Positions 1 through 64,000 of a DNA stretch of 64,000 nt are shown in pieces. The first letter of the stretch is position 1. Every line of letters begins with the position of its first letter. The notes below the pieces were generated by a model. It did no database searches and was not told where the DNA came from. It saw nothing but the letters and a program-made list of their open reading frames with translations. The translations under genes were made by a program, and so were the position numbers. Origin of the DNA: Apibacter mensalis (GTDB lineage Bacteria > Bacteroidota > Bacteroidia > Flavobacteriales > Weeksellaceae). The stretch covers positions 124,001 to 188,000 of the forward strand of contig NZ_LIVM01000001.1 in assembly GCF_001418685.1 (NCBI RefSeq), given 5' to 3'.

Positions 1-283
1 ATACAATAGCAGAAGTGGTAGCCACAAAACTAAAAGGTGTAGTAATAACTTCTCCTCCCTTAGCAACATTTTTCAACGCTATTTGTATAGGGATGGTACC
101 GTTATTGGTAACTAATATATTATTAACATTAAGATACTTCTTAAGTTTCTCTTCCAGTTTTAAAACTAATTCACCTCTATTGGTAAGCCATTGGTTTCTC
201 CAAATAATTTCTAAATATTCATTATATTCAGCTAACGGAGGTAAAAATACCTTGGTTACATTAATTCTTTTTTCCAAAATCAA
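1..283 (-). CDS. DegT/DnrJ/EryC1/StrS aminotransferase, N-terminal part
   Basis: The first about 94 residues of a PLP-dependent sugar aminotransferase run off the left edge. The translated minus strand reads KVFLPPLAEYNEYL, then NQWLTNRGE, then VTNNGTIPIQIAL and TTPFSFVATTSAI. This is the usual order in the family: the N-terminal substrate arm, the W-T-N-G segment, the SNGT-like cofactor loop and the TTPFSF(V/Y)AT motif. Such enzymes make amino sugars for surface polysaccharide. There is no ATG; TTG at 283 (6 nt after an AAAGG sequence) or TTG at 277 are the candidate starts. The catalytic lysine lies beyond the window, so completeness cannot be judged. Confidence 0.85.
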   Translation of the reverse strand, partial: MILEKRINVTKVFLPPLAEYNEYLEIIWRNQWLTNRGELVLKLEEKLKKYLNVNNILVTNNGTIPIQIALKNVAKGGEVITTPFSFVATTSAIV

Positions 284-466
284 AAAACGCCTTTAATTAA
301 TAAAATTTATAAATCAAAAGTAAAACAAAAATCATAATTCTCATAAATAATATTCATAATTTTATTGGTATGACAAAATTACTTGAATATAAAAAACTTA
401 ATACATTTATAAAATCAGCATTAACGTTTATATAAAAGTTATATAAATCTGCTTTTTATTTTTATT

Positions 467-474
467 TACCTTTG
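467..474 (+). promoter_or_regulatory. Candidate -7 box for der
   Basis: TACCTTTG fits the Bacteroidota TAnnTTTG -7 element and ends 13 nt before the der ATG. No clear TTG -33 element was found at the right distance. The leader would be only a few nucleotides long. Confidence 0.5.
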
Positions 475-487
475 CAAAAAATATGAT

Positions 488-1795
488 ATGTCAAATATTA
501 TAGCGCTTGTAGGAAGGCCTAATGTAGGAAAATCTACTCTTTTTAATCGTTTATTACAAAAGAGGGAAGCAATTGTTGATAGTGTGGCCGGTGTTACTCG
601 TGATCGGCATTATGGGAAAAGCGATTGGAACGGAATCGATTTTACTGTTATTGATACAGGAGGATATGTGGTTGGGTCAGAAGATATTTTCGAAGAAGAA
701 ATACGAAAACAAGTAGAACTTGCCGTTGATGAAGCTTCTGCTATTATATTTTTAGTTGACGTTACGGAAGGAATTACAGATATGGATAAAGAGGTTTCCA
801 ATCTGTTAAGAAAAACAGATAAACCTGTTTTTTTAGTAGTTAATAAAGTTGATAATGCCATGTTAGAAACGGAAGCTATGGAGTTTTATTCTTTAGGAAT
901 AGAAAAATATTATACCATTTCAGGAATGACCGGTAGCGGTACAGGAGATCTACTGGATGATATTGTAGCTACATTTAAAGAAGATAATTACGTAGATCCT
1001 TTTGAAGGTTTACCTAGAATAACTATTGCAGGAAGACCCAATGTAGGGAAATCAACTTTAACCAATGCCTTATTGGAAAATGAACGAAATATTGTTACAA
1101 ATATAGCCGGTACTACCAGAGACAGCATTGAAACCCTGTACGAAAAATTCGGATATAAATTTGTACTGATAGATACTGCCGGTATGCGAAAAAAAACTAA
1201 AGTAAATGAAAACCTTGAGTTTTATTCCGTAATGCGTTCCATACGTTCAATTGAAGATTCGGATGTTGTAATCTTAATGATAGATGCTACATTAGGTTGG
1301 GAAAAACAAGATATGAATATCTTATTCTTAGCCCAAAAATATAGAAAAGGGGTAGTCATTGTTGTCAATAAATGGGATTTGGTTGGAAAAGAAACTAATA
1401 CCTTAAAGTATTTTGAAAATTTTATAAAAGAAAAGATTGCTCCATTTACCGATGTACCTATTATTTTTACCTCTGCTGTTACTAAGCAGCGGGTATATAA
1501 GACCGTTGAAACAGCCATGAAAGTCTATGAAAATCGTTCACGAAGAATCAAGACCAGCAAACTAAATGAAATTATGCTTCCCATTATCGAATCAACACCA
1601 CCACCAAGTATTAAAGGTAAATATATAAAAATTAAATACTGTACCCAACTTCCTACTCGAACCCCTCAATTTGCATTTTTTGCAAACCTCCCCCAATATA
1701 TTAAAGAACCCTATAAAAGATTTATAGAAAATAAATTACGTCAAAACTTTGAGTTAACAGGAGTTCCGATAGAAATATATTTCAGACAAAAATAA
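488..1795 (+). CDS. der: GTPase Der (EngA), ribosome assembly
   Basis: A 435-residue double-GTPase protein of normal length for Der, which binds the 50S subunit and is needed for its maturation. Each half has its own P-loop GRPNVGKST, at about residues 9-17 and 181-189. Each also has a DT(G/A)G switch II (DTGGYV and DTAGMR) and an NKxD guanine-specificity motif (NKVD and NKWD). The C-terminal about 85 residues form the KH-like RNA-binding domain. The gene stands alone, is preceded by a TACCTTTG box and ends in a strong hairpin shared with the convergent act operon. Confidence 0.97.
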
Positions 1796-1810
1796 ATTTT
1801 ATAATAAATA

Positions 1811-1840
1811 AAAAAGCATCTCTGTAATGAGATGCTTTTT
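1811..1840. terminator. Bidirectional intrinsic terminator, der / act operon
   Basis: A 12-bp inverted repeat (1811-1822 and 1829-1840) around a 6-nt loop has GC in the stem and A/T tracts on both flanks. It can therefore stop transcription of der on the plus strand and of actF on the minus strand. It lies between the two converging stop codons. Confidence 0.85.
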
Positions 1841-1861
1841 TATTGAAAATATTTTCATTTA

Positions 1862-3202
1862 CTAAAAAGGATATTCAAATAATTCACTTTCATGATAGTA
1901 TGGATTACCTTTCGCCTCAAGATCAAGTTTACTTATGGAATACATTACAGTAAAAATAAATAATCCCAGCATAAAAATAAAAGCTCCGATTTCTAATAAC
2001 CCTATACCCCAAAACGCACCAACTGTACCCGGCATAATAATGTTAAATAAATCCATATAATGACCGAATAACACTACACAAGCCATGATGGGAACAATTA
2101 TGTAATTTCTCTTCACTTTACTGCTAACTAATATTAAAAACGGTAATACTAAATTCGGGATCAACATGGTAAAATAAGTAGATCCGTATAATTTATACCT
2201 TCCAAAGAAATATACGGTTTCCTCCGGTACATTAGCATACCAATACAGCATGAATTGTGCAAACCATAGATAGGACCACAAAAGACTAAATCCAAACAAA
2301 AACTTAGCAAGATCATGCATATGATTATCATTAAATGCAGGTAAAAAACCTTTCTTTTTAAGATATATGGAGATAATCAACATAACACCGACTGATGAAA
2401 CCAAACAGCTGATTAAAACATACCACATATATAAGGTAGAATACCAATGGGGATCAATAGACATAAGCCAATCCCATGCCCAACAAGCAGATGCCAAAGC
2501 AAAGAAAACAATAGTCCCAACACTCCAATTATATACTTTTTTATAGTCGGCTACTTTTTTGGTTTCATCCAACTTTCTGGTTAATGATTTTATTTTCCAT
2601 AAAAAGAATAGGCATCCTGCAACATAAATTAGAGTTCTTATAACAAAAAATGGTCTATTCAAGAATGGTTCTTTTGATTTTATCAGTAAATCAAAATGCG
2701 ATGAGTTAGGATCAGTTAAAGCAGGATCCATCCAATGATATAAATGATTCAATCCGCCATGCTCACCACCATATGTGGAAAGGAAAATAAAAGTAATCAT
2801 TAATAATCCTCCCACCGGTAAGAACGAAGCAATACCTTCCATTACTCTAATTACAACAATGGACCAAGCTGCATTACCGGCATGCTGTACGGCAGCAAAA
2901 AACAAGGCTGTAGCTGAAATACCAAAAAATAACATTAAAGACACAAAAAATGCTGACCAGGGTCTGTTATGTATTTGATGTTCTGCATGTTGTATATGAT
3001 CTTTAGAAAACATAACATCTCCTTTATAAACTGAATTCATGGGTTGAGCACTCGATAATTCTTCATTTTTGTGTAGTATTTCTTTAACGGTATGTTCATC
3101 TATACGTGAATTCTGATAATACCCTATACCAAAGGCTATCAATCCTACTACGATTAATACTATGGATGTTAATTTAAGACTTGATGAAAATGTATATCTC
3201 AT
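1862..3202 (-). CDS. actF: Alternative complex III subunit ActF
   Basis: A 446-residue polytopic membrane protein with about ten hydrophobic segments, last gene of the act operon. It matches the ActF quinol:cytochrome c oxidoreductase subunit, an integral membrane homologue of the NrfD fold that partners ActC in quinol oxidation. An N-terminal membrane anchor (residues 10-30) is followed by a soluble stretch of about 50 residues before the main bundle. The start lies 8 nt from the actE stop, so the genes are co-transcribed. No cytochrome oxidase gene follows, although in many relatives one sits next to act; the terminal oxidase must be elsewhere. Confidence 0.9.
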   Translation of the reverse strand: MRYTFSSSLKLTSIVLIVVGLIAFGIGYYQNSRIDEHTVKEILHKNEELSSAQPMNSVYKGDVMFSKDHIQHAEHQIHNRPWSAFFVSLMLFFGISATALFFAAVQHAGNAAWSIVVIRVMEGIASFLPVGGLLMITFIFLSTYGGEHGGLNHLYHWMDPALTDPNSSHFDLLIKSKEPFLNRPFFVIRTLIYVAGCLFFLWKIKSLTRKLDETKKVADYKKVYNWSVGTIVFFALASACWAWDWLMSIDPHWYSTLYMWYVLISCLVSSVGVMLIISIYLKKKGFLPAFNDNHMHDLAKFLFGFSLLWSYLWFAQFMLYWYANVPEETVYFFGRYKLYGSTYFTMLIPNLVLPFLILVSSKVKRNYIIVPIMACVVLFGHYMDLFNIIMPGTVGAFWGIGLLEIGAFIFMLGLFIFTVMYSISKLDLEAKGNPYYHESELFEYPF

Positions 3203-3210
3203 AGCTGTTA

Positions 3211-3852
3211 TTATTGTACTGTTGTTTGTGTCTGTTCTGCAGGGGTTGCTTTTGCAGAAGGTTTAAATTCATTTATAACATATTCTGCAACTCTCCACAT
3301 ATCACCAGGTAATAGTTGCCCCGCATAAGAGCCCATGGCATTTCTTCCATGTTCCATTACATAATGTACAGATCCGACTGTTATATCTCTATCTTTATAA
3401 TTAGGTACTCCAGAAAATGCTCCGGATTGAACGATGTCTCCTTGTCCGTCTCCGGCTGTTCCATGACATGCCGAACATGTTTTTATATATAAATCTTTTC
3501 CTCTTGCTAAATCCTTATCTTTAGTTAATGGATTTAGCGGTGAAACGGTTACTTTTTTAGATGCATCGTATCCTTCAGGGGTGTTCGGTAAATCCATAGG
3601 TAAAATTCCTTCCGGATTTTGAGATATGCTTCCGGGAACAGGAGCTAATGCGGTTGCTCCTCCATGCTTAGAAAATAATGGAACAGTGGTTCCTTGTTCG
3701 CCATAAGCTATTACTGCCTCTTGATAGGGATCATAGGCTACCGGATAGTACATATCTGGAAAATAAACCAAACTGGGTTTTTTCTTATTGCAAGAAATTA
3801 TTAATAAACTTCCTGTTATAATAAAAAGAATATATTTAGTTAATTTTTTCAT
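3211..3852 (-). CDS. actE: Alternative complex III subunit ActE, mono-haem cytochrome c lipoprotein
   Basis: About 213 residues, starting with a hydrophobic segment ending in a lipobox (LLIISC), so it is predicted to be lipid-anchored on the periplasmic face. One c-type haem motif, CSACH, sits near residue 120. A distal Met that could be the sixth ligand is found in the NAMGSYAG region. It passes electrons out of the act complex. The ATG at 3852 gives the best signal peptide; a TTG two codons upstream is less likely. It overlaps the end of actD by 17 nt, pointing to coupled translation. Confidence 0.9.
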   Translation of the reverse strand: MKKLTKYILFIITGSLLIISCNKKKPSLVYFPDMYYPVAYDPYQEAVIAYGEQGTTVPLFSKHGGATALAPVPGSISQNPEGILPMDLPNTPEGYDASKKVTVSPLNPLTKDKDLARGKDLYIKTCSACHGTAGDGQGDIVQSGAFSGVPNYKDRDITVGSVHYVMEHGRNAMGSYAGQLLPGDMWRVAEYVINEFKPSAKATPAEQTQTTVQ

Positions 3853-4378
3853 CTTCAATTTTTTTTACAGTTATTTCCTCAACTCCTGTAGCAATCAAAA
3901 TTTCCTTCACTTGTTCGTAATTTTGGTCTGAAATTTCAACTAAAAATTTATCATCGGTTGTTCTTGGATCGGGATTTTGAGGTTTTTGTCCCGGATAATG
4001 CTTATTTAAAATAAGGTAAGTAATTGACATTAGGTGAGCTGCAAAAAATACAGTCAGCTCAAACATAATTGGAATGAAAGCTGGCATATTTTCAGTCCAA
4101 GTAAAACTCGGTTTTCCACCGATATTTTGTTGCCAATCATAATTCATAGTATACCAAGTAAGTAAAGTAGCAACTGTCAATCCTAAAGCTCCATAGAAAA
4201 AAGCAAATTCAGACATTCTCGATTCTTTCAATCCCATCGCCTTATCTAACCCATGTACTGGAAAAGGTGTATAAACCTCATTGATTTTTATTCCTCTATC
4301 ACGAAGTTGTTTAACCCCATCTATAAGGAGATCATCATCTCCGTATAAACCGTAAATAATTGTCTTAGTGGTGCTCAT
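3836..4378 (-). CDS. actD: Alternative complex III subunit ActD (DUF3341)
   Basis: A 180-residue protein with a soluble N-terminal domain of about 75 residues, two transmembrane helices (about 80-100 and 115-140), and a cytoplasmic tail. This is the DUF3341/ActD layout. The family is a structural membrane subunit of alternative complex III with no redox cofactor. The N-terminus KTIIYGLYGDDDLLIDGV is characteristic. Its start overlaps the end of actC by 14 nt and its end overlaps actE. Confidence 0.93.
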   Translation of the reverse strand: MSTTKTIIYGLYGDDDLLIDGVKQLRDRGIKINEVYTPFPVHGLDKAMGLKESRMSEFAFFYGALGLTVATLLTWYTMNYDWQQNIGGKPSFTWTENMPAFIPIMFELTVFFAAHLMSITYLILNKHYPGQKPQNPDPRTTDDKFLVEISDQNYEQVKEILIATGVEEITVKKIEDEKIN

Positions 4379-5765
4379 TTTCTAAATGATGTTTTTTGTA
4401 CCCTTCACTTGATGTTTTTATAATAGTCTTCAACTCTGCCTGAGCTATTACCGGGAAAGTTCTAGCATATAACAGATACAATACTGAAAAGAAACCTATA
4501 GTTCCGATAAATATTCCTACGTCTACAAAAGAAGGTTGGAACATGGTCCATGCACTCGGTAAATAATCTCTTGAAAGATTAATTACTATAATATCAAATC
4601 TTTCAAACCACATACCTATATTAATAACAATGGAAACAATAAAGGTCCATAAAAAGTTTCTTCTTAATTTTTTTATCCACAGAGAGGCCGGAATTAATAC
4701 ATTGCAAAGAATTAATAACCAAAACGCCCACCAATAAGGTCCTGTTGCCGCTCCCACTGAGAAATAAGTAAAATCTTCATATCTACTTCCGGAATACCAT
4801 CCGATAAAAAATTCAGTAATATATGCAACTGTTACCATACCTCCGGTCACAACAATTACAATATTCATATATTCGATATGCTTTTGAGTAATATAATCTT
4901 CCAAATGGCATACCTTTCTTACTACACTAAGCAAGGTTTGTACCATGGCAAACCCCGAAAATATTGCTCCTGCAACAAAATACGGCGGATATACCGTTGA
5001 ATGCCATCCTTTAATAACTGAAGTAGCGAAGTCAAAGGAAACAATGGTATGTACAGAAAATACTAAAGGAGTTGCAAGACCTGCCAATACTAAGGATACT
5101 TCCTCAAATCTCTGCCAATGTTTGGCTTTTCCACCCCATCCAAAACTTAAGATAGTATAAATCTTTTTGGTTACCGGTTTAACTGCTCTATCTCTAATCA
5201 TGGCAAAATCAGGAATTAGCCCGATATACCAAAAAACCACAGATACGGAAAAATAGGTACTGATTGCAAATACATCCCACAATAGAGGCGAATTGAAATT
5301 AGGCCATAAAGTTCCGAATTGATTAGTAATGGGGAATACAAAATAGGCTAACCAAATACGTCCCATATGTATACATGGGAACATGGCTGCCTGAACCACT
5401 GCAAATATGGTCATAGCCTCTGCCGAACGGTTAATGGAAAGTCTCCATTTTTGACGAAACAGCAATAATACAGCTGAAATCAATGTTCCTGCATGTCCTA
5501 TACCTACCCACCATACAAAATTAGTAATATCCCATCCCCAATTTATCGTTCTATTTAGCCCCCATACTCCTATTCCAGTACCTACCGTATATGCGATACA
5601 ACCCACTCCATAGATAAAGGCTACCAATGCAATATAAAAAGCAAACCACCAAAGTTTGCCGGCTTTATTTTCAATAGGACGGGCAATATCTTCCGTAATG
5701 TTATGATAGGTTTTATTTCCTAAAATTAACGGCTCGCGAATAGGTGCTTCGTAATGTCCTGACAT
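4365..5765 (-). CDS. actC: Alternative complex III subunit ActC (NrfD-like)
   Basis: A 466-residue integral membrane protein of the NrfD/PsrC family with about ten predicted helices. It is the quinol-binding membrane subunit next to the iron-sulfur subunit ActB. Conserved short motifs include WVGIGHAGTLISA and HMGRIWLAYF in the first half. The gene follows actB after 19 nt and overlaps actD. Length and order match the standard flavobacterial act operon. Confidence 0.95.
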   Translation of the reverse strand: MSGHYEAPIREPLILGNKTYHNITEDIARPIENKAGKLWWFAFYIALVAFIYGVGCIAYTVGTGIGVWGLNRTINWGWDITNFVWWVGIGHAGTLISAVLLLFRQKWRLSINRSAEAMTIFAVVQAAMFPCIHMGRIWLAYFVFPITNQFGTLWPNFNSPLLWDVFAISTYFSVSVVFWYIGLIPDFAMIRDRAVKPVTKKIYTILSFGWGGKAKHWQRFEEVSLVLAGLATPLVFSVHTIVSFDFATSVIKGWHSTVYPPYFVAGAIFSGFAMVQTLLSVVRKVCHLEDYITQKHIEYMNIVIVVTGGMVTVAYITEFFIGWYSGSRYEDFTYFSVGAATGPYWWAFWLLILCNVLIPASLWIKKLRRNFLWTFIVSIVINIGMWFERFDIIVINLSRDYLPSAWTMFQPSFVDVGIFIGTIGFFSVLYLLYARTFPVIAQAELKTIIKTSSEGYKKHHLENEHH

Positions 5766-5784
5766 AGTAACTTTCTTAAAATTT

Positions 5785-8700
5785 TTATGATTCTTTTCTA
5801 TTCCTTATTTTGTGCTGATAGAATACATTAGGTTTTGTTCCTACTTCTTCTAACAGTACATATTTCCTTTTATCTTTTGATAGCCTTGCAATTTCTGATG
5901 AAGAATCATTAACATCTCCAAATTTTATTGCTCCGCTAGAACAAGCCAGTGAACAAGCTACCTGGAATTCTCCATCCTCAACTTTTCTACCTTGTTTTTT
6001 AGCTTCTAAAATGGTTGATTGAGTCATTTGTATACACATGGAGCATTTCTCCATAACCCCTCTGGAACGAACAACAACATCAGGATTTAATACCATCCTG
6101 CCTAAGTCATTATTCATATTATAATCAAACTTATTATTAAGTGCATAATTAAACCAATTGAAACGACGAACTTTATAAGGACAGTTATTAGCACAATAAC
6201 GAGTCCCTACACATCGGTTATAAGCCATATGGTTTTGTCCTTGTTTTCCATGAGAGGTAGCTGCTACCGGACAAACTGTTTCACAAGGGGCATGATTACA
6301 ATGCTGACACATAACCGGTTGAAAAATTACATCCGGATTGGTAGGATTAGGTTCTATCAATTCCTTATACATAGGAACTTGATCCAAATTTTCTAAGATT
6401 TCTTCTTTTTGCTCAATTTGCTTTTTAGAAGAATAATATCTGTCAATACGTAACCAATACATATCTCTAGACATTCTTATTTCCTCTTTACCAACTACGG
6501 GAACATTATTTTCCGCTTGACAAGCAATAATACAAGCACCACATCCGGTACACGCATTTAAATCAACTGAAAGATTAAAATGAGGACCATCCGTACTATC
6601 ATAATCTCTCCATAAATCCACCTTATTCATAGGAACTTCTCCTACATATGAATTCATTTTTAGTGGCTCATTCCATTCTTTAGGATCCACGTTTAGAAAG
6701 GTATCTAATGAAACTTCTCTTGCTATTTCATATCTTCCCATTAAAGTACCTTGCATTTGCATCGATGCGAATTCATGTTTCCCTTGAGTCAGCTTTATAT
6801 TTACATTATATTGTATTAAACTTGATTTAAAATAAACCGGATATGCATTAATTCCTGTTTGACCTACTTTCCCTGATTTTGATTGGCCATATCCTAAAGC
6901 CAATCCAATTGACCCTTTAGCCTGCCCCGGTTGAATTAATACGGGAACATTCTTTATAACTTTTCTATTGACCGTTAAATCTACTAATGAACCATCTAGT
7001 TGCATTCTTCCATTAGTCTCATTGGTTATTCCCAATTGGTTAGCATCATCTAATGAAATGGTAATATAATTATCCCACGTTAAACGAGAAATAGGATCAG
7101 GCAGCTCTTGCAACCAGGGATTATTAGCTTGAACTCCATCCCCAATAGCTGTTTTAAGATATAAGTTCAGTTCTAACGCTCCCGATTTAATACCGGCTAT
7201 ATTCGACAATGCCTGTTCAACATTTCCACCAATTACTTTTAATTCTATGGTTTCGGTAGTTTCATTATATCCATTATATAAGGCCCGATTGAAACTATAT
7301 CCCAACTTATTTCCTAGTTGTGTTTGCCAATATTGTTTTAAATAATTATAATAAGCATTAGTTTGTTGAGGTGTTGCTGTTGTAGTATAGGTGGAATTAA
7401 ATGGGGTCGTTACCTCTTGAATAGCCTCTTTTGATTGGGAAGCTAAGGAATCAGCCGGTAGGGTTGCTCCTTTCGGAGTAACTCCGGATTGTGTTTTAAC
7501 AGTATTAGTTAATGTTCCTGCATTCTTCCATACTAATAATGAATCTTGAAATTGCCGAGTATCAAAAATTCTTTGGATTGTTGGTTGTGATAATAAGTAA
7601 ACACCGGTTGCCGGATTTATATCTCCCCATGATTCTAACCAATGAGGAACCGGTGCAATGGCTTTACATAAAGATGCTGTTTCATTTTCATATTCTGAAA
7701 GAGAAACGGTACAACTCACCTTTTTTATTAATTCTTTTAGTTTTTCTCCTTCTGAATAAGAATATATCGGATTAGTATTGAAATTAAGCAATACACCTAC
7801 TTGTCCGCTTGATAACCATGAAAGTAGTTCCGTAAAACGTGTATCATTGGATTCTTTAGTCAATAATACTTTATCTTTTCTAACTGCTAATGAGTTTAAT
7901 TTCTGATTTATTAAATTTGCTAAGACATAAGTTGATTTATCGCCTTCAGCAAATACAACCGCTTTAGACCCCTTCGCTATTAGCTCTTTAGCTATTTTTT
8001 TAGCGGTTGGGTTTGATGAAGATCCTTCTAATGCTTTATAAACTTCACCTAATAATTTTTGAACTTCAGAAGGCTTTAATGGTAATCTTTCATCCGAACT
8101 TGCTCCTGATAGGCTTAAATTGGATTCAATTTGTATATGCTTAAGCATATTTTTACCCGGGGTTTTTGCTTTTGCATAATCTTCTTCAAAATGTCCTCCA
8201 TTCCAATCATTTAAAAAGTCTGCAGCAAAAGAAACCAATAATTCGGCTTTTGTCAAATCGTATAAGGGCAAAGCTCTCACTCCATAAACCTCTTCAGCTG
8301 CATCCAAAGCAGGAGAGTAAGAAACTGCATCATAAATGATATGTTCTGTGCTTGGATATACTTTTGTAAAATCTTCAATAATTTTTTTAGTTGAAGGAGA
8401 AGGTAAAGACGGGGTTAAAATAACAATTTTTTTACCTGCCGTCTTAGCTGCCTGTAATCCTTTATTTACATAATCATCTAAAGTTTTCCAATCGGATTCG
8501 GAGGCGTTCAGCTTAGGTGCTTTTGCTCTATTATTGTCGTATAAGGAAAGAACGGAAGCTTGACTTCTAGCGCTGCTTCCACCAAACAGGGAAGCATTTT
8601 TATTACTTTCAATTTTAATTGGCCTTCCTTCTCTTGTTTTTACTAATACACTGGCAATATCAAATCCATTATAAAGAGTTGAGGCATAATAGTTAGGCAC

Positions 8701-8973
8701 TCCTGGAATTATACCCTCGGGTTTAACCACGTAAGGAACCGATTTTATAATGGGAGCTTCACAGGCAGCTAAAGTTACAGCCGCTGTTCCAAAACCTAAG
8801 AATTTCAAAAAGTCTCTTCGTGATGTTTTTGTAGAAAACATTGCTTGATCATCTCCTAAAAATTCATCTATAGGAAGCTCTTCTACAAATTCATTTGCTG
8901 CTAGTTTCTCTGTTAGTGAAGGATCTTGCAATTCTTCTAAACTCCTAAATTTTATTTTATCTTTTGAAGCCAT
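5785..8973 (-). CDS. actB: Alternative complex III subunit ActB, molybdopterin-oxidoreductase-like iron-sulfur protein
   Basis: A 1062-residue periplasmic subunit fusing a molybdopterin-oxidoreductase-like domain (about residues 90-740) to a ferredoxin-like domain. A twin-arginine motif, SRRDFLKFLG at residues 51-60, precedes a hydrophobic stretch; it is preceded by about 50 residues, as is common in ActB. Iron-sulfur ligands appear as CTGCGACIIAC (about 803), CQHCNHAPCETVCP, CVGTRYCANNCP and CSMC (about 977). These suit several Fe-S clusters. Known ActB proteins do not bind molybdenum; I infer the same here. It sits between actA and actC. Confidence 0.95.
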   Translation of the reverse strand: MASKDKIKFRSLEELQDPSLTEKLAANEFVEELPIDEFLGDDQAMFSTKTSRRDFLKFLGFGTAAVTLAACEAPIIKSVPYVVKPEGIIPGVPNYYASTLYNGFDIASVLVKTREGRPIKIESNKNASLFGGSSARSQASVLSLYDNNRAKAPKLNASESDWKTLDDYVNKGLQAAKTAGKKIVILTPSLPSPSTKKIIEDFTKVYPSTEHIIYDAVSYSPALDAAEEVYGVRALPLYDLTKAELLVSFAADFLNDWNGGHFEEDYAKAKTPGKNMLKHIQIESNLSLSGASSDERLPLKPSEVQKLLGEVYKALEGSSSNPTAKKIAKELIAKGSKAVVFAEGDKSTYVLANLINQKLNSLAVRKDKVLLTKESNDTRFTELLSWLSSGQVGVLLNFNTNPIYSYSEGEKLKELIKKVSCTVSLSEYENETASLCKAIAPVPHWLESWGDINPATGVYLLSQPTIQRIFDTRQFQDSLLVWKNAGTLTNTVKTQSGVTPKGATLPADSLASQSKEAIQEVTTPFNSTYTTTATPQQTNAYYNYLKQYWQTQLGNKLGYSFNRALYNGYNETTETIELKVIGGNVEQALSNIAGIKSGALELNLYLKTAIGDGVQANNPWLQELPDPISRLTWDNYITISLDDANQLGITNETNGRMQLDGSLVDLTVNRKVIKNVPVLIQPGQAKGSIGLALGYGQSKSGKVGQTGINAYPVYFKSSLIQYNVNIKLTQGKHEFASMQMQGTLMGRYEIAREVSLDTFLNVDPKEWNEPLKMNSYVGEVPMNKVDLWRDYDSTDGPHFNLSVDLNACTGCGACIIACQAENNVPVVGKEEIRMSRDMYWLRIDRYYSSKKQIEQKEEILENLDQVPMYKELIEPNPTNPDVIFQPVMCQHCNHAPCETVCPVAATSHGKQGQNHMAYNRCVGTRYCANNCPYKVRRFNWFNYALNNKFDYNMNNDLGRMVLNPDVVVRSRGVMEKCSMCIQMTQSTILEAKKQGRKVEDGEFQVACSLACSSGAIKFGDVNDSSSEIARLSKDKRKYVLLEEVGTKPNVFYQHKIRNRKES

Positions 8974-8999
8974 AATGATCTTCTGATGATTTTAATTTA

Positions 9000-10322
9000 T
9001 TAATAATGACATTTACCACATTCTAAACCTCCTATTGCATCTACTGTTATTTTAGATTTATCCTCACCATACTCTTTTTTCAGCTTTTCATGAAGTTTAT
9101 TAAAGTAAGCTGCATTATATCCATTATTCATATCAACCTCTGTTGTACGGTGACAGTCTACACACCATCCCATAGTGAAGTCATTTGCCATTCTTACTAC
9201 ATTCATGGTGTCTATGGAGCCATGACAAGCTTTACAAACCACATCAATTTGATGATTTGGATTTTTCTTGTTGTAATTGGCTATTATCGTTTTTTCTCCT
9301 GCTACTACGTGTTGAGAATGATTAAAATACACGAAATCCGGCATATTATGAATTCTTTCCCATTTCACAGGATTTTGTTTCCCGGTATATTTTTGATTTT
9401 CTTCATCCCAGCCAATATGCTCATAAATTTTCTTTATTTCAGCAGTATAGAATTCTTTAGACTTACCCGGCTCTATATACTTACCGGTATATTCGCTGAT
9501 ATTTCTATGGCAATTCATACATACGCTCAGAGAAGGAATTTCGGATACCTTTCCATATTTTGCACCTGAATGACATAATTGGCAATTAATTTTATTTTCT
9601 CCTGCATGAATTTTATGTGAAAAATAAATGGGTTGATCAGGTGCATATCCTTTATCAACACCTATTCCCATTAACCATGCCCATACCCCATAAAAGGATA
9701 AAGCCAATAATAAAGTTACTAATGCATATAATACGCCTTTATACTGTACATAAAATTGTGAAAAATTCTTAATTCTAGTAGATTCAAGTTCTGTTAATTC
9801 TGCACTTGAAGTTTTTAATTTTACTAATTTATTGACTTTGATTAAGGTGAAAATAAGTATTACTCCTATGGAGGCAAAAGAAAGTAAAATATAGTTTAGA
9901 TCATTGGAAGTTTTCTTTTCAACTACTACGGGAGTAACTTCTTGAGTCGGAACAGGTGGATTTTCTAAATACGCTAAAATATCATCAATATTTTGTTCTG
10001 ATAATCTACCTTCGAAAACATCCATAGCAATTTGATTGTTCTCTTCGAATATTTTATTCGCACGTTTGTCTCCACTTTTTCTTAGGGCTTCATTATTCAT
10101 GATCCATTTTTGGATCCATCCGACATCAGCGCCCTCTTCAGTTAATTTAGTTACAATTCCTTTAAGAGCAGGCCCTGTAAGTTTACGATCTAAAGCATGA
10201 CAAGCGGTACAATTGTCTTTGAATAATTTCTCTCCATTTTTTACATCTCCATTTACTTTCTGCGATAAAACAGAAACACTTGTTAAGAGAGTCAGCATAC
10301 ATACTGCTATAATTTTATTCAT
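9000..10322 (-). CDS. actA: Alternative complex III subunit ActA, multihaem cytochrome c
   Basis: About 440 residues with six CxxCH haem motifs: CTACH near residue 35 in an N-terminal mono-haem domain, then CQLCH, CMNCH, CKACH, CVDCH and CGKCH in a C-terminal five-haem domain. Two hydrophobic segments (about 140-160 and 195-215) separate the parts. The ATG at 10322 gives a proper signal peptide (NKIIAVCMLTLLTSVSVLS); a TTG five codons upstream is less likely. First gene of the act operon, with a promoter just upstream. Confidence 0.93.
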   Translation of the reverse strand: MNKIIAVCMLTLLTSVSVLSQKVNGDVKNGEKLFKDNCTACHALDRKLTGPALKGIVTKLTEEGADVGWIQKWIMNNEALRKSGDKRANKIFEENNQIAMDVFEGRLSEQNIDDILAYLENPPVPTQEVTPVVVEKKTSNDLNYILLSFASIGVILIFTLIKVNKLVKLKTSSAELTELESTRIKNFSQFYVQYKGVLYALVTLLLALSFYGVWAWLMGIGVDKGYAPDQPIYFSHKIHAGENKINCQLCHSGAKYGKVSEIPSLSVCMNCHRNISEYTGKYIEPGKSKEFYTAEIKKIYEHIGWDEENQKYTGKQNPVKWERIHNMPDFVYFNHSQHVVAGEKTIIANYNKKNPNHQIDVVCKACHGSIDTMNVVRMANDFTMGWCVDCHRTTEVDMNNGYNAAYFNKLHEKLKKEYGEDKSKITVDAIGGLECGKCHY

Positions 10323-10387
10323 AATAATTGATTTCAATTGAATGAAACTTATTTATAATATAATTGTCCCATTAAAAGCGACTTATG

Positions 10388-10418
10388 CAAAAATATAAAT
10401 ATGCTTTATATTGCCAAA
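10388..10418 (-). promoter_or_regulatory. act operon promoter
   Basis: On the minus strand TTTGG (10418-10414) lies 19 bp from TATTTTTG (10395-10388), matching the Bacteroidota sigma consensus of TTG then TAnnTTTG. The predicted start site near 10380 leaves a leader of about 60 nt before actA. The 258-nt region between actA and holB holds nothing else I can identify. Confidence 0.7.
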
Positions 10419-10580
10419 TCTTTTTTTTAACATATCATTTACTTTTTGTTAATTTGTAATTATTCTAAATAATAATTATATTTATCTCACTGTTAAACAG
10501 GTTATTAAGTTGAAATACATACAAATAACATTACAGACAACTAAACAAAAAAAGATTTTTTTACCTTGTTTAATTAAAAT

Positions 10581-11711
10581 TTAGTCATTTTTTCTAGCTA
10601 AAAATCGAGTTAATTTGATTCCCATATCTAAAAATATAATTTTAGCACTTCCATTTCTTTCAATATGAAAAAATGCGTTATTAATCTCTTCTAAGATATC
10701 TTCTATATTTTTCCCATGAACAAAACGACTAAAATGATCCCATTTAAAATTTTCGTAGGTTAAAGGGTTATTCACTAAACTGGAAGATTCGTAATTTTGA
10801 AGTAACGCCTGTCTAAACGTTTCGGCACAAAACTGAAGAAAATTCTTTTGTTTTTCTCTTCCCCAGGCAGATACTTGTAAAGACCAATCTACAATTTCTC
10901 TTAAATATTGAGGCTTTTTAGGAGCCATTACCGCCGCACGGTTCCATCTAATAAAATATTTTTCAAATTCTTCTTGTATTGTATTATTTTTTAATAATTT
11001 ACAAACCAGACCCCAATCTCCCTCGGCTCTTCTCGCTACGGTTTCAGCAGCTTCTTTTTTTAAAGAAAACCTGCTTTGCAAAATATCGTATATTTCATTA
11101 CTTTTTATAGCATTAACGGTTATTTTATGACATCTCGATAAAACAGTCGGAAGAATTTTTTTATCATCTTCAGCTATAAGTATAAATAAAGTCTTAGCGG
11201 GAGGTTCTTCTAATATTTTAAGCAATTTATTGGCGGCTTCAACTCTCATAGTTTCTATCATCCAAATAATTTGTACTTTATATCCTCCTTCAAAACTTTT
11301 TAAGTTTAATCCATCAATAATATTCTCAATTTCTTTTACAGAGATAATTCCTTGTTTTTTATCTTCATTTATATATTTATACCACTGATTTATATCTTGG
11401 TATGGGTCTTCAATAAGAAATTCTCTAAACTGTTTTATATAGTCGGAACTTATCGCTACTTTTTTTTCAGTTGAATTATTAATCGTAGGAAACGATAAAT
11501 GTAAATCAGGATGTTGCAATCGATTGGTCTGTAATAAACATTTTTCGGATTTATTACAAATTACTTCCGATGCATAAGCAAGTGCTAAAGGTAAAACCCC
11601 ATAACCTGATTTTCCTATGTAAAGTTGGGCATGACTAATCCTATCCTCACTTATTGAATTTTGCAATTGCTTTTTTAAATTCTGCTGACCAATTATATCA
11701 TCCCATTTCAT
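10581..11711 (-). CDS. holB: DNA polymerase III subunit delta'
   Basis: A 376-residue clamp-loader AAA+ protein. The N-terminus MKWDDIIGQQNLKKQL and the ISHAQLYIGKSGYGVL segment correspond to the HolB start and its degenerate P-loop. LKILEEPPAKTLFILI and LSRCHKITV correspond to the Walker B/sensor region and the SRC motif. Bacteroidota delta' is about this length. The C-terminal third is the collar domain and is poorly conserved. A TATCTTTG box ends 5 nt before the ATG. Confidence 0.9.
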   Translation of the reverse strand: MKWDDIIGQQNLKKQLQNSISEDRISHAQLYIGKSGYGVLPLALAYASEVICNKSEKCLLQTNRLQHPDLHLSFPTINNSTEKKVAISSDYIKQFREFLIEDPYQDINQWYKYINEDKKQGIISVKEIENIIDGLNLKSFEGGYKVQIIWMIETMRVEAANKLLKILEEPPAKTLFILIAEDDKKILPTVLSRCHKITVNAIKSNEIYDILQSRFSLKKEAAETVARRAEGDWGLVCKLLKNNTIQEEFEKYFIRWNRAAVMAPKKPQYLREIVDWSLQVSAWGREKQKNFLQFCAETFRQALLQNYESSSLVNNPLTYENFKWDHFSRFVHGKNIEDILEEINNAFFHIERNGSAKIIFLDMGIKLTRFLARKND

Positions 11712-11716
11712 GTAAA

Positions 11717-11724
11717 CAAAGATA
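11717..11724 (-). promoter_or_regulatory. Candidate -7 box for holB
   Basis: TATCTTTG on the minus strand fits TAnnTTTG and ends 5 nt upstream of the holB ATG, predicting a leaderless or nearly leaderless mRNA. No TTG -33 element is evident. The 374-nt divergent gap between holB and dnaB is otherwise AT-rich and featureless. Confidence 0.4.
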
Positions 11725-12059
11725 GATTAACTTTTCTAATTCCATTACTTTTATGTAATTGAATTACTAAATTATTTATATATTTTTTCTTAAGTCAAAT
11801 AAATATGTTTTTTTTAATGAAAAATATAGCTGAATTTTATAATTTTATTTACCCATTTAACCAAAATTTTAAAATATTGAGTATTCGATTTAGAATATCT
11901 TTTATCGTGCTTGTTTAAATATTAAAAATGTTATGCCCCTAGAATTTTTAATAAATTATTTTAATTTATTTGTACAAATGAATAATTATTGTAAGGATTA
12001 AGGAAATATTATCAATTAGCTTATAAAAATTTGTTTTTAAAAAAGATAGGTCTACCTTG

Positions 12060-12077
12060 TAATTTTGCATATTTTTG
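12060..12077 (+). promoter_or_regulatory. Two overlapping -7 boxes for dnaB
   Basis: TAATTTTG (12060-12067) and TATTTTTG (12070-12077) both fit TAnnTTTG just before the dnaB ATG at 12086. They overlap the alternative TTG codon at 12065, which argues that translation does not begin there. A good -33 TTG was not found. Confidence 0.45.
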
Positions 12078-12085
12078 GAACTAAT

Positions 12086-13642
12086 ATGGAACAACTAGAA
12101 TCTAAATACAATAATTCCCCTAAATCCAACAAAATCATTCATTTAGAAAAAGGAAAGCTACCCCCTCAAGCTATTGATTTAGAAGAAGCTGTGCTAGGTG
12201 CCATGATGATCGATAAAAAAGGTTTAGATGAAATTATAGATATTTTATCTCCGGAAGTATTTTATAAAAAAGAGCATCAACTTATTTATGAAGCCATTGA
12301 GGATCTATTTAAGCAAACAGACCCCATTGATATTCTTACCATATCCAATAAATTACGGTCCCAAGGTAATTTGGAAGCTGCAGGAGGAGATTTTTACTTG
12401 ATTCAACTTTCCAATAAAATTTCCTCATCAGCTCACATTGAATATCATTCACGAATTATTCTTGAAAAATATATACTTAGAAAACTCATCGAAATATCCT
12501 CTAATATGATTGAAAAATCGTATGATGAAACATCAGATGTTTTCGATTTGTTAGATTATTCTGAAAGTCAACTATACGAAATTACCAACGGTACTTTGAA
12601 GAGAACTTTCAATGAAGCTAAAAATCTAGTATCCAATGCATTAAAAAAGATTAAATCATTGGAATCTAAACAAGGAATGAGCGGAATTCCTTCGGGGTTT
12701 AAGCATGTTGATAAAATTACTGCTGGTTGGCAACCATCAGATCTTATAATTATTGCTGCAAGACCCGGTATGGGTAAAACCGCTTTTATTCTCTCAATGG
12801 CGAGGAACATTGCCATTAATGCCGAAACTCCTATAGGGATATTTTCATTAGAAATGTCTGCAGAGCAATTAATGATGCGTATGATATCTAGTGAAACCGG
12901 AATAGAATCTGAAAAGTTAAGAAAAGCAAATTTATCTGAATTAGAGTGGCAACAACTCTATTCCAGAGTTAATAAATTGGAAAACGCACCGATATTTATA
13001 GATGATTCGCCAGGAATTTCCGTTTTCGATCTAAGAGCTAAAGCCCGTAGACTTGTTTCACAGCATGGCGTAAAAATGATTATGATCGATTACCTCCAAC
13101 TAATGTCAGCCGGAGGGAAAGGTATAGGAAATAGAGAACAAGAGATAGCAACTATTTCTCGTTCATTAAAAGCTATTGCCAAGGAGCTTGAAATACCGGT
13201 TATTGCACTGTCACAATTATCTCGTTCTGTGGAAACTCGAGGAGGGAGCAAAAAACCTTTACTTTCAGACTTGAGGGAATCAGGGGCTATTGAACAAGAT
13301 GCCGATATAGTGGCCTTTATATATAGACCGGAATATTACAAATTGGATACATGGGAAGACGGATCCCCATGTTTAGGGCAGGCAGAATTCATTATTGCTA
13401 AACACAGAAATGGAGCTTTAGAAGATATTCGTTTACGATTTACCAGTTCTCAAGCTAAGTTTTCGGATATTGATGAAGATTATTTTTCAGTGCAGGAAAG
13501 TATAAGCTCCACGACTTTTGAAAGTAAAATTAATGATGAAATTTCTTTTGACAGTTCCATAAATATACCTTCCATTAACCCTAGTGATTCTTTTGGAATT
13601 GATGACAACATCGATGATCCGGATTCTGATATTCCATTTTAA
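12086..13642 (+). CDS. dnaB: Replicative DNA helicase DnaB
   Basis: A 518-residue hexameric helicase that unwinds DNA at the fork and recruits primase. The N-terminal DnaB domain starts at LPPQAIDLEEAVLGAMM. The RecA-like motor has Walker A ARPGMGKTA near residue 230, Walker B MIMIDYLQLM, and the arginine-finger region QLSRSVETR followed by LSDLRESGAIEQDAD. The ATG at 12086 is preferred over a TTG at 12065 because the TTG lies inside the promoter boxes. The acidic tail ending DSDIPF is typical of Bacteroidota DnaB. No intein is present. Confidence 0.96.
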   Translation: MEQLESKYNNSPKSNKIIHLEKGKLPPQAIDLEEAVLGAMMIDKKGLDEIIDILSPEVFYKKEHQLIYEAIEDLFKQTDPIDILTISNKLRSQGNLEAAGGDFYLIQLSNKISSSAHIEYHSRIILEKYILRKLIEISSNMIEKSYDETSDVFDLLDYSESQLYEITNGTLKRTFNEAKNLVSNALKKIKSLESKQGMSGIPSGFKHVDKITAGWQPSDLIIIAARPGMGKTAFILSMARNIAINAETPIGIFSLEMSAEQLMMRMISSETGIESEKLRKANLSELEWQQLYSRVNKLENAPIFIDDSPGISVFDLRAKARRLVSQHGVKMIMIDYLQLMSAGGKGIGNREQEIATISRSLKAIAKELEIPVIALSQLSRSVETRGGSKKPLLSDLRESGAIEQDADIVAFIYRPEYYKLDTWEDGSPCLGQAEFIIAKHRNGALEDIRLRFTSSQAKFSDIDEDYFSVQESISSTTFESKINDEISFDSSINIPSINPSDSFGIDDNIDDPDSDIPF

Positions 13643-13749
13643 ACTTTTTAATAAATCAGAACTTTACTAAAATAATTTTAAAATATTTGATAAATCAGAG
13701 AATTGTTCTAAGTATCCTTTAGCATTTTGGATCAATTATACTCATAATA

Positions 13750-13780
13750 AAAAACACTCACGTTAAAGCGAGTGTTTTTA
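13750..13780. terminator. Bidirectional terminator, dnaB / rplT
   Basis: AAAACACTC (13751-13759) and GAGTGTTTT (13770-13778) form a 9-bp stem with A and T tracts outside, between the convergent dnaB and rplT stop codons. Confidence 0.8.
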
Positions 13781-13805
13781 TATGATAACGAAAATATTAT
13801 TAAAT

Positions 13806-14153
13806 TTATTTTTTAACAGTATCCACAACAGCTTTGAAAGCCTCTGGATGGTTCATAGCTAAATCTGCTAGAACCTTTCTATTTAAACCTATATTTTTTT
13901 CTTTTAATAAGCCTATAAATTTAGAATAAGAAAGTCCATATTGTCTTGCACCTGCATTAATTCTCTGTATCCATAAAGCTCTGAAATTTCTTTTCTTTTG
14001 CTTTCTACCTACATAGGCATATTGTAAACCTTTTTCAACAGCATTTTTTGCTACTGTCCATACATTTTTTCTTCTCCCATAATAACCTTTAGCTAATTTT
14101 AGGATTCTTTTTCTGCGTGCTCTTGACGCTACTGAATTGACTGATCTTGGCAT
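13806..14153 (-). CDS. rplT: 50S ribosomal protein L20
   Basis: A 115-residue basic protein of normal L20 length. The N-terminus [18 protein letters not shown] and the motifs [10 protein letters not shown] and [13 protein letters not shown] are diagnostic. L20 binds 23S rRNA early in 50S assembly and in several bacteria represses its own operon. It follows rpmI after a 118-nt spacer, longer than usual. That spacer contains pieces such as TGGGT/ACCCA that could pair, so an L20-binding leader is possible but not shown. Confidence 0.97.
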
Positions 14154-14271
14154 ATTTTTTTGTTTTTTTTGAAGTGGGTGGAAGCATTTATCTTCTCTTT
14201 TTTACCCATTCCAGGGTTAAACTTTTAAATGATTTAAAAAAACCGGAACATCTTTTTAAAGATATTCTCTC

Positions 14272-14469
14272 TTACTTAATTAATAATTGTCTTTTAACGC
14301 TTTTTTCATCTGCAATATCTACTAAAGCAGAATAAGTCAGATTACGTTTACGTTTTGTGCTTTTCTTTGTTAAAATATGACTTTTAAATGCATGTTTTCT
14401 TTTTATTTTCCCTGATCCGGTAATTGAAAAACGCTTTTTAGCACCTGATTTTGTTTTTAATTTTGGCAT
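14272..14469 (-). CDS. rpmI: 50S ribosomal protein L35
   Basis: A 65-residue highly basic protein with the L35 signature [20 protein letters not shown] and a Lys/Arg-rich middle. It is co-oriented with infC and rplT as in most bacteria. A strong promoter lies 32 nt upstream of the ATG, so rpmI-rplT can be expressed independently of thrS-infC. Confidence 0.97.
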
Positions 14470-14501
14470 TTTCTTATTTATTTACCTCGTTATCAATCTT
14501 A

Positions 14502-14532
14502 CAAAATTATATACTTTTTAAAAAATAAACAA
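14502..14532 (-). promoter_or_regulatory. rpmI-rplT promoter
   Basis: Minus strand TTG (14532-14530), 20 bp, then TAATTTTG (14509-14502): a close match to the Bacteroidota promoter consensus. The predicted start near 14495 gives a leader of about 26 nt, too short for a long ribosomal-protein-binding leader. Confidence 0.7.
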
Positions 14533-15040
14533 ATCATTCAGACTTTAACTTATTTCTTGTATAGACATCTCTTTTATGGTTTTAATACATTGTTTATAGA
14601 ATTATGAATGTTTTTTTATATTTATATAATTTTATTAGAATATAATTTAAATTTGTATGAATTTCGTTGCAAATGTTTTTTTTGATTTGAGTTAATTATT
14701 ATTTAAATGGTTATTGAAAAGAAGACATAACCTCTTCATGCAATAGTTTGCATTTTTAACAATACTTCTGGATTTTCAATTTTAAAAAAAATTCATTAAA
14801 AATTAAGTATCCATTTTGCATTCAAAGGATGATATCAAAGTCTATAAAAATAGTAAGTAAAATTATTCAGATTTTAATTAGATCATCAATTTTAAATTTT
14901 CCACCAACTTTAATCCTAATTGAAATCTATCAGAAATAAAATTATTTCAATATCTGAAAAACATAAATTAAAAATAAAGAGCTCTTTTACTTTATACTTA
15001 CTAATAAATAGCTTTACTTGATAGCTATTTATACTTTATC
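14533..15040. other. Gene-free spacer between rpmI promoter and infC
   Basis: About 500 nt of AT-rich sequence without a credible reading frame. It contains a perfect 8-bp hairpin (15006-15013 with 15023-15030) just after the infC stop and a 12-bp palindrome AAAGAGCTCTTT near 14980. Either could end thrS-infC transcripts, but neither has a good U tract on the minus strand. A spacer this long inside the usually tight infC-rpmI-rplT cluster is uncommon. Confidence 0.5.
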
Positions 15041-15595
15041 TTATTTTTTGGGTGACATCATCATTATCATTCTTTTTCCTTCGAGCTTTGGCATTTGTTC
15101 TACTTTACCCCATTCTTCTAATTCTTGCGCTAATCTTAATAATAAAATTTGTCCTTGATCTTTAAACACAATAGAACGCCCCTTAAAGAATACATATGCT
15201 TTTAATTTAGAACCTTCCTCCAAGAATTTTTGTGCATGTTTCTTTTTAAATTCAAAATCATGCTCATCGGTTTGCGGTCCAAAACGAATTTCTTTAACCA
15301 CTACTTTAGTTTGCTTGGATTTGAGTTCTTTTTGTTTCTTTTTTTGTTCGTACAGGAATTTTTTATAATCAACAACTCTACAAACGGGTGGATTTGCACT
15401 TTCTGTGATCATTACCAAATCCAATTCTAAATCTTCAGCTATGGACAATGCTTTCTCTATCGGATATATTCCTTGAGTAACATTATCTCCTACTAAACGA
15501 ACTTCCGGAACATCAATTTTTCCGTTAATTTTGTGTTCTGGCTCTTGCTTCTTTGGGATATATTTCCCTCTTGAATTATTTCTGTTAAGTGCTAT
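15041..15595 (-). CDS. infC: Translation initiation factor IF-3, apparent AUA start
   Basis: IF-3 binds the 30S subunit and checks start-codon choice. The frame reads [14 protein letters not shown], then [38 protein letters not shown] and [13 protein letters not shown], covering both IF-3 domains with a basic C-terminal tail. From the thrS stop codon to residue 52 there is no ATG, GTG or TTG. The best start is ATA at 15595-15593, which gives 184 residues, the normal length. IF-3 itself discriminates against such codons, and infC of other bacteria uses AUU for autoregulation. It starts 12 nt after thrS. Confidence 0.93.
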
Positions 15596-15607
15596 GGTAT
15601 TTAAATT

Positions 15608-17530
15608 TTATTGATTATTTGTTGCTTTTTTCATCATCTTTACTACTTCTTCTAAAGAAAAAGTACCTAAATCTCCTTCTCCGCGTTTACGAACTGACAC
15701 GGTATTAGTGGATGCTTCCTTCTCTCCTATTACAAACATGTAAGGAATTTTATTGATCTCTGCATCTCGTATCTTTTTACCTGTCTTTTCGTTACGATCG
15801 TCAATCCGTCCGCAAATATCCGAATTTTCCATTAAATCCAAAACTTTTTTTGCATAATCTATATATTTTTCACTAATAGGAAGTATAATATATGGTTCAG
15901 GACTTAACCATAATGGTAAATTTCCGGCGGTATGTTCTAACAGAATGGCTACAAAGCGTTCTAAAGAGCCGAAAGGAGCTCTATGGATCATCACAGGGCG
16001 GTGTTTTTCGTTATCTGCTCCTATGTAGTATAAATCAAACCTTTCCGGTAAATTATAATCTACTTGAATAGTACCCAACTGCCAGTTTCTTCCTAAGGCA
16101 TCCTTGACCATAAAATCAAGCTTTGGACCGTAAAAAGCAGCTTCGCCATATTCCACCACAGTAGGCAATCCTTTCTTTTCGGCTGATTGTTTGATGGCAT
16201 TTTCGGCTTTTTCCCAATTTTCATCACTTCCAATATATTTCTCCTTATTTTCCTTATCCCGCAATGATATTTGGGCTGTAAATTCTTTAAATCCTAACGA
16301 TTTAAATGTATATAAAACAAGATCGATTACATTTTCAAACTCACCGATCAGTTGATCCGGTGTACAAAAGATATGGGCATCATCTTGGGTAAATCCCCTT
16401 ACTCGGGTTAATCCATGCAATTCTCCACTTTGTTCATATCTATACACAGTTCCAAATTCTGCAAACCGCTTGGGTAAATCTTTATAGGACCAGGGTGAAG
16501 ATCGATAAATTTCACAATGATGTGGACAATTCATTGGTTTTAATAAAAATTCTTCTCCTTCATTGGGGGTTTTTATAGGTTGAAAACTATCGGCTCCATA
16601 TTTTTCGTAATGTCCACTGGTAACATATAAATCTTTATGCCCAATATGTGGGGTAGCAACCATTTCATATCCTGCTTTTTGTTGTGCTGCTCCTAAAAAG
16701 TCTATAAGCTTTTGCCTTAGTTTTGCTCCTTTAGGTAACCATAGAGGCAATCCGGCCCCTACTTTTTCGGAGAAAGTAAATAATTGTAATTCTTTTCCTA
16801 ATTTTCTGTGATCCCGCTTTTTTGCTTCTTCTATTCTTTCTAAGTATTCAGTCAATTCCTTTTGTTTAGGGAAGGAAATCCCATATACGCGAACCAGCTG
16901 CTTATTTTTTTCATCACCTCTCCAATAAGCTCCTGCTGCATTTAGAACTTTTACCGCTTTAATGATTCCGGTAGAAGGAATATGTCCTCCTCTACATAAA
17001 TCTGTAAAATTATCGTGTGTTACAAAAGTTATGTATCCGTCTTCTAAATTTTCAATTAATTCTGTCTTAAATGGATTGTCTTTATAGGCTTCCAATGCTT
17101 CGTTTTTAGAAACAGAACGGATTGTGAAGGTAGAATCTTTCTTTGCATTCTCCAACATCTTCTTTTCTATTTTTTCAAAATCTTTTTCTGAAAAAACTTC
17201 CTCTCCAAAATCAACATCGTAATAAAATCCGTTTTCAATTGCCGGCCCTATAGTCAGTTTGGCATTAGGGTAATATTCCATGATGGCCTGTGCCAATAAG
17301 TGGGCAGAAGAATGCCAAAATGCCTTCTTTCCTAAATGGTCATTCCATGTTAATAATTGAACCGTTGCATCCTCCGAAATATGATCAGTAATTTCAACTT
17401 GTTTACCATTTACTAATGCAGAAATCGTGTTTCTAGCCAAGCCCTCAGATATTGATTTGGCAACGTCCAACGGTGTTACGGAATTTTCAAATTCTTTCAC
17501 ACTTCCATCAGGAAGAGTAATTTTTATCAT
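15608..17530 (-). CDS. thrS: Threonyl-tRNA synthetase
   Basis: A 640-residue class II synthetase that charges tRNA-Thr. Domain order is normal: N-terminal TGS domain ([14 protein letters not shown]), editing domain with [10 protein letters not shown] and the CRGGH motif, the catalytic core with MNCPHHC and the motif 2 region [20 protein letters not shown], motif 3 [11 protein letters not shown], and a C-terminal anticodon-binding domain. The ATG at 17530 matches family N-termini; an upstream in-frame codon at 17554 lies inside the predicted promoter. It leads the thrS-infC unit. Confidence 0.97.
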
Positions 17531-17551
17531 TCTTCTAAAATTTTTAGGATA

Positions 17552-17559
17552 CAAATTTA
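17552..17559 (-). promoter_or_regulatory. Candidate -7 box for thrS
   Basis: TAAATTTG on the minus strand fits TAnnTTTG and ends 21 nt before the thrS ATG. A TTG at the expected -33 distance is not clear. The remaining 290 nt up to ybaK are AT-rich, with no gene or hairpin that I can support. Confidence 0.45.
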
Positions 17560-17845
17560 CGAAAGTTTTATCAATGAAATTATTGCGGTTTTTAAATATA
17601 ATGAAAATATTTTTTTATTTTTTAATCTGCAAGAATCCTTTTCTTACATGGTCAATTTGATATATTTATCTTTTATCTTTACTTATGTTTAGAAAATTGT
17701 TTAGACTATGTATATTAAATATTTTATCATATTCATTCCGTTTTATATGATATTTCATAGATAGAGATATTTTTATCTCATTTTTAAATTTGCTAAAATC
17801 TAAAGATAGGACAGAATCTTATTTTTAGAAAAATTCTCATAGATT

Positions 17846-18337
17846 TTATTTGCATGAACGATTTTTAAATATTTTTGCTTGAATTAATTTAATTAAATCA
17901 TTCGGGTTTATTTGTATTTGCAATCCTCTCTGTCCGGCGCTAACGTAAATGGATTCGAAGCTTAAGCAAGATTTTTCTATATAGGATGGAAAAAATTTTT
18001 TCATTCCTATAGGTGAACAAGCTCCTCTAATGTAACCTGTTAATTTAAATAATTCTTTCATCGGAATTAAATTACATTTTTTATTTTCTGAGATTATAGC
18101 TATATGTTTCAAATCAAGTTCTTCATCTGCTGGCAAGATACAAACTAAATATCCTGTTTTATCTCCTTGTAAAACTAATGTTTTAAATACTTGTTTTATG
18201 TTTTCTCCCAAGGATTGTGCAACATGCATAGCGCTTAAATCGGATTCATCCACTTTATAAGGGATCAACTCATAATTAATATTATATTGATCTAATAATC
18301 TGGCGACATTAGTTTTATGTGCTCTTTGCTTACTCAT
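17846..18337 (-). CDS. ybaK: Cys-tRNA(Pro) deacylase, YbaK/EbsC family
   Basis: A 163-residue YbaK-type editing protein, the usual length. The family hydrolyses Cys-tRNA-Pro made by mistake by prolyl-tRNA synthetase. Visible family motifs are QVFKTLV with its conserved lysine (TLVLQGDKTGYLVCILPAD), YIRGACSPIGMKKFFP, and the AGQRGLQIQINPNDLI tail. It has no obvious operon partner; dihydroorotase ends 67 nt upstream in the same orientation. Confidence 0.92.
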   Translation of the reverse strand: MSKQRAHKTNVARLLDQYNINYELIPYKVDESDLSAMHVAQSLGENIKQVFKTLVLQGDKTGYLVCILPADEELDLKHIAIISENKKCNLIPMKELFKLTGYIRGACSPIGMKKFFPSYIEKSCLSFESIYVSAGQRGLQIQINPNDLIKLIQAKIFKNRSCK

Positions 18338-18404
18338 GTAAACAATTTATTTTTTATTTTATCAAGAATTATTTAATGTTTTTGCTCATGTTTATTTATA
18401 GGTG

Positions 18405-19739
18405 TTATCTGTCAAAATCTAATGCCTTTCCTCTTACCTTTTTTACCTCTCCATCACTATAAGCCAATTCGCCATTTAAGAATGTTTTTTCAATGGTTGA
18501 GCTAAATGTTGTATTTTCCAAAGGTGACCAATTACATTTATAAAGTATGTTTCCCTTAGTTAAGGTATATGGTTTATCAGGATTAATCAAAACTAAATCT
18601 GCATAATATCCCTTACGTATATAGCCTCTTTTTTTAATTTGGTATAATTGAGCAGGAGCATGGCACATTTTAGTAATAACCTCTTCTCTGGTTATTTTTC
18701 CTTGTTTCACTAATTCTAGCATCATTAATAGAGAATGTTGTATTAAAGGACCTCCTGAAGCTGCTTGTAAGCATCCTCCTTCTTTTTCACTTAATAAATG
18801 AGGGGCATGATCTGTTGCAATAACGTCTAATTTATTATCTGCAACTGCTTTAATTAATGAATTGCGATCTTGTATCGTTTTTACCGCCGGATTCCATTTA
18901 ATTTTAGATCCTAATTTTTCGTAATCTTCATCCGTAAACCACAAATGGTGCACACAGACTTCTGCGGTTACTTTTTTTTCTGATAACGGTTTGTTTTCAA
19001 ATAAGCTTAATTCTTTTTCTGTGGATATATGTAATACATGAAGGCGTGTTCCATATCTATGAGCTAATTCAATTGCCTCGAATGAGGATTGGTAACAGGC
19101 CTCGACACTTCTAATTAAAGGATGGCAAGATATAGGAATATATTCTCCATATAGGGCTTTATATTTTTCAATATTTTTTCTAATTATTTCTTCTTTTTCG
19201 CAATGAACTGCTACAGGTATATTTATCTCAGAAAAAATAACTTCTAAAGTTCTTTTATTATCAACTAACATATTTCCTGTTGATGATCCCATAAATATTT
19301 TTATCCCACATATCTTTTTAGGGTTTGCTTTTTTAAGCTCATTAATATTATCATTGGTAGCCCCAAGATAAAAGGAATAGTTAGCAAAAGATCTCTGTGA
19401 AGCAACTTTACATTTATTTTCTAACGCTTCAATACTGACAGTTTGCGGATGGGTGTTAGGCATCTCCATAAAAGAAGTGACCCCACCTGCAATTGCCGCA
19501 CGACTCTCGCTTTCTATATCTCCTTTATGAGTTGGGCCCGGCTCTCTGAAATGAACCTGATCATCAATAACTCCCGGAATCAGCCATAATCCTTTTGCAT
19601 CAATTTTAGTTGATTTAACACTAATTTCTGAAGGAACTTTGCCTCTGTATATTTCGGAAATGATATCTTTCTCCAACAAAACCGATCCTATAAATGATTG
19701 TCCTTCATTTATAATTGTAGCGTTTTCTATAAGTATCAT
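18405..19739 (-). CDS. pyrC: Dihydroorotase
   Basis: A 444-residue amidohydrolase for the third step of pyrimidine synthesis (carbamoyl aspartate to dihydroorotate). PGVIDDQVHFREPG carries the metal-binding region, GVTSFMEMPNT the substrate-binding Asn, and VIATDHAPH the catalytic Asp. The usual HxH pair appears as QVH. As far as I recall, this substitution is normal for the Bacteroidota branch and not a defect here. Because the ligand pattern is unusual, a related cyclic amidase remains a weak alternative. Confidence 0.88.
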   Translation of the reverse strand: MILIENATIINEGQSFIGSVLLEKDIISEIYRGKVPSEISVKSTKIDAKGLWLIPGVIDDQVHFREPGPTHKGDIESESRAAIAGGVTSFMEMPNTHPQTVSIEALENKCKVASQRSFANYSFYLGATNDNINELKKANPKKICGIKIFMGSSTGNMLVDNKRTLEVIFSEINIPVAVHCEKEEIIRKNIEKYKALYGEYIPISCHPLIRSVEACYQSSFEAIELAHRYGTRLHVLHISTEKELSLFENKPLSEKKVTAEVCVHHLWFTDEDYEKLGSKIKWNPAVKTIQDRNSLIKAVADNKLDVIATDHAPHLLSEKEGGCLQAASGGPLIQHSLLMMLELVKQGKITREEVITKMCHAPAQLYQIKKRGYIRKGYYADLVLINPDKPYTLTKGNILYKCNWSPLENTTFSSTIEKTFLNGELAYSDGEVKKVRGKALDFDR

Positions 19740-19762
19740 TTTGTTTTTTCATTTAAGTAAAG

Positions 19763-20095
19763 TTAATGTCCTGCTGTTTTAGAAAATATGTTTATAATAA
19801 GTACTCCTATTATAATAAATACTATACCGATAATAGCAGGAATATCCAATTTTTGTTTATATAAAAAGTAACCGGAAAGACTAATTAAAACGATTCCTAT
19901 TCCTGACCAAATAGCATAGGCTATACCAATTGGTATTGCTCGGATTGCTTTAGTTAAACTATATAAAGCTGCAAAAAAAAGAGCAAAAAAAAGGATCGTA
20001 GGCTTCCATTTGGTAAATTCTTTTGTCATGGGAAGCAAAGATGTTCCCGCCGTTTCTAAACATATTGCTATGAATAAATAAATATAAAATTTCAT
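19763..20095 (-). CDS. SMR-family small multidrug transporter (EmrE-like)
   Basis: About 110 residues with four transmembrane helices. The helix-1 glutamate is present in CLETAGTSLL, as in EmrE-type transporters that exchange protons for cationic compounds, and PIGIAYAIWSGIG matches the family helix-3 motif. ATG at 20095 lies 1 nt after the ruvB stop and fits family N-termini better than the non-ATG codon at 20119 inside ruvB. Substrate cannot be deduced. Confidence 0.88.
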   Translation of the reverse strand: MKFYIYLFIAICLETAGTSLLPMTKEFTKWKPTILFFALFFAALYSLTKAIRAIPIGIAYAIWSGIGIVLISLSGYFLYKQKLDIPAIIGIVFIIIGVLIINIFSKTAGH

Positions 20096-20096
20096 G

Positions 20097-21122
20097 TTAA
20101 AATAATTCTGATTGATCACCCAGCATTTTTATTTTACCTAAATGCTTATAGGCTTTTTCTGTTACTTCTCTTCCTCTGGGTGTACGCATAAGATAGCCTT
20201 CTTGTATTAAAAAAGGTTCATACACTTCTTCCAATGTTCCCGGATTTTCCCCTACAGCAGTTGCTATGGTCGTTAATCCTACAGGTCCACCTTTAAATTT
20301 TTCAATAATGGTGCTTAAGATTTTATTATCCATTTCATCCAGTCCATGTTTGTCTACTTTCAATGCTTCCAAACCGATTTCTGAAATGGTAACATCAATT
20401 TTTCCATTACCTTTAATTTGTGCAAAATCTCGAATTCTTCTTAGCAAAGCATTCGCGATTCGCGGAGTTCCTCTGCTTCGAGATGCTATTTCTATTGCTG
20501 CCTGTTGTTCTATCGGCATATTCATAATGCGTGAACTTCTTTCCACAATAGTGCTTAATAATTCGGTATGGTAGTATTCAAATCTGAAGTTAATTCCGAA
20601 GCGCGCTCTAAGAGGTGCTGTTAATAATCCTGAACGGGTCGTTGCTCCAATTAATGTAAAAGGGTTTAGATTAATTTGTACGGATCTTGCATTGGGTCCA
20701 CTTTCAATCATAATGTCTATTTTATAATCTTCCATTGCTGAATACAAATATTCTTCAACTATCGGAGAAAGCCTATGGATTTCATCAATAAACAGGACAT
20801 CATTTTCTTCTAATCCGGTTAACAATCCCGCCAGATCGCCCGGTTTATCTAAAACCGGTCCTGAGGTAATTTTTATTCCAACATTTAATTCATTTGCGAT
20901 AATATTAGCTAAAGTAGTTTTACCCAAACCGGGAGGACCATGTAATAAAACATGATCTAAAGATTCACGTCTTAGCATGGCAGCCTTAACAAAAATTTCC
21001 AAATTAGTCATAATATGAGATTGTCCTACAAATTCATGAAAATTTTTAGGACGTACCTGCTCTTCCTGAGCAATATCTTCTTTTGAATATTTATTTTTAT
21101 CCGGATTCAATAAATCTGACAT
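20097..21122 (-). CDS. ruvB: Holliday junction branch migration helicase RuvB
   Basis: A 341-residue AAA+ motor of normal length. Walker A is [12 protein letters not shown], Walker [10 protein letters not shown], the sensor 1 region GATTRSGLL, with the C-terminal winged-helix ending KIKMLG. RuvB drives branch migration with RuvA. The N-terminus [11 protein letters not shown] is typical. The downstream SMR gene follows immediately. Confidence 0.97.
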
Positions 21123-21269
21123 TCTGTAAATTTAAAACATCTGAAGAAATTTAAAAAGCAAACAAGATTAAAAATAATCAATTCGGTCCTTTTTAACATC
21201 ACTTTTGCCACTCTTAAGCTAAATAAAATGGATGATTTACACAGTTTAAAAGTACCGATTTAGATGTAG

Positions 21270-21568
21270 TATAAGCTAAAAGTTGGTAATGTCGTAAACG
21301 ATGGTGTATGGATTCCTCAACATCTAATTTATTAACATTTGTATTTTATTTATGAATATCTTACTATGATACTGGAAAAATTATATGGTCATTACTAGGT
21401 ATGGAACATCCAACAACCATTAAATTAATTAAATCAGGATTGGGAGAGTGGATCCCAGTAATTCCAAAAAGTCCACGTAGATTAAGTTTTAATAGTAAAA
21501 TCGCAGGGCGATTAAGGAATCACAGTGATATGAAACAATTTTCCTTAGATTCTTTTTTTATATTTTAA
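21270..21568 (+). pseudogene. Broken coding remnant, unidentified (possible toxin-domain fragment)
   Basis: Two short plus-strand pieces look protein-like. 21270-21335 reads KVGNVVNDGVWIPQHL; a second frame (about 21356-21568, ATG at 21401) reads YYDTGKIIWSLLGMEHPTT, then GLGEWIPVIPKSPRR and GRLRNHSDMKQFS. Neither forms a full gene. The VN-G-VWIP start followed by YYDTG is loosely like C-terminal nuclease domains of polymorphic toxins, but I do not recognise the family with confidence. The rest of 21123-21790 is AT-rich and empty. It lies exactly where nuoN would be expected after nuoM. Confidence 0.4.
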
Positions 21569-21790
21569 CCAACTTCATTTAGTATGATATTTTATGGGTA
21601 GAAAGATTTCTGACTATATACTATTTTTTATCAAATATTGTCTTTCGGTTGTATATTTTTTAATGAAAAAAATTTTTATTAATTCATTAAGTGGATTTAG
21701 TTTAATTTTTTTTTCTAATATTTTGAATAAAATAGGATATATACTATTCTATTAGGACCTAATAATATCTGTTATAATTGATAATGTAAT

Positions 21791-23263
21791 TTATTTAACT
21801 AAAAGAGATATCACTTGTTGTGCTGTTTGAGAAGATAATGACAATAAGGGCTGAGGATAGATTCCACAAACTATAATTAATACTGTTATTACGATCAATC
21901 CTAATTTAGTCTGTAAACAAATATCCTTTTGACCTTCTAAAAATTCTCTATTTCCTTTGCCAAACATAGACATTCCATACATTTTAGTAACATAAACCGC
22001 ACATAATATTAGGGTTAATCCGGCAATAATTGCTCCCCATATACTTAAAGTAAAGATACTCTTCAATAAAAGAAATTCACCGATAAAAGCATTGGTTAAC
22101 GGCACCGCCATAGTACCAACGGATATAATCATGAATAAAACTGCTAAGAAAGGAGCTTTAGTTGCTAATCCTCCCATTTTGCTTAAATCTTTGGTACCAA
22201 ACTTTTTAATTAATATATCCGCAACATAAAATAGTCCTACTACGTTAACTCCATGTGCCAACATTTGAATAGAGGCTCCTTCTATCCCTGTTATGTCAAC
22301 ACCGCAATGCTTGGAAACTAGTGCACTTGCAAAAATACCGGCAGCTATCAATCCTACATGTGCCATCGAAGAAAATGCGATAAGCCGTTTGATATCTTTT
22401 TGAACGATAGCGATTAAAGAGGCATATACGATTCCAATTATAGATAAAATCAAAGCTATGGAACCGGATGTCCCTCCTACTGCCTCAGGTGAGAGAGGTA
22501 ATAAATACCTTATTATTCCAAACACACCCATTTTAAGCATGATACCGGATAATAACATGGATCCTTGGGTAGGTGCCATAGTATAGGTATCTGCCTGCCA
22601 AGTGTGGAAAGGAAATATAGGTAATTTGATTGCAAAGGCCAGAAAAAACATCCAAAAAATAAACGTTTGTGCTTGTGAAGAAATTTTAACTGAATATAAT
22701 GCATTTAAATCAAATGCACCAGCTTGTAAATAAATATATATTAATGCTACAAGCATAAATAAAGACCCAAAAAAAGTGTAAATAAAAAATTTATAGTTTA
22801 TTTTCAATTTGTTTTCACCTGTACCAAAAATTCCACATATAAACCATATCGGAATTAAAGTTACTTCCCAAAATATATAAAACATCAAACCATCTAAGGA
22901 AGTGAAAATTCCTAGTAATCCAAATTGCATTAAAAGAATTAGGGCATAAAAGCTGGAAGGACGTTTATCTTTTAAAGATGAATATATTATAATTGGCGTT
23001 AATATATTGGTTAATAAAAGCATCAATAGGGTTAAGCCGTCAACTCCGAAATGTAACGTAGACTTAATCGGTGAGAAATACAGTTCTTTTCCGAATTCAA
23101 ATTGAAATCCCGAATCTGCTTTGAAATTATACCAAATTATAGCGGTTAATACCAATTCGGATATTGCAATTATAAAAGCTAAATATTTTGAAACATTCCC
23201 TCTTAAGGTAAATAATAAGCCCGATCCTATGATTGGTAAAAGTAGTACTGCTAATGTTAACAT
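21791..23263 (-). CDS. nuoM: NADH-quinone oxidoreductase subunit M
   Basis: A 490-residue proton-pumping antiporter-like subunit with about 14 helices. Key motifs are WEVTLIPIWF with the functional glutamate, LPIFPFHTWQADTYTMAPT and MAHVGLIAAG. It is the last nuo gene here; nuoN is not downstream, where a 668-nt gene-poor stretch precedes ruvB. 26 nt separate it from nuoL. Confidence 0.96.
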   Translation of the reverse strand: MLTLAVLLLPIIGSGLLFTLRGNVSKYLAFIIAISELVLTAIIWYNFKADSGFQFEFGKELYFSPIKSTLHFGVDGLTLLMLLLTNILTPIIIYSSLKDKRPSSFYALILLMQFGLLGIFTSLDGLMFYIFWEVTLIPIWFICGIFGTGENKLKINYKFFIYTFFGSLFMLVALIYIYLQAGAFDLNALYSVKISSQAQTFIFWMFFLAFAIKLPIFPFHTWQADTYTMAPTQGSMLLSGIMLKMGVFGIIRYLLPLSPEAVGGTSGSIALILSIIGIVYASLIAIVQKDIKRLIAFSSMAHVGLIAAGIFASALVSKHCGVDITGIEGASIQMLAHGVNVVGLFYVADILIKKFGTKDLSKMGGLATKAPFLAVLFMIISVGTMAVPLTNAFIGEFLLLKSIFTLSIWGAIIAGLTLILCAVYVTKMYGMSMFGKGNREFLEGQKDICLQTKLGLIVITVLIIVCGIYPQPLLSLSSQTAQQVISLLVK

Positions 23264-23289
23264 TATATCTTTTTACTTTTTGTATTTAA

Positions 23290-25182
23290 TTAATGACTTA
23301 ATAATTCTGCAACTAATAATAGAATGAATATACCCAAGGACATTGCAAGAACATAATATTCTACGTTACCGTTTTGTATCAATCTAAGAACGCTTCCACA
23401 TCCTTTAACAGTTTTTGCAATTCCTTCTACAATTCCGTTTATTATATATTTATCAACTGTATTTTTCAAAAATTTTCCTAAGTTTAAAATCGGATTTACA
23501 ATGGCTTCATTATAGAATTCATTGATATAGGCTGCATGTGCTGAAAATTTTTCCCACCCGCTCATATTTTCTATCATATTTGCATGCACTTTTCTAGTAA
23601 CATATTTATTGTAACTAACTGTGGCAACTACAGCAATAACAGCTAAAGTTATTCCTAATAACATCATTTCGGTTCCAAATGAAGGTTCTTGATGTACAGG
23701 TAAACCTACATAAATGGGGTGTAACCAGTGTGCTAACTTTTGAGATATGCCTTCTCCTAAATAATGTGGCAGGTTTAATCCACCTCCTACTAGGGTTAAT
23801 AAGGCTAAAATTAGTAAAGGAATAGTCATAATTGCAGGGCTTTCATGTAGATGTTTTCTTTGTTCCTCTGTACCTTTGAAATCTCCGAAAAAGGTGAGAA
23901 ATAGTAAACGGAACATATAAATACATGTTAAGGCTGCGGAGAATAAAGTTAAGCCCCAAATAATTTTATTTTTAGTCCATAATGTCACTAAAATTTCATC
24001 TTTTGAAAACATTCCTGCTAATGGCGGTATTCCGCAAATAGCCAAAGTTCCAATTAAGAAAGTCCAATAGGTAACCGGGATTTTTTTTCTTAGTCCTCCC
24101 ATGTAACGCATATCTTGTTCTCCACTCATAGCATGAATCACACTTCCTGCTCCTAAGAATAATAATGCTTTAAAGAATGCATGAGTGATTACATGGAATA
24201 AAGCGGTAGTATAGGCTTCTGCTCCTAAGGCGGTAAACATGAGGCCTAGCTGTGAAACGGTTGAATACGCCAACACCTTCTTTATATCATTCTGCCTTAA
24301 GCCGATGAATGCTGCAAGTATAGAAGTGGCTAAACCGATATACATGATAAAGTCTAAAGTAATCGGCACCAAATTGTAAATGGCATTGGATCTGATTATC
24401 ATGTAAATACCTGCAGTAACCATGGTAGCGGCATGTATTAATGCAGAAACCGGTGTAGGTCCTGCCATAGCATCCGGTAACCAAGTATATAAAGGTATTT
24501 GAGCAGATTTTCCCATGGCTCCTACAAAAAGAAATACGGTAGCGGTTATTAATATAGGATCATTTAAATGGAATAAATAGGCTTTTGCTGCTATGTCAGA
24601 ATACTCCACACTTCCAAAATAATAAAACAAAATAAATATTCCTATTAACAGGCCTAAGTCTCCTATCCTATTCATTATAAATGCTTTTCTGGCTGCATAA
24701 CCATATTCTTTATTAGTGTACCAGAAGCCGATAAGTAAATACGAACAGAATCCTACTCCTTCCCATCCTATAAATAATATTAGGAAATTGCTTCCCATTA
24801 CTAATAAGAGCATGGAAAATATAAAAAGATTTAAATAGGAAAAGAATTTATAAAAGCCTTCATCTTCATTCATATATCCGATAGAATATAAATGAATTAA
24901 GGATCCTATTCCTGTTACAATCATCATCATCACCAAGGATAATTGATCTATTTGAAAGGAAAAATTTACTTTTAAATTATCTACTTCAAACCAGTTAAAG
25001 AAAGATGCTTTTACAGGTTCTGTAAAGTTGTTGAATAAATACACGGATAGGAAAAAAGGTACCCAAACAGCTAGATTAGCTACTGTCCCTATAATCGTTT
25101 TAGACATTTTATTTCCAAAGGTTCCACAAATAATAAATCCAATAAGTGGTAAAATTGGTATTAAATATATGATATTTTCCAT
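23290..25182 (-). CDS. nuoL: NADH-quinone oxidoreductase subunit L
   Basis: A 630-residue antiporter-like subunit, the distal proton pump of complex I. GWEGVGFCSYLLIGFWY holds the channel glutamate; LPDAMAGPTPVSALIHAATMV is the conserved helix 7-8 region; and a long amphipathic lateral helix near the C-terminus is followed by a last membrane segment. 3 nt from nuoK, so translation is probably coupled. Confidence 0.96.
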   Translation of the reverse strand: MENIIYLIPILPLIGFIICGTFGNKMSKTIIGTVANLAVWVPFFLSVYLFNNFTEPVKASFFNWFEVDNLKVNFSFQIDQLSLVMMMIVTGIGSLIHLYSIGYMNEDEGFYKFFSYLNLFIFSMLLLVMGSNFLILFIGWEGVGFCSYLLIGFWYTNKEYGYAARKAFIMNRIGDLGLLIGIFILFYYFGSVEYSDIAAKAYLFHLNDPILITATVFLFVGAMGKSAQIPLYTWLPDAMAGPTPVSALIHAATMVTAGIYMIIRSNAIYNLVPITLDFIMYIGLATSILAAFIGLRQNDIKKVLAYSTVSQLGLMFTALGAEAYTTALFHVITHAFFKALLFLGAGSVIHAMSGEQDMRYMGGLRKKIPVTYWTFLIGTLAICGIPPLAGMFSKDEILVTLWTKNKIIWGLTLFSAALTCIYMFRLLFLTFFGDFKGTEEQRKHLHESPAIMTIPLLILALLTLVGGGLNLPHYLGEGISQKLAHWLHPIYVGLPVHQEPSFGTEMMLLGITLAVIAVVATVSYNKYVTRKVHANMIENMSGWEKFSAHAAYINEFYNEAIVNPILNLGKFLKNTVDKYIINGIVEGIAKTVKGCGSVLRLIQNGNVEYYVLAMSLGIFILLLVAELLSH

Positions 25183-25185
25183 TTC

Positions 25186-25509
25186 TTATCCCTTTAATCT
25201 ATTAAATAAGCTAACGTCTACAGATCGAGTATTTCTATACATCATGGTGATGATGGCTAACCCTACAGCAACCTCTGCTGCCGCTACAACCATAATAAAA
25301 AATACTAATATTTGTCCATCTGCATCTCCTTTGTAGGTAGAAAAAGCTGTTAACAATAAGTTAACTGAATTTAACATCAACTCTACACATCCTAAAATTA
25401 TGATTGCATTTCTTCTTACTAATACTCCTGTAACTCCAATACAAAATAGTAATGCGGATAAGTATATAAAATAATCTATCGGTATACTTTGTAATAAACT
25501 ATTAACCAT
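25186..25509 (-). CDS. nuoK: NADH-quinone oxidoreductase subunit K
   Basis: A 107-residue three-helix subunit, with the two conserved membrane glutamates in [11 protein letters not shown] and [11 protein letters not shown] that form part of the proton path. Length is normal. It sits between nuoJ and nuoL in standard order. Confidence 0.96.
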
Positions 25510-25542
25510 TTCTTTTTTATTTCAAGAAAATAAATATTTTTT

Positions 25543-26037
25543 TTATAAATCTCTTTTCCCTATCATAACTGCACCAACTAATGCTCCTAAAAATAGAATC
25601 CCAGCTAGTTCGAAGGGCAATACGTACTGACTAAATAATAAGTGACCTAAGTTTTTAGTTAACCCGATTTGACTATCCGGATTGTTAGGAAAATCTATTT
25701 GTTGATATCCTTTTAATGCTCCGACAAAGCCAACGAATACTAATCCTCCGCATACGGTTGCCAAAATTCGAAAGGCACTTCCTTTCAAAGGTTCGTCTTT
25801 TTCTTTCAAATTTAACATCATAAGAACATAAAGGAATAATACCATAATGGCTCCAGAGTAAACTATAATTTGGACTACACTTAAAAATTGAGCATTTAAC
25901 ATTATATATAAACCTGATATGGAAAAAAAGGTTATGATTAATGAAATGATGCTGTACATAGGATTTTTACTGAATACAACAAATAATGCACTCACAATTG
26001 CACATGTAGATACTAAATAAAACAAAATTGCTTCCAT
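25543..26037 (-). CDS. nuoJ: NADH-quinone oxidoreductase subunit J
   Basis: A 164-residue membrane subunit with five helices. VQIIVYSGAIMVLFLYVLMM is the conserved helix 3 region involved in proton coupling. The C-terminus ends in a short basic GKRDL. It starts 5 nt after the nuoI stop. Confidence 0.95.
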   Translation of the reverse strand: MEAILFYLVSTCAIVSALFVVFSKNPMYSIISLIITFFSISGLYIMLNAQFLSVVQIIVYSGAIMVLFLYVLMMLNLKEKDEPLKGSAFRILATVCGGLVFVGFVGALKGYQQIDFPNNPDSQIGLTKNLGHLLFSQYVLPFELAGILFLGALVGAVMIGKRDL

Positions 26038-26042
26038 ACTTA

Positions 26043-26585
26043 TTATTTTTCTACCGTATATTTTTTTATTTGCCTTTGTGAAACGTCTATCCTACTGTCC
26101 ATGCTTTCTACAAGCTTATCTTTTCTATATATAAATTCATTTCGTAAATGTTCCGGCATTACTAAACGATCGGTAAGAAATATAGCTTCTTTAGGACATG
26201 CTTCTTCGCACATTCCGCAAAATATGCATCGCAACATGTTGATTTCATATTTTTCCGCATATTTTTCTTCTCTATATAGGTCCTCTTCTCCTCGCTTTCT
26301 TTCAGCGGCAACCATGGTGATGGCTTCTGCAGGACAAGCTAATGCACATAATCCACATGCTGTACATCGTTCTCTACCTTCATCGTCTCTTTTAAGTACA
26401 TGCCGTCCTCTATAAACGGGACTGAATTCCCTCTTCTTTTCTGGATAGGAAGTGGTAACCGGTTTTTTAAAAAAATGACTGAAAGTAATTTTCAAACCGC
26501 CTAAAATTGCAGGTATATATATCTTTTCCTTTAAGGTCATTTCTTTGTTTGAAATTATCTTAGATTTATTGGTAAGCCTCTGCAT
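26043..26585 (-). CDS. nuoI: NADH-quinone oxidoreductase subunit I, 2x[4Fe-4S]
   Basis: A 180-residue peripheral ferredoxin-type subunit that passes electrons toward quinone. Two four-cysteine motifs, CTACGLCALACP and CIFCGMCEEACP, bind clusters N6a and N6b. The long frame reaches back to 26690 inside nuoH, but ATG at 26585 gives the family N-terminus (QRLTNKSKIISNKEMTL) and avoids a 70-nt overlap. Confidence 0.95.
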   Translation of the reverse strand: MQRLTNKSKIISNKEMTLKEKIYIPAILGGLKITFSHFFKKPVTTSYPEKKREFSPVYRGRHVLKRDDEGRERCTACGLCALACPAEAITMVAAERKRGEEDLYREEKYAEKYEINMLRCIFCGMCEEACPKEAIFLTDRLVMPEHLRNEFIYRKDKLVESMDSRIDVSQRQIKKYTVEK

Positions 26586-26620
26586 AAATTTAATATCTTT
26601 CTTTACTTTTTTCTTTATTT

Positions 26621-27670
26621 TTAGCTGAATACTACAGCGGTTGCAGTTATTAATAAATTGAGTATGGACAAGGGGATCATAACTCTCCAACCTAAACGCA
26701 TCAGCTGATCGTATCTAAATCTCGGTAATGTCCATCTTACCCACATAAAACAGAATATACAAAAGATTATTTTTATTAAAAATACAACTATGCTTATAAT
26801 TCCTATCGCATTTTCTCCCAATGTTCCGTTTTTTGCCAATTCATTCATAAACGGAAAGCTGTAGCCTCCAAAAAACAGGGTACTTATTAAAGCTGAACTA
26901 ATAAACATATTTATATATTCTGCAAATAGGAACGTACCGAATTTCATCGAACCATACTCTGTATGGTACCCTCCTATTAGCTCGGACTCACATTCTGCTA
27001 AGTCAAAAGGTGCTCTGTTTAATTCTGCAAACGAACAGGTAACGAACAATATAAATGCTAAGGGTTGGTAAAATACGTTCCAAGCCATCCCATTGAAGAA
27101 TGAAAATCCGTATAAATTAGAAGCTTGTTGTTCAACCATAGCTCTTAGATCCAGGGTTCCGGTCATCATAATAATTGATAAAAGTGACAATCCCATAGCC
27201 AATTCATATGAAATCATTTGAGAGGAAGCTCTTATTGCTCCTAACAATGAATATTTATTGTTGGATGCCCAACCTCCTAGCATAATTCCATATACCCCTA
27301 TAGATACTATCCCCATAATATACAAAACACCTACATCAATATTTGCTACCTGAACTAAATGAGACTCGCCTGCTATGAATAAAGATTTCCCCCAAGGAAT
27401 TACTGCTCCTGTGCTTAATGCTATAAGCATTAATATCCCCGGTGATATAATAAACAACCATTTTTCTGCATTTTTAGGAACAAAATCTTCTTTAAAAAAA
27501 AGCTTTCCACCATCGCATAAAGGTTGCATTAAACCAAATATTCCTGCTCTGTTGGGTCCTATTCTATCTTGTAAAAAGGCTGCTACTTTTCGTTCCATTA
27601 ATGTTTCATAAGCTGCAGCTCCTAAACATAATACAAATAAAATAACCACCAATACTATTGTAAACCACAT
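26621..27670 (-). CDS. nuoH: NADH-quinone oxidoreductase subunit H
   Basis: A 349-residue membrane subunit that helps form the quinone pocket. Diagnostic stretches are MERKVAAFLQDRIGPNRAG and NRAPFDLAECESELIGGYHT, with eight helices. It follows nuoG after 11 nt. Confidence 0.96.
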   Translation of the reverse strand: MWFTIVLVVILFVLCLGAAAYETLMERKVAAFLQDRIGPNRAGIFGLMQPLCDGGKLFFKEDFVPKNAEKWLFIISPGILMLIALSTGAVIPWGKSLFIAGESHLVQVANIDVGVLYIMGIVSIGVYGIMLGGWASNNKYSLLGAIRASSQMISYELAMGLSLLSIIMMTGTLDLRAMVEQQASNLYGFSFFNGMAWNVFYQPLAFILFVTCSFAELNRAPFDLAECESELIGGYHTEYGSMKFGTFLFAEYINMFISSALISTLFFGGYSFPFMNELAKNGTLGENAIGIISIVVFLIKIIFCIFCFMWVRWTLPRFRYDQLMRLGWRVMIPLSILNLLITATAVVFS

Positions 27671-27681
27671 ATTACTATATT

Positions 27682-28674
27682 TTATTCTAATGTTTTAGCT
27701 TTAAAATTTCCTATTTTATAATGCGGATCATTTTTAGGTAATGGTAATTCGTAATGATTTACCGAAATTACTGAATGATCGCTGATATGGGCTGGACCTT
27801 CTATATTCCAATATTTTAAATCTTTTCTTTCAAATCTACAATCATTACAAATAAATTCTTCCACTTCATTGTATGCATCCTTACGTGCGGTTACCCGTAT
27901 AATGGTATCTCCTTTCATCCATAAAACTGCTCTGCCACTACATTTTTCACAGGTACAAGTAGCATTTACCGGCTCTGTAAACCAAACTCTACTTTTAAAT
28001 CTTGCCGTTCTATCTGTTAAAGCTCCTACCGGACAAACATCAATCATGTTCCCCGAAAAGTCATTTTCAATGGCTTTGCTTAAGTACGTACTTATTTCTG
28101 CATGATCTCCTCTAAATAGTATTCCCTGATTTCTTTGGTCGGTAAGTTGATTAGCCACTAATACACATCTTGCACAAAGAATACATCGATTCATGTTTAA
28201 TTTTATGTACGGACCTAAATCATCGGATTGAAAAGTCCTTCTTGGAAATTCAGATCGGGTTTTTTCTAAACCATGCTCATAGGCTAAATCTTGAAGCTTG
28301 CATTCTCCTGCCTGATCGCATATTGGGCAGTCTAAAGGATGGTTGATCAATAAAAATTCCGTAACTCCTTGTACGGCTTGTATTACTCTTTCTGAAGTAA
28401 GAACTTTTACTTCCATACCATCCATTACATTAGTACGACAAGCCGGAACTAACTTAGGCATAGGTCGAGGATCTTTTTCTGACCCTTTAGTCACTTCTAC
28501 CAAACAGGTGCGGCAACGTCCACCACTTCCTTCCAATTTACTATAATAGCACATGGTGGGCGGAACAGAGGCTCCTCCTATTTGCCGTGCTGCTTCTACA
28601 ATTGGAATCCCTGGATTTACTTCAACAGTAATTCCATCTATTGTTACTTTTATTTTATTGGGTTCTTCGTTCAT
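27682..28674 (-). CDS. nuoG: NADH-quinone oxidoreductase subunit G, short form
   Basis: A 330-residue iron-sulfur subunit. The N-terminal 2Fe-2S domain (CYYSKLEGSGGRCRTC), the His-Cys cluster region (HPLDCPICDQAGEC), the CILCARC motif and a CTCEKC pair are present. The large molybdopterin-like domain of E. coli NuoG is absent. To my knowledge flavobacterial NuoG is usually this short, so I read it as lineage-typical rather than truncated. Confidence 0.92.
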   Translation of the reverse strand: MNEEPNKIKVTIDGITVEVNPGIPIVEAARQIGGASVPPTMCYYSKLEGSGGRCRTCLVEVTKGSEKDPRPMPKLVPACRTNVMDGMEVKVLTSERVIQAVQGVTEFLLINHPLDCPICDQAGECKLQDLAYEHGLEKTRSEFPRRTFQSDDLGPYIKLNMNRCILCARCVLVANQLTDQRNQGILFRGDHAEISTYLSKAIENDFSGNMIDVCPVGALTDRTARFKSRVWFTEPVNATCTCEKCSGRAVLWMKGDTIIRVTARKDAYNEVEEFICNDCRFERKDLKYWNIEGPAHISDHSVISVNHYELPLPKNDPHYKIGNFKAKTLE

Positions 28675-28698
28675 TAGATTTTTATATAACTTAGTGCA

Positions 28699-29529
28699 TT
28701 AAAAATGCCAACTGAATCCGAATGTATAATTCCATTGGAGATACAAAATGTTTTGAGAAGCTTTATCTGAGCTATTGGAAGTTGTTCTAATATCCGGCAT
28801 GGATATCAGTCCTTCTTTTAATTCCGTTCTCAGGAAAAAAAGATTCCAGAATAGTAATTCTGCTCCTACTTTTGCATCTAATCCCCATCCTGCTAAATGA
28901 AACTTATCATGTCTTTCATGGTTCATAATAGTTGCATTGGTTTTTGGAATAAGCAATCCTAAACCTCCCCCTGCTATACTATTAAATTTAAAAAAACCGG
29001 AGTTTATGAAATTATGGTAATATTCTAATTCAGCATTCAGGTAATTTAGACCATCCGTGTGTTCTAAATGTAAAAAATCATCATTTAAATAAATGTATTC
29101 CCCATCTACAATTGCATTTTCAAATCCGGGAGTATTTATTGTTCCCGTTGATTTAACCCATTGTCCGGGTCTAACTACGTATTTCATATGATCCATACCT
29201 AAAGAAACTGCCCAATTATCTTTGAAGAAATAACCGATTCTATAGTTTACTTGCGGTATAGTTACTCTGGTTGGGTCTAAAAAATCATGAAAGTTCCACC
29301 CAATCGGCTTATCGTCACCTTTTACTCCATGTAGGGTAAAATTATAATCATTTCCTGTAAAATGGACGGACGACCTTCCATAATAAGCTCGGTTCCACCC
29401 CCAGTAGGCATATACTTCGCCTTTTCTGTGAGCTTTTCTTTTGTTTTTTTCTTGTTCTTGGGCATCTGATGCACCCACTGCAAATATTGCCAATAAAAAC
29501 AATAAATTACTTTTGTTAAATAGTTGCAT
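28699..29529 (-). CDS. Outer-membrane-barrel-like protein inside the nuo operon
   Basis: A 276-residue secreted protein of unknown function. Residues 1-23 form a signal peptide ending near GASDAQ. The mature part alternates aromatic and polar residues (YAYWGWNRAYYG, YLQWNYTFGFSWHF). It ends in an aromatic Phe, as outer-membrane beta-barrels do. It overlaps the nuoF end by 14 nt and precedes nuoG by 24 nt, so it is translated with complex I genes. It is not a complex I subunit in any system I know. A structural or regulatory reason for the placement is not visible. Confidence 0.8.
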   Translation of the reverse strand: MQLFNKSNLLFLLAIFAVGASDAQEQEKNKRKAHRKGEVYAYWGWNRAYYGRSSVHFTGNDYNFTLHGVKGDDKPIGWNFHDFLDPTRVTIPQVNYRIGYFFKDNWAVSLGMDHMKYVVRPGQWVKSTGTINTPGFENAIVDGEYIYLNDDFLHLEHTDGLNYLNAELEYYHNFINSGFFKFNSIAGGGLGLLIPKTNATIMNHERHDKFHLAGWGLDAKVGAELLFWNLFFLRTELKEGLISMPDIRTTSNSSDKASQNILYLQWNYTFGFSWHF

Positions 29530-30847
29530 ATTCAGCTATACCATAATTTTTTGTTAAACATTCCGGATTATTTATATGCCATTGGAATTCATCTCTAAAA
29601 TGTCTAATAGCTGCTGCAACCGGCCAGGAAGCTGCATCTCCTAAAGGACATATTGTGTTACCGTCTATCTTACTTTGTATATTCCATAGCAAATCGATAT
29701 CGTCATATGTTCCCCGTCCTTCTTCTATTTTTTTTAGTATTCTGTACATCCACCCGGTACCTTCTCGACAAGGTGTACATTGTCCACAACTTTCATGGTT
29801 ATAAAAACGTGCCAAAGTCATAGTATGCCTTACTATACACTGGTCTTCATCTAAAACTATAAATCCCCCTGAACCTAACGCCGTTCCTGTAATAAATCCT
29901 CCATCAGCCATACTTTCATAATTCATTAGGCGCGTTTCTCCATTTGCTGTTTTTAAGAGTAATTTTGCCGGTAAAATTGGAACTGATGATCCTCCGGGTA
30001 TACAGGCTTTCAATTTTTTACCTTTAGGTATTCCTCCGCAATATTCTTCACTATAAATAAACTCTTCAATACTTAAGTTAAAATCAATCTCATATACGCC
30101 CGGTCTATTAAGATTTCCGCATGCCGAAATTAACTTTGTTCCCGTTGATCTTCCTACTCCCATTTTTGCATATTCCGCACCGGTTATCGAAATAATTGCC
30201 GGTATTGCTGCAATGGTTTCTACATTATTGACCACGGTAGGACATTGATACAATCCTTTAACTGCCGGAAAAGGCGGTTTCAATCTTGGGTTTCCTCGTT
30301 TCCCTTCTAAGGATTCCAACAAAGCGGTTTCTTCTCCACATACATAGGCACCGGCTCCACGTTGAACATAAATTTCCAGGTCATATCCTGTATTTTTTAT
30401 ATTTTTCCCTAAAAAACCATGGGCTTTAGCTTCTTGTATTGCATATTCTAAAATTTCAGGAATCCAAGAATATTCTCCTCGTATATAAATATAGGAAACA
30501 TTAGCTCCTAAACAGAAAGACGATATTAGAATACCTTCTATTAATTGATGAGGTATGTATTCCATCAAGTATCGATCTTTAAATGTACCCGGCTCTGATT
30601 CATCTGCATTAACCACTAAATAACGCGGCACTCCTTCCGGCTTAGCCAAAAAACTCCATTTCAATCCGGTAGGAAATCCGGCTCCACCCCGACCTCTAAG
30701 ACCGCTGATTTTAACTTCTTCCAAAATTTCATCCGGCGTCATTTTAAAAGCTTTTTCCGCTGCACTGTATCCCCCATGTTTCCTAAAAACTTCAAAAGTT
30801 TTTATTCCTTCTACATCAATATTTTTAAGCAATAATTTTTTACTCAT
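29516..30847 (-). CDS. nuoF: NADH-quinone oxidoreductase subunit F
   Basis: A 443-residue NADH-oxidising subunit carrying FMN and cluster N3. GLRGRGGAGFPTGLKW is the NADH/FMN-binding start, GAGAYVCGEETALLESLEG the second glycine-rich motif, and ESCGQCTPCREGT with NTICPLGDA gives the four cluster cysteines. It follows nuoE after 31 nt. Confidence 0.97.
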   Translation of the reverse strand: MSKKLLLKNIDVEGIKTFEVFRKHGGYSAAEKAFKMTPDEILEEVKISGLRGRGGAGFPTGLKWSFLAKPEGVPRYLVVNADESEPGTFKDRYLMEYIPHQLIEGILISSFCLGANVSYIYIRGEYSWIPEILEYAIQEAKAHGFLGKNIKNTGYDLEIYVQRGAGAYVCGEETALLESLEGKRGNPRLKPPFPAVKGLYQCPTVVNNVETIAAIPAIISITGAEYAKMGVGRSTGTKLISACGNLNRPGVYEIDFNLSIEEFIYSEEYCGGIPKGKKLKACIPGGSSVPILPAKLLLKTANGETRLMNYESMADGGFITGTALGSGGFIVLDEDQCIVRHTMTLARFYNHESCGQCTPCREGTGWMYRILKKIEEGRGTYDDIDLLWNIQSKIDGNTICPLGDAASWPVAAAIRHFRDEFQWHINNPECLTKNYGIAEYATI

Positions 30848-30878
30848 TATATTATAGTATATGCCTCTTACTTATTGT

Positions 30879-31409
30879 TTAATCTATTGCAATATTTCCT
30901 GCCCTGCAAAGGTCAATAATTTCGTCCACTTTTTCCTTGGTCAAATGTTCATGATAAAATTTACCAATTTGCATCATAGGGGCATACCCACAAGCGCCTA
31001 AGCACTCAGCCGGTTTTAAAGTAAACATACCATCTTTAGTAGTCTCACCTTCTTTTATCTGCAATTTCTCTTTAATATGTTCTATTATTTGATCACTTCC
31101 ATTCAACATGCATGGTCCAGTTCTACATACCTCCAATACATATTTTCCTACAGGTTGCATATTAAACATTGTATAAAAAGTAGCTACTTCATACACTTCT
31201 ATTGGTGAAATATTTAATAAAGAAGCCACATAATCCATAACAGGGACATCTAGCCATCCTCCAAATTCTTTTTGTGCCATATGCAAAATTGGAATTAAGG
31301 CTGATTTTTGCTTACCTTCCGGATATCTTGCAATAATTTCATGGACTTTATGTAAGGATTCAGTGCTAAAAACTATCTCTTTATTAGGGCTTACACCGTT
31401 TTTAGTCAT
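30879..31409 (-). CDS. nuoE: NADH-quinone oxidoreductase subunit E
   Basis: A 176-residue [2Fe-2S] subunit with ligands in EVCRTGPCML and ECLGACGYAPM. ATG at 31409 (MTKNGVSPNKE) is chosen over a TTG at 31433, because the TTG overlaps a TATATTTG promoter box. It is the first nuo gene present: nuoA, B, C and D are not upstream. Confidence 0.95.
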   Translation of the reverse strand: MTKNGVSPNKEIVFSTESLHKVHEIIARYPEGKQKSALIPILHMAQKEFGGWLDVPVMDYVASLLNISPIEVYEVATFYTMFNMQPVGKYVLEVCRTGPCMLNGSDQIIEHIKEKLQIKEGETTKDGMFTLKPAECLGACGYAPMMQIGKFYHEHLTKEKVDEIIDLCRAGNIAID

Positions 31410-31430
31410 TTTTATTTTAATGTTAGGTTG

Positions 31431-31438
31431 CAAATATA
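31431..31438 (-). promoter_or_regulatory. Candidate -7 box for nuoE-M operon
   Basis: TATATTTG on the minus strand, ending 21 nt before the nuoE ATG, fits TAnnTTTG. It implies that the truncated nuo set is transcribed from its own promoter. The rest of the 538-nt gap up to the tRNA is AT-rich, with no gene or nuoABCD remnant that I can see. Confidence 0.5.
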
Positions 31439-31922
31439 CGATATTGAATTTTACTTAAAAAGTTTAAGTCGGTGTTTTTAATTTATATTTAACAATCTGG
31501 AATCATTATAAATAACACAGAATTACTACCTTATAGATAAAACTTGCTCTATAATATCATTGATTCACCTTATATAGTACTAAAATTAAAACTTTATATG
31601 ATTTGCATTTAAATTTTTATACGTATCGATTACTAGTAATTTTGAGTAGTATAAACAACCATTTCACCAGATGCTTATTCAAAATATTAATATATTAAAA
31701 TTTACTTTTAGACTAATTGAAAACTCATCATAACTTTTTGTAATTCAAAATATATATAAGTATTCCTGGTATGATACTATATTATTTAATTATAAAAGGT
31801 TTTAAAGTATGTATGTTTTTTGCGAACTTATATTAAACTTAATTCTTTAGCGTGATCAAAATGATCTACCTTATGAATTAAAAAATAATTTAAATATTAT
31901 TTTCCATTTTATAAAATAAATG

Positions 31923-31930
31923 TATATTTG
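31923..31930 (+). promoter_or_regulatory. Candidate -7 box for tRNA-Leu
   Basis: TATATTTG lies 17 nt before the tRNA 5' end, a normal distance for a tRNA gene start. No clear -33 TTG. Confidence 0.5.
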
Positions 31931-31947
31931 CAATCCGAATACAGTAT

Positions 31948-32029
31948 GCGGATGTGGTGGAACTGGTAGACACGCTAGACTTAGGATCTAGTGCCGTGAG
32001 GCGTGGGGGTTCGATTCCCTTCATCCGTA
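31948..32029 (+). tRNA. tRNA-Leu(UAG)
   Basis: An 82-nt long-variable-arm tRNA. Acceptor arms GCGGATG and CATCCGT pair with one G-U, discriminator A; no CCA encoded. The anticodon stem CTAGA/TCTAG encloses loop CTTAGGA, giving anticodon TAG, which reads CUN leucine codons. The T-loop is GTTCGATT. The variable arm is GTGCCGTGAGGCGT. Its 3' end is repeated at 37331, marking it as a probable integration site. Confidence 0.95.
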
Positions 32030-32056
32030 CAAAAATAAAAAGCAATTAACTGAATA
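32019..32056 (+). repeat. Direct repeat, left copy (candidate att at tRNA-Leu 3' end)
   Basis: 38 bp identical to 37331-37368. It begins in the T-arm/acceptor end of the tRNA-Leu gene and runs through the discriminator into the terminator. This is the classic place for a tyrosine-integrase crossover. Confidence 0.8.
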
Positions 32057-32073
32057 GTAGCTAGTTGCTTTTT
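32037..32073 (+). terminator. Terminator of tRNA-Leu
   Basis: AAAAAGCAATTA (32037-32048) pairs with TAGTTGCTTTTT (32062-32073) with one G-U, followed by a T-rich run. A near copy lies at 37349-37385. Confidence 0.8.
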
Positions 32074-33010
32074 TATTTTGTAGAATTTGCAAGACTATTG
32101 CACTATTATATTAACACTAAGATTACAACAAAGACTTTGAACAAAGTGAATGCACATAATTTAAAGATAATTAAATTTTAGTTAACCAAAAATCACATGA
32201 CATTGATTTTCACATTTCCTCAATAATAAAATATATTTAAACCTTCTTTTAATGACGAATTCAAGAAATATAAATTTTCCTTTTGTATAACTGTTTTGTA
32301 CAAAATTACAATAGAATACTATACCAGTTAAAATAGTAACTTGAGTAAGGAAACTAAATAAAAAAGTTGAAAAATTTCAAACAAAAAGTAAAAATAAGCA
32401 AAGCCCCCCTCGAAAGAAATCCAATTTCCATTTTTTAATCAAGGTAGTAACTTTATATAGACCTTAATCTCTTGAATTTAGATAATTTATTTGATGTTTT
32501 TTGTGAAATAGAAATTAAATATATTTCAAAGAGATGCTCAATAATATGCACACCTGTTTAAGACACTTTCTTAAATCTCTGGCATACATTTATCATTTAA
32601 TAAAATATCATTCGTAAAACGATGATACAAGTTCAAACTTTTTGTTTTCATAAAAATATACTGCTAACAAGTAACAAATCCAAATAACATCTACTTTATT
32701 TATATTCCAAATAGTTTTGGCTTAACGCTACTTTAAAGAATGGGTAGATTAATAAAGCTGAATACAGCAATAAATAAAACCAAAAGTTTTTAATATTTCT
32801 TTCTTGATAAGTCAAATAAAAAAATCTATCATTCCTAAAAACATAACTAATTTATAAAATCCATATTTACAATAGAGTAAGCATAGTAAGAATAGGATTG
32901 ATAGAATAATTTCTATAATTAATGTTTACAGATTATTTTTCATTAAATATACTAGTACTATTTTCCCAAATTTTAAACCTTATACCTACTATCTATATTT
33001 TGTTTATATT

Positions 33011-33202
33011 TTAGTGAATTAGATAAAGACCTTCTCTATATATTGATTTTACTACATTTTTTACGTCGAGGTTATTGAATAATAAAATTTTCAATTTCCA
33101 TTCAGCTAATTTTAAATAATTATCAATAATACCTAAAAGGGATATGGATATATTGTTTCCCTTAAAATCTAAAGTGATTGTTACAACAAAAAATTGATTC
33201 AA
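33011..33202 (-). CDS. Short reading frame, uncertain
   Basis: A 63-residue frame (reads QFFVVTITLDFKGN near the start, REGLYLIH at the end) inside the decayed island. I do not recognise it. It may be a fragment of a larger island gene or not coding at all; flanking sequence is non-coding. Confidence 0.2.
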   Translation of the reverse strand: MNQFFVVTITLDFKGNNISISLLGIIDNYLKLAEWKLKILLFNNLDVKNVVKSIYREGLYLIH

Positions 33203-33449
33203 ATTTTATTTTTTAATACAAAACCTTCTTTTATCTATTCTTCTTGTTAGATTTCATTAAATATATTCTCATTAAATCCTAATTATCTTATTTTAAATTC
33301 ATGTTAAGTAGAATAAATAATTATAAACTACCTAAATATTCTGCAACACAAAATATAATTAATCCATGCTACCCATCTATAATTATGTTCTAAGATAATA
33401 TGTTTAAAGAAAAATTAGATAAATATTAAAATTATTATAGTGTTTCAAC

Positions 33450-33838
33450 TTAGATATGATTTAATAAATTTACTAATTCATCTATTTTTTTTCCTTTTGT
33501 AGAATTATTCAAAATTATTTCCAGATAATATGAATTTGTTACTGATGTCAACAAATGGTTTCTAATACCATCCTTGTAAACATATTCAATATATTTTAAC
33601 GTCTCATTATAAGAATATTCGCTTATGGATGTATTAGGATAATATTTGAAAAATTGCCTATTTAGAGGCTGTTTATTTATTTCCTGAGTAATTGAAAATA
33701 GTACGTTCATGTCCAACTGAACATGATTTTTATAGAGTTCTAACTTATTTAGTATGATTTGATTCTCATCATTTGAAAATATACCAAGACCAACTCCTGC
33801 AAATATTCCAAAATGTAATTGTTCATTTGTTTTTTTTA
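33450..33838 (-). pseudogene. Truncated lantibiotic dehydratase (LanB) fragment
   Basis: About 129 codons without a start codon, opening at 33838 inside the end of the CPBP gene. HFGIFAGVGLGIF resembles the LanB N-terminal TPFGLFAG motif, VQLDMNVLFSITQEI the RLDM-YL segment, and KYIEYVYKDGIRNHLLTSV with YLEIILNNS the region after it. LanB dehydrates Ser/Thr in lanthipeptide precursors and is normally about 1000 residues; only a middle piece of the N-terminal domain is left. The frame ends at a TAA with no continuation downstream. Family assignment is from memory of conserved motifs. Confidence 0.7.
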
Positions 33839-34695
33839 CTTAAAGTATAATCTATTAAAAATACTGTTGATATTGAAAAAAACATCAATAATCCAACAGG
33901 GCCAAATAAGTCAATATATTCAATCTGTATAAAAGCTAAAGTTTGTTCAACAGCATTAACTCCTCCGTGTAAAGCACCAATGACAAAAAGACTTTGTGTT
34001 CTTTTTAAGGCAAATGAAAAGTAAAATGACATAGCAATACATAATATAACCATCATAAGAATCCCCCAATAAGGGTGGTTAAGATAATTATGTCCAGATA
34101 TTATTATGGATGTGTGCCATACCCCCCAAATGATCCCGATTATTATATTTTTTTTAAAAAAAGAAAAATTTAAATTTTTCTCTAAAAAGCCTCTCCAACC
34201 AATTTCCTCCCCCAAAGCAATAAAACCATTTATAGATATTGAAGACATTAAACTTGCGGAAAACATTATAGGAACTAATATGAATAATAAATAGTCAATT
34301 TTTAATATAGATGGTATTTTTTGTAAAATTTCTGGACTTAGTTGTCGATAACTTGTAATTAGTTTTCCAAAGGGTTCAATTTCTAATACATTCCCTAATA
34401 AATACCCATAAATCATCACTAAAACTGGAAGTAATAAGTTGGTTATTAATAGATATTTAATAGTTTGTTTCCAGTTAATATTTTTAAAATTTAATTGAAA
34501 TTTTTCTGATGTTACCAAAAATTTCCTTTTTTCTACTATAAATGCTACTAAAGCAGGAGTAATCATTAATAATAATGTGAATAGTAACTGAATGGGATTA
34601 ACAGGACTTTGTAACTTCGGAATATTCCAGATAATCACCCCTATTATACCTGATATAAGATAACATATACTTATAAATGCAAGAATTTTCTTCAT
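33823..34695 (-). CDS. CPBP-family intramembrane metalloprotease
   Basis: A 290-residue membrane protein with about eight helices and all three family motifs: EEIGWRGF (about residue 160), the WHTS histidine (about 193) and HGGVN (about 241). CPBP (Abi/CAAX-like) proteases act inside membranes. Several occur in bacteriocin loci, where they give immunity or process peptides. It starts 11 nt after the MDR gene and its stop is fused to the LanB fragment. A role in immunity or leader removal for the neighbouring RiPP is inference. It appears intact. Confidence 0.85.
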   Translation of the reverse strand: MKKILAFISICYLISGIIGVIIWNIPKLQSPVNPIQLLFTLLLMITPALVAFIVEKRKFLVTSEKFQLNFKNINWKQTIKYLLITNLLLPVLVMIYGYLLGNVLEIEPFGKLITSYRQLSPEILQKIPSILKIDYLLFILVPIMFSASLMSSISINGFIALGEEIGWRGFLEKNLNFSFFKKNIIIGIIWGVWHTSIIISGHNYLNHPYWGILMMVILCIAMSFYFSFALKRTQSLFVIGALHGGVNAVEQTLAFIQIEYIDLFGPVGLLMFFSISTVFLIDYTLSKKNK

Positions 34696-34706
34696 TTAAT
34701 AGGTTT

Positions 34707-35837
34707 TTAATTTTCATATAAATACACTACTTTTCCTAATCGTTCTTTAAAGTTATAAGTGAAGTCAAAAAAATCGGCCTCTTGTCCAATAGAAAATATC
34801 TTATCAATTAATATATTGAATTTTCCTCGTTCAAAATGATGAAGTGCCAAATCAAAATCTTCTTTCAAACCAATACAATTTCCTATTATAGATATATTCT
34901 TTATCATCGCTAATTTTATAATTTCATTAAGAGTACCATGTTCTTTAAAATTTGTTTCTGAAAAATTTGAAAATTGATTGTATAGACCGCATGTAACATA
35001 TTTGGCATCATAATTCATTAGTTTTATAACTCTCCCTAAATGAACATCAAATAATGGATCAATAACAGCATCAAAAAATCCTTTTTCACGAATAAACTTA
35101 ATTATATTTTCATCTTCTAGATAATCATTAAGATTGTGATCTATAACAAAAACTTGCTTAACCCCTTGTTCATAAAGCATATCATTATTTTTACTGGAAG
35201 AAGTCATGGCATATACTTCAACCGGAAAATTCCTAAGAGCATTTATAACAGCTAATGATGTATTGGATTTAGCTGCCGTAACAAGTACCTTAGCATTTTC
35301 CTTAACAACCTTTCTAATCATGGAATATCCTGTAAATGCAGCAATAACAAAAGATGAAGCTATTTCATCTGATAATATATTAGGTATTTTAATTAATTTA
35401 TTTTCTTTAAAATCATCTATTCGCCTTGATGCATGATTAGATGGTAACCCTGCAATATAATCGGCAGAATAGGAAGGATATGATGCATTAGCAACTACCC
35501 TATCACCAATTTTTAAATTGGTTATATTTTTTCCAATCCCAATAACTTCACCCACGAATTCAGATCCGATATACGAAAACGTATATTCTCCTTTATCTCC
35601 TAATGATTTGATTTGATTATCATAATTCAAAATCAACGTTTTATCCCTATAATTACAAGAGAATCCTCTTTTTTTAACTAAGACCCTATTATCTGGATCA
35701 CTTGAGCTTTTTAAAATTAAATTTTCTTCTTCAACCAATCCAACGTTTATTTTTTCTCCTTCTAATCTGAAAGTTCCTATATACTGGATATCTTCGGAAA
35801 CATCTATATTATTTCCAATTAATGATACGCTCTTCAT
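34707..35837 (-). CDS. MDR-family zinc/quinone-type oxidoreductase, possible LanJ-like reductase
   Basis: A 376-residue medium-chain dehydrogenase/reductase. VLVKKRGFSCNYRDK carries the NYRD motif, SEFVGEVIGIGKNITNLKIGDRV the GroES-like core, and VLVTAAKSNTSLAVIN occupies the nucleotide-binding glycine-rich position. In lanthipeptide loci MDR enzymes of the LanJ type reduce dehydroalanine/dehydrobutyrine to D-amino acids. Position directly after two precursor genes suggests that job here, but sequence alone does not prove it. A housekeeping quinone reductase is the alternative. The gene looks intact. Confidence 0.7.
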   Translation of the reverse strand: MKSVSLIGNNIDVSEDIQYIGTFRLEGEKINVGLVEEENLILKSSSDPDNRVLVKKRGFSCNYRDKTLILNYDNQIKSLGDKGEYTFSYIGSEFVGEVIGIGKNITNLKIGDRVVANASYPSYSADYIAGLPSNHASRRIDDFKENKLIKIPNILSDEIASSFVIAAFTGYSMIRKVVKENAKVLVTAAKSNTSLAVINALRNFPVEVYAMTSSSKNNDMLYEQGVKQVFVIDHNLNDYLEDENIIKFIREKGFFDAVIDPLFDVHLGRVIKLMNYDAKYVTCGLYNQFSNFSETNFKEHGTLNEIIKLAMIKNISIIGNCIGLKEDFDLALHHFERGKFNILIDKIFSIGQEADFFDFTYNFKERLGKVVYLYEN

Positions 35838-35921
35838 ATGTTATATACTTAAAATAAAGCTTGAGCACAATTATCTCTAAATAATTTAGAATAACTGTAC
35901 TCAAATCATGTTTAATTTTTT

Positions 35922-36077
35922 TTAAATTGTAATGGTGATTGTAATTGTAATGGTCAATGTTATTGTTAAAAATTCATTATTATTAGAGTTAGCTCCACCT
36001 TTAATCATCTCCATTTCCTTTTGATTCAAATTGGTGATTAGTTTCTTATCTAATTTTAACTCTTTGGCTTTTGAAGT
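35922..36077 (-). CDS. Putative RiPP precursor peptide 2, no standard start
   Basis: An open frame of 51 codons: leader KELKLDKKLITNLNQKEM then IKGG, and core ANSNNNEF followed by an alternating Thr/Ile tail (LTITLTITITITITI). The leader fits the Bacteroidota GG-type natural-product leader with cleavage after GG. No ATG, GTG or TTG precedes the leader after an in-frame TAA at 36080. It may rely on a rare start, on reinitiation from precursor 1 (which ends 11 nt upstream), or be decayed. The core has no Cys and only Thr/Ser as modifiable residues. Confidence 0.55.
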   Translation of the reverse strand, partial: TSKAKELKLDKKLITNLNQKEMEMIKGGANSNNNEFLTITLTITITITITI

Positions 36078-36088
36078 TTAATTTGTTT

Positions 36089-36275
36089 TTACCAAGACCA
36101 AGTCCAACTGTATGTTACAGTAACAGTAATTGATATAGTTATTGATTTATCTAAAGATTCATTTAAAGATTTATTTCCACCTTTAATGACTTCCATTTCT
36201 TTTTGATTTAAATTGGTAATTAATTTCTTGTCCAATTTCAATTCTTTTTTCTCTTTCTTGATTAGTTTTTTTCAT
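36089..36275 (-). CDS. Putative RiPP precursor peptide 1, frameshift in an A7 run
   Basis: The frame ending at 36089 reads KELKLDKKLITNLNQKEM, then VIKGG, then a 28-residue core ending TVTVTYSWTWSW. The ATG at 36275 is out of frame by one base because of seven A residues after it; six A would give MKKLIKKEKK joined to the leader. An in-frame TTG at 36241 would give a 50-residue peptide. Leader codons differ from precursor 2 at nine synonymous sites but only one amino acid, strong evidence of selection for protein. Polymerase slippage, TTG start or a real mutation are all possible. Confidence 0.6.
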
Positions 36276-36331
36276 TTTTTATATATTTAATATTTGCGAT
36301 AAAATCGAACTAATATTATAAATACAGCATA

Positions 36332-36361
36332 CAAATATAAAATAAATATAAATAAAAACAA
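36332..36361 (-). promoter_or_regulatory. Promoter of the RiPP locus
   Basis: Minus strand TTG (36361-36359), 19 bp, TATATTTG (36339-36332): near-perfect Bacteroidota promoter. The start near 36325 leaves about 50 nt before the precursor 1 ATG and would transcribe precursors, MDR gene, CPBP gene and LanB fragment as one unit. Confidence 0.65.
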
Positions 36362-36668
36362 TAAATATATTAAAATTATATAATTAATATTTTTTTTATT
36401 TATTTTATTATAGCTACATTATTGTTAATTTAATAAAATATTACTTCAATATGAATAATATTTATATGATTTTAGATAAAAAGAAGATATAAAATAACAA
36501 TTTAGCTTTTCGTTAAAATTTTTGAAATTTTCTTTTGATAAGTGTAGTTATATTAGCAGCACAACCCAACAATTTTGGAATATTTTCTTTCAAAGTGAAT
36601 TTATACTAACTTTTCATAATCAAATGACGTAATTTGTTAATTGTGCAGGGCAAAAACAAGGGCTGTCG

Positions 36669-36840
36669 CTATTTAATTCTCAGTTCATTTACCATTCCCT
36701 TATAATATTTATAAACTGTTTTCTTGTTTAATCCTAAAAGTTCTATTACTTTTTTGAAGCTTTTTTCACCTATTCTTCATACTCCGAATTTTTTTAATCC
36801 TTCTCTGATTATAATCTGAGATTTCAAAGATTCCCCTTAC
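36669..36840 (-). pseudogene. HTH-containing protein remnant
   Basis: The minus-strand frame reads QIIIREGLKKFGV, an in-frame TGA (36779-36777), then RIGEKSFKKVIELLGLNKK and TVYKYYKGMVNELRIK before a stop. The segment ELLGLNKKTVYKYY looks like a helix-turn-helix as in transposases or phage-type regulators. No full gene remains. It could be the trace of the island's mobility functions. Confidence 0.35.
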
Positions 36841-36983
36841 TTATGCATCAACAAAGGATTTTTTTATCCTTTGATTATTTGATTAATTGTAAATATTTAT
36901 TAAAGAAAAACCTTTTAGTTGCATTAGATAATTATTTTATCACATCAATAGTTTTTGTTAGTTCTGTCTACTATTCGCATAAC

Positions 36984-37180
36984 TTATATCGCTGATAAAG
37001 GATTTTTCATTTTATCACGATTTATAGCAAAAACTATATTTTCAATCCAGTCTCTTGGTTCTGTTTTGTTCAAAGCTATTAAAGTTCTGATTATTGCTCT
37101 TAAAATTCGATTTCTACTACCTTGTTTTATTTTGCCTTTGATAGAAAGGATTAATATTAGCCTTGATTTTGTGATTTAAA
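36984..37180 (-). pseudogene. Unidentified protein remnant near the right island end
   Basis: A minus-strand frame reads IKGKIKQGSRNRILRAII, then ALNKTEPRDWIENIVFAI and NRDKMKNPLSAI before a stop. Its amphipathic, charged composition looks coding, but there is no start and I cannot name a family. The opposite-strand frame over the same stretch looks like its shadow. Confidence 0.25.
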
Positions 37181-37330
37181 ATTACGCTAATATAAAAGCA
37201 AGAATATGCATGATATTTGCAAGATTATAAAGTATTTAATTAGATTATTTTACACCAATTTAGATTTATACATTTTATATAAATATATTTAATAATAATC
37301 AAATATAAAAGAATTATAAGGTTCAACTCT

Positions 37331-37368
37331 CTTCATCCGTACAAAAATAAAAAGCAATTAACTGAATA
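37331..37368 (+). repeat. Direct repeat, right copy (candidate att)
   Basis: 38 bp identical to 32019-32056. Upstream, 37320-37330 resembles the tRNA T-arm with mismatches; downstream, a terminator-like hairpin (37349-37360 with 37374-37385) matches the one after the tRNA. Confidence 0.75.
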
Positions 37369-37568
37369 AAGGTTAGTTGCTTTTTTATTTTATAAAAACA
37401 TAATCTACTCAATGATTAATTATAAATTCTTTTATGTGTAGTATTACAGGGGTTGTGCCTAATTCGTTGATAAAATTTATCTTAGTATCTGAAAAATTTT
37501 TGAAAGTGAATTTACCATATTATATATACAGGAATTCATCAAAAGCAAGTATAACAATCTATTTTAAT

Positions 37569-37836
37569 GGTTCGAAATGAATTTTAGAACTATAATTGAG
37601 CTCATTAACGTAATAATTAAAATATTATCCAAAAAGTTACCGATTCTTTGAACACCAATATTCCTAACGACACAGTACATACTTTTATTAATAGTAACAC
37701 ACTATAAATCATATAGTTTAAAAAGATTCCATACCAATAATACACAGTATTTCCTTAAAAATTTTTTTACTGGTTTTAAACTAATTGTAAATCCAATATC
37801 CGATAAACCAATGATAATTAAGAGTATCCGATTTAT
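37569..37836 (-). pseudogene. Degraded copy of the SMR (SugE-like) gene
   Basis: Aligns along its length with the intact SMR gene at 38995-39324, for example in GGTTCGAAA at the C-terminal end and GATAATTAAGAGTATCC at the N-terminal end. The start codon is changed to ATA, about 50 bp in the middle are missing (the segment encoding GTAYAVWTGVG), and many substitutions are present. An old duplication now flanking the acetyltransferase gene. Confidence 0.8.
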
Positions 37837-38151
37837 ACTTCTGTTATCTAATTAAGGATTCAAAATTTTTCAATTTGTTTGCAGCATACGCGATTTATAA
37901 GGATACCTTAGAAAGAAGATAGATGTGGCAAGGAATGAGCCTGTCGAAAAATTAAAATGAGTGACTCAGTTGACAACTCATTCATTTTATCGTAACTTTG
38001 TAAGTATAAAATAGTTTCAGCTATTAAATATCAAGAGCATCTTATTTTGGCAAGACCTTATCTTGTTTTATAGTATAAGAATAATTTTAATTTTCTTTTT
38101 ATCGCTGATAGGGTTTATAAATATTTTTCAACCGCATAAATAGATTAGAAC

Positions 38152-38712
38152 ATGAGTAAAACAGATATTTTTGAACGTTTAAGAAATGGAGAAACCGTTC
38201 ATCCTGATGACCCACAAGCTTATAAAATGCGCGAAGCATCTTATGAAACAAAAAAGCTTTTGATTCAGATGAACAATTCTTCAGATCCTAACCAAATCCG
38301 AGAACTATTAAGTAGGATAACAAATAGCATAATTGATAAAAGCGTGACTGTGTTTACTCCTTTGTACATCAATTATGGAAAACATATTAAAATAGGCAAG
38401 AATGTATTTATCAACTTCAACTGTTGCATTTTGGACTTAGGTGGCATTACGATTGACGATGATGTATTCATTGCTCCTAATGTAAACCTATTATCTGAAG
38501 GACATCCGGTTTCTCCTAAGGATAGGCATTCATTAAAAGTCGGACATATCCATTTAAAAAAGAACGCTTGGATTGGCGCCGGAGCTATTATTCTCCCGGG
38601 TATAACAATCGGTGAAAATTCTGTTGTTGCAGCAGGATCAGTCGTCTCGAAAGATGTACCTGATAATACAATTGTTGGAGGTATACCAGCAAAAATCATA
38701 AAAACAATTTGA
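38152..38712 (+). CDS. Sugar O-acetyltransferase (maltose/galactoside type)
   Basis: A 186-residue left-handed beta-helix acetyltransferase of the LbH_MAT group, moving acetyl from acetyl-CoA to a sugar. The N-terminal Mac domain region ([14 protein letters not shown]) is followed by hexapeptide repeats; the catalytic histidine is in [13 protein letters not shown]; the end [11 protein letters not shown] is characteristic. Exact acceptor unknown. It stands alone between the SMR pseudogene and the SMR gene. Confidence 0.9.
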
Positions 38713-38994
38713 AAATAGTAAAAAGAAATTGACAGTAATTTGTTTCATGATAAGGATCTGTTAATTAAAATGAGAGACTTAACATCCAACTTTACTGCTT
38801 CAATTGACAAAATGATTATGTGAATTATATTGTTAAGAGTTTAATTGAATAATGATCGGTTAAAGAAATTATATTCTAAAGTATATAAAAACACTTTACA
38901 AATTTAAATATAAAAAATAGGCTATTATTTATTGAAAAAAATAATAGAGAAAACTTTTTATCAATAAAAAAGTATAATTATAATTCAAACATAT

Positions 38995-39324
38995 TCAGTG
39001 GTTCGAAACCATTTTGAGACCTACGATTGAGCTAACCAGCGTGATAATAAAAAATATTCTCCAAAAAGTTGCCGGTTCTTTGAATACAAATATCCCTAAC
39101 AACACCGTACCCACTGCCCCAACTCCGGTCCATACTGCATAAGCAGTACCTAAAGGAAGGGTTTGTGTGGCTTTAATCAATAGTAACATACTCAAAATCA
39201 TACAGATTAAAAAGCTGATATACCAATAATACACGGCATTTCCTTGTGAATTTTTTGCTTGTCCTAAACTAAAAGTAAATCCGACCTCAAATAAACCGCC
39301 GATAATTAAGAGTATCCAATTCAT
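38995..39324 (-). CDS. SMR-family transporter, SugE/Gdx-like
   Basis: A 109-residue four-helix transporter. LPLGTAYAVWTGVGAVGTVL with the helix-1 glutamate in GGLFEVGFTF resembles the SugE/Gdx branch, whose members export guanidinium or quaternary ammonium compounds. No guanidine riboswitch is visible upstream. Its degraded duplicate lies at 37569-37836. The 280 nt beyond its start (39325-39603) hold nothing recognisable. Confidence 0.88.
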   Translation of the reverse strand: MNWILLIIGGLFEVGFTFSLGQAKNSQGNAVYYWYISFLICMILSMLLLIKATQTLPLGTAYAVWTGVGAVGTVLLGIFVFKEPATFWRIFFIITLVSSIVGLKMVSNH

Positions 39325-39603
39325 AATTTTTTATCTATAAGCTTTTATTTTTCGTCACAAAAATAAATAAATATTTATTTTTTTATTAAGTTTTATGAGT
39401 TTCTATGTTTTATAATTTATAAATGTGTCTGAAACCACTGGACATTGTGTTCCAAAAGATGAAGTTGATTTTTAAAGATTTCAACCGGCAAAAGAATAAT
39501 ACATACCATAAAGCTTATATTCCTTTATAACTTGTACCTTTCTTACGATAAATTGAAACTCAATTTTGTAGAAAAGATTGTTTTTTTTCTTTAATTTTTA
39601 GAT

Positions 39604-39816
39604 TTATCCAAGACAATTTTCAGCCAAGGTGCTCTTTTTCCCTTTTTTTATATTCATCTCTTTTTTCTCTGAGCTGAGTAAAATACAGTCATTAACCTTA
39701 AATATTTCTTTGGTAGGTTTGCATTTGGGTGTTCCGTTTGGGTCTTTAGGGGCGGTATAGTTCTTAGAGTTCGGGGCTAATGCTGTGCCTGCTCGGTTCC
39801 CCGGTATGGTTTCCAT
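39604..39816 (-). CDS. Orphan effector-tail cassette
   Basis: A 70-residue frame starting METIPGNRA, the same nine residues that sit near residue 446 of the large effector upstream, encoded by an identical 28-bp stretch. After that the sequences differ (here ALAPNSKNYTAPKDPNG and KPTKEIFKVNDCILL). This is the pattern of a displaced C-terminal module of a polymorphic toxin. It may be expressed as a small protein or simply be a stored or broken cassette; toxic activity is unknown. Confidence 0.5.
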   Translation of the reverse strand: METIPGNRAGTALAPNSKNYTAPKDPNGTPKCKPTKEIFKVNDCILLSSEKKEMNIKKGKKSTLAENCLG

Positions 39817-39817
39817 T
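39790..39817 (-). repeat. 28-bp module-junction repeat, orphan copy
   Basis: Identical to 42423-42450. It encodes METIPGNRA on the minus strand and is a likely recombination point between effector modules. Confidence 0.8.
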
Positions 39818-39868
39818 AACTATTTTAAAGTTCCCTATTCTCTATTAATTAAGTTCTGTATAAATGTT

Positions 39869-41017
39869 TTATTTTATTTTTATCCTATCATAATATACAT
39901 ATCCTTCTTTTCCCTCTCTGGTTTTTATTAAATACCATTTATCTGATGTATTTAGAACTTCTACTTCTTCTCCGTTTTTGAGCTGTTGAACTATTTCTGA
40001 TTTTGTGCTTTTTTCTTTGCGTAAATTCGTATAGCCGTCTGGGTCTTGAATGTAATTAACAATAGAAATATCATTGTTATCTAAATTAGATTTATTATTT
40101 TCATAAACCTTTTCTGTATACTCTCTTAGCATTTTTAAATTGTAAAAACCATTATTTATAATGCTTTCTTTATAAGCAGGATAATTTTCATAAAAATAAT
40201 CAATATATCCAGTTATGCCTGATAGAGCTAATTCATTTAATAGAAAAGCTGTTGTATAATTATTATTTTTATAATCATTTGGTGTATCGGCCATTTCCTT
40301 AATAATATCAGACAGTGTATAATAGAAATCACCTTGAATTGTTTCTGAAAAAGAATTAATTATTTGATTATTATATTCAACTTTCCTGATTTTTTTAACT
40401 AGATGATTTCTTAAAGTATATAGATTATCTTTTTCTTCAAAAATTAATTCCTTTAAAGCAAATTTATTTTTAAAATCAACATTACCAAATACAAATTTTA
40501 AAATATTATCATCCTTATCAAATCCAAAAGTTTTTACCAAATCTATAATTAAATCCGGTCTTTCTTTTTTTAACCATAGTAGAGCTGTTTTGCTATCATA
40601 AAAAATAAATTGATTGTAATTGAGTAAAGTTAATCCATCTACTTCTCCTTCAAGATTATCTACATAAAGGGCGGGTAAATCTTTAATAGCTATAACGGGA
40701 GATAGGCTCTGATCTAAAACTACTGTTGTATCTTTATACTTATTAATATCAAAACTGTAGTAGTATTTTATTTTTTCAATAAATAAACTTATAGAGGGAT
40801 ATTGGTAATTGTACTTTTGAAATTCTTTTTTAATTTGATTCTTATTTTTAGTAATTACTTCATCATAATTAACTTCCAATTCTCCATCCTTATAAACATT
40901 ATAAGGAGCATTTTCTCTATTGTTTGTATTCATTGTATTTTTATTATCGATTTTATCCTTTTGCCCTTTACATGAGTAAAAAAAGAATATTGTTAGAGTT
41001 AAGAAAATATATTTCAT
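39869..41017 (-). CDS. Lipoprotein with C-terminal SH3 domain, possible immunity protein
   Basis: A 382-residue lipoprotein: lipobox FFFYSC at residues 11-16. The middle is Asn/Lys-rich and unassigned. Residues about 315-382 form a bacterial SH3 domain (GYTNLRKEKSTKSEIVQQL, GYVYYDRIKI). It starts 10 nt after the cell-wall-active effector gene, the usual place for an immunity gene, and a periplasmic anchor suits blocking a cell-wall hydrolase. The immunity role is inference from position. Confidence 0.7.
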   Translation of the reverse strand: MKYIFLTLTIFFFYSCKGQKDKIDNKNTMNTNNRENAPYNVYKDGELEVNYDEVITKNKNQIKKEFQKYNYQYPSISLFIEKIKYYYSFDINKYKDTTVVLDQSLSPVIAIKDLPALYVDNLEGEVDGLTLLNYNQFIFYDSKTALLWLKKERPDLIIDLVKTFGFDKDDNILKFVFGNVDFKNKFALKELIFEEKDNLYTLRNHLVKKIRKVEYNNQIINSFSETIQGDFYYTLSDIIKEMADTPNDYKNNNYTTAFLLNELALSGITGYIDYFYENYPAYKESIINNGFYNLKMLREYTEKVYENNKSNLDNNDISIVNYIQDPDGYTNLRKEKSTKSEIVQQLKNGEEVEVLNTSDKWYLIKTREGKEGYVYYDRIKIK

Positions 41018-41027
41018 TCTTTATAAA

Positions 41028-43784
41028 TTATAAAATTCCTGTCCATTTAATTGTACCAATTTTTGGATCTTCCCAAGTTTCTTCTTTTACAAGACGCTCT
41101 TCAATGATTATTCTTACAGGTTTATTATCTTTTAAAGGTAAATCAGTCAAAGTTTCTAAAAGCTCATTGATAATAGTAGTATCTTTCCCAGTAATTGTTG
41201 TTAGACAACCAATTGCATATTTAGGACTATATTGATGTATAGCAATCCCACCTCTAATCCCATTAATTCCATTAATTGAAGCAGATGTTCCATTACTACT
41301 AATATACATTTTGTATTTTTGTCCAGAAACACCTGGAATTAAGAAATATTCACCCGGAGGAGTTTCATTTTTAGGTCCGTATCTTTTATTTGAATGCTTC
41401 CCATATTTTTCTCCATGTGCATCTCTTGCAAGGTATGTACTATAATTAGGTTTAGGTAATTTACTATCCTTTTTTAGTTTTTTATATGATTCAAGGGAAA
41501 TATCTTTGTAAACATTTGTTTCATAAACAACCCATGATTTTTTTATTTTATTTCCAATTCCAGATATAACAACTATAGTTCCTTTACCATTATTATTACT
41601 CTTGTTTACTCCATTTAAACATTCATCTACTTTTAAAATATCAACAGCTTTTTTAAAAAATCTGATTCTTTCATTAAGTCCTTTTAAAGCTGGATTTATT
41701 TTTCTAGTAACAGATTTTACACATTCTTCTGATTTTTTTATAGCAACACTATTTATATTATTTTTACCCCAATAAGCTAATGCAGAAGTAATAGCCTCTT
41801 TAGGTTTATTGGTTAAATCCAAAGGATTTTTAACCCAATCTACATTAGCTTCATTTCCGATTTTCATATTTTTATTAAAATAATTGGATAGATCTTCATA
41901 ATTACTTTTCCATGTTATTTGCTTAAAACCTCTTCCCCTATAAGTAGTGCCATCCCCAGAACTAAAACTTCCATTTTTATTCTTATCCTTGTAGACCCAA
42001 TTAGCTATGTTAATTTGATTTGTTTTAGAAACAGCCACATATCCTTTCGAATTTTTATCCTTAATAGCTCTTCCCCACAACTTTGCCTTTTTCTTCCCTT
42101 CCTCTGTATTGAAAGCTCCAAAAGTTAATACTAGAGACTCCCAATAATAGTTAAAATTTTCTTCTGTACTATAAAATTTACTTTCTTGAGCTATCTGTGA
42201 TAAAAAATGAGCTTTTCTTATACAAGTATTAATACCTACTTTTTTTCTATATTGATTTAAATATGGAATAGCTGCCTTAATTAATGTTTCATCTTTAATT
42301 AAGCATTTGCCTTTACTGTCTACACATATATTTTTAATTTCTTCTAATGTTATATCTTTATCGCATCTTGGGCATTTACTTTCCTTTTTCTCTTCTTTTC
42401 TATCGGGTTTTCCTGTAGTTACTGCTCGGTTCCCCGGTATGGTTTCCATTTTCATGACCGTGGTATCTACTTCTATGATTCCCGTGCTTTGTATTGGGGT
42501 TTTCCCTTTTAATTTTACCCTTACAAAGATTTCATGTTTTCCATCCATAAGTTCATACCAATCTGTCCCGCCTTTTTTATACATTTCTTGAGTCAGCTGA
42601 AGAGTTACTTCTTGTTCATCTGATTGCATCTGCACAACCCCTGCGTCCAACTCTTCTCTGCTATAGGTGTCATCTTCGTAAATTGTGTATTCTACATTTT
42701 GACCTTTTAAATATTTACCTTCTATTTTCAGTTTTATATATTCTCCGTACGATACTTTTGTTTTATTTTCTGGTATGTATAAACTTACTCTTTGTATTTG
42801 TGGCTCTTCAGAAGTGGTCAGTTTTTTGTAGCTTTCTTTTAGTTTGTTCCATCCTTCTTGTATGGCTGAGGTGCCTTTGTATAAAACGGTCTCTTTTCGG
42901 AGCGTGGGTTGTGAGGGACGCGGGTTTTCTATTTCTACTCCATTTTCGAATATATATGTGGTTTCTGAATCTTCTAATTGCGCATTTACACGATATTTCT
43001 GCCTTTTCTCGCCACTCATCAATAACCTTAGGTCATCAAAATAAAATACCGTTGTTGCTGTGCCTTTCGTACATACTTTTTCTGTTTTTTGGGTTATGGG
43101 TATATATTCGGACCCTGCTGCTTTTTCTTCTTTTTTTAGTAGGGTAAATTCTATTTTCTTGCCTACACTGTTGGTTGTATTGGCTACTACATAAAGAGAC
43201 TGACCTAGTTTCAGTTTCGCATTGCGAGGCAAGGGATTGGTTTTATTGATGTCGTACAAAGATAGGCTTGTGATGGAGGGGGTTGGATTAGATACTACTT
43301 TTATGGGCAAAGCGCTGTCATTATCCAGTTCGGGGCTATATAAATAGCCAACTACTCTAATGTCTTTCCCGATGGCTTGTTCGTAAAAGGTAAATTCTCC
43401 GATCTCTTTTTGTAGTTTGAGTATATATTTGCCTTCTTTTTGGTAATAAACTGCCCATTTTACTTTTGTGGAATCTCGTTGGTTTTCAGGAGTGCCCGCA
43501 TACCATTCTGTTACCCGGTATTTTTCTTTTACTCCCGCTTGGGGCATAGTATTGCCGGTTATGGTTTTTACGCCTCTCTTTGCTTCTTTTTTTTCTTGAG
43601 GAATTCGTAGTATCTGTCCTTCTTTTAGCTTGGCTATTTCATATCTCCCATTTCCTTGGGGGATGATCTTTATTTCCGGATTTGACTGAATTATCTTATG
43701 TTCTTCTACTTTATAATGCCTCGCTATTCCCCACAGGGTTTCTCCTTGTTTTACGGTATGGTTAAGGTAAATATATTCAGGCAT
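41028..43784 (-). CDS. LysM protein with GH19-like and L,D-transpeptidase-like domains (effector candidate)
   Basis: A 918-residue modular protein. LysM domain at residues 7-58 (VKQGETLWGIARHYKV). Ig-like repeats fill about 70-440. A METIPGNRA junction lies near 446, then a CPRCDKD pair. A GH19/lysozyme-like domain spans about 480-690 (RKAHFLSQIAQES, TTYRGRGFKQITWKSNYE). The C-terminal domain has IAIHQYSPKYAIGCLTT, a His...Gly-Cys arrangement as in YkuD-like L,D-transpeptidases. No signal peptide is visible. Together with the DUF4280 gene this suggests a secretion-system effector that attacks peptidoglycan. Delivery by a type VI system is inferred. Confidence 0.8.
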   Translation of the reverse strand: MPEYIYLNHTVKQGETLWGIARHYKVEEHKIIQSNPEIKIIPQGNGRYEIAKLKEGQILRIPQEKKEAKRGVKTITGNTMPQAGVKEKYRVTEWYAGTPENQRDSTKVKWAVYYQKEGKYILKLQKEIGEFTFYEQAIGKDIRVVGYLYSPELDNDSALPIKVVSNPTPSITSLSLYDINKTNPLPRNAKLKLGQSLYVVANTTNSVGKKIEFTLLKKEEKAAGSEYIPITQKTEKVCTKGTATTVFYFDDLRLLMSGEKRQKYRVNAQLEDSETTYIFENGVEIENPRPSQPTLRKETVLYKGTSAIQEGWNKLKESYKKLTTSEEPQIQRVSLYIPENKTKVSYGEYIKLKIEGKYLKGQNVEYTIYEDDTYSREELDAGVVQMQSDEQEVTLQLTQEMYKKGGTDWYELMDGKHEIFVRVKLKGKTPIQSTGIIEVDTTVMKMETIPGNRAVTTGKPDRKEEKKESKCPRCDKDITLEEIKNICVDSKGKCLIKDETLIKAAIPYLNQYRKKVGINTCIRKAHFLSQIAQESKFYSTEENFNYYWESLVLTFGAFNTEEGKKKAKLWGRAIKDKNSKGYVAVSKTNQINIANWVYKDKNKNGSFSSGDGTTYRGRGFKQITWKSNYEDLSNYFNKNMKIGNEANVDWVKNPLDLTNKPKEAITSALAYWGKNNINSVAIKKSEECVKSVTRKINPALKGLNERIRFFKKAVDILKVDECLNGVNKSNNNGKGTIVVISGIGNKIKKSWVVYETNVYKDISLESYKKLKKDSKLPKPNYSTYLARDAHGEKYGKHSNKRYGPKNETPPGEYFLIPGVSGQKYKMYISSNGTSASINGINGIRGGIAIHQYSPKYAIGCLTTITGKDTTIINELLETLTDLPLKDNKPVRIIIEERLVKEETWEDPKIGTIKWTGIL
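42423..42450 (-). repeat. 28-bp module-junction repeat, effector copy
   Basis: Identical to 39790-39817. It marks the border between the LysM/Ig-like carrier part and the enzymatic part of the effector. Confidence 0.8.
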
Positions 43785-43879
43785 GACTTTTATATTTTTT
43801 ATTAGTTTTTAGAAATAGAAAGTAAGACCTAAGGAACTTATGCTTTACATTCTTATTTCTTATGTTGTTACTTCTTATT

Positions 43880-44347
43880 TTATTCTACCCAATCTTCTAT
43901 ATCATTAATGATTTCATTTACATCAGTTAAGGGCATCAATTGTTGCAATACCGTTTCATCAGATTTTTCAAAGTGCTGGGAATGGACATCGATAACCTGA
44001 CCATGAAAAATAATCTTGATACAGCCGCTTCCTCCTACCGGACATTCTGCTGCACTGTCTTCCAACAGAAAACAAGAATCATTTTCTACAATTTTCTGAT
44101 TGTCTTTATAATCTTTCCATGCGGTTACATTAACCATACAAGGATTCCCATTTTTCTTAGAACAGCTCCCGAAAGTGTTTTTTTAAAAGGTTTGCCCCAG
44201 TTCTTTGGTTGTAGCTGCCAGTTTATACAATCCTTCTCCGTCATTCAAATAGACAGATTTTTGGGTTTTAACTAAAAGTTTGTCGGGTGTATTTCCAAAA
44301 TTACATTGACAAATAGCTCCCTGACATACAAAATATTTTTTGCTCAT
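43880..44347 (-). pseudogene. PAAR-like DUF4280 protein interrupted by a stop codon
   Basis: ATG at 44347 opens KKYFVCQGAICQCNFGN, typical of DUF4280 PAAR-like spike proteins. After 54 codons an in-frame TAA (44185-44183) follows ...LGQTF; the same frame continues with KNTFGSCSKKNGNPC, MVNVTAWKDYKDNQ and SAAECPVGGSGCI to 43880. The cysteine pattern spans both parts, so this was one protein of about 155 residues. The change is a single base in frame, not a frameshift. An internal ATG at 44137 could make the second half alone. Such proteins cap the type VI spike and carry effectors. Confidence 0.8.
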
Positions 44348-44413
44348 AGTCTTTTATTAGGTTTCTATCTCTTTTTAGTCATTCATCTATATTTACCAAC
44401 AGGCATTTTTCTA

Positions 44414-45328
44414 TTATTCATCAAACAACCGCCCCCAAAAACCCTTTTTCTTCCTCTGGTATTTCTGCCATGCGGCTTCTTCGTCAAAATCTTTCTTTTT
44501 TTCGGGTATCGGGGTATTTTCCTTTTCTTTTTTATGGATTTTTATACATTGGATTTTTGTCCTAAGGGTATAGCCCTCTTTTTCAGTAATTACGGCTTCT
44601 ATGTTTTTTATCAGCTTGGTCTTATTATCTAAGGTATAGATATTAGCAAAAGCATCAGGATTATCTATATTTTGTACAAAAATTAAAATAGAGTTGTCTG
44701 AATCTTCTAAATTTTCAGAAGATTTAGAAACAAAGTATCCTCTTGTTTCCTCTCCTTTTAGCAAGGAGGGAAGTCTCCATATCTCTTTTTCAGGGGGATT
44801 TGTATATTTGGTATACAGGGGTATGCAGTACAAAGATAGAAACCAGTCCTTTTTCAGTTTTTCAAAAACCGATTCCGGAGATTTTAAGGCGTGATTAATA
44901 CATTCTATATAGCTATTCAACGTCTGTCCGGCATAATTTTTTTTCAGGTCTTCTTGTACCTTTTTCCATTTCTTTAAAATAGATTCATAATCAGCTAACT
45001 GAATAGCTTCTCCTTTACGATTCAGTTCTATTTGTAAGGGGGTAAAGATACTGCCTGCTAATGCAGATATTTTTTCTGATATAAGGTCAGTTTCTATCCC
45101 ATTGATAAAGGTTTTGGTCAGCTTGTGTATGCTGATTACAGCATTTCCTGAAGGAGAACGTTTTTCATATTTTACTCCGGTTGTATATTCTATTTTAGTA
45201 TTGGTATTTTCTTTTTCCATATCTATGACGACTTCATACTCATGATATAAGGAAGAAAAATCCACCTTTAATACAGGCTCTTTTGAATTTTGAGAGTAAG
45301 GGGTAAAAAACAAAGAAACACCATCCAT
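44414..45328 (-). CDS. Uncharacterised protein of the DUF4280/effector module
   Basis: A 304-residue soluble protein without signal peptide. The C-terminus is highly charged (KKKDFDEEAAWQKYQRKKKG) and ends GFWGRLFDE. I do not recognise a domain. It lies directly upstream of the DUF4280 gene, in the position often taken by adaptor or chaperone proteins that load effectors on a spike. That role is a guess from context only. Confidence 0.65.
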   Translation of the reverse strand: MDGVSLFFTPYSQNSKEPVLKVDFSSLYHEYEVVIDMEKENTNTKIEYTTGVKYEKRSPSGNAVISIHKLTKTFINGIETDLISEKISALAGSIFTPLQIELNRKGEAIQLADYESILKKWKKVQEDLKKNYAGQTLNSYIECINHALKSPESVFEKLKKDWFLSLYCIPLYTKYTNPPEKEIWRLPSLLKGEETRGYFVSKSSENLEDSDNSILIFVQNIDNPDAFANIYTLDNKTKLIKNIEAVITEKEGYTLRTKIQCIKIHKKEKENTPIPEKKKDFDEEAAWQKYQRKKKGFWGRLFDE

Positions 45329-45726
45329 TGTATTATAAAATTAAGAAATATTTATCTTTCAAATATAATTTTTTTTGCTAATTTTAAAAAATTTGAGTGT
45401 TTATTTTTTATTCATCCTCTTATTTTGAGGGTTCAAGTGTGAAAGTTGTTGTGTTATGTGAACAAATTTGTTAGTCCTAATTATACCTTAACTATAAAAA
45501 AGGCAAAATAAAATGCAGATTACACCGGAACAAAATAACCACTTGCCTACCGATCAACTCCAGATTTTTTAGCAAATTTCAATGTTTCGAATTATTAATA
45601 CCCCTTAAATGATTAGCTCATACCTTACATTACCGGTCAGATATAAATTATTTAAATGCATTTTCAAGCAATATTTTTTAATCCTATAAAAAATCACTAA
45701 AATTGTAACCAATTGATAGTAATCGT
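45329..45726. other. Divergent intergenic region before thrA
   Basis: About 400 nt between the effector module and thrA. It is AT-rich. I see no TAnnTTTG box close to thrA, no Thr/Ile-rich leader peptide and no clear attenuator hairpin, so regulation of thrA cannot be deduced. Confidence 0.4.
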
Positions 45727-48174
45727 ATGAAAATAGTAAAATTTGGAGGATCATCAGTCGGTTCCGGTCAAAGTATACACAATGTACTTAATATTCTACA
45801 AAACAAATATACTTCAGGAGAAAAATTTATAGTAGTATCGTCAGCAATGGTTGGAGTTACCAATATTTTAACGGAACTGGCAGAAACTGCTTCTAAAGGA
45901 AATGATTTTAAAAAGGGACTTATTGAAATTGAACAACGACATTTTACGGTTATTAAAGAAATGATTACGGTAAAAAATCAAAATCCGGCATTTACCCAAA
46001 TTAAAATTTTTATTAATGAACTGGAAGATCTTTTGCAAGGGGTCTGTAGCTTGAGGGAACTCAGCCTTCAAAGTAAAGATCTAATCTTAAGTTATGGAGA
46101 AAAATGCTCCACTTTTTTATTGAGTCAAATAGCCCAACAATATTTTTCGGAGAGTCTTTATGTAGACGCCTCCACTCTTATAAAAACTGACAGTAATTTT
46201 GGAAATGCTCGAGTGCATACTTCGGTTACGGAACATTTACTGCAAGAATTTTATAAAAAACATTCCAATCAAGTCCTGTTTTTTACCGGCTTTATTGCCT
46301 CCAATGAGAACAATCGGATCACTACCTTAGGAAGAGGAGGAAGTGACTATACGGCTGCAATACTGGCAGCTGCATTGAATGCCGAGGAAATAGAGCTATG
46401 GTCTGATGTAGACGGTATGCTGACTGCTGATCCTCGCGTAGTGAAAAAAGCTTTTTCACTTTCTGAACTTTCCTATACAGAAGCCATGGAATTATCTTAT
46501 TTTGGGGCGAAGGTTATTTATCCCCCTGCCATGATTCCGGCTTTTCGAAAAAAAATACCTATTGTACTGAAAAACACCTTTAATCCTTCTTTTAAAGGAA
46601 CAAGAATTGAAGAACATACTCACAAGAATACTTACCCGATTCGGGGTATTTCTTCCATAGATGAAATAAGCCTGATCAATATTACGGGAAGCGGAATGAT
46701 TGGTAAAATTGGCTTCAGCGGCAAACTTTTTTCCTTATTGGCACGTGAACAGATCAATGTAATCCTTATCACCCAATCGTCTTCCGAACACAGCATTACA
46801 TTTGCCATTGAGCCGAAGGATGTACAAAAGGCTAAACAATTGTTCAACAGCGAATTTGAATTAGAGCTGGAAACCAATAAACTAAACCCACTTGTCGTTG
46901 AAGAAAACTTATGCGTATTAGCCATAGTTGGTGAAAATATGAAGCAAACCCCGGGCATATCCGGTAAGCTCTTCCAAGCTTTAGGACGTAACGGGATCAA
47001 CATACATGCCATTGCACAAGGTTCATCTGAGTATAATATTTCGGTGATAATTAAACGTAAAAATATATCCAAAGCCCTCAATGCGGTTCATGATGCATTT
47101 TTCACTCAATTAACCAAAACGCTGCATGTATTCAGCATAGGCACCGGAAATATAGGATCCACCCTGTTACGACAAATTGAGGCTCAAAGTAACTTTTTAC
47201 GTAAAAATAATGGTATTGAGGTAAAAATATCCGGAATTGCAAATTCCAGAAAAATGGTCATTGATGAAGAAGGAATTGATCTAACTCAATGGGAAGAAAG
47301 AATAAACGGTGGAGAACCCTCCGATATGGAAACATTTATCCAAAAAATAAAATTTTTGAATCTTTCCAACTGTATTTTTGTAGATAATACGGCAAGTCCT
47401 GTTACCGGAACGTATTATAAGGAGCTTTTTGAATCCAATGTTTCAGTAGTTACTTGCAACAAAATTGCCAATTCATCTTCCTATAAGGAATATAAAGATT
47501 TAAAAGATACTGCCAGAAGAAGAGGAGTAGATTTCTTTTATGAGACGAATGTAGGAGCCGGATTACCAATCATACGAACTTTAAAAGATCTTATGACCAG
47601 CGGGGACAGAATCATTAGAATTGAGGCAATTGTAAGCGGTACTATTTCTTATATCTTCAACCATTTTATCGGCGATATATCCTTTTATGAAGTAGTCAAA
47701 AAAGCACATAAGTTAGGTTATACAGAGCCGGATCCTCGTGAGGATTTGAGCGGAAAAGACTTTATGCGTAAAATGATGATTCTTGCACGAGATGCCGGTT
47801 ATAAAATGGAAGAAAACGATATTAAGTTAGGAGCTATCCTTCCTGAAAGCTGTATGAATGCTTCTTCTATTGACGAATTTTATGAAGAATTGAAAAAATC
47901 TGATTCTTATTTCAACGAGTTGAAAGAAAAAGCTGAAATGGAAAATAAAGTATTACGCTACATCGGAAAATTGGAAAATGGAAAAGCTTCTGTCAGTTTG
48001 GAATTGGTTGATGCTTCTCATCCCTTTTATAACCTAACGGGAAGTGATAATATTATTTCTTTTACCACGGAACGATATAAATTTAATCCTTTAGTAATAA
48101 AAGGACCGGGTGCAGGTGCAGAGGTTACCGCAGCAGGAGTTTTTGCTGATTTAATTAACGTGGGATCCAATTAA
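45727..48174 (+). CDS. thrA: Bifunctional aspartokinase / homoserine dehydrogenase
   Basis: An 815-residue fusion catalysing the first and third steps from aspartate to homoserine. The aspartokinase part opens with VKFGGSSVG and has the TLGRGGSDYTA active-site motif (residues about 200-215). Two ACT domains (about 310-460) give feedback control. The homoserine dehydrogenase part starts near 465 (VFSIGTGNIGSTLL) and has the FYETNVGAGLPII and GYTEPDPREDLSGKD motifs. Normal length for ThrA. First of thrA-thrB-thrC. Confidence 0.97.
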   Translation: MKIVKFGGSSVGSGQSIHNVLNILQNKYTSGEKFIVVSSAMVGVTNILTELAETASKGNDFKKGLIEIEQRHFTVIKEMITVKNQNPAFTQIKIFINELEDLLQGVCSLRELSLQSKDLILSYGEKCSTFLLSQIAQQYFSESLYVDASTLIKTDSNFGNARVHTSVTEHLLQEFYKKHSNQVLFFTGFIASNENNRITTLGRGGSDYTAAILAAALNAEEIELWSDVDGMLTADPRVVKKAFSLSELSYTEAMELSYFGAKVIYPPAMIPAFRKKIPIVLKNTFNPSFKGTRIEEHTHKNTYPIRGISSIDEISLINITGSGMIGKIGFSGKLFSLLAREQINVILITQSSSEHSITFAIEPKDVQKAKQLFNSEFELELETNKLNPLVVEENLCVLAIVGENMKQTPGISGKLFQALGRNGINIHAIAQGSSEYNISVIIKRKNISKALNAVHDAFFTQLTKTLHVFSIGTGNIGSTLLRQIEAQSNFLRKNNGIEVKISGIANSRKMVIDEEGIDLTQWEERINGGEPSDMETFIQKIKFLNLSNCIFVDNTASPVTGTYYKELFESNVSVVTCNKIANSSSYKEYKDLKDTARRRGVDFFYETNVGAGLPIIRTLKDLMTSGDRIIRIEAIVSGTISYIFNHFIGDISFYEVVKKAHKLGYTEPDPREDLSGKDFMRKMMILARDAGYKMEENDIKLGAILPESCMNASSIDEFYEELKKSDSYFNELKEKAEMENKVLRYIGKLENGKASVSLELVDASHPFYNLTGSDNIISFTTERYKFNPLVIKGPGAGAEVTAAGVFADLINVGSN

Positions 48175-48412
48175 TAATTAAAGAAACATAATTCACTTTT
48201 ACTAGTGGATTTTATAGGATTTTAATTTACGAAAAATTACAGACTTAATATTACCACGAATTAATTTATAGGTTTAACATATCGACTTTTTTTGAAAAAT
48301 AAAAGGTATAAGAAAATATTTAAACAAGTTGGACGTATATATCAACGAAATAGTATTATTTTTTATAGTATTTTCAACCCAATAAACATATTGTTTAAAA
48401 AAAGTCAGGCTT

Positions 48413-48442
48413 TTGATATCAAACATAATTAGCTTACATTTG
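48413..48442 (+). promoter_or_regulatory. thrB-thrC promoter
   Basis: TTG (48413-48415), 19 bp, TACATTTG (48435-48442). The box ends 11 nt before ATG 48454, so thrBC have their own promoter, separate from thrA, within a 279-nt intergenic region. Confidence 0.65.
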
Positions 48443-48453
48443 TCGAACTAAAA

Positions 48454-49416
48454 ATGGAACGTTTTCAAATTTCGATGAAAGAAAAAGATAGTGTACATGT
48501 ATTTGCTCCGGCGACTTCAGCTAATTTTATTTGTGGATATGATGTGTTAGGTTTAGCATTAAATGAACCGGGAGATGAGGTATATTTAAAACGCGTAGAC
48601 AAACCCGGAATAAGAATCACTAAAATAATCGGAGATCAAGGGCTTTTACCCACTCATCCGGACAAAAATACGGTCAGTGCTTGTGTGAAAATGATTCTCG
48701 ATTTTTTGGGTAAAAAAAATTACGGAATTGAAATTGAACTTCATAAAAAAATGCCTATCGGCAGCGGTTTGGGATCAAGTGCTGCAAGTACAATAGCCGG
48801 TCTGTTTGCAATTAACCGACTTTTAGGAGAACCAATGTCTAAAAAAGAATTATTGCCTTTTGCTCTAAAAGGTGAAGAACTGGCTTGTGGACATGGTCAC
48901 GCCGATAATGTAGCACCTTCCCTAATGGGGGGAATTACCTTAATCAGAAGTTATCATCCGTTGGAAGTGATCAACCTTCCTGTTCCTCCGGAACTTTGCT
49001 GTTCCATTATTTTCCCTCATGTAGAAGTTCAGACTCGTGCAGCAAGACAAATTTTAAAGAATAAAATTGAATTAACAGACGCCGTTTCACAATGGGGAAA
49101 TATTGCCGGCTTGATAACAGGTTTATTTACGGAAGATTATAATTTATTATCCAGAAGTCTTCAAGACAAGCTGATTGAACCCACCCGCTCCATACTGATA
49201 CCGGAATTTGAAGCCATGAGAAAAATTGCTATGGAATGTGGGGCTTTAGGTTTTGGAATTTCCGGTTCCGGACCTTCGGTAGTTGCTTTTACTAAAGGAA
49301 TCGATACGGCAAAAACGATTACAATAAAACTTACAGAACTTCTTAAAGATCACGAAATAGAAAGCAATGGTTACTTCTCATTCATAAATACTGAGGGTGC
49401 AACTGCCCTTTCATAA
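48454..49416 (+). CDS. thrB: Homoserine kinase
   Basis: A 320-residue GHMP kinase that phosphorylates homoserine. VFAPATSANFICGYDVLG is the N-terminal motif, PIGSGLGSSAAS the phosphate-binding GHMP motif, GFGISGSGPSVVAF the C-terminal one. ATG 48454 has an A-rich lead typical of this genome; ATG 48475 matches most family N-termini and is nearly as likely. thrC follows after 27 nt. Confidence 0.95.
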   Translation: MERFQISMKEKDSVHVFAPATSANFICGYDVLGLALNEPGDEVYLKRVDKPGIRITKIIGDQGLLPTHPDKNTVSACVKMILDFLGKKNYGIEIELHKKMPIGSGLGSSAASTIAGLFAINRLLGEPMSKKELLPFALKGEELACGHGHADNVAPSLMGGITLIRSYHPLEVINLPVPPELCCSIIFPHVEVQTRAARQILKNKIELTDAVSQWGNIAGLITGLFTEDYNLLSRSLQDKLIEPTRSILIPEFEAMRKIAMECGALGFGISGSGPSVVAFTKGIDTAKTITIKLTELLKDHEIESNGYFSFINTEGATALS

Positions 49417-49443
49417 ATCACATCATATATAATCTACTCTATC

Positions 49444-50739
49444 ATGAAACTATACAGCACTAATAATAAAAATCTTAACATTTCTTTTAAAGAAGCCGTA
49501 TTTACAAGCTTTCCTTCTGATAAAGGATTGTATATGCCTTTACAAATTCCAAAGTTATCGGATCTCTTTATTCGGCATATTACGGAATATTCTTTCCAGG
49601 AAATGGCTTTAGAAATTGCCCACTCTTTTATTGGAGAGGATATTCCTAAAAAAGACTTAGAAAGAATTATAAATGAAACTATCAGTTTTGATGCTCCTTT
49701 GGTGTTATTAGAGGACAATCTGGCGGTATTAGAATTATTTCACGGCCCCTCTTTAGCATTTAAAGATTTCGGTGCACGTTTTATGAGTCGACTTATGGCA
49801 TATTTATCCGATAAAAACGATAAAATGCTGGACATTCTGGTAGCTACTTCGGGTGACACAGGAGGTGCAGTTGCCTTAGGTTTTTTAGGTGTTGAAGGTA
49901 CCAGAGTAACTATCTTATACCCAAAAGGAAAGATCAGCGAAATACAGAAAAAACAATTGACCACTAATGGGCAAAACGTAAGAGCCCTCGAGGTAAATGG
50001 AACTTTTGATGACTGTCAAGCTTTAGTTAAAATGGCTTTTAATGATCCTGAGCTTAACTCAAAGCTAAGATTAACTTCAGCTAATTCCATAAATATTTCA
50101 CGGTTACTGCCTCAAACTTTTTATTACCTCTATGCTTACGCACAAGCGGTTAAAAAAAATAAAAAAAATATAGTTTTCGTAGTTCCCAGCGGAAATTTCG
50201 GTAATATAGGTGCCGGATTACTTGCCTATAAAGCCGGTCTTCCTGTAAAACATTTCGTTGCGGCTACCAATGTAAACGATACGGTTCCCGTTTATCTACA
50301 AAAAGGTTTGTATGAACCCAAACCATCTGTACAAACTTTATCCAACGCTATGGATGTGGGTAATCCAAGCAACTGGGTACGTATTACCGATTTATTTAAT
50401 GAAAATTTAGATTCATTACGTAATTTTATATCTGCTTATTCTTTTACCGATTCTGAAACCATGAGCGGCATTAAAGAATTATATGATACATATAACTACA
50501 TAGCCTGTCCTCATACGTCAGTGGCTTATTTAGCAGCCAAGAAATACAATCAACCGGAAGATTTCACCTTATTTTTATCTACGGCTCATCCCTGTAAATT
50601 CATGGATGTATATCCTGAAAATTTAAAAAATAAAATTAGTATACCGGAGCAAGTAAAACAGCTTGACTACAAAAAAGGTTCGGCTATACCTCTCGAAAAT
50701 AATTTTTCCGATTTAAAAACATTTCTTATGAATAAGTAA
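49444..50739 (+). CDS. thrC: Threonine synthase
   Basis: A 431-residue PLP enzyme forming threonine from O-phosphohomoserine. HGPSLAFKDFGARFM contains the PLP lysine, ATSGDTGGAVALGF the catalytic loop, VPSGNFGNIGAGLL the phosphate-binding loop. Same operon as thrB. Confidence 0.96.
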   Translation: MKLYSTNNKNLNISFKEAVFTSFPSDKGLYMPLQIPKLSDLFIRHITEYSFQEMALEIAHSFIGEDIPKKDLERIINETISFDAPLVLLEDNLAVLELFHGPSLAFKDFGARFMSRLMAYLSDKNDKMLDILVATSGDTGGAVALGFLGVEGTRVTILYPKGKISEIQKKQLTTNGQNVRALEVNGTFDDCQALVKMAFNDPELNSKLRLTSANSINISRLLPQTFYYLYAYAQAVKKNKKNIVFVVPSGNFGNIGAGLLAYKAGLPVKHFVAATNVNDTVPVYLQKGLYEPKPSVQTLSNAMDVGNPSNWVRITDLFNENLDSLRNFISAYSFTDSETMSGIKELYDTYNYIACPHTSVAYLAAKKYNQPEDFTLFLSTAHPCKFMDVYPENLKNKISIPEQVKQLDYKKGSAIPLENNFSDLKTFLMNK

Positions 50740-50832
50740 CATGATATGCAATATATTAATGCTTACATAGAAATGAAAATGGCAGATATAGAGAAAAATA
50801 AAATTCACATAACATTTTAAAAAATTCCTTAT

Positions 50833-50840
50833 TATATTTG
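50833..50840 (+). promoter_or_regulatory. Candidate -7 box before the small membrane ORF and pyrH
   Basis: TATATTTG ends 20 nt before ATG 50861. A -33 TTG is not evident. Confidence 0.45.
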
Positions 50841-50860
50841 CATACAGAAATTTAACATAA

Positions 50861-50989
50861 ATGAATTCATTATTATTTATACTACTTTCTGTATCTATTT
50901 ACTTTCTTTTTTCTCTTCTATTTAAGCATATAGTGCTACAAGCCTCTTTTCGAATTCATTGTCAAAAAAATAATAAATACGCTAGATAA
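50861..50989 (+). CDS. Small membrane peptide upstream of pyrH
   Basis: 42 codons from an ATG with an A-rich lead: [20 protein letters not shown] is one hydrophobic helix, followed by a basic tail ([13 protein letters not shown]). The stop lies 2 nt before the pyrH ATG, so the two would be translated together. No known function; it may be a real short membrane protein or a translated leader for pyrH. Confidence 0.45.
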
Positions 50990-50991
50990 TC

Positions 50992-51699
50992 ATGAAATAT
51001 AAAAGAATACTTTTAAAGTTAAGTGGAGAAGCTTTAATGGGAAATCAACACTATGGAATAAGCTCCGAAATTCTTCAAAGTTACTCTAAACAGATCAAGG
51101 AAATTTCTGAAATGGGAGTAGAAATTGCAATAGTAATTGGTGGCGGAAATATATTCAGAGGTGTTGCGGGTGTTGCTACCGGTATTGACAGGGTTCAAGG
51201 GGACTATATGGGCATGCTTGCTACTGTCATTAATGGAATGGCTTTACAAAGTTCATTGGAGGCTATGGGCGTACATACTCGTTTGCAAACTTCAATAAAA
51301 ATGGACCAGATAGCTGAACCTTTTATTAAGAGAAGGGCCGACAGACATTTGGAAAAAGGAAGAGTTGTAATATTTGGTGCCGGAACCGGAAACCCTTATT
51401 TTACTACCGATACAGCTGCTACTTTGAAAGCAATCGAAATTAATGCTGAAGTCATCTTAAAAGGAACTCGTGTAGATGGTATTTATGATACCGATCCTGA
51501 AAAAAATAAAAATGCAGTAAAATTCAATAGCATTTCTTTTGATGAAGTTTATAAAAAAGGCCTCAAAATCATGGATATGACAGCTTTTACCTTAAGTCAG
51601 GAAAATTCACTTCCTATCATTGTATTCGATATGAACAAAGAAGGAAATTTAAGAAAAATTATAGAAGGTAAAGAAGTTGGTACTTTAGTTTCTATTTAA
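50992..51699 (+). CDS. pyrH: UMP kinase
   Basis: A 235-residue amino-acid-kinase-fold enzyme converting UMP to [27 protein letters not shown], and the [13 protein letters not shown] motif are diagnostic. Normal length. It is followed by frr as in most bacteria. Confidence 0.97.
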
Positions 51700-51712
51700 T
51701 TAATTAATATTT

Positions 51713-51720
51713 TATATTTG
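51713..51720 (+). promoter_or_regulatory. Candidate -7 box for frr
   Basis: TATATTTG ends 23 nt before the frr ATG, in the 44-nt pyrH-frr gap. No matching -33 found. Confidence 0.35.
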
Positions 51721-51743
51721 CAAGGCAACGTTATCTGAAAATT

Positions 51744-52298
51744 ATGGAAGAAATAAACTTAATTATTGATACAACTAAAGAAAGTATGGAATCCTCCCTA
51801 AAGCATTTAGAATCTGCTTTTAATAAAATACGAGCGGGTCGGGCTAATCCTCTCATGCTTCAAAACATTTTAGTTGAATATTACGGAACTCCTACTCCTT
51901 TGTCTCAGGTTGCCAATATTTCCGTTCCCGATGGTATGACTTTAAGTATACAACCTTGGGAAAAATCAACTTTAAGTGCCATTGAAAAAGCTATTTTTCA
52001 ATCTAATTTAGGCTTTACACCTAATAATAATGGTGAAAATATAATTATCAACATTCCTCCTTTAACGGAAGAGAGAAGAAAAGATTTGGTTAAACAAGCA
52101 AAAGCCGAATGCGAAAATTCTAAAGTAGGTATTCGTAAAGCGAGACAAGAAGCTAATGCTGACATAAAAAAGATAGAAAGTGCTTCTGAAGATGAAAAGA
52201 AAAATGGAGAGGAGCAAATACAATCCTTGACAGATAAATATGTAAAATTGGCAGAAGAACATCTTTCCCATAAAGAGAAAGAAATCATGACCGTATAA
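51744..52298 (+). CDS. frr: Ribosome recycling factor
   Basis: A 184-residue two-domain protein that splits post-termination ribosomes with EF-G. FNKIRAGRANPLMLQNILVE, TLSIQPWEKSTLSAIEKAI, and PPLTEERRKDLVKQAK are family hallmarks. It ends in a hairpin terminator. Confidence 0.97.
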   Translation: MEEINLIIDTTKESMESSLKHLESAFNKIRAGRANPLMLQNILVEYYGTPTPLSQVANISVPDGMTLSIQPWEKSTLSAIEKAIFQSNLGFTPNNNGENIIINIPPLTEERRKDLVKQAKAECENSKVGIRKARQEANADIKKIESASEDEKKNGEEQIQSLTDKYVKLAEEHLSHKEKEIMTV

Positions 52299-52326
52299 GG
52301 CCGTAACTGCATACTTTTAAAATACT

Positions 52327-52361
52327 AAATCGGTTTCTTTTTTTAAGAACTGATTTTTTTT
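52327..52361 (+). terminator. Terminator of frr
   Basis: AAATCGGTTTCTT (52327-52339) pairs, with G-U and a bulge, with AAGAACTGATTT (52345-52356), followed by a T run. The T run abuts the tyrA -7 box at 52361. Confidence 0.6.
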
Positions 52362-52368
52362 ATCTTTG
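52361..52368 (+). promoter_or_regulatory. Candidate -7 box for tyrA
   Basis: TATCTTTG fits TAnnTTTG and ends 11 nt before the tyrA ATG. No clear -33 element. Confidence 0.4.
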
Positions 52369-52379
52369 AAGTCATAGAT

Positions 52380-53234
52380 ATGTCAAAAACAATAAGTGTC
52401 ATCGGATTAGGTTTGATTGGAGGGTCTATGGCTCTGGACCTTAAAAAAAGCGGCTTTGCATCCAAAATTATAGGGGTTGATAAGTCTAAGTTTCATGAAA
52501 AACAAGCTATGGAATTATCGATTGTCAATACCATAATGCCTATAGAAGAAGCAATTCGTGCGTCAGACTTAACAATTCTTTCCACCCCGGTAGATGCAAG
52601 CATGAAACTTCTACCTCATATATTGGATATACTACCTTCAAATTCTGTACTTATGGACGTTGGCAGTACCAAATCCTCTTTGATAGAAAAAGTTAAAGAT
52701 CATCCCAATAGAAAATTTTATGTTCCTTCTCACCCGATGGCAGGAACGGAATATAGCGGTCCATCTGCTGCCTTTCACGGTTTGTTTAAAGATCGGGCGG
52801 CCATCATATGCAATTCCGAAGATTCATTTCCAAAGGCGGTTCACCTTGTTTCCGAAGTATATGATCATTTAGGCTCTCGTCTAATCCTTATGGATGCTGA
52901 AGCTCATGACGAGCATGTGGGCTATGTATCCCATCTTTCTCATGCTATTTCCTATGCTTTGGCGGTATCTGTACTTGAAAAAGAAAAAGATGATGCTGCT
53001 ATATTCAATTTAGCTTCCGGAGGTTTTGCATCCACTGTCCGATTAGCTAAAAGTTCCGTTGATATGTGGCTTCCTATCTTTGAGCAAAATTCCAAATATA
53101 TTTTACCTATCTTAGATACTTATTTGGATAAGCTCACAGAATTTAAATCTTATCTGGAAAGAGGAGAAATGGAACATTTATATGAGTTCATAAAAGAAGC
53201 GAATCGAATAAATGATAAATTAGAGAAAAAATAA
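52380..53234 (+). CDS. tyrA: Prephenate dehydrogenase
   Basis: A 284-residue NAD-dependent enzyme of tyrosine synthesis. ISVIGLGLIGGSMALDL is the Rossmann motif, STPVDASMKLLPHIL and VGSTKSSLIE follow, and YVPSHPMAGTEYSGPSAA holds the catalytic histidine. No chorismate mutase or ACT domain is attached. It is followed by 180 nt without features. Confidence 0.94.
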   Translation: MSKTISVIGLGLIGGSMALDLKKSGFASKIIGVDKSKFHEKQAMELSIVNTIMPIEEAIRASDLTILSTPVDASMKLLPHILDILPSNSVLMDVGSTKSSLIEKVKDHPNRKFYVPSHPMAGTEYSGPSAAFHGLFKDRAAIICNSEDSFPKAVHLVSEVYDHLGSRLILMDAEAHDEHVGYVSHLSHAISYALAVSVLEKEKDDAAIFNLASGGFASTVRLAKSSVDMWLPIFEQNSKYILPILDTYLDKLTEFKSYLERGEMEHLYEFIKEANRINDKLEKK

Positions 53235-53414
53235 TTCTTAAGTAATTAACTTTAGCTATTAAAAGTTTTATTTTTCTTACATCTTTATTATCTTACTATT
53301 TTTCCATTCAACTCCAAATAGATGAATTTAGTATGTATTTACTAATCCGTATTTCTATTAAAATTAAAACATAAGCAGTTATTTAAAATAACCTAATTTT
53401 CAGCAATTTATAAT

Positions 53415-53924
53415 TTAAAACGCTTTCTTTTTATATATAGGAACTGTGCTGCAAGCTTCTCCAAACATTAGGGATGAGACAACCGGCTTAAGTTTTTGAA
53501 TAAGTTGTAAATATGCATTTTGAGGAACAGGCTTACGGGAACAGCCTTTAATAATAATTTTTTTATCTTGATAGATTTCGAGATCCATTTTTTTTATAAT
53601 TTCAGTATAAATATCTCTCTCAAGATCCTCCAATGAGCCAAATGATACTAATTTTGCAACTCCTGTTAAATAAGTAGCGATTAATAAATAAGACCAAGAA
53701 GGTACAATGGCATCAGAGGTGCAAGTTACTGCAACATAAGTATTTTCATATATTTTCCAATCCAATTTTGAAAGATTCTCTCGAAATTCCTTTTCTCTCA
53801 AAATTAAGCCTTCATATAAATAGTCTTTTAAGTCGAATAATACTCTTTTTTCCTTGGGATACACATCTTCTAAATCTAGAGTAATGAGTCCACTTTTTTC
53901 GATTTTATTAATTATTTCATCCAT
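53415..53924 (-). CDS. DUF2480 family protein
   Basis: A 169-residue soluble protein found almost only in Bacteroidota. GLITLDLEDVYPKEKRVLFD, EGLILREKEFRE, VKGCS-type IIKGCSRKPVP and GEACSTVPIYKK match the family. Function unknown; conserved cysteines could bind metal. It lies 16 nt from trmD in the same direction and is probably co-transcribed with it. Confidence 0.88.
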   Translation of the reverse strand: MDEIINKIEKSGLITLDLEDVYPKEKRVLFDLKDYLYEGLILREKEFRENLSKLDWKIYENTYVAVTCTSDAIVPSWSYLLIATYLTGVAKLVSFGSLEDLERDIYTEIIKKMDLEIYQDKKIIIKGCSRKPVPQNAYLQLIQKLKPVVSSLMFGEACSTVPIYKKKAF

Positions 53925-53940
53925 GGTATTTTTTTATGTA

Positions 53941-54621
53941 CTAATTTTCATTTAATAAATCGGGTCTTCTTTCTTGTGTGTGTTTATATGACATTTCTTC
54001 TCGCCATTCATCAATCTTTGCAAAATTTCCACTCAAAAGTATTTCCGGAACTTTCAAGTTTTTATATTCTTCCGGACGGGTATAAACCGGGGGTGCCAAT
54101 AAATTATCTTGAAAAGAATCGTATAGAGCAGATGTTTCGTCATTGAGAACTCCCGGTACCAATCTAACGATGGCATCTACTAGTACACAGGCTCCTAATT
54201 CCCCCCCACTTAATACGTAGTCTCCTATAGATATTTCACGGGTTATAAATAAATCTCGTACTCTTTGATCCACACCTTTATAATGTCCGCAAAGAATAAT
54301 TATATTTTCCTTTAATGAAAGCGCGTTGCAAATTTTTTGATTTAATGTTTTCCCATCGGGGGTCATATATATAATTTCATCGTATGATCTTTCGGATCGT
54401 AATTGGGTAATGCATTGGTCTATCGGTTCGATCATTAAAACCATACCGGCACCTCCTCCATATTGAGTATCGTCAATCTGTCTATAATTTCCCTGTCCAT
54501 ATTCACGTAAATCGTGGAAATATATTTGTACTAATCCTTTGTCTTGAGCTCTTTTCATGATAGATTCCTCTAAAGGACTTTTTAATAATTGGGGTACTGC
54601 ACTTATAATATCTATTCTCAT
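53941..54621 (-). CDS. trmD: tRNA (guanine-N1)-methyltransferase TrmD
   Basis: A 226-residue SPOUT methyltransferase that makes m1G37 in tRNAs to prevent frameshifting. [34 protein letters not shown], and [18 protein letters not shown] (the knotted SAM site) are clear. ATG at 54621 matches the family; the upstream in-frame codon at 54651 is a less likely start. Confidence 0.96.
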
Positions 54622-54977
54622 ACATTTTTTATTAGGCAATAACATCGACACAAAATTAGTACTAAACTACTAATCGTATCAACTTGTGATTATAATTAAA
54701 GTTGTTTGTCTGCTATTTTGTCAATATAACAAACTTTACAATATTTTATTGATTCATTTAATAAATATAAATACTATCTTCATTTGTATATAGCTGTTAA
54801 CGAACTATTGATTACTATAATTTTCTATCTGTAAATTAAAAGAATTTATACGCTTTATCTATTTTTGCAGCCTACTTGCTAAGAAAAAAATAAAATATAG
54901 TTATTATTATTTATTGAATTAGTTTTATGAGCTGAATGATGATTTATATACTATACTAATAATCCAATCCCTGGATT
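54622..54977. other. Intergenic region, no gene seen
   Basis: About 356 nt, AT-rich, between the trmD start and the end of the small membrane protein gene. No frame, RNA or hairpin that I can support. Confidence 0.5.
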
Positions 54978-55379
54978 TTACTTAAAAAATTTCCATCTGG
55001 GTACTATGGGAACTAAAGCAAAACCTATAAATAAATACAGGCCATTGATTGCGTCGAGCTCTTCAAATCCTAAGGACAAATGAAATAAAATATCAACTAG
55101 TAAGGTTATTCCAAAAAGATAAAATCCCTTTTTTTTTAAATTAAATGTGCCTATAGACCCAATAATCATAAGTATTCCTAAAAAGATATTTAAAATAAAA
55201 AACCAATGATCAGCACCGGGAAAATAAATTTTCATCAAGCCTAGAATTCCGAGGAAGATAGGTATAAACCCCATAAAAGTCATGTACAGACAAGAAAAAA
55301 TAAATGCCACTGATTTTTTTTCTCTTACTTCAAAATATTCTTTAGGGCGTTTCCCAAAAATTTCTTCATCACTACTCAT
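54978..55379 (-). CDS. Four-helix membrane protein, unknown
   Basis: 133 residues: a charged N-terminus (SSDEEIFGKRPKEYF), then four hydrophobic helices (about 25-50, 58-78, 83-103, 110-128). No family recognised. Isolated gene, preceded by a 12-bp perfect hairpin. Confidence 0.7.
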   Translation of the reverse strand: MSSDEEIFGKRPKEYFEVREKKSVAFIFSCLYMTFMGFIPIFLGILGLMKIYFPGADHWFFILNIFLGILMIIGSIGTFNLKKKGFYLFGITLLVDILFHLSLGFEELDAINGLYLFIGFALVPIVPRWKFFK

Positions 55380-55437
55380 ATTTTTTTATTTAGTAACTTA
55401 AGTAAATATACAACATTTTATAACGAGATATAATAAA

Positions 55438-55464
55438 TACAGGAGGAATAATATTCCTCCTGTA
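55438..55464 (-). terminator. Perfect 12-bp hairpin, probable terminator
   Basis: TACAGGAGGAAT (55438-55449) and ATTCCTCCTGTA (55453-55464) are perfect inverted repeats around a 3-nt loop. It lies 31 nt after the stop of the NrtR-like gene and before the membrane protein gene, with a weak T-rich tail on the minus strand. An operator is the alternative. Confidence 0.55.
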
Positions 55465-55495
55465 AATCTTTATGAATGTATTTTTTGTAATAATT

Positions 55496-56191
55496 TTAAA
55501 ATAAAAAATCGTATCCTTTTAAGCTAAGTTTCTGATATTTTTCTTCATCAAATTTATACAATTTTGCTGATTTTCTTGACGAAGAATTATCAGTTAAGCC
55601 TGTTTCTACAATCAATTGAGAATTAACAATTTTTTTTCTAAAATTCCTTTTATCCATTTCTCGATTCAATGCGGTTTCATACAATTTTTGTAATTGCGAT
55701 ATGGTAAAATGCTTCGGTAATAAATAAAATCCTATGGGTCTTCTTTTAACTCTACGCTTTAACCGTTCTTTTGCATAATCAATGATTTCATTATGATCAA
55801 AAGCTAAATCTGGAATTTTAGAGTATGCAACCCATTCTTCATCTCTCTCTTTAGAGTATTGAAGAAGCTCATCATCTAATTTTACCGTTGCATAATAAGC
55901 AATGTTAACTACTCTTCCTAATGGATTATTAAAAACTTTTGCAAAAGCTTTTAGCTGTTCAACAAATATGTGGTCTTTTTGTGTATGTAAGAATACTAAT
56001 TTTTCTACATTAGAATCAATACCCTCATGGGCTTTCACATAGACAGAAGGAAGATGCGGAGCCCCTGGAAAGGGTCCTTTTTTTGTGTCATTACTAAGTA
56101 AAATACGCAGCATTTCACCATCAAAACCAAATAAAACCAAAGAAACAGAAATTGCTACTTTAAAATAAATTTCTTTTTCTTCGGGAAGCAT
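55496..56191 (-). CDS. NrtR/AraR-type regulator with Nudix-like domain
   Basis: 231 residues: an N-terminal Nudix fold (FKVAISVSLVLFGFDGEML; AYYATVKL) and a C-terminal winged helix (HFTISQLQKLYETALNREM, FRKKIV). The catalytic Nudix box is degenerate: in place of G-x5-E-x7-REUxEE there is VEKLVFLHTQKD. This suits the family of transcription factors that use a dead Nudix domain to sense a nucleotide sugar or ADP-ribose. Effector and targets are unknown. It follows the Lrp gene by 5 nt. Confidence 0.78.
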   Translation of the reverse strand: MLPEEKEIYFKVAISVSLVLFGFDGEMLRILLSNDTKKGPFPGAPHLPSVYVKAHEGIDSNVEKLVFLHTQKDHIFVEQLKAFAKVFNNPLGRVVNIAYYATVKLDDELLQYSKERDEEWVAYSKIPDLAFDHNEIIDYAKERLKRRVKRRPIGFYLLPKHFTISQLQKLYETALNREMDKRNFRKKIVNSQLIVETGLTDNSSSRKSAKLYKFDEEKYQKLSLKGYDFLF

Positions 56192-56196
56192 TATTT

Positions 56197-56673
56197 TTAT
56201 TTAAACAAGGCATCCATTAATCGGTTTTGATCATTCAAGCTTTCTTCTAAAGAAATCATACTTTCCGTTCTTAATACATCGTCAATATCATCTATTTTAT
56301 AAATAACATTTTTTGCATCTTCAGCATCTTTAGCGCTAATTTTACAATAAATATTGTATTTCCCGGAAATTACATTAGCTGTAGTTACATTGGGTATAGC
56401 AGCTAATTTTTCCAGTACACTTTGGGTTTTACTTGATTTGGTCAGTAAAATTCCGACATAAGCTATAAAACTGTAACCTAAAATATTATAATCAATATTT
56501 AAACAAGTCCCTTTTATAACCCCCACATCTTCCATCTTTTTTACTCTTACATGTATAGTTCCGGCGGATACATCCATTTTTTTTGCAATTTCAGTAAAAG
56601 GCATTCTGGTATTAATAGACAAAAATTGTAAAATTTTCTTATCAGTTTCATCTATATAAAATTTCTCTTTCAT
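56197..56673 (-). CDS. Lrp/AsnC family transcriptional regulator
   Basis: 158 residues: N-terminal HTH (DETDKKILQFLSINTRMPF, EIAKKMDVSAGTIHVRVKKM) and C-terminal RAM ligand-binding domain (LEKLAAIPNVTTANVISGK). Such regulators respond to amino acids. It likely heads an operon with the NrtR-like gene. Confidence 0.92.
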   Translation of the reverse strand: MKEKFYIDETDKKILQFLSINTRMPFTEIAKKMDVSAGTIHVRVKKMEDVGVIKGTCLNIDYNILGYSFIAYVGILLTKSSKTQSVLEKLAAIPNVTTANVISGKYNIYCKISAKDAEDAKNVIYKIDDIDDVLRTESMISLEESLNDQNRLMDALFK

Positions 56674-56901
56674 GGTAAAAAACTTTATTGTTTGTTAATT
56701 TAATTTATCTTTATTTTACAAATATATAAAATTAATCTTCAACCAATACATGTTTTTATATAAATTCTTTAAAATATAAACAAATTCGCTACTAAATGAA
56801 CAATTCCATACATTGATTTTAAGTATAATTAATTTTATTTTTATCTTTGTTATCATATTAATTAATAATAAGATAATTTTTTTACTATTAATAATTTAGT
56901 T

Positions 56902-57807
56902 GTGAAAAAAATTGTAAAAGAAATAAAATTATTTTTTATAGGTAAATCTCCTGAATGTAAAAAAGGGACCGCAATCTGGAAGGCAGAACTTTATGAAATT
57001 ATTTTTGAATCTGATACGGTAAAAGGTAAAATATTTGACATTATTCTTCTCTTTTTCATCACTCTAAGCACTCTAATTATTATGCTTGAAAGTGTTCCGG
57101 ATATAAGTTCTAAGATTGGCTTTTGGCTTTATATATTGGATTGGTGGGTTACTATCTCTTTTACAGTTGAATATATTTTAAGAGTATCCAGTGCAAAAAA
57201 AGCGAGAAAATACTCAACCAGCTTTTATGGAATTATTGATATATTATCTATAATTCCTACCTATTTAAGTATCTTTTTTGTACAATCTCATTATTTAGCC
57301 ATTATACGTATACTAAGGCTTTTACGAATTTTTAGGATTTTTAAAATGGGTACTTATATCGATGAAAGTAATTCTCTTTTAATCTCATTACGAAAAAGTA
57401 AACGTAAAATTTTCGTATTCTTATATTTCATAATAATTACTACTCTAATTTTAGGTTCTTTAATGTATGTGATTGAAGGGGGACAAAATCGAGAAAGTTT
57501 TTCAAGCATTCCTCAGTCTATGTATTGGGCTGTAGTTACACTGACCACAGTTGGTTATGGAGACGTAGCTCCCGTAACCGTTTTAGGTAAAATTATTGCA
57601 TCCGGTATTATGATTTTAGGATATTCTATTATTTCTGTACCGGCAGGTTTGCTTTCTGCTGAATATACCAGACAAAAAAAAAATCAATTAAACTGCAAAA
57701 AATGTAATTTTTGTAATACCATAACTAACGAAGCTGATGCCATATACTGTAAACAATGTGGACATAATTTGAATATGCCTGCAAAAAATAATGAAACAAA
57801 CAGTTGA
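56902..57807 (+). CDS. Voltage-gated-type potassium channel with C-terminal zinc ribbon
   Basis: 301 residues, GTG start. Six helices; S4 carries spaced arginines (IIRILRLLRIFRIFK); the selectivity filter TTVGYGD is near residue 217. Residues about 265-285 form a small zinc ribbon, CKKCNFC...CKQCG, on the cytoplasmic tail. Kv-like channels pass K+; the metal-binding tail is an uncommon addition and could sense zinc or mediate assembly. Confidence 0.88.
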   Translation: MKKIVKEIKLFFIGKSPECKKGTAIWKAELYEIIFESDTVKGKIFDIILLFFITLSTLIIMLESVPDISSKIGFWLYILDWWVTISFTVEYILRVSSAKKARKYSTSFYGIIDILSIIPTYLSIFFVQSHYLAIIRILRLLRIFRIFKMGTYIDESNSLLISLRKSKRKIFVFLYFIIITTLILGSLMYVIEGGQNRESFSSIPQSMYWAVVTLTTVGYGDVAPVTVLGKIIASGIMILGYSIISVPAGLLSAEYTRQKKNQLNCKKCNFCNTITNEADAIYCKQCGHNLNMPAKNNETNS

Positions 57808-57827
57808 TTTTAAATTTATAATATATC

Positions 57828-58259
57828 ATGTTTACAGACGAATATTATATGAAAATTGCTTTACAACAGGCTAAGGATGCATTTAAAAGGGATGAGGTGC
57901 CGGTAGGAGCTATTATTGTTAGTGATAATAAAATTTTAGCTAAAGCATATAATTTAACAGAATTATTAGTAGATGTTACGGCTCATGCAGAAATGCAAGC
58001 CATTACTGCCGCCAGTAATGTTCTGGGTGCAAAATATCTTACTAATTGTATTTTATATGTAACTCTAGAACCTTGCACTATGTGTGCCGGTGCTTTATAT
58101 TGGTCTCAAATAAGTAGGGTAGTTGTTGGGGCTTCAGATGAAAAAAGGGGGTTTCAATCCAAAGGTTTATCTCTTCATCCCAAAACCGAATATGTATCCG
58201 GCATCTTGGAAGATGAATGTGCTTTATTATTAAAAAATTTTTTTGGATCAAAAAGATAG
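57828..58259 (+). CDS. tadA: tRNA adenosine(34) deaminase TadA
   Basis: 143 residues. HAEMQAI and EPCTMCAGAL supply zinc ligands and the catalytic glutamate. TadA converts A34 to inosine in tRNA-Arg(ACG). The C-terminus LLKNFFGSKR is typical. 20 nt after the channel gene. Confidence 0.93.
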   Translation: MFTDEYYMKIALQQAKDAFKRDEVPVGAIIVSDNKILAKAYNLTELLVDVTAHAEMQAITAASNVLGAKYLTNCILYVTLEPCTMCAGALYWSQISRVVVGASDEKRGFQSKGLSLHPKTEYVSGILEDECALLLKNFFGSKR

Positions 58260-58271
58260 CTGTTTAGTTTA

Positions 58272-59339
58272 CTACCTAAAAAATAAGTTAACAATTGAGT
58301 AAACTATCATTGCCAATATGGCACTAACCGGAATGGTTAAAACCCATGCCCATAATAACTTAATGGTAATTCCCCAACGCACGGCAGAAACTCTCTTAAC
58401 TAATCCTACACCAATAATAGAACCGGTTATAGTATGAGTCGTACTAACCGGAATTCCCCAATGTTCACTCATAAACAAGGTGATTGCACCGGATATTTCT
58501 GCGGTTACTCCTTCTAAAGGTGTTACTTTAGTAATACGGGTTCCCATGGTTTTAATTATTTTCCATCCTCCAGACATGGTTCCTAATGCAATTGCTATAA
58601 AACTGCTGATGGGCACCCACCAATAGTCGGTAGTGAAATGCTGAAATCTTTCCGCACTAGTCATATTAACATATTCTGTAGAGTGTGCAATATTCACTTC
58701 ATAGAAGATAAAGGCTGCTCCAATAATTCCCATTACTTTTTGCGCATCATTACCTCCATGACCTATACTGAAAGCTGCTGAAGACACCAATTGTAATTTT
58801 TTAAACCATTTATCTGCTTTGTAAGGATTGGCATTTCTACAAATATTCATAATGAATAATGTAATAATTGAAGAAACAATCATTCCTATTATAGGAGCAA
58901 TGAATATAAATAAAATGATTGGTATGACTATAGGATAATTGACTACCGTCTCTCCTGCTTTGCTAAATCCTCCCACATGAGCAACAGCTGCCCCTATGAA
59001 TCCCCCAATTAATGTATGGGAAGAAGATGAAGGAATACCGGCCCACCAGGTAAATAAATTCCATATTATAGCAGCTACCAATCCGGAAAAGATTACTTCG
59101 AGAGTAATAAAATTTTCATTAACAGATTTTGCTATAGTATTCCCGATTTTAAATTCTCCAACAATATATAAAGAAACAAAATAGGCAACAAAATTAAAAA
59201 ATGCTGCCCACAAAACTGCCTGAAAGGGAGTTAATACTTTTGTCGATACAATGGTGGCAATTGAATTTGCCGAATCATGAAAACCATTAATATAATCAAA
59301 TATTAATGCTAATATGACAATGGTTACTAGTAAAGTCAT
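58272..59339 (-). CDS. Inorganic phosphate transporter, PiT family
   Basis: A 355-residue low-affinity phosphate symporter with about ten helices. The two PiT repeats show GFHDSANSIATIV near the N-terminus and HGGNDAQKVMG in the middle, plus GIPVSTTHTITGSI. The DUF47 gene lies 9 nt upstream, as is usual for PiT regulators. Confidence 0.93.
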   Translation of the reverse strand: MTLLVTIVILALIFDYINGFHDSANSIATIVSTKVLTPFQAVLWAAFFNFVAYFVSLYIVGEFKIGNTIAKSVNENFITLEVIFSGLVAAIIWNLFTWWAGIPSSSSHTLIGGFIGAAVAHVGGFSKAGETVVNYPIVIPIILFIFIAPIIGMIVSSIITLFIMNICRNANPYKADKWFKKLQLVSSAAFSIGHGGNDAQKVMGIIGAAFIFYEVNIAHSTEYVNMTSAERFQHFTTDYWWVPISSFIAIALGTMSGGWKIIKTMGTRITKVTPLEGVTAEISGAITLFMSEHWGIPVSTTHTITGSIIGVGLVKRVSAVRWGITIKLLWAWVLTIPVSAILAMIVYSIVNLFFR

Positions 59340-59348
59340 GAAAAAAGG

Positions 59349-59990
59349 TTATGAATATTTAACTAAAATAGATTCTATGATATTAGCTGAATCTTCACAT
59401 TTATCTGTAACGTCTTCTAAATATTCCAACACATTTTTCAGTTTTATAATATCTAATACATCTCTTTTACTTTCAAACAAATCCCCCATTTCTTTACTAA
59501 AAAAATCATCAGCAACATTTTCTATCCTATTTATTTCTACGCAAGATGCCAATACTTCTTTAGGCTTCTTAAAGTTTCTAAGGTTATAGATAGCTTTCTG
59601 TAGCTCTAATACGCAATCATATATAAGATTTGCAAATGTATAATATGCCGGTATATAAGGAGATTTGTATAGTAATATATATTTACAGGATGCGAATAAG
59701 ATATCAGCAATGTCATCAAGTGCAGAAGTCAACTGATGAATATCTTCACGATCAAAAGGGGTAATAAAATTTTTACCTAATTCTATAAAAATATTATGAG
59801 ACAACTTATCATTAGCATGTTCATAATCTTCCATTTTCTTATAAAATGCTTCAGTTATAGTTTCTCGTGATTTCATTCCTTCTACCATATCCTTCGACAT
59901 GGAAGCCAGATTATCAACAACCTGTTCGAATAAAGAATAGAAAACCTTATCTTTCGGTTGAAATAACCTAAAAAATGCACTAATACCCAT
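59349..59990 (-). CDS. DUF47 (PhoU-like) partner of PiT
   Basis: 213 residues of helical PhoU-like fold. ITPFDREDIHQLTSALDDI is the family signature with acidic metal-binding residues. DUF47 proteins regulate or assist the adjacent PiT transporter. Confidence 0.9.
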   Translation of the reverse strand: MGISAFFRLFQPKDKVFYSLFEQVVDNLASMSKDMVEGMKSRETITEAFYKKMEDYEHANDKLSHNIFIELGKNFITPFDREDIHQLTSALDDIADILFASCKYILLYKSPYIPAYYTFANLIYDCVLELQKAIYNLRNFKKPKEVLASCVEINRIENVADDFFSKEMGDLFESKRDVLDIIKLKNVLEYLEDVTDKCEDSANIIESILVKYS

Positions 59991-60058
59991 AGTTTGCTTT
60001 TTAGTTTACTTTATGTAAGCAAATATATCGAATTTTAAGTTAACCCATATATCTTTTT

Positions 60059-61993
60059 TTAAATTATCCGATTTTCTAGCTTATGTATTTGTTTTAGAAG
60101 CTTATCCAACATTATAATCTGTTTAAATATTTCTAATCTTCTTTTTTCTGATATATTTCCTGAACTTAATTCTTTAGCTAAATTTTTATTCATTTCTGTA
60201 ATTCTTATCGCTTTGTACTTAAGTATTACATCTTTTGTATTTTTAGATAGATTCTGCTCTAATGTTGGAACATAAATTTCTTTAAGTTCCCAATTATTAC
60301 TTATTGAATATTTTTTCAACAATTTTCCTACGGCAAATTCTGTAATATCAATCTCTTGGGATTTAACAAAATACTCTCCTGTTCTTAATTGATTATTTTC
60401 AATACCTTCAATGATTTCCAAATAAATTTTATTGTAAAACTCTACAGTAAATTGTAAATCATCTTCATTAAACCTGTGAACAATTTCTTCTATTACAGTA
60501 GTAGTATAGGGTTCTTCCTCTTCAACATAGTTTATTACAATTTCATGGTCTCCATAAGAAAGCATCAACTCAAGAATATCTTCTTCAATTTTACAGATAA
60601 AATCAATTTCTTCTTGTTGAGATTTATTAACAGGCTGCAATACTGCTTGTTGTTTTTTATTACGATCTCCTGATTGAACGTTTTGCTGTGTTAATTGAGC
60701 TAATTCACTAAATAGAACTTGCTCTGAAATATCCAATATTCTTGAACATTCTTTTATATAGATCTCTTTTTGAATAAGATTTTTTATTAAGGCTATACTT
60801 CCAACAATATCTCTAATTAAACTGGCTTTTTTTATGGGATCACCCTTAGTTTCTTTTAATAAAACATCGGTCTTGAATTGAATAAAATCTTTACTGTTTT
60901 CTTTAAAAAATATTTTTATTTCATCAGCCGTGTGTTTTCCTGCAAAACTATCCGGATCTTCACCCTCTGGAAACCGTAATACTTTAACATTCATTTCTTG
61001 ATTAAGAATCATGTCAATACTTCGAAAAGAAGCTTTTATTCCTGCTTGATCTCCGTCATATAAAACAGTAATATTATTGGTTAACCTTTTTATTAACCTT
61101 ATTTGTTCGACGGTTAAGGAAGTACCTGATGAGGCTACTACATTTTTAATACCATTTTGATAAAGAGAAATTACATCCATATATCCTTCCACCAAAAAAC
61201 AATTATCTTCTTTAATGATAAAAGATTTTGCCTGAAATAAACCATATAAAATTTGACTTTTATGATATATTTCACTTTCAGGCGAATTTATATATTTAGC
61301 CGTTTTTACATTATTTTGCAGAACCCTACCTCCAAATCCTAATACTCTTCCCGAAAAACTATGAATTGGAAATATTACTCGTTCTCTAAATCGATCAAAT
61401 CCTTGGTCCGAACTCTCTTTAAAAATGGCTAAACCGGATTGCTCAAGTATTTCTTTTTTATATCCTTTATTAAATGCAAAATCAGTAAAAGCAGCCCAAT
61501 CTTTAGGTGAATAACCTAATTGGAATTGTTTTATAATGTCGTCCCGTATACTTCTTTCCCTAAAATAAGATATTCCTATATTAGCGCCTTCTTCGGTATT
61601 CCAGAGTTGATTTTGATAATATTCATTGGCAACCTCTGATAATTGATAAAGACTTTCTTTATTTAATTGTGTTTCTTTTTGAATCTCAGACAGCTCTTTA
61701 TTATCTTCTTCAATTTCGATATTGTATTTTTTAGCCAGATAACGTAAGGCTTCCGGATAGGTATAATGTTCTTGTTCCATAAGAAAGGTTACTACATTCC
61801 CTCCTTTACCGGATGAAAAATCCTTCCAAATCTGCTTGGAAGGTGAAACCATGAACGACGGCGTTTTTTCGTCAACAAATGGACTTAATCCTTTGTAATT
61901 GCTCCCTGATTTTTTCAGATTAATAAAATCCGATATTACTTCTTCCACTCTTGCCGTAGAGAAAATCTTATCTATGGTCTCTTTAGAAATCAT
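60059..61993 (-). CDS. dnaG: DNA primase DnaG, zinc ligands replaced
   Basis: 644 residues. The N-terminal domain has the CHC2 layout (YKGLSPFVDEKTPSFMVSP, IWKDFSSGKGGNVVTF), but the Cys/His zinc ligands are replaced by S, V, D and S. The TOPRIM catalytic core follows (LVEGYMDVISLYQ, LYDGDQAGIKAS, FPEGEDPDSFAG). The C-terminal part binds DnaB. To my knowledge loss of the zinc site is usual in Flavobacteriia, so the enzyme is presumed active. A TATTTTTG box ends 5 nt before the ATG. Confidence 0.95.
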   Translation of the reverse strand: MISKETIDKIFSTARVEEVISDFINLKKSGSNYKGLSPFVDEKTPSFMVSPSKQIWKDFSSGKGGNVVTFLMEQEHYTYPEALRYLAKKYNIEIEEDNKELSEIQKETQLNKESLYQLSEVANEYYQNQLWNTEEGANIGISYFRERSIRDDIIKQFQLGYSPKDWAAFTDFAFNKGYKKEILEQSGLAIFKESSDQGFDRFRERVIFPIHSFSGRVLGFGGRVLQNNVKTAKYINSPESEIYHKSQILYGLFQAKSFIIKEDNCFLVEGYMDVISLYQNGIKNVVASSGTSLTVEQIRLIKRLTNNITVLYDGDQAGIKASFRSIDMILNQEMNVKVLRFPEGEDPDSFAGKHTADEIKIFFKENSKDFIQFKTDVLLKETKGDPIKKASLIRDIVGSIALIKNLIQKEIYIKECSRILDISEQVLFSELAQLTQQNVQSGDRNKKQQAVLQPVNKSQQEEIDFICKIEEDILELMLSYGDHEIVINYVEEEEPYTTTVIEEIVHRFNEDDLQFTVEFYNKIYLEIIEGIENNQLRTGEYFVKSQEIDITEFAVGKLLKKYSISNNWELKEIYVPTLEQNLSKNTKDVILKYKAIRITEMNKNLAKELSSGNISEKRRLEIFKQIIMLDKLLKQIHKLENRII

Positions 61994-61998
61994 AGATA

Positions 61999-62006
61999 CA
62001 AAAATA
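61999..62006 (-). promoter_or_regulatory. Candidate -7 box for dnaG
   Basis: TATTTTTG on the minus strand, ending 5 nt before the dnaG ATG; suggests a leaderless transcript. The rest of 62007-62245 is AT-rich with no gene. Confidence 0.4.
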
Positions 62007-62245
62007 CGTTAATTTAAATTTCCATTTTTGAAAAAAATCTTTATATGATTACTTTTAAGTTTTTAAATACTTATTTATTCACCGATATTTTAATACCCTA
62101 TATACACAAGTATAAATGTTTACCAATTAGATTTTTAATTGGCTATTTAAATGACTAAAGACTTCAATTATATTGCCGTCAGATGCTTTTTTTATTTATA
62201 TCCTGATAAGCCATTGATAAATAAAATTAATTTTTACCTAAAAAC

Positions 62246-62277
62246 AAAGAGCACCTGATTAAAATCAGGTGCTCTTT
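62246..62277 (-). terminator. Terminator of the RND adaptor gene
   Basis: AAAGAGCACCTGATT (62246-62260) pairs with AATCAGGTGCTCTTT (62263-62277); the two central pairs probably open to form the loop. It is placed just after the adaptor stop, with T-rich sequence on the minus-strand side. Confidence 0.8.
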
Positions 62278-62297
62278 TAAAATTATATTTTTTTAAA

Positions 62298-63410
62298 CTA
62301 CTTTTTTCTTGATGATTTATCTTCATCTGAAGAATTCCAAATCTTGATTTTATCCTTTTTAGAAATACCTTCAACTTCAACATATATTCCGTCTGAAAGT
62401 CCCGGCTTTACATAAACTTTTTTGAAACTACCGTCAGATTGCTGAACTTCAACAAAAGATTTCTCCCCATCATACTGCATTAAAGCTTCTCTCATTGCTA
62501 GAATATCCTTTCTTTCACTTAGAATTACTTCAGCATTGGCACTATATCCTGCACGAATGTAAACTCCCTCAGGAATAATAATATCTGCTTTAATTTCGTA
62601 CTTAACAGCTCCATTTTCTTCTTTACCTTGAGGTGAAATAAAAGTTAACACACCGTTTATATCTTTATCTTGAAGGGCACCGATAATTATTTTTAATTTC
62701 ATTCCTTCATGCATTTTTCCTGCATCAGACTCATCCACCTTACCTTCAAATATCATCTTACTAACATCTGCAATACTTGCAATAGTTGTTCCTGCGTTAA
62801 AAGTATTGGCTTCAATTACTTGATCTCCTATTTCTACAGGCACCTCTAGAGCTTGACCGTTTGCGGTAGAACGAACTTGGATACTGGCTAAATCTTCTAA
62901 CCCCGAAGTTATACCTGTTTTAGCAATATCGTAATCTTTCTGTGCCTGATTCAAATTTTGTTTTGCAATTTTATATTCTGTTTCTGCACTTTCGTAATCC
63001 TGCTTAGATATTACTCCTTGTTCAAATAATAATTTTTGACGATCGAAAACTCTTTTCTGATTGGATAGTTTAATTTCAGCAGAATTTATATTCTGCATGG
63101 CAGTATTTACCGTTGATACTACAGGTACAACTTTAATCGTAGCCAATAATTGCCCTATTTTTACTTCATCGCCTTCTTTAATATAAATCTCTTTTATAAT
63201 CCCAGAAATATTAGGTTTGATTTCTATCTTTTCTTTGGGATTAATTTTTCCGGTTGCCACAGCTTTTTGCTGAATAGTCATAGTAACCGGAGACTCTGTC
63301 TCAAACTTATCATTAGATCGTGTATTAGTTATTATTACATACCATATACAATACAACAAAAGTGCAATAAAAGCAACAGATAAAACTATTTTTAGAACCT
63401 TATTATTCAT
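62298..63410 (-). CDS. HlyD/MacA-type efflux periplasmic adaptor
   Basis: About 370 residues: an N-terminal membrane anchor (VLKIVLSVAFIALLLYCIWY), a biotinyl-lipoyl half (PNISGIIKEIYIKEGDEV), a coiled-coil hairpin (about 100-170), the second lipoyl half and beta-barrel domains. It links an inner-membrane ABC or RND pump to an outer-membrane TolC-like channel. The downstream pump genes are not seen; the gene ends in its own terminator. ATG at 63410 is preferred over 63425. Confidence 0.88.
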   Translation of the reverse strand: MNNKVLKIVLSVAFIALLLYCIWYVIITNTRSNDKFETESPVTMTIQQKAVATGKINPKEKIEIKPNISGIIKEIYIKEGDEVKIGQLLATIKVVPVVSTVNTAMQNINSAEIKLSNQKRVFDRQKLLFEQGVISKQDYESAETEYKIAKQNLNQAQKDYDIAKTGITSGLEDLASIQVRSTANGQALEVPVEIGDQVIEANTFNAGTTIASIADVSKMIFEGKVDESDAGKMHEGMKLKIIIGALQDKDINGVLTFISPQGKEENGAVKYEIKADIIIPEGVYIRAGYSANAEVILSERKDILAMREALMQYDGEKSFVEVQQSDGSFKKVYVKPGLSDGIYVEVEGISKKDKIKIWNSSDEDKSSRKK

Positions 63411-63597
63411 GACAACTAATTTCATTATAATTTGTATTATGATAACAAATTTTGTTACGTAAAAATCACTTTTTTTATGTATTTTTTTTATTCCTCGTTT
63501 ATCTTAACTGTAAATATATAATTTTTTTTCATTTATCTTACATAAAATCAATACCAAACAAGTAAGCCATTTTAAATTCGAATAACTTTTTCTTTTA

Positions 63598-63605
63598 TAT
63601 ATTTG
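63598..63605 (+). promoter_or_regulatory. Candidate -7 box for recQ
   Basis: TATATTTG ends 28 nt before the recQ ATG; no clear -33 element. Confidence 0.4.
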
Positions 63606-63633
63606 TTATTTACCAATAATAATTCTAGTCTAA

Positions 63634-64000
63634 ATGGATTTCTCATTACCAAATAAAATTCTTGAATCTTATTGGGGGTATAAAGAATTCAGACCTCTTC
63701 AAAAAGAGATTATTCTTACTATATTAGAGAGCCATGATACTATTGCTCTTTTACCTACCGGAGCAGGAAAATCTATTTGTTATCAAATCCCTTCGATTTT
63801 AGCTCAAGGTACCTGCATTGTTATCTCTCCATTATTAGCCCTTATTAAAGATCAGGTTAATTTATTAAAAAAGAAATTGATTCCTGCAGAGTATATTTCT
63901 TCTGATCAAACAGCGGATCAACAAATATCTGTATTTAATAAGTTGCGAAATAATGAATTGAAATTATTATATGTATCTCCGGAAAGATTATTAAATAAAA
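63634..64000 (+). CDS. recQ: ATP-dependent DNA helicase RecQ, N-terminal part
   Basis: The first 122 codons of a gene cut by the right edge. FRPLQKEIILTILESHDTI is motif 0, LLPTGAGKSICYQIP Walker A, VISPLLALIKDQV motif Ia, and LLYVSPERLL the Ib region. RecQ unwinds recombination and stalled-fork structures. Whether the RQC and HRDC domains are present cannot be seen. Confidence 0.93.
   Translation, partial: MDFSLPNKILESYWGYKEFRPLQKEIILTILESHDTIALLPTGAGKSICYQIPSILAQGTCIVISPLLALIKDQVNLLKKKLIPAEYISSDQTADQQISVFNKLRNNELKLLYVSPERLLNK

Follow-up and report, generated by a model that had tools for sequence, protein, structure and literature searches.

The window analysed here, a 64,000-nucleotide stretch of the Apibacter mensalis genome (NZ_LIVM01000001.1, positions 124,001 to 188,000), holds what is left of a RiPP cluster of the class I lanthipeptide type, LanC-less and now decayed. 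As a decayed cluster it is ordinary in itself; its value is as a pointer to an arrangement in which LanB or LxmK/HopA1 is combined with a LanJA reductase and alternating precursor cores, and no cyclase is present. In the intact relatives of this cluster, the Ser/Thr residues may well be dehydrated and reduced to D-Ala/D-Abu to give gramicidin-A-like peptides with alternating L and D residues, a reading that we hold with moderate confidence.

Relic precursor genes and a lanB fragment

Two adjacent precursor frames were found on the minus strand. The pepA relic (36089..36271) consists of the leader KKLIKKEKKELKLDKKLITNLNQKEMEVIKGG and the core NKSLNESLDKSITISITVTVTYSWTWSW, followed by a stop, and the pepB relic (35922..36077) of the leader TSKAKELKLDKKLITNLNQKEMEMIKGG and the core ANSNNNEFLTITLTITITITITI, also followed by a stop; the leaders are also given as ...KELKLDKKLITNLNQKEMEVIKGG for pepA and KELKLDKKLITNLNQKEMEMIKGG for pepB. 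The earlier note had reported matched leaders, and our recount was identical, with nine synonymous differences and one replacement (Val/Met) in 24 codons. It had also called the cores unrelated, which did not hold. Because the two cores can be aligned at the DNA level, pepA and pepB look like diverged tandem copies, not one leader with two unrelated cores. Both cores are Cys-free and carry Ser/Thr at alternate positions. In pepB, part of the (TI)n tract is repetitive DNA (an 18-bp unit x2.3 and a 6-bp unit x7 at 72%, detected by TRF); its regularity therefore counts for less than that of pepA and may partly stem from repeat slippage.

Both peptides scored above the curated cutoff of 22 bits for NF038153, the NCBIfam model of class I lanthipeptide leaders (pepA, 23.2 bits; pepB, 23.3 bits). 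With TIGR04149, which describes rSAM-modified GG RiPP leaders, they reached 14.2 and 16.4 bits, below its cutoff of 25. Of the two leader families put forward earlier, the class I lanthipeptide type was thus recovered and the TIGR04149 type was not. Mersacidin- and lichenicidin-type leader models were rejected, all window matches being below their cutoffs. A tblastn search with pepA found no relatives on plasmids.

The evidence does not support reading the two frames as working genes. The pepA leader is not preceded by an in-frame ATG. The ATG at 36275 is shifted by a single base relative to the frame, for which reason intact pepA/pepB genes starting there were rejected; an in-frame TGA occupies 36274-36272, and the first in-frame alternative start is a TTG at 36241. 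In pepB, an in-frame TAA lies at 36080-36078, with no ATG, GTG or TTG between it and the leader motif. Downstream, lanB survives as a fragment (33462..33812, minus strand) of ~117 codons, which corresponds to residues 90-206 of the 737-aa LanB of Chryseobacterium JM1 (49.6% identity, 1.9e-31). The rest of the gene was not found, and a PF04738 search of the whole genome matched this fragment alone, leaving no second lanB. With lanB gone, this genome is unable to run the pathway. A whole-genome search for LanC (PF05147) found none. Since the window copy is broken, the exact pepA and pepB cores may have drifted.

Upstream of the relic cluster, positions 36600-37400 form a low-coding stretch with apparent transposase/helix-turn-helix remnants in several frames. 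Further on, positions 41028-45328 encode a LysM/chitinase-like protein of 918 residues, small neighbours and a 304-residue protein, and resemble an effector/secretion-associated island.

An intact LanJA reductase

Two further genes on the minus strand, downstream of the precursor frames, are intact. One encodes a CPBP (Rce1-like) membrane protein (33823..34695; PF02517, 6.8e-9) with 44% identity to its counterpart in the JM1 cluster; it possibly confers self-immunity. The other (34707..35837) encodes a member of the LanJA (LtnJ) clade of medium-chain dehydrogenases/reductases; we propose that it reduces Dha/Dhb to D-Ala/D-Abu.

Using tblastn against PLSDB plasmids, we matched the window LanJA to proteins of Pseudanabaena (41%, 1e-85; adjoining LanM and a Nif11 precursor), Azospirillum (36%), Pediococcus pMD136 (35%), Staphylococcus (29-30%) and Actinomyces (29%), and to LtnJ of pMRC01 (30%, 3e-38). 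The weakest of these LanJA matches had an E value of 8e-35, save for one split Staphylococcus match at 2e-31; after a gap, the next plasmid match was an ordinary quinone oxidoreductase at 1e-9. The window protein, LtnJ and the plasmid relatives have in common motifs such as S-x-N-[YF]-R-D, G-S-[ED]-F, T-C-G and G-N-C, none of which occurs in the outgroup quinone oxidoreductase; in the alignment, the window protein groups with the copies of Chryseobacterium and of Flavobacteriaceae G514. Judged by these sequence features, the window reductase is a member of the LanJA clade, apart from other medium-chain reductases. LtnJ converts dehydroalanine to D-Ala in lacticin 3147. The solved structures closest in sequence to the window LanJA are the CurF and JamJ domains, known as C=C-reducing enoyl reductases. 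A single-sequence AlphaFold model was unusable (mean pLDDT 37.5).

The window and G514 LanJA proteins share 71% amino-acid identity, with saturated synonymous sites and a non-synonymous distance of 0.20, a substitution pattern that shows long purifying selection on the reductase. No relative was found when viral contigs were scanned with a LanJA profile. On an Actinomyces oris plasmid (L033, 6092-18554), LanJA occurs in a cluster with daptide-type methyltransferase and aminotransferase genes and a LanKC-like protein.

Intact relatives in Bacteroidota

Chryseobacterium JM1 and OV279 carry intact clusters in the order precursor-LanJA-CPBP-LanB(glutamylation)-LanB(elimination)-PCAT-HlyD. The JM1 precursor has the leader MKLQKKQLPQLKKKTITNLNQREMETIKGG and the core GIDASQELESLSVSLSLSVSYSKSKSKTLQFSGWWCL, which includes S-L-S-V-S-L-S-L-S-V-S-Y-S-K-S-K-S-K. 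Both Chryseobacterium cores end in TLQFSGWWCL, with one Cys, and contain Lys, unlike gramicidin. In G514 the order is precursor-LanJA-LanB-LanB', and in all three genomes the intact LanB is a split pair. The precursors scored 22.8, 22.8 and 28.0 bits with NF038153 (cutoff, 22). Among the cluster ORFs of these genomes, part of which were scanned with HMMs, no radical SAM protein was recognised by eye.

The earlier note had read the frames as RiPP precursors pointing to Thr dehydration or reduction and not to lanthionine rings. This idea is now well supported by the NF038153 matches, the LanJA-type reductase directly downstream and the syntenic intact clusters, in which LanB is present and LanC is not; homologues of the leader, whose absence elsewhere was to have counted against it, are present in Chryseobacterium and Flavobacterium.

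An ordinary class I lanthipeptide would instead combine Dha/Dhb with Cys through an unlinked LanC, with LanJA trimming one or two residues. The leader does match NF038153, the JM1 core contains one Cys, and LanC, although not found inside the JM1 and OV279 clusters with PF05147, is encoded elsewhere in the JM1/OV279 genomes. However, that single Cys is insufficient for the 12 Ser/Thr of JM1, the window cores and the pMD136 precursor are Cys-free, and no LanC was found with PF05147 in the genome of G514 or that of the window. We consider this alternative very unlikely, and LanC-dependent thioether formation as the main chemistry was rejected on the PF05147 results.

In a search of the genome contig collection, the window LanJA had matches in OV279 and JM1 only. 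In samples of the family, order, class and phylum, close copies were found only in JM1, OV279 and G514, so that the cluster family is rare in the sampled genomes. More distant LanJA genes occur in three Flavobacterium genomes (G1067, G1060 and G981; loci L040, L041 and L042) beside a full-length, fused LanB of ~1045 residues, with a peptidase transporter and HlyD and without an adjacent LanC. Their tandem, NF038153-type precursors have Ala/Ser/Ile/Val-rich, Cys-poor cores without alternation.

The G514 cluster adjoins mobilisation-type genes, including TraG-like and relaxase-like ones (L025, 12217-15885), which suggests a location on a mobilisable element. Beside its alternating-Ser cluster, JM1 has a second, divergent RiPP cluster (L013, 1993-7560, minus strand) with a prolyl oligopeptidase, LanB, a LanB elimination protein and a possible GG precursor, MKKQIKKEKKLSLEKLQLVKINNQTKIFGGGGTRPTRIDSCIDPENGSGNQQGGVGGVGY; like genes are present in L014.

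Alternation of Ser/Thr in the cores

We measured alternation as the longest Ser/Thr-x-Ser/Thr run and obtained p-values by sequence shuffling; as the alternation was spotted after inspection, these values are descriptive. The run was 9 in pepA (p 3.5e-5), 7 in pepB (p 2.3e-4), 10 in OV279 (p 5e-6), 10 in the pMD136 precursor (p 1.5e-5) and 10 in JM1, where 0 of 200,000 shuffles reached it. The G514 core QVTVTVDLTDTGGSLLCTLSL alternates only partially (run 2, p 0.75). Among a control set of 22 other precursors with related GG leaders, that of G514 included, the longest run was at most 3.

The JM1 and OV279 precursors differ by nine synonymous and three replacement changes (dN/dS ~0.07). All three replacements (L/M, L/V and V/I) fall at non-Ser positions, and Ser/Thr is never replaced. 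The alternating Ser residues are encoded by both TCN and AGC, which speaks against a DNA repeat as the source of the pattern and for selection on the residue.

These comparisons bear on the view that the window frames are non-functional debris in which the T/I repetition arose by simple-sequence drift. The absent start codons, the loss of most of lanB and the TRF repeats in the pepB core all agree with it. We accept that the window copy is broken, yet the alternation persists under purifying selection in the intact relatives and is thus not a product of decay, which makes such an explanation extremely unlikely.

A similar pattern on the pediocin A plasmid

On the Pediococcus plasmid pMD136, LanJA is encoded together with ABC transporters and with LxmK-like and HopA1 proteins, which point to class V-type dehydration. 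The LxmK-like protein matched NF038156 at 1.1e-51, its 176 bits falling short of the equivalog cutoff of 315, and HopA1 matched PF17914 at 5.6e-25. LanJA is preceded by a 54-codon ORF without Cys, MKDATLLSGYTSYTSPIDVQRSAVEESQLGNVGTSISLSVSYSASVSWTFSWSF, at 2229-2393 of L032, which is presumably the pediocin A precursor; its core ...TSISLSVSYSASVSWTFSWSF closely resembles the window's SITISITVTVTYSWTWSW. No relationship of leader or dehydratases was seen between pMD136 and the Bacteroidota clusters, and, as far as such sequence comparison can show, the combination of an alternating core with LanJA was reached convergently in the two. The decRiPPter authors, in the passages of their paper on this cluster, placed lanJA in it and gave the structure of pediocin A as unresolved in 2020; Ser/Thr alternation does not appear in those passages (PMC7794033).

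The same plasmid helps to weigh the possibility that the products are amphipathic beta-strand peptides with little or no modification (amyloid-like or pore-forming beta-hairpins), in which the alternation would reflect strand amphipathicity and not the placing of D residues. Alternation of polar and apolar residues is indeed the classical pattern of such strands. On the other hand, the polar positions within the runs are solely Ser/Thr, the clusters contain a dehydratase and LanJA, and the same rule is followed in Pediococcus by an unrelated cluster whose dehydratases differ. We find this explanation decidedly unlikely.

Proposed chemistry

Behind the GG leader of the precursors in the intact relatives, Ser/Thr alternate with residues that are hydrophobic, aromatic or Lys. 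In the alternating L/D reading that we favour, these Ser/Thr would become Dha/Dhb by the action of the split LanB pair and then D-Ala/D-Abu through hydrogenation by LanJA; cleavage behind Gly-Gly and export would fall to the C39-peptidase ABC transporter. The other residues would stay L. Alternate residues that can be converted to D, a D-making reductase and the lack of a cyclase would together give a peptide alternating between L and D, as in gramicidin A. Such a peptide is predicted to fold as a membrane-spanning beta-helix and might have channel or antimicrobial activity. For pepA, the predicted end is L-Tyr-D-Ala-L-Trp-D-Abu-L-Trp-D-Ala-L-Trp. For the JM1 core, full reduction would lower the calculated mass from 4050.03 to 3858.09. 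The partial alternation in G514 and the non-alternating precursors of the distant Flavobacterium LanJA clusters speak against this reading, as do the Lys residues and single Cys of the JM1/OV279 cores and the LanC encoded elsewhere in those two genomes.

The main doubt, given the Thr-rich window cores, concerns Dhb reduction by the window LanJA. LanJA enzymes reduce Dha to D-Ala and RodJA also reduces Dhb to D-Abu, whereas the characterised enzymes besides RodJA reduce Dha only, and not Dhb (PMC11519912); in Thr-rich cores, Dhb may consequently persist. Dehydration could then go without full reduction and leave an alternating Dha/Dhb strand on which the reductase acts at few sites (Dha, not Dhb). 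That the LanJA enzymes characterised before RodJA are restricted to Dha (PMC11519912) and that the window cores are mostly Thr would fit such a product, but the JM1/OV279 cores are nearly all Ser, RodJA shows that a LanJA can reduce Dhb, and alternation without stereochemical alternation has no obvious purpose. On balance, incomplete reduction seems unlikely to us.

More tentatively, and with somewhat less than even confidence, we suggest that "ribosomal gramicidins", pediocin A included, arose independently by one logic in Bacteroidota (LanB) and Bacillota (LxmK/HopA1): Ser/Thr at alternate codons, a dehydratase and LanJA, with no cyclase, so that the DNA would set the D positions. If this is true, neither an NRPS nor a radical-SAM epimerase is needed for gramicidin-like beta-helical L/D channels, which can be encoded in genes directly and detected readily by sequence, and a structure class is predicted for pediocin A. 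Among open-access papers, we found no published description of LanB or LxmK/HopA1 with LanJA, alternating cores and no cyclase; other literature may have one.

Comparison with known systems

Gramicidin A of Brevibacillus ends in L-Trp-D-Leu-L-Trp-D-Leu-L-Trp-D-Leu-L-Trp, and Y-S-W-T-W-S-W of pepA would be in the same register with an L-Trp end. The likeness thus covers the predicted alternating L/D backbone and the C-terminal aromatic residues at alternate positions, the last an L-Trp, and the lengths are similar (15 residues, against 18 in the pepA stretch from Ser to Trp). Gramicidin A is NRPS-made, with D-Leu/D-Val and blocked ends, whereas the window peptides are predicted to have D-Ala/D-Abu from encoded Ser/Thr, and no formyl or ethanolamine caps are predicted for pepA-type peptides. 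Alternating L/D residues are the signature of the gramicidin and polytheonamide beta-helices, both of which are membrane channels (PMC8183687). The polytheonamides (proteusin RiPPs) are, like the proposed products, ribosomal, alternating L/D and beta-helical (PMC8183687), but their D residues are made by the radical-SAM epimerase PoyD and their leader is nitrile-hydratase-like; for window-type clusters, dehydration and hydrogenation behind a short GG leader are proposed.

Lacticin 3147 and rodencin have homologous LanJA enzymes and the route from Ser/Thr through Dha/Dhb to D-Ala/D-Abu that is proposed here. They are class II (LanM) products that contain lanthionine rings and only a few D residues, whereas window-type clusters have class I LanB and no cyclase, with Cys-free window cores and up to ~10 sites. 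The class V-type pediocin A cluster of Pediococcus pentosaceus is similar in LanJA and in its Cys-free, alternating precursor (SWTFSWSF against YSWTWSW) and differs in its unrelated leader and dehydratases (LxmK-like/HopA1) and in lacking a GG site. ChmABC and RuiABC of Chryseobacterium and Runella are also class I lanthipeptide systems of Bacteroidota, in which dehydration is by a LanB dependent on the tRNA-Glu/GluRS of the producer; unlike the window type, they possess Cys, LanC and thioether rings and have no described reductase (PMC9993889). LanC-anchored mining (PMC7268733) would miss Bacteroidota clusters of the window type.
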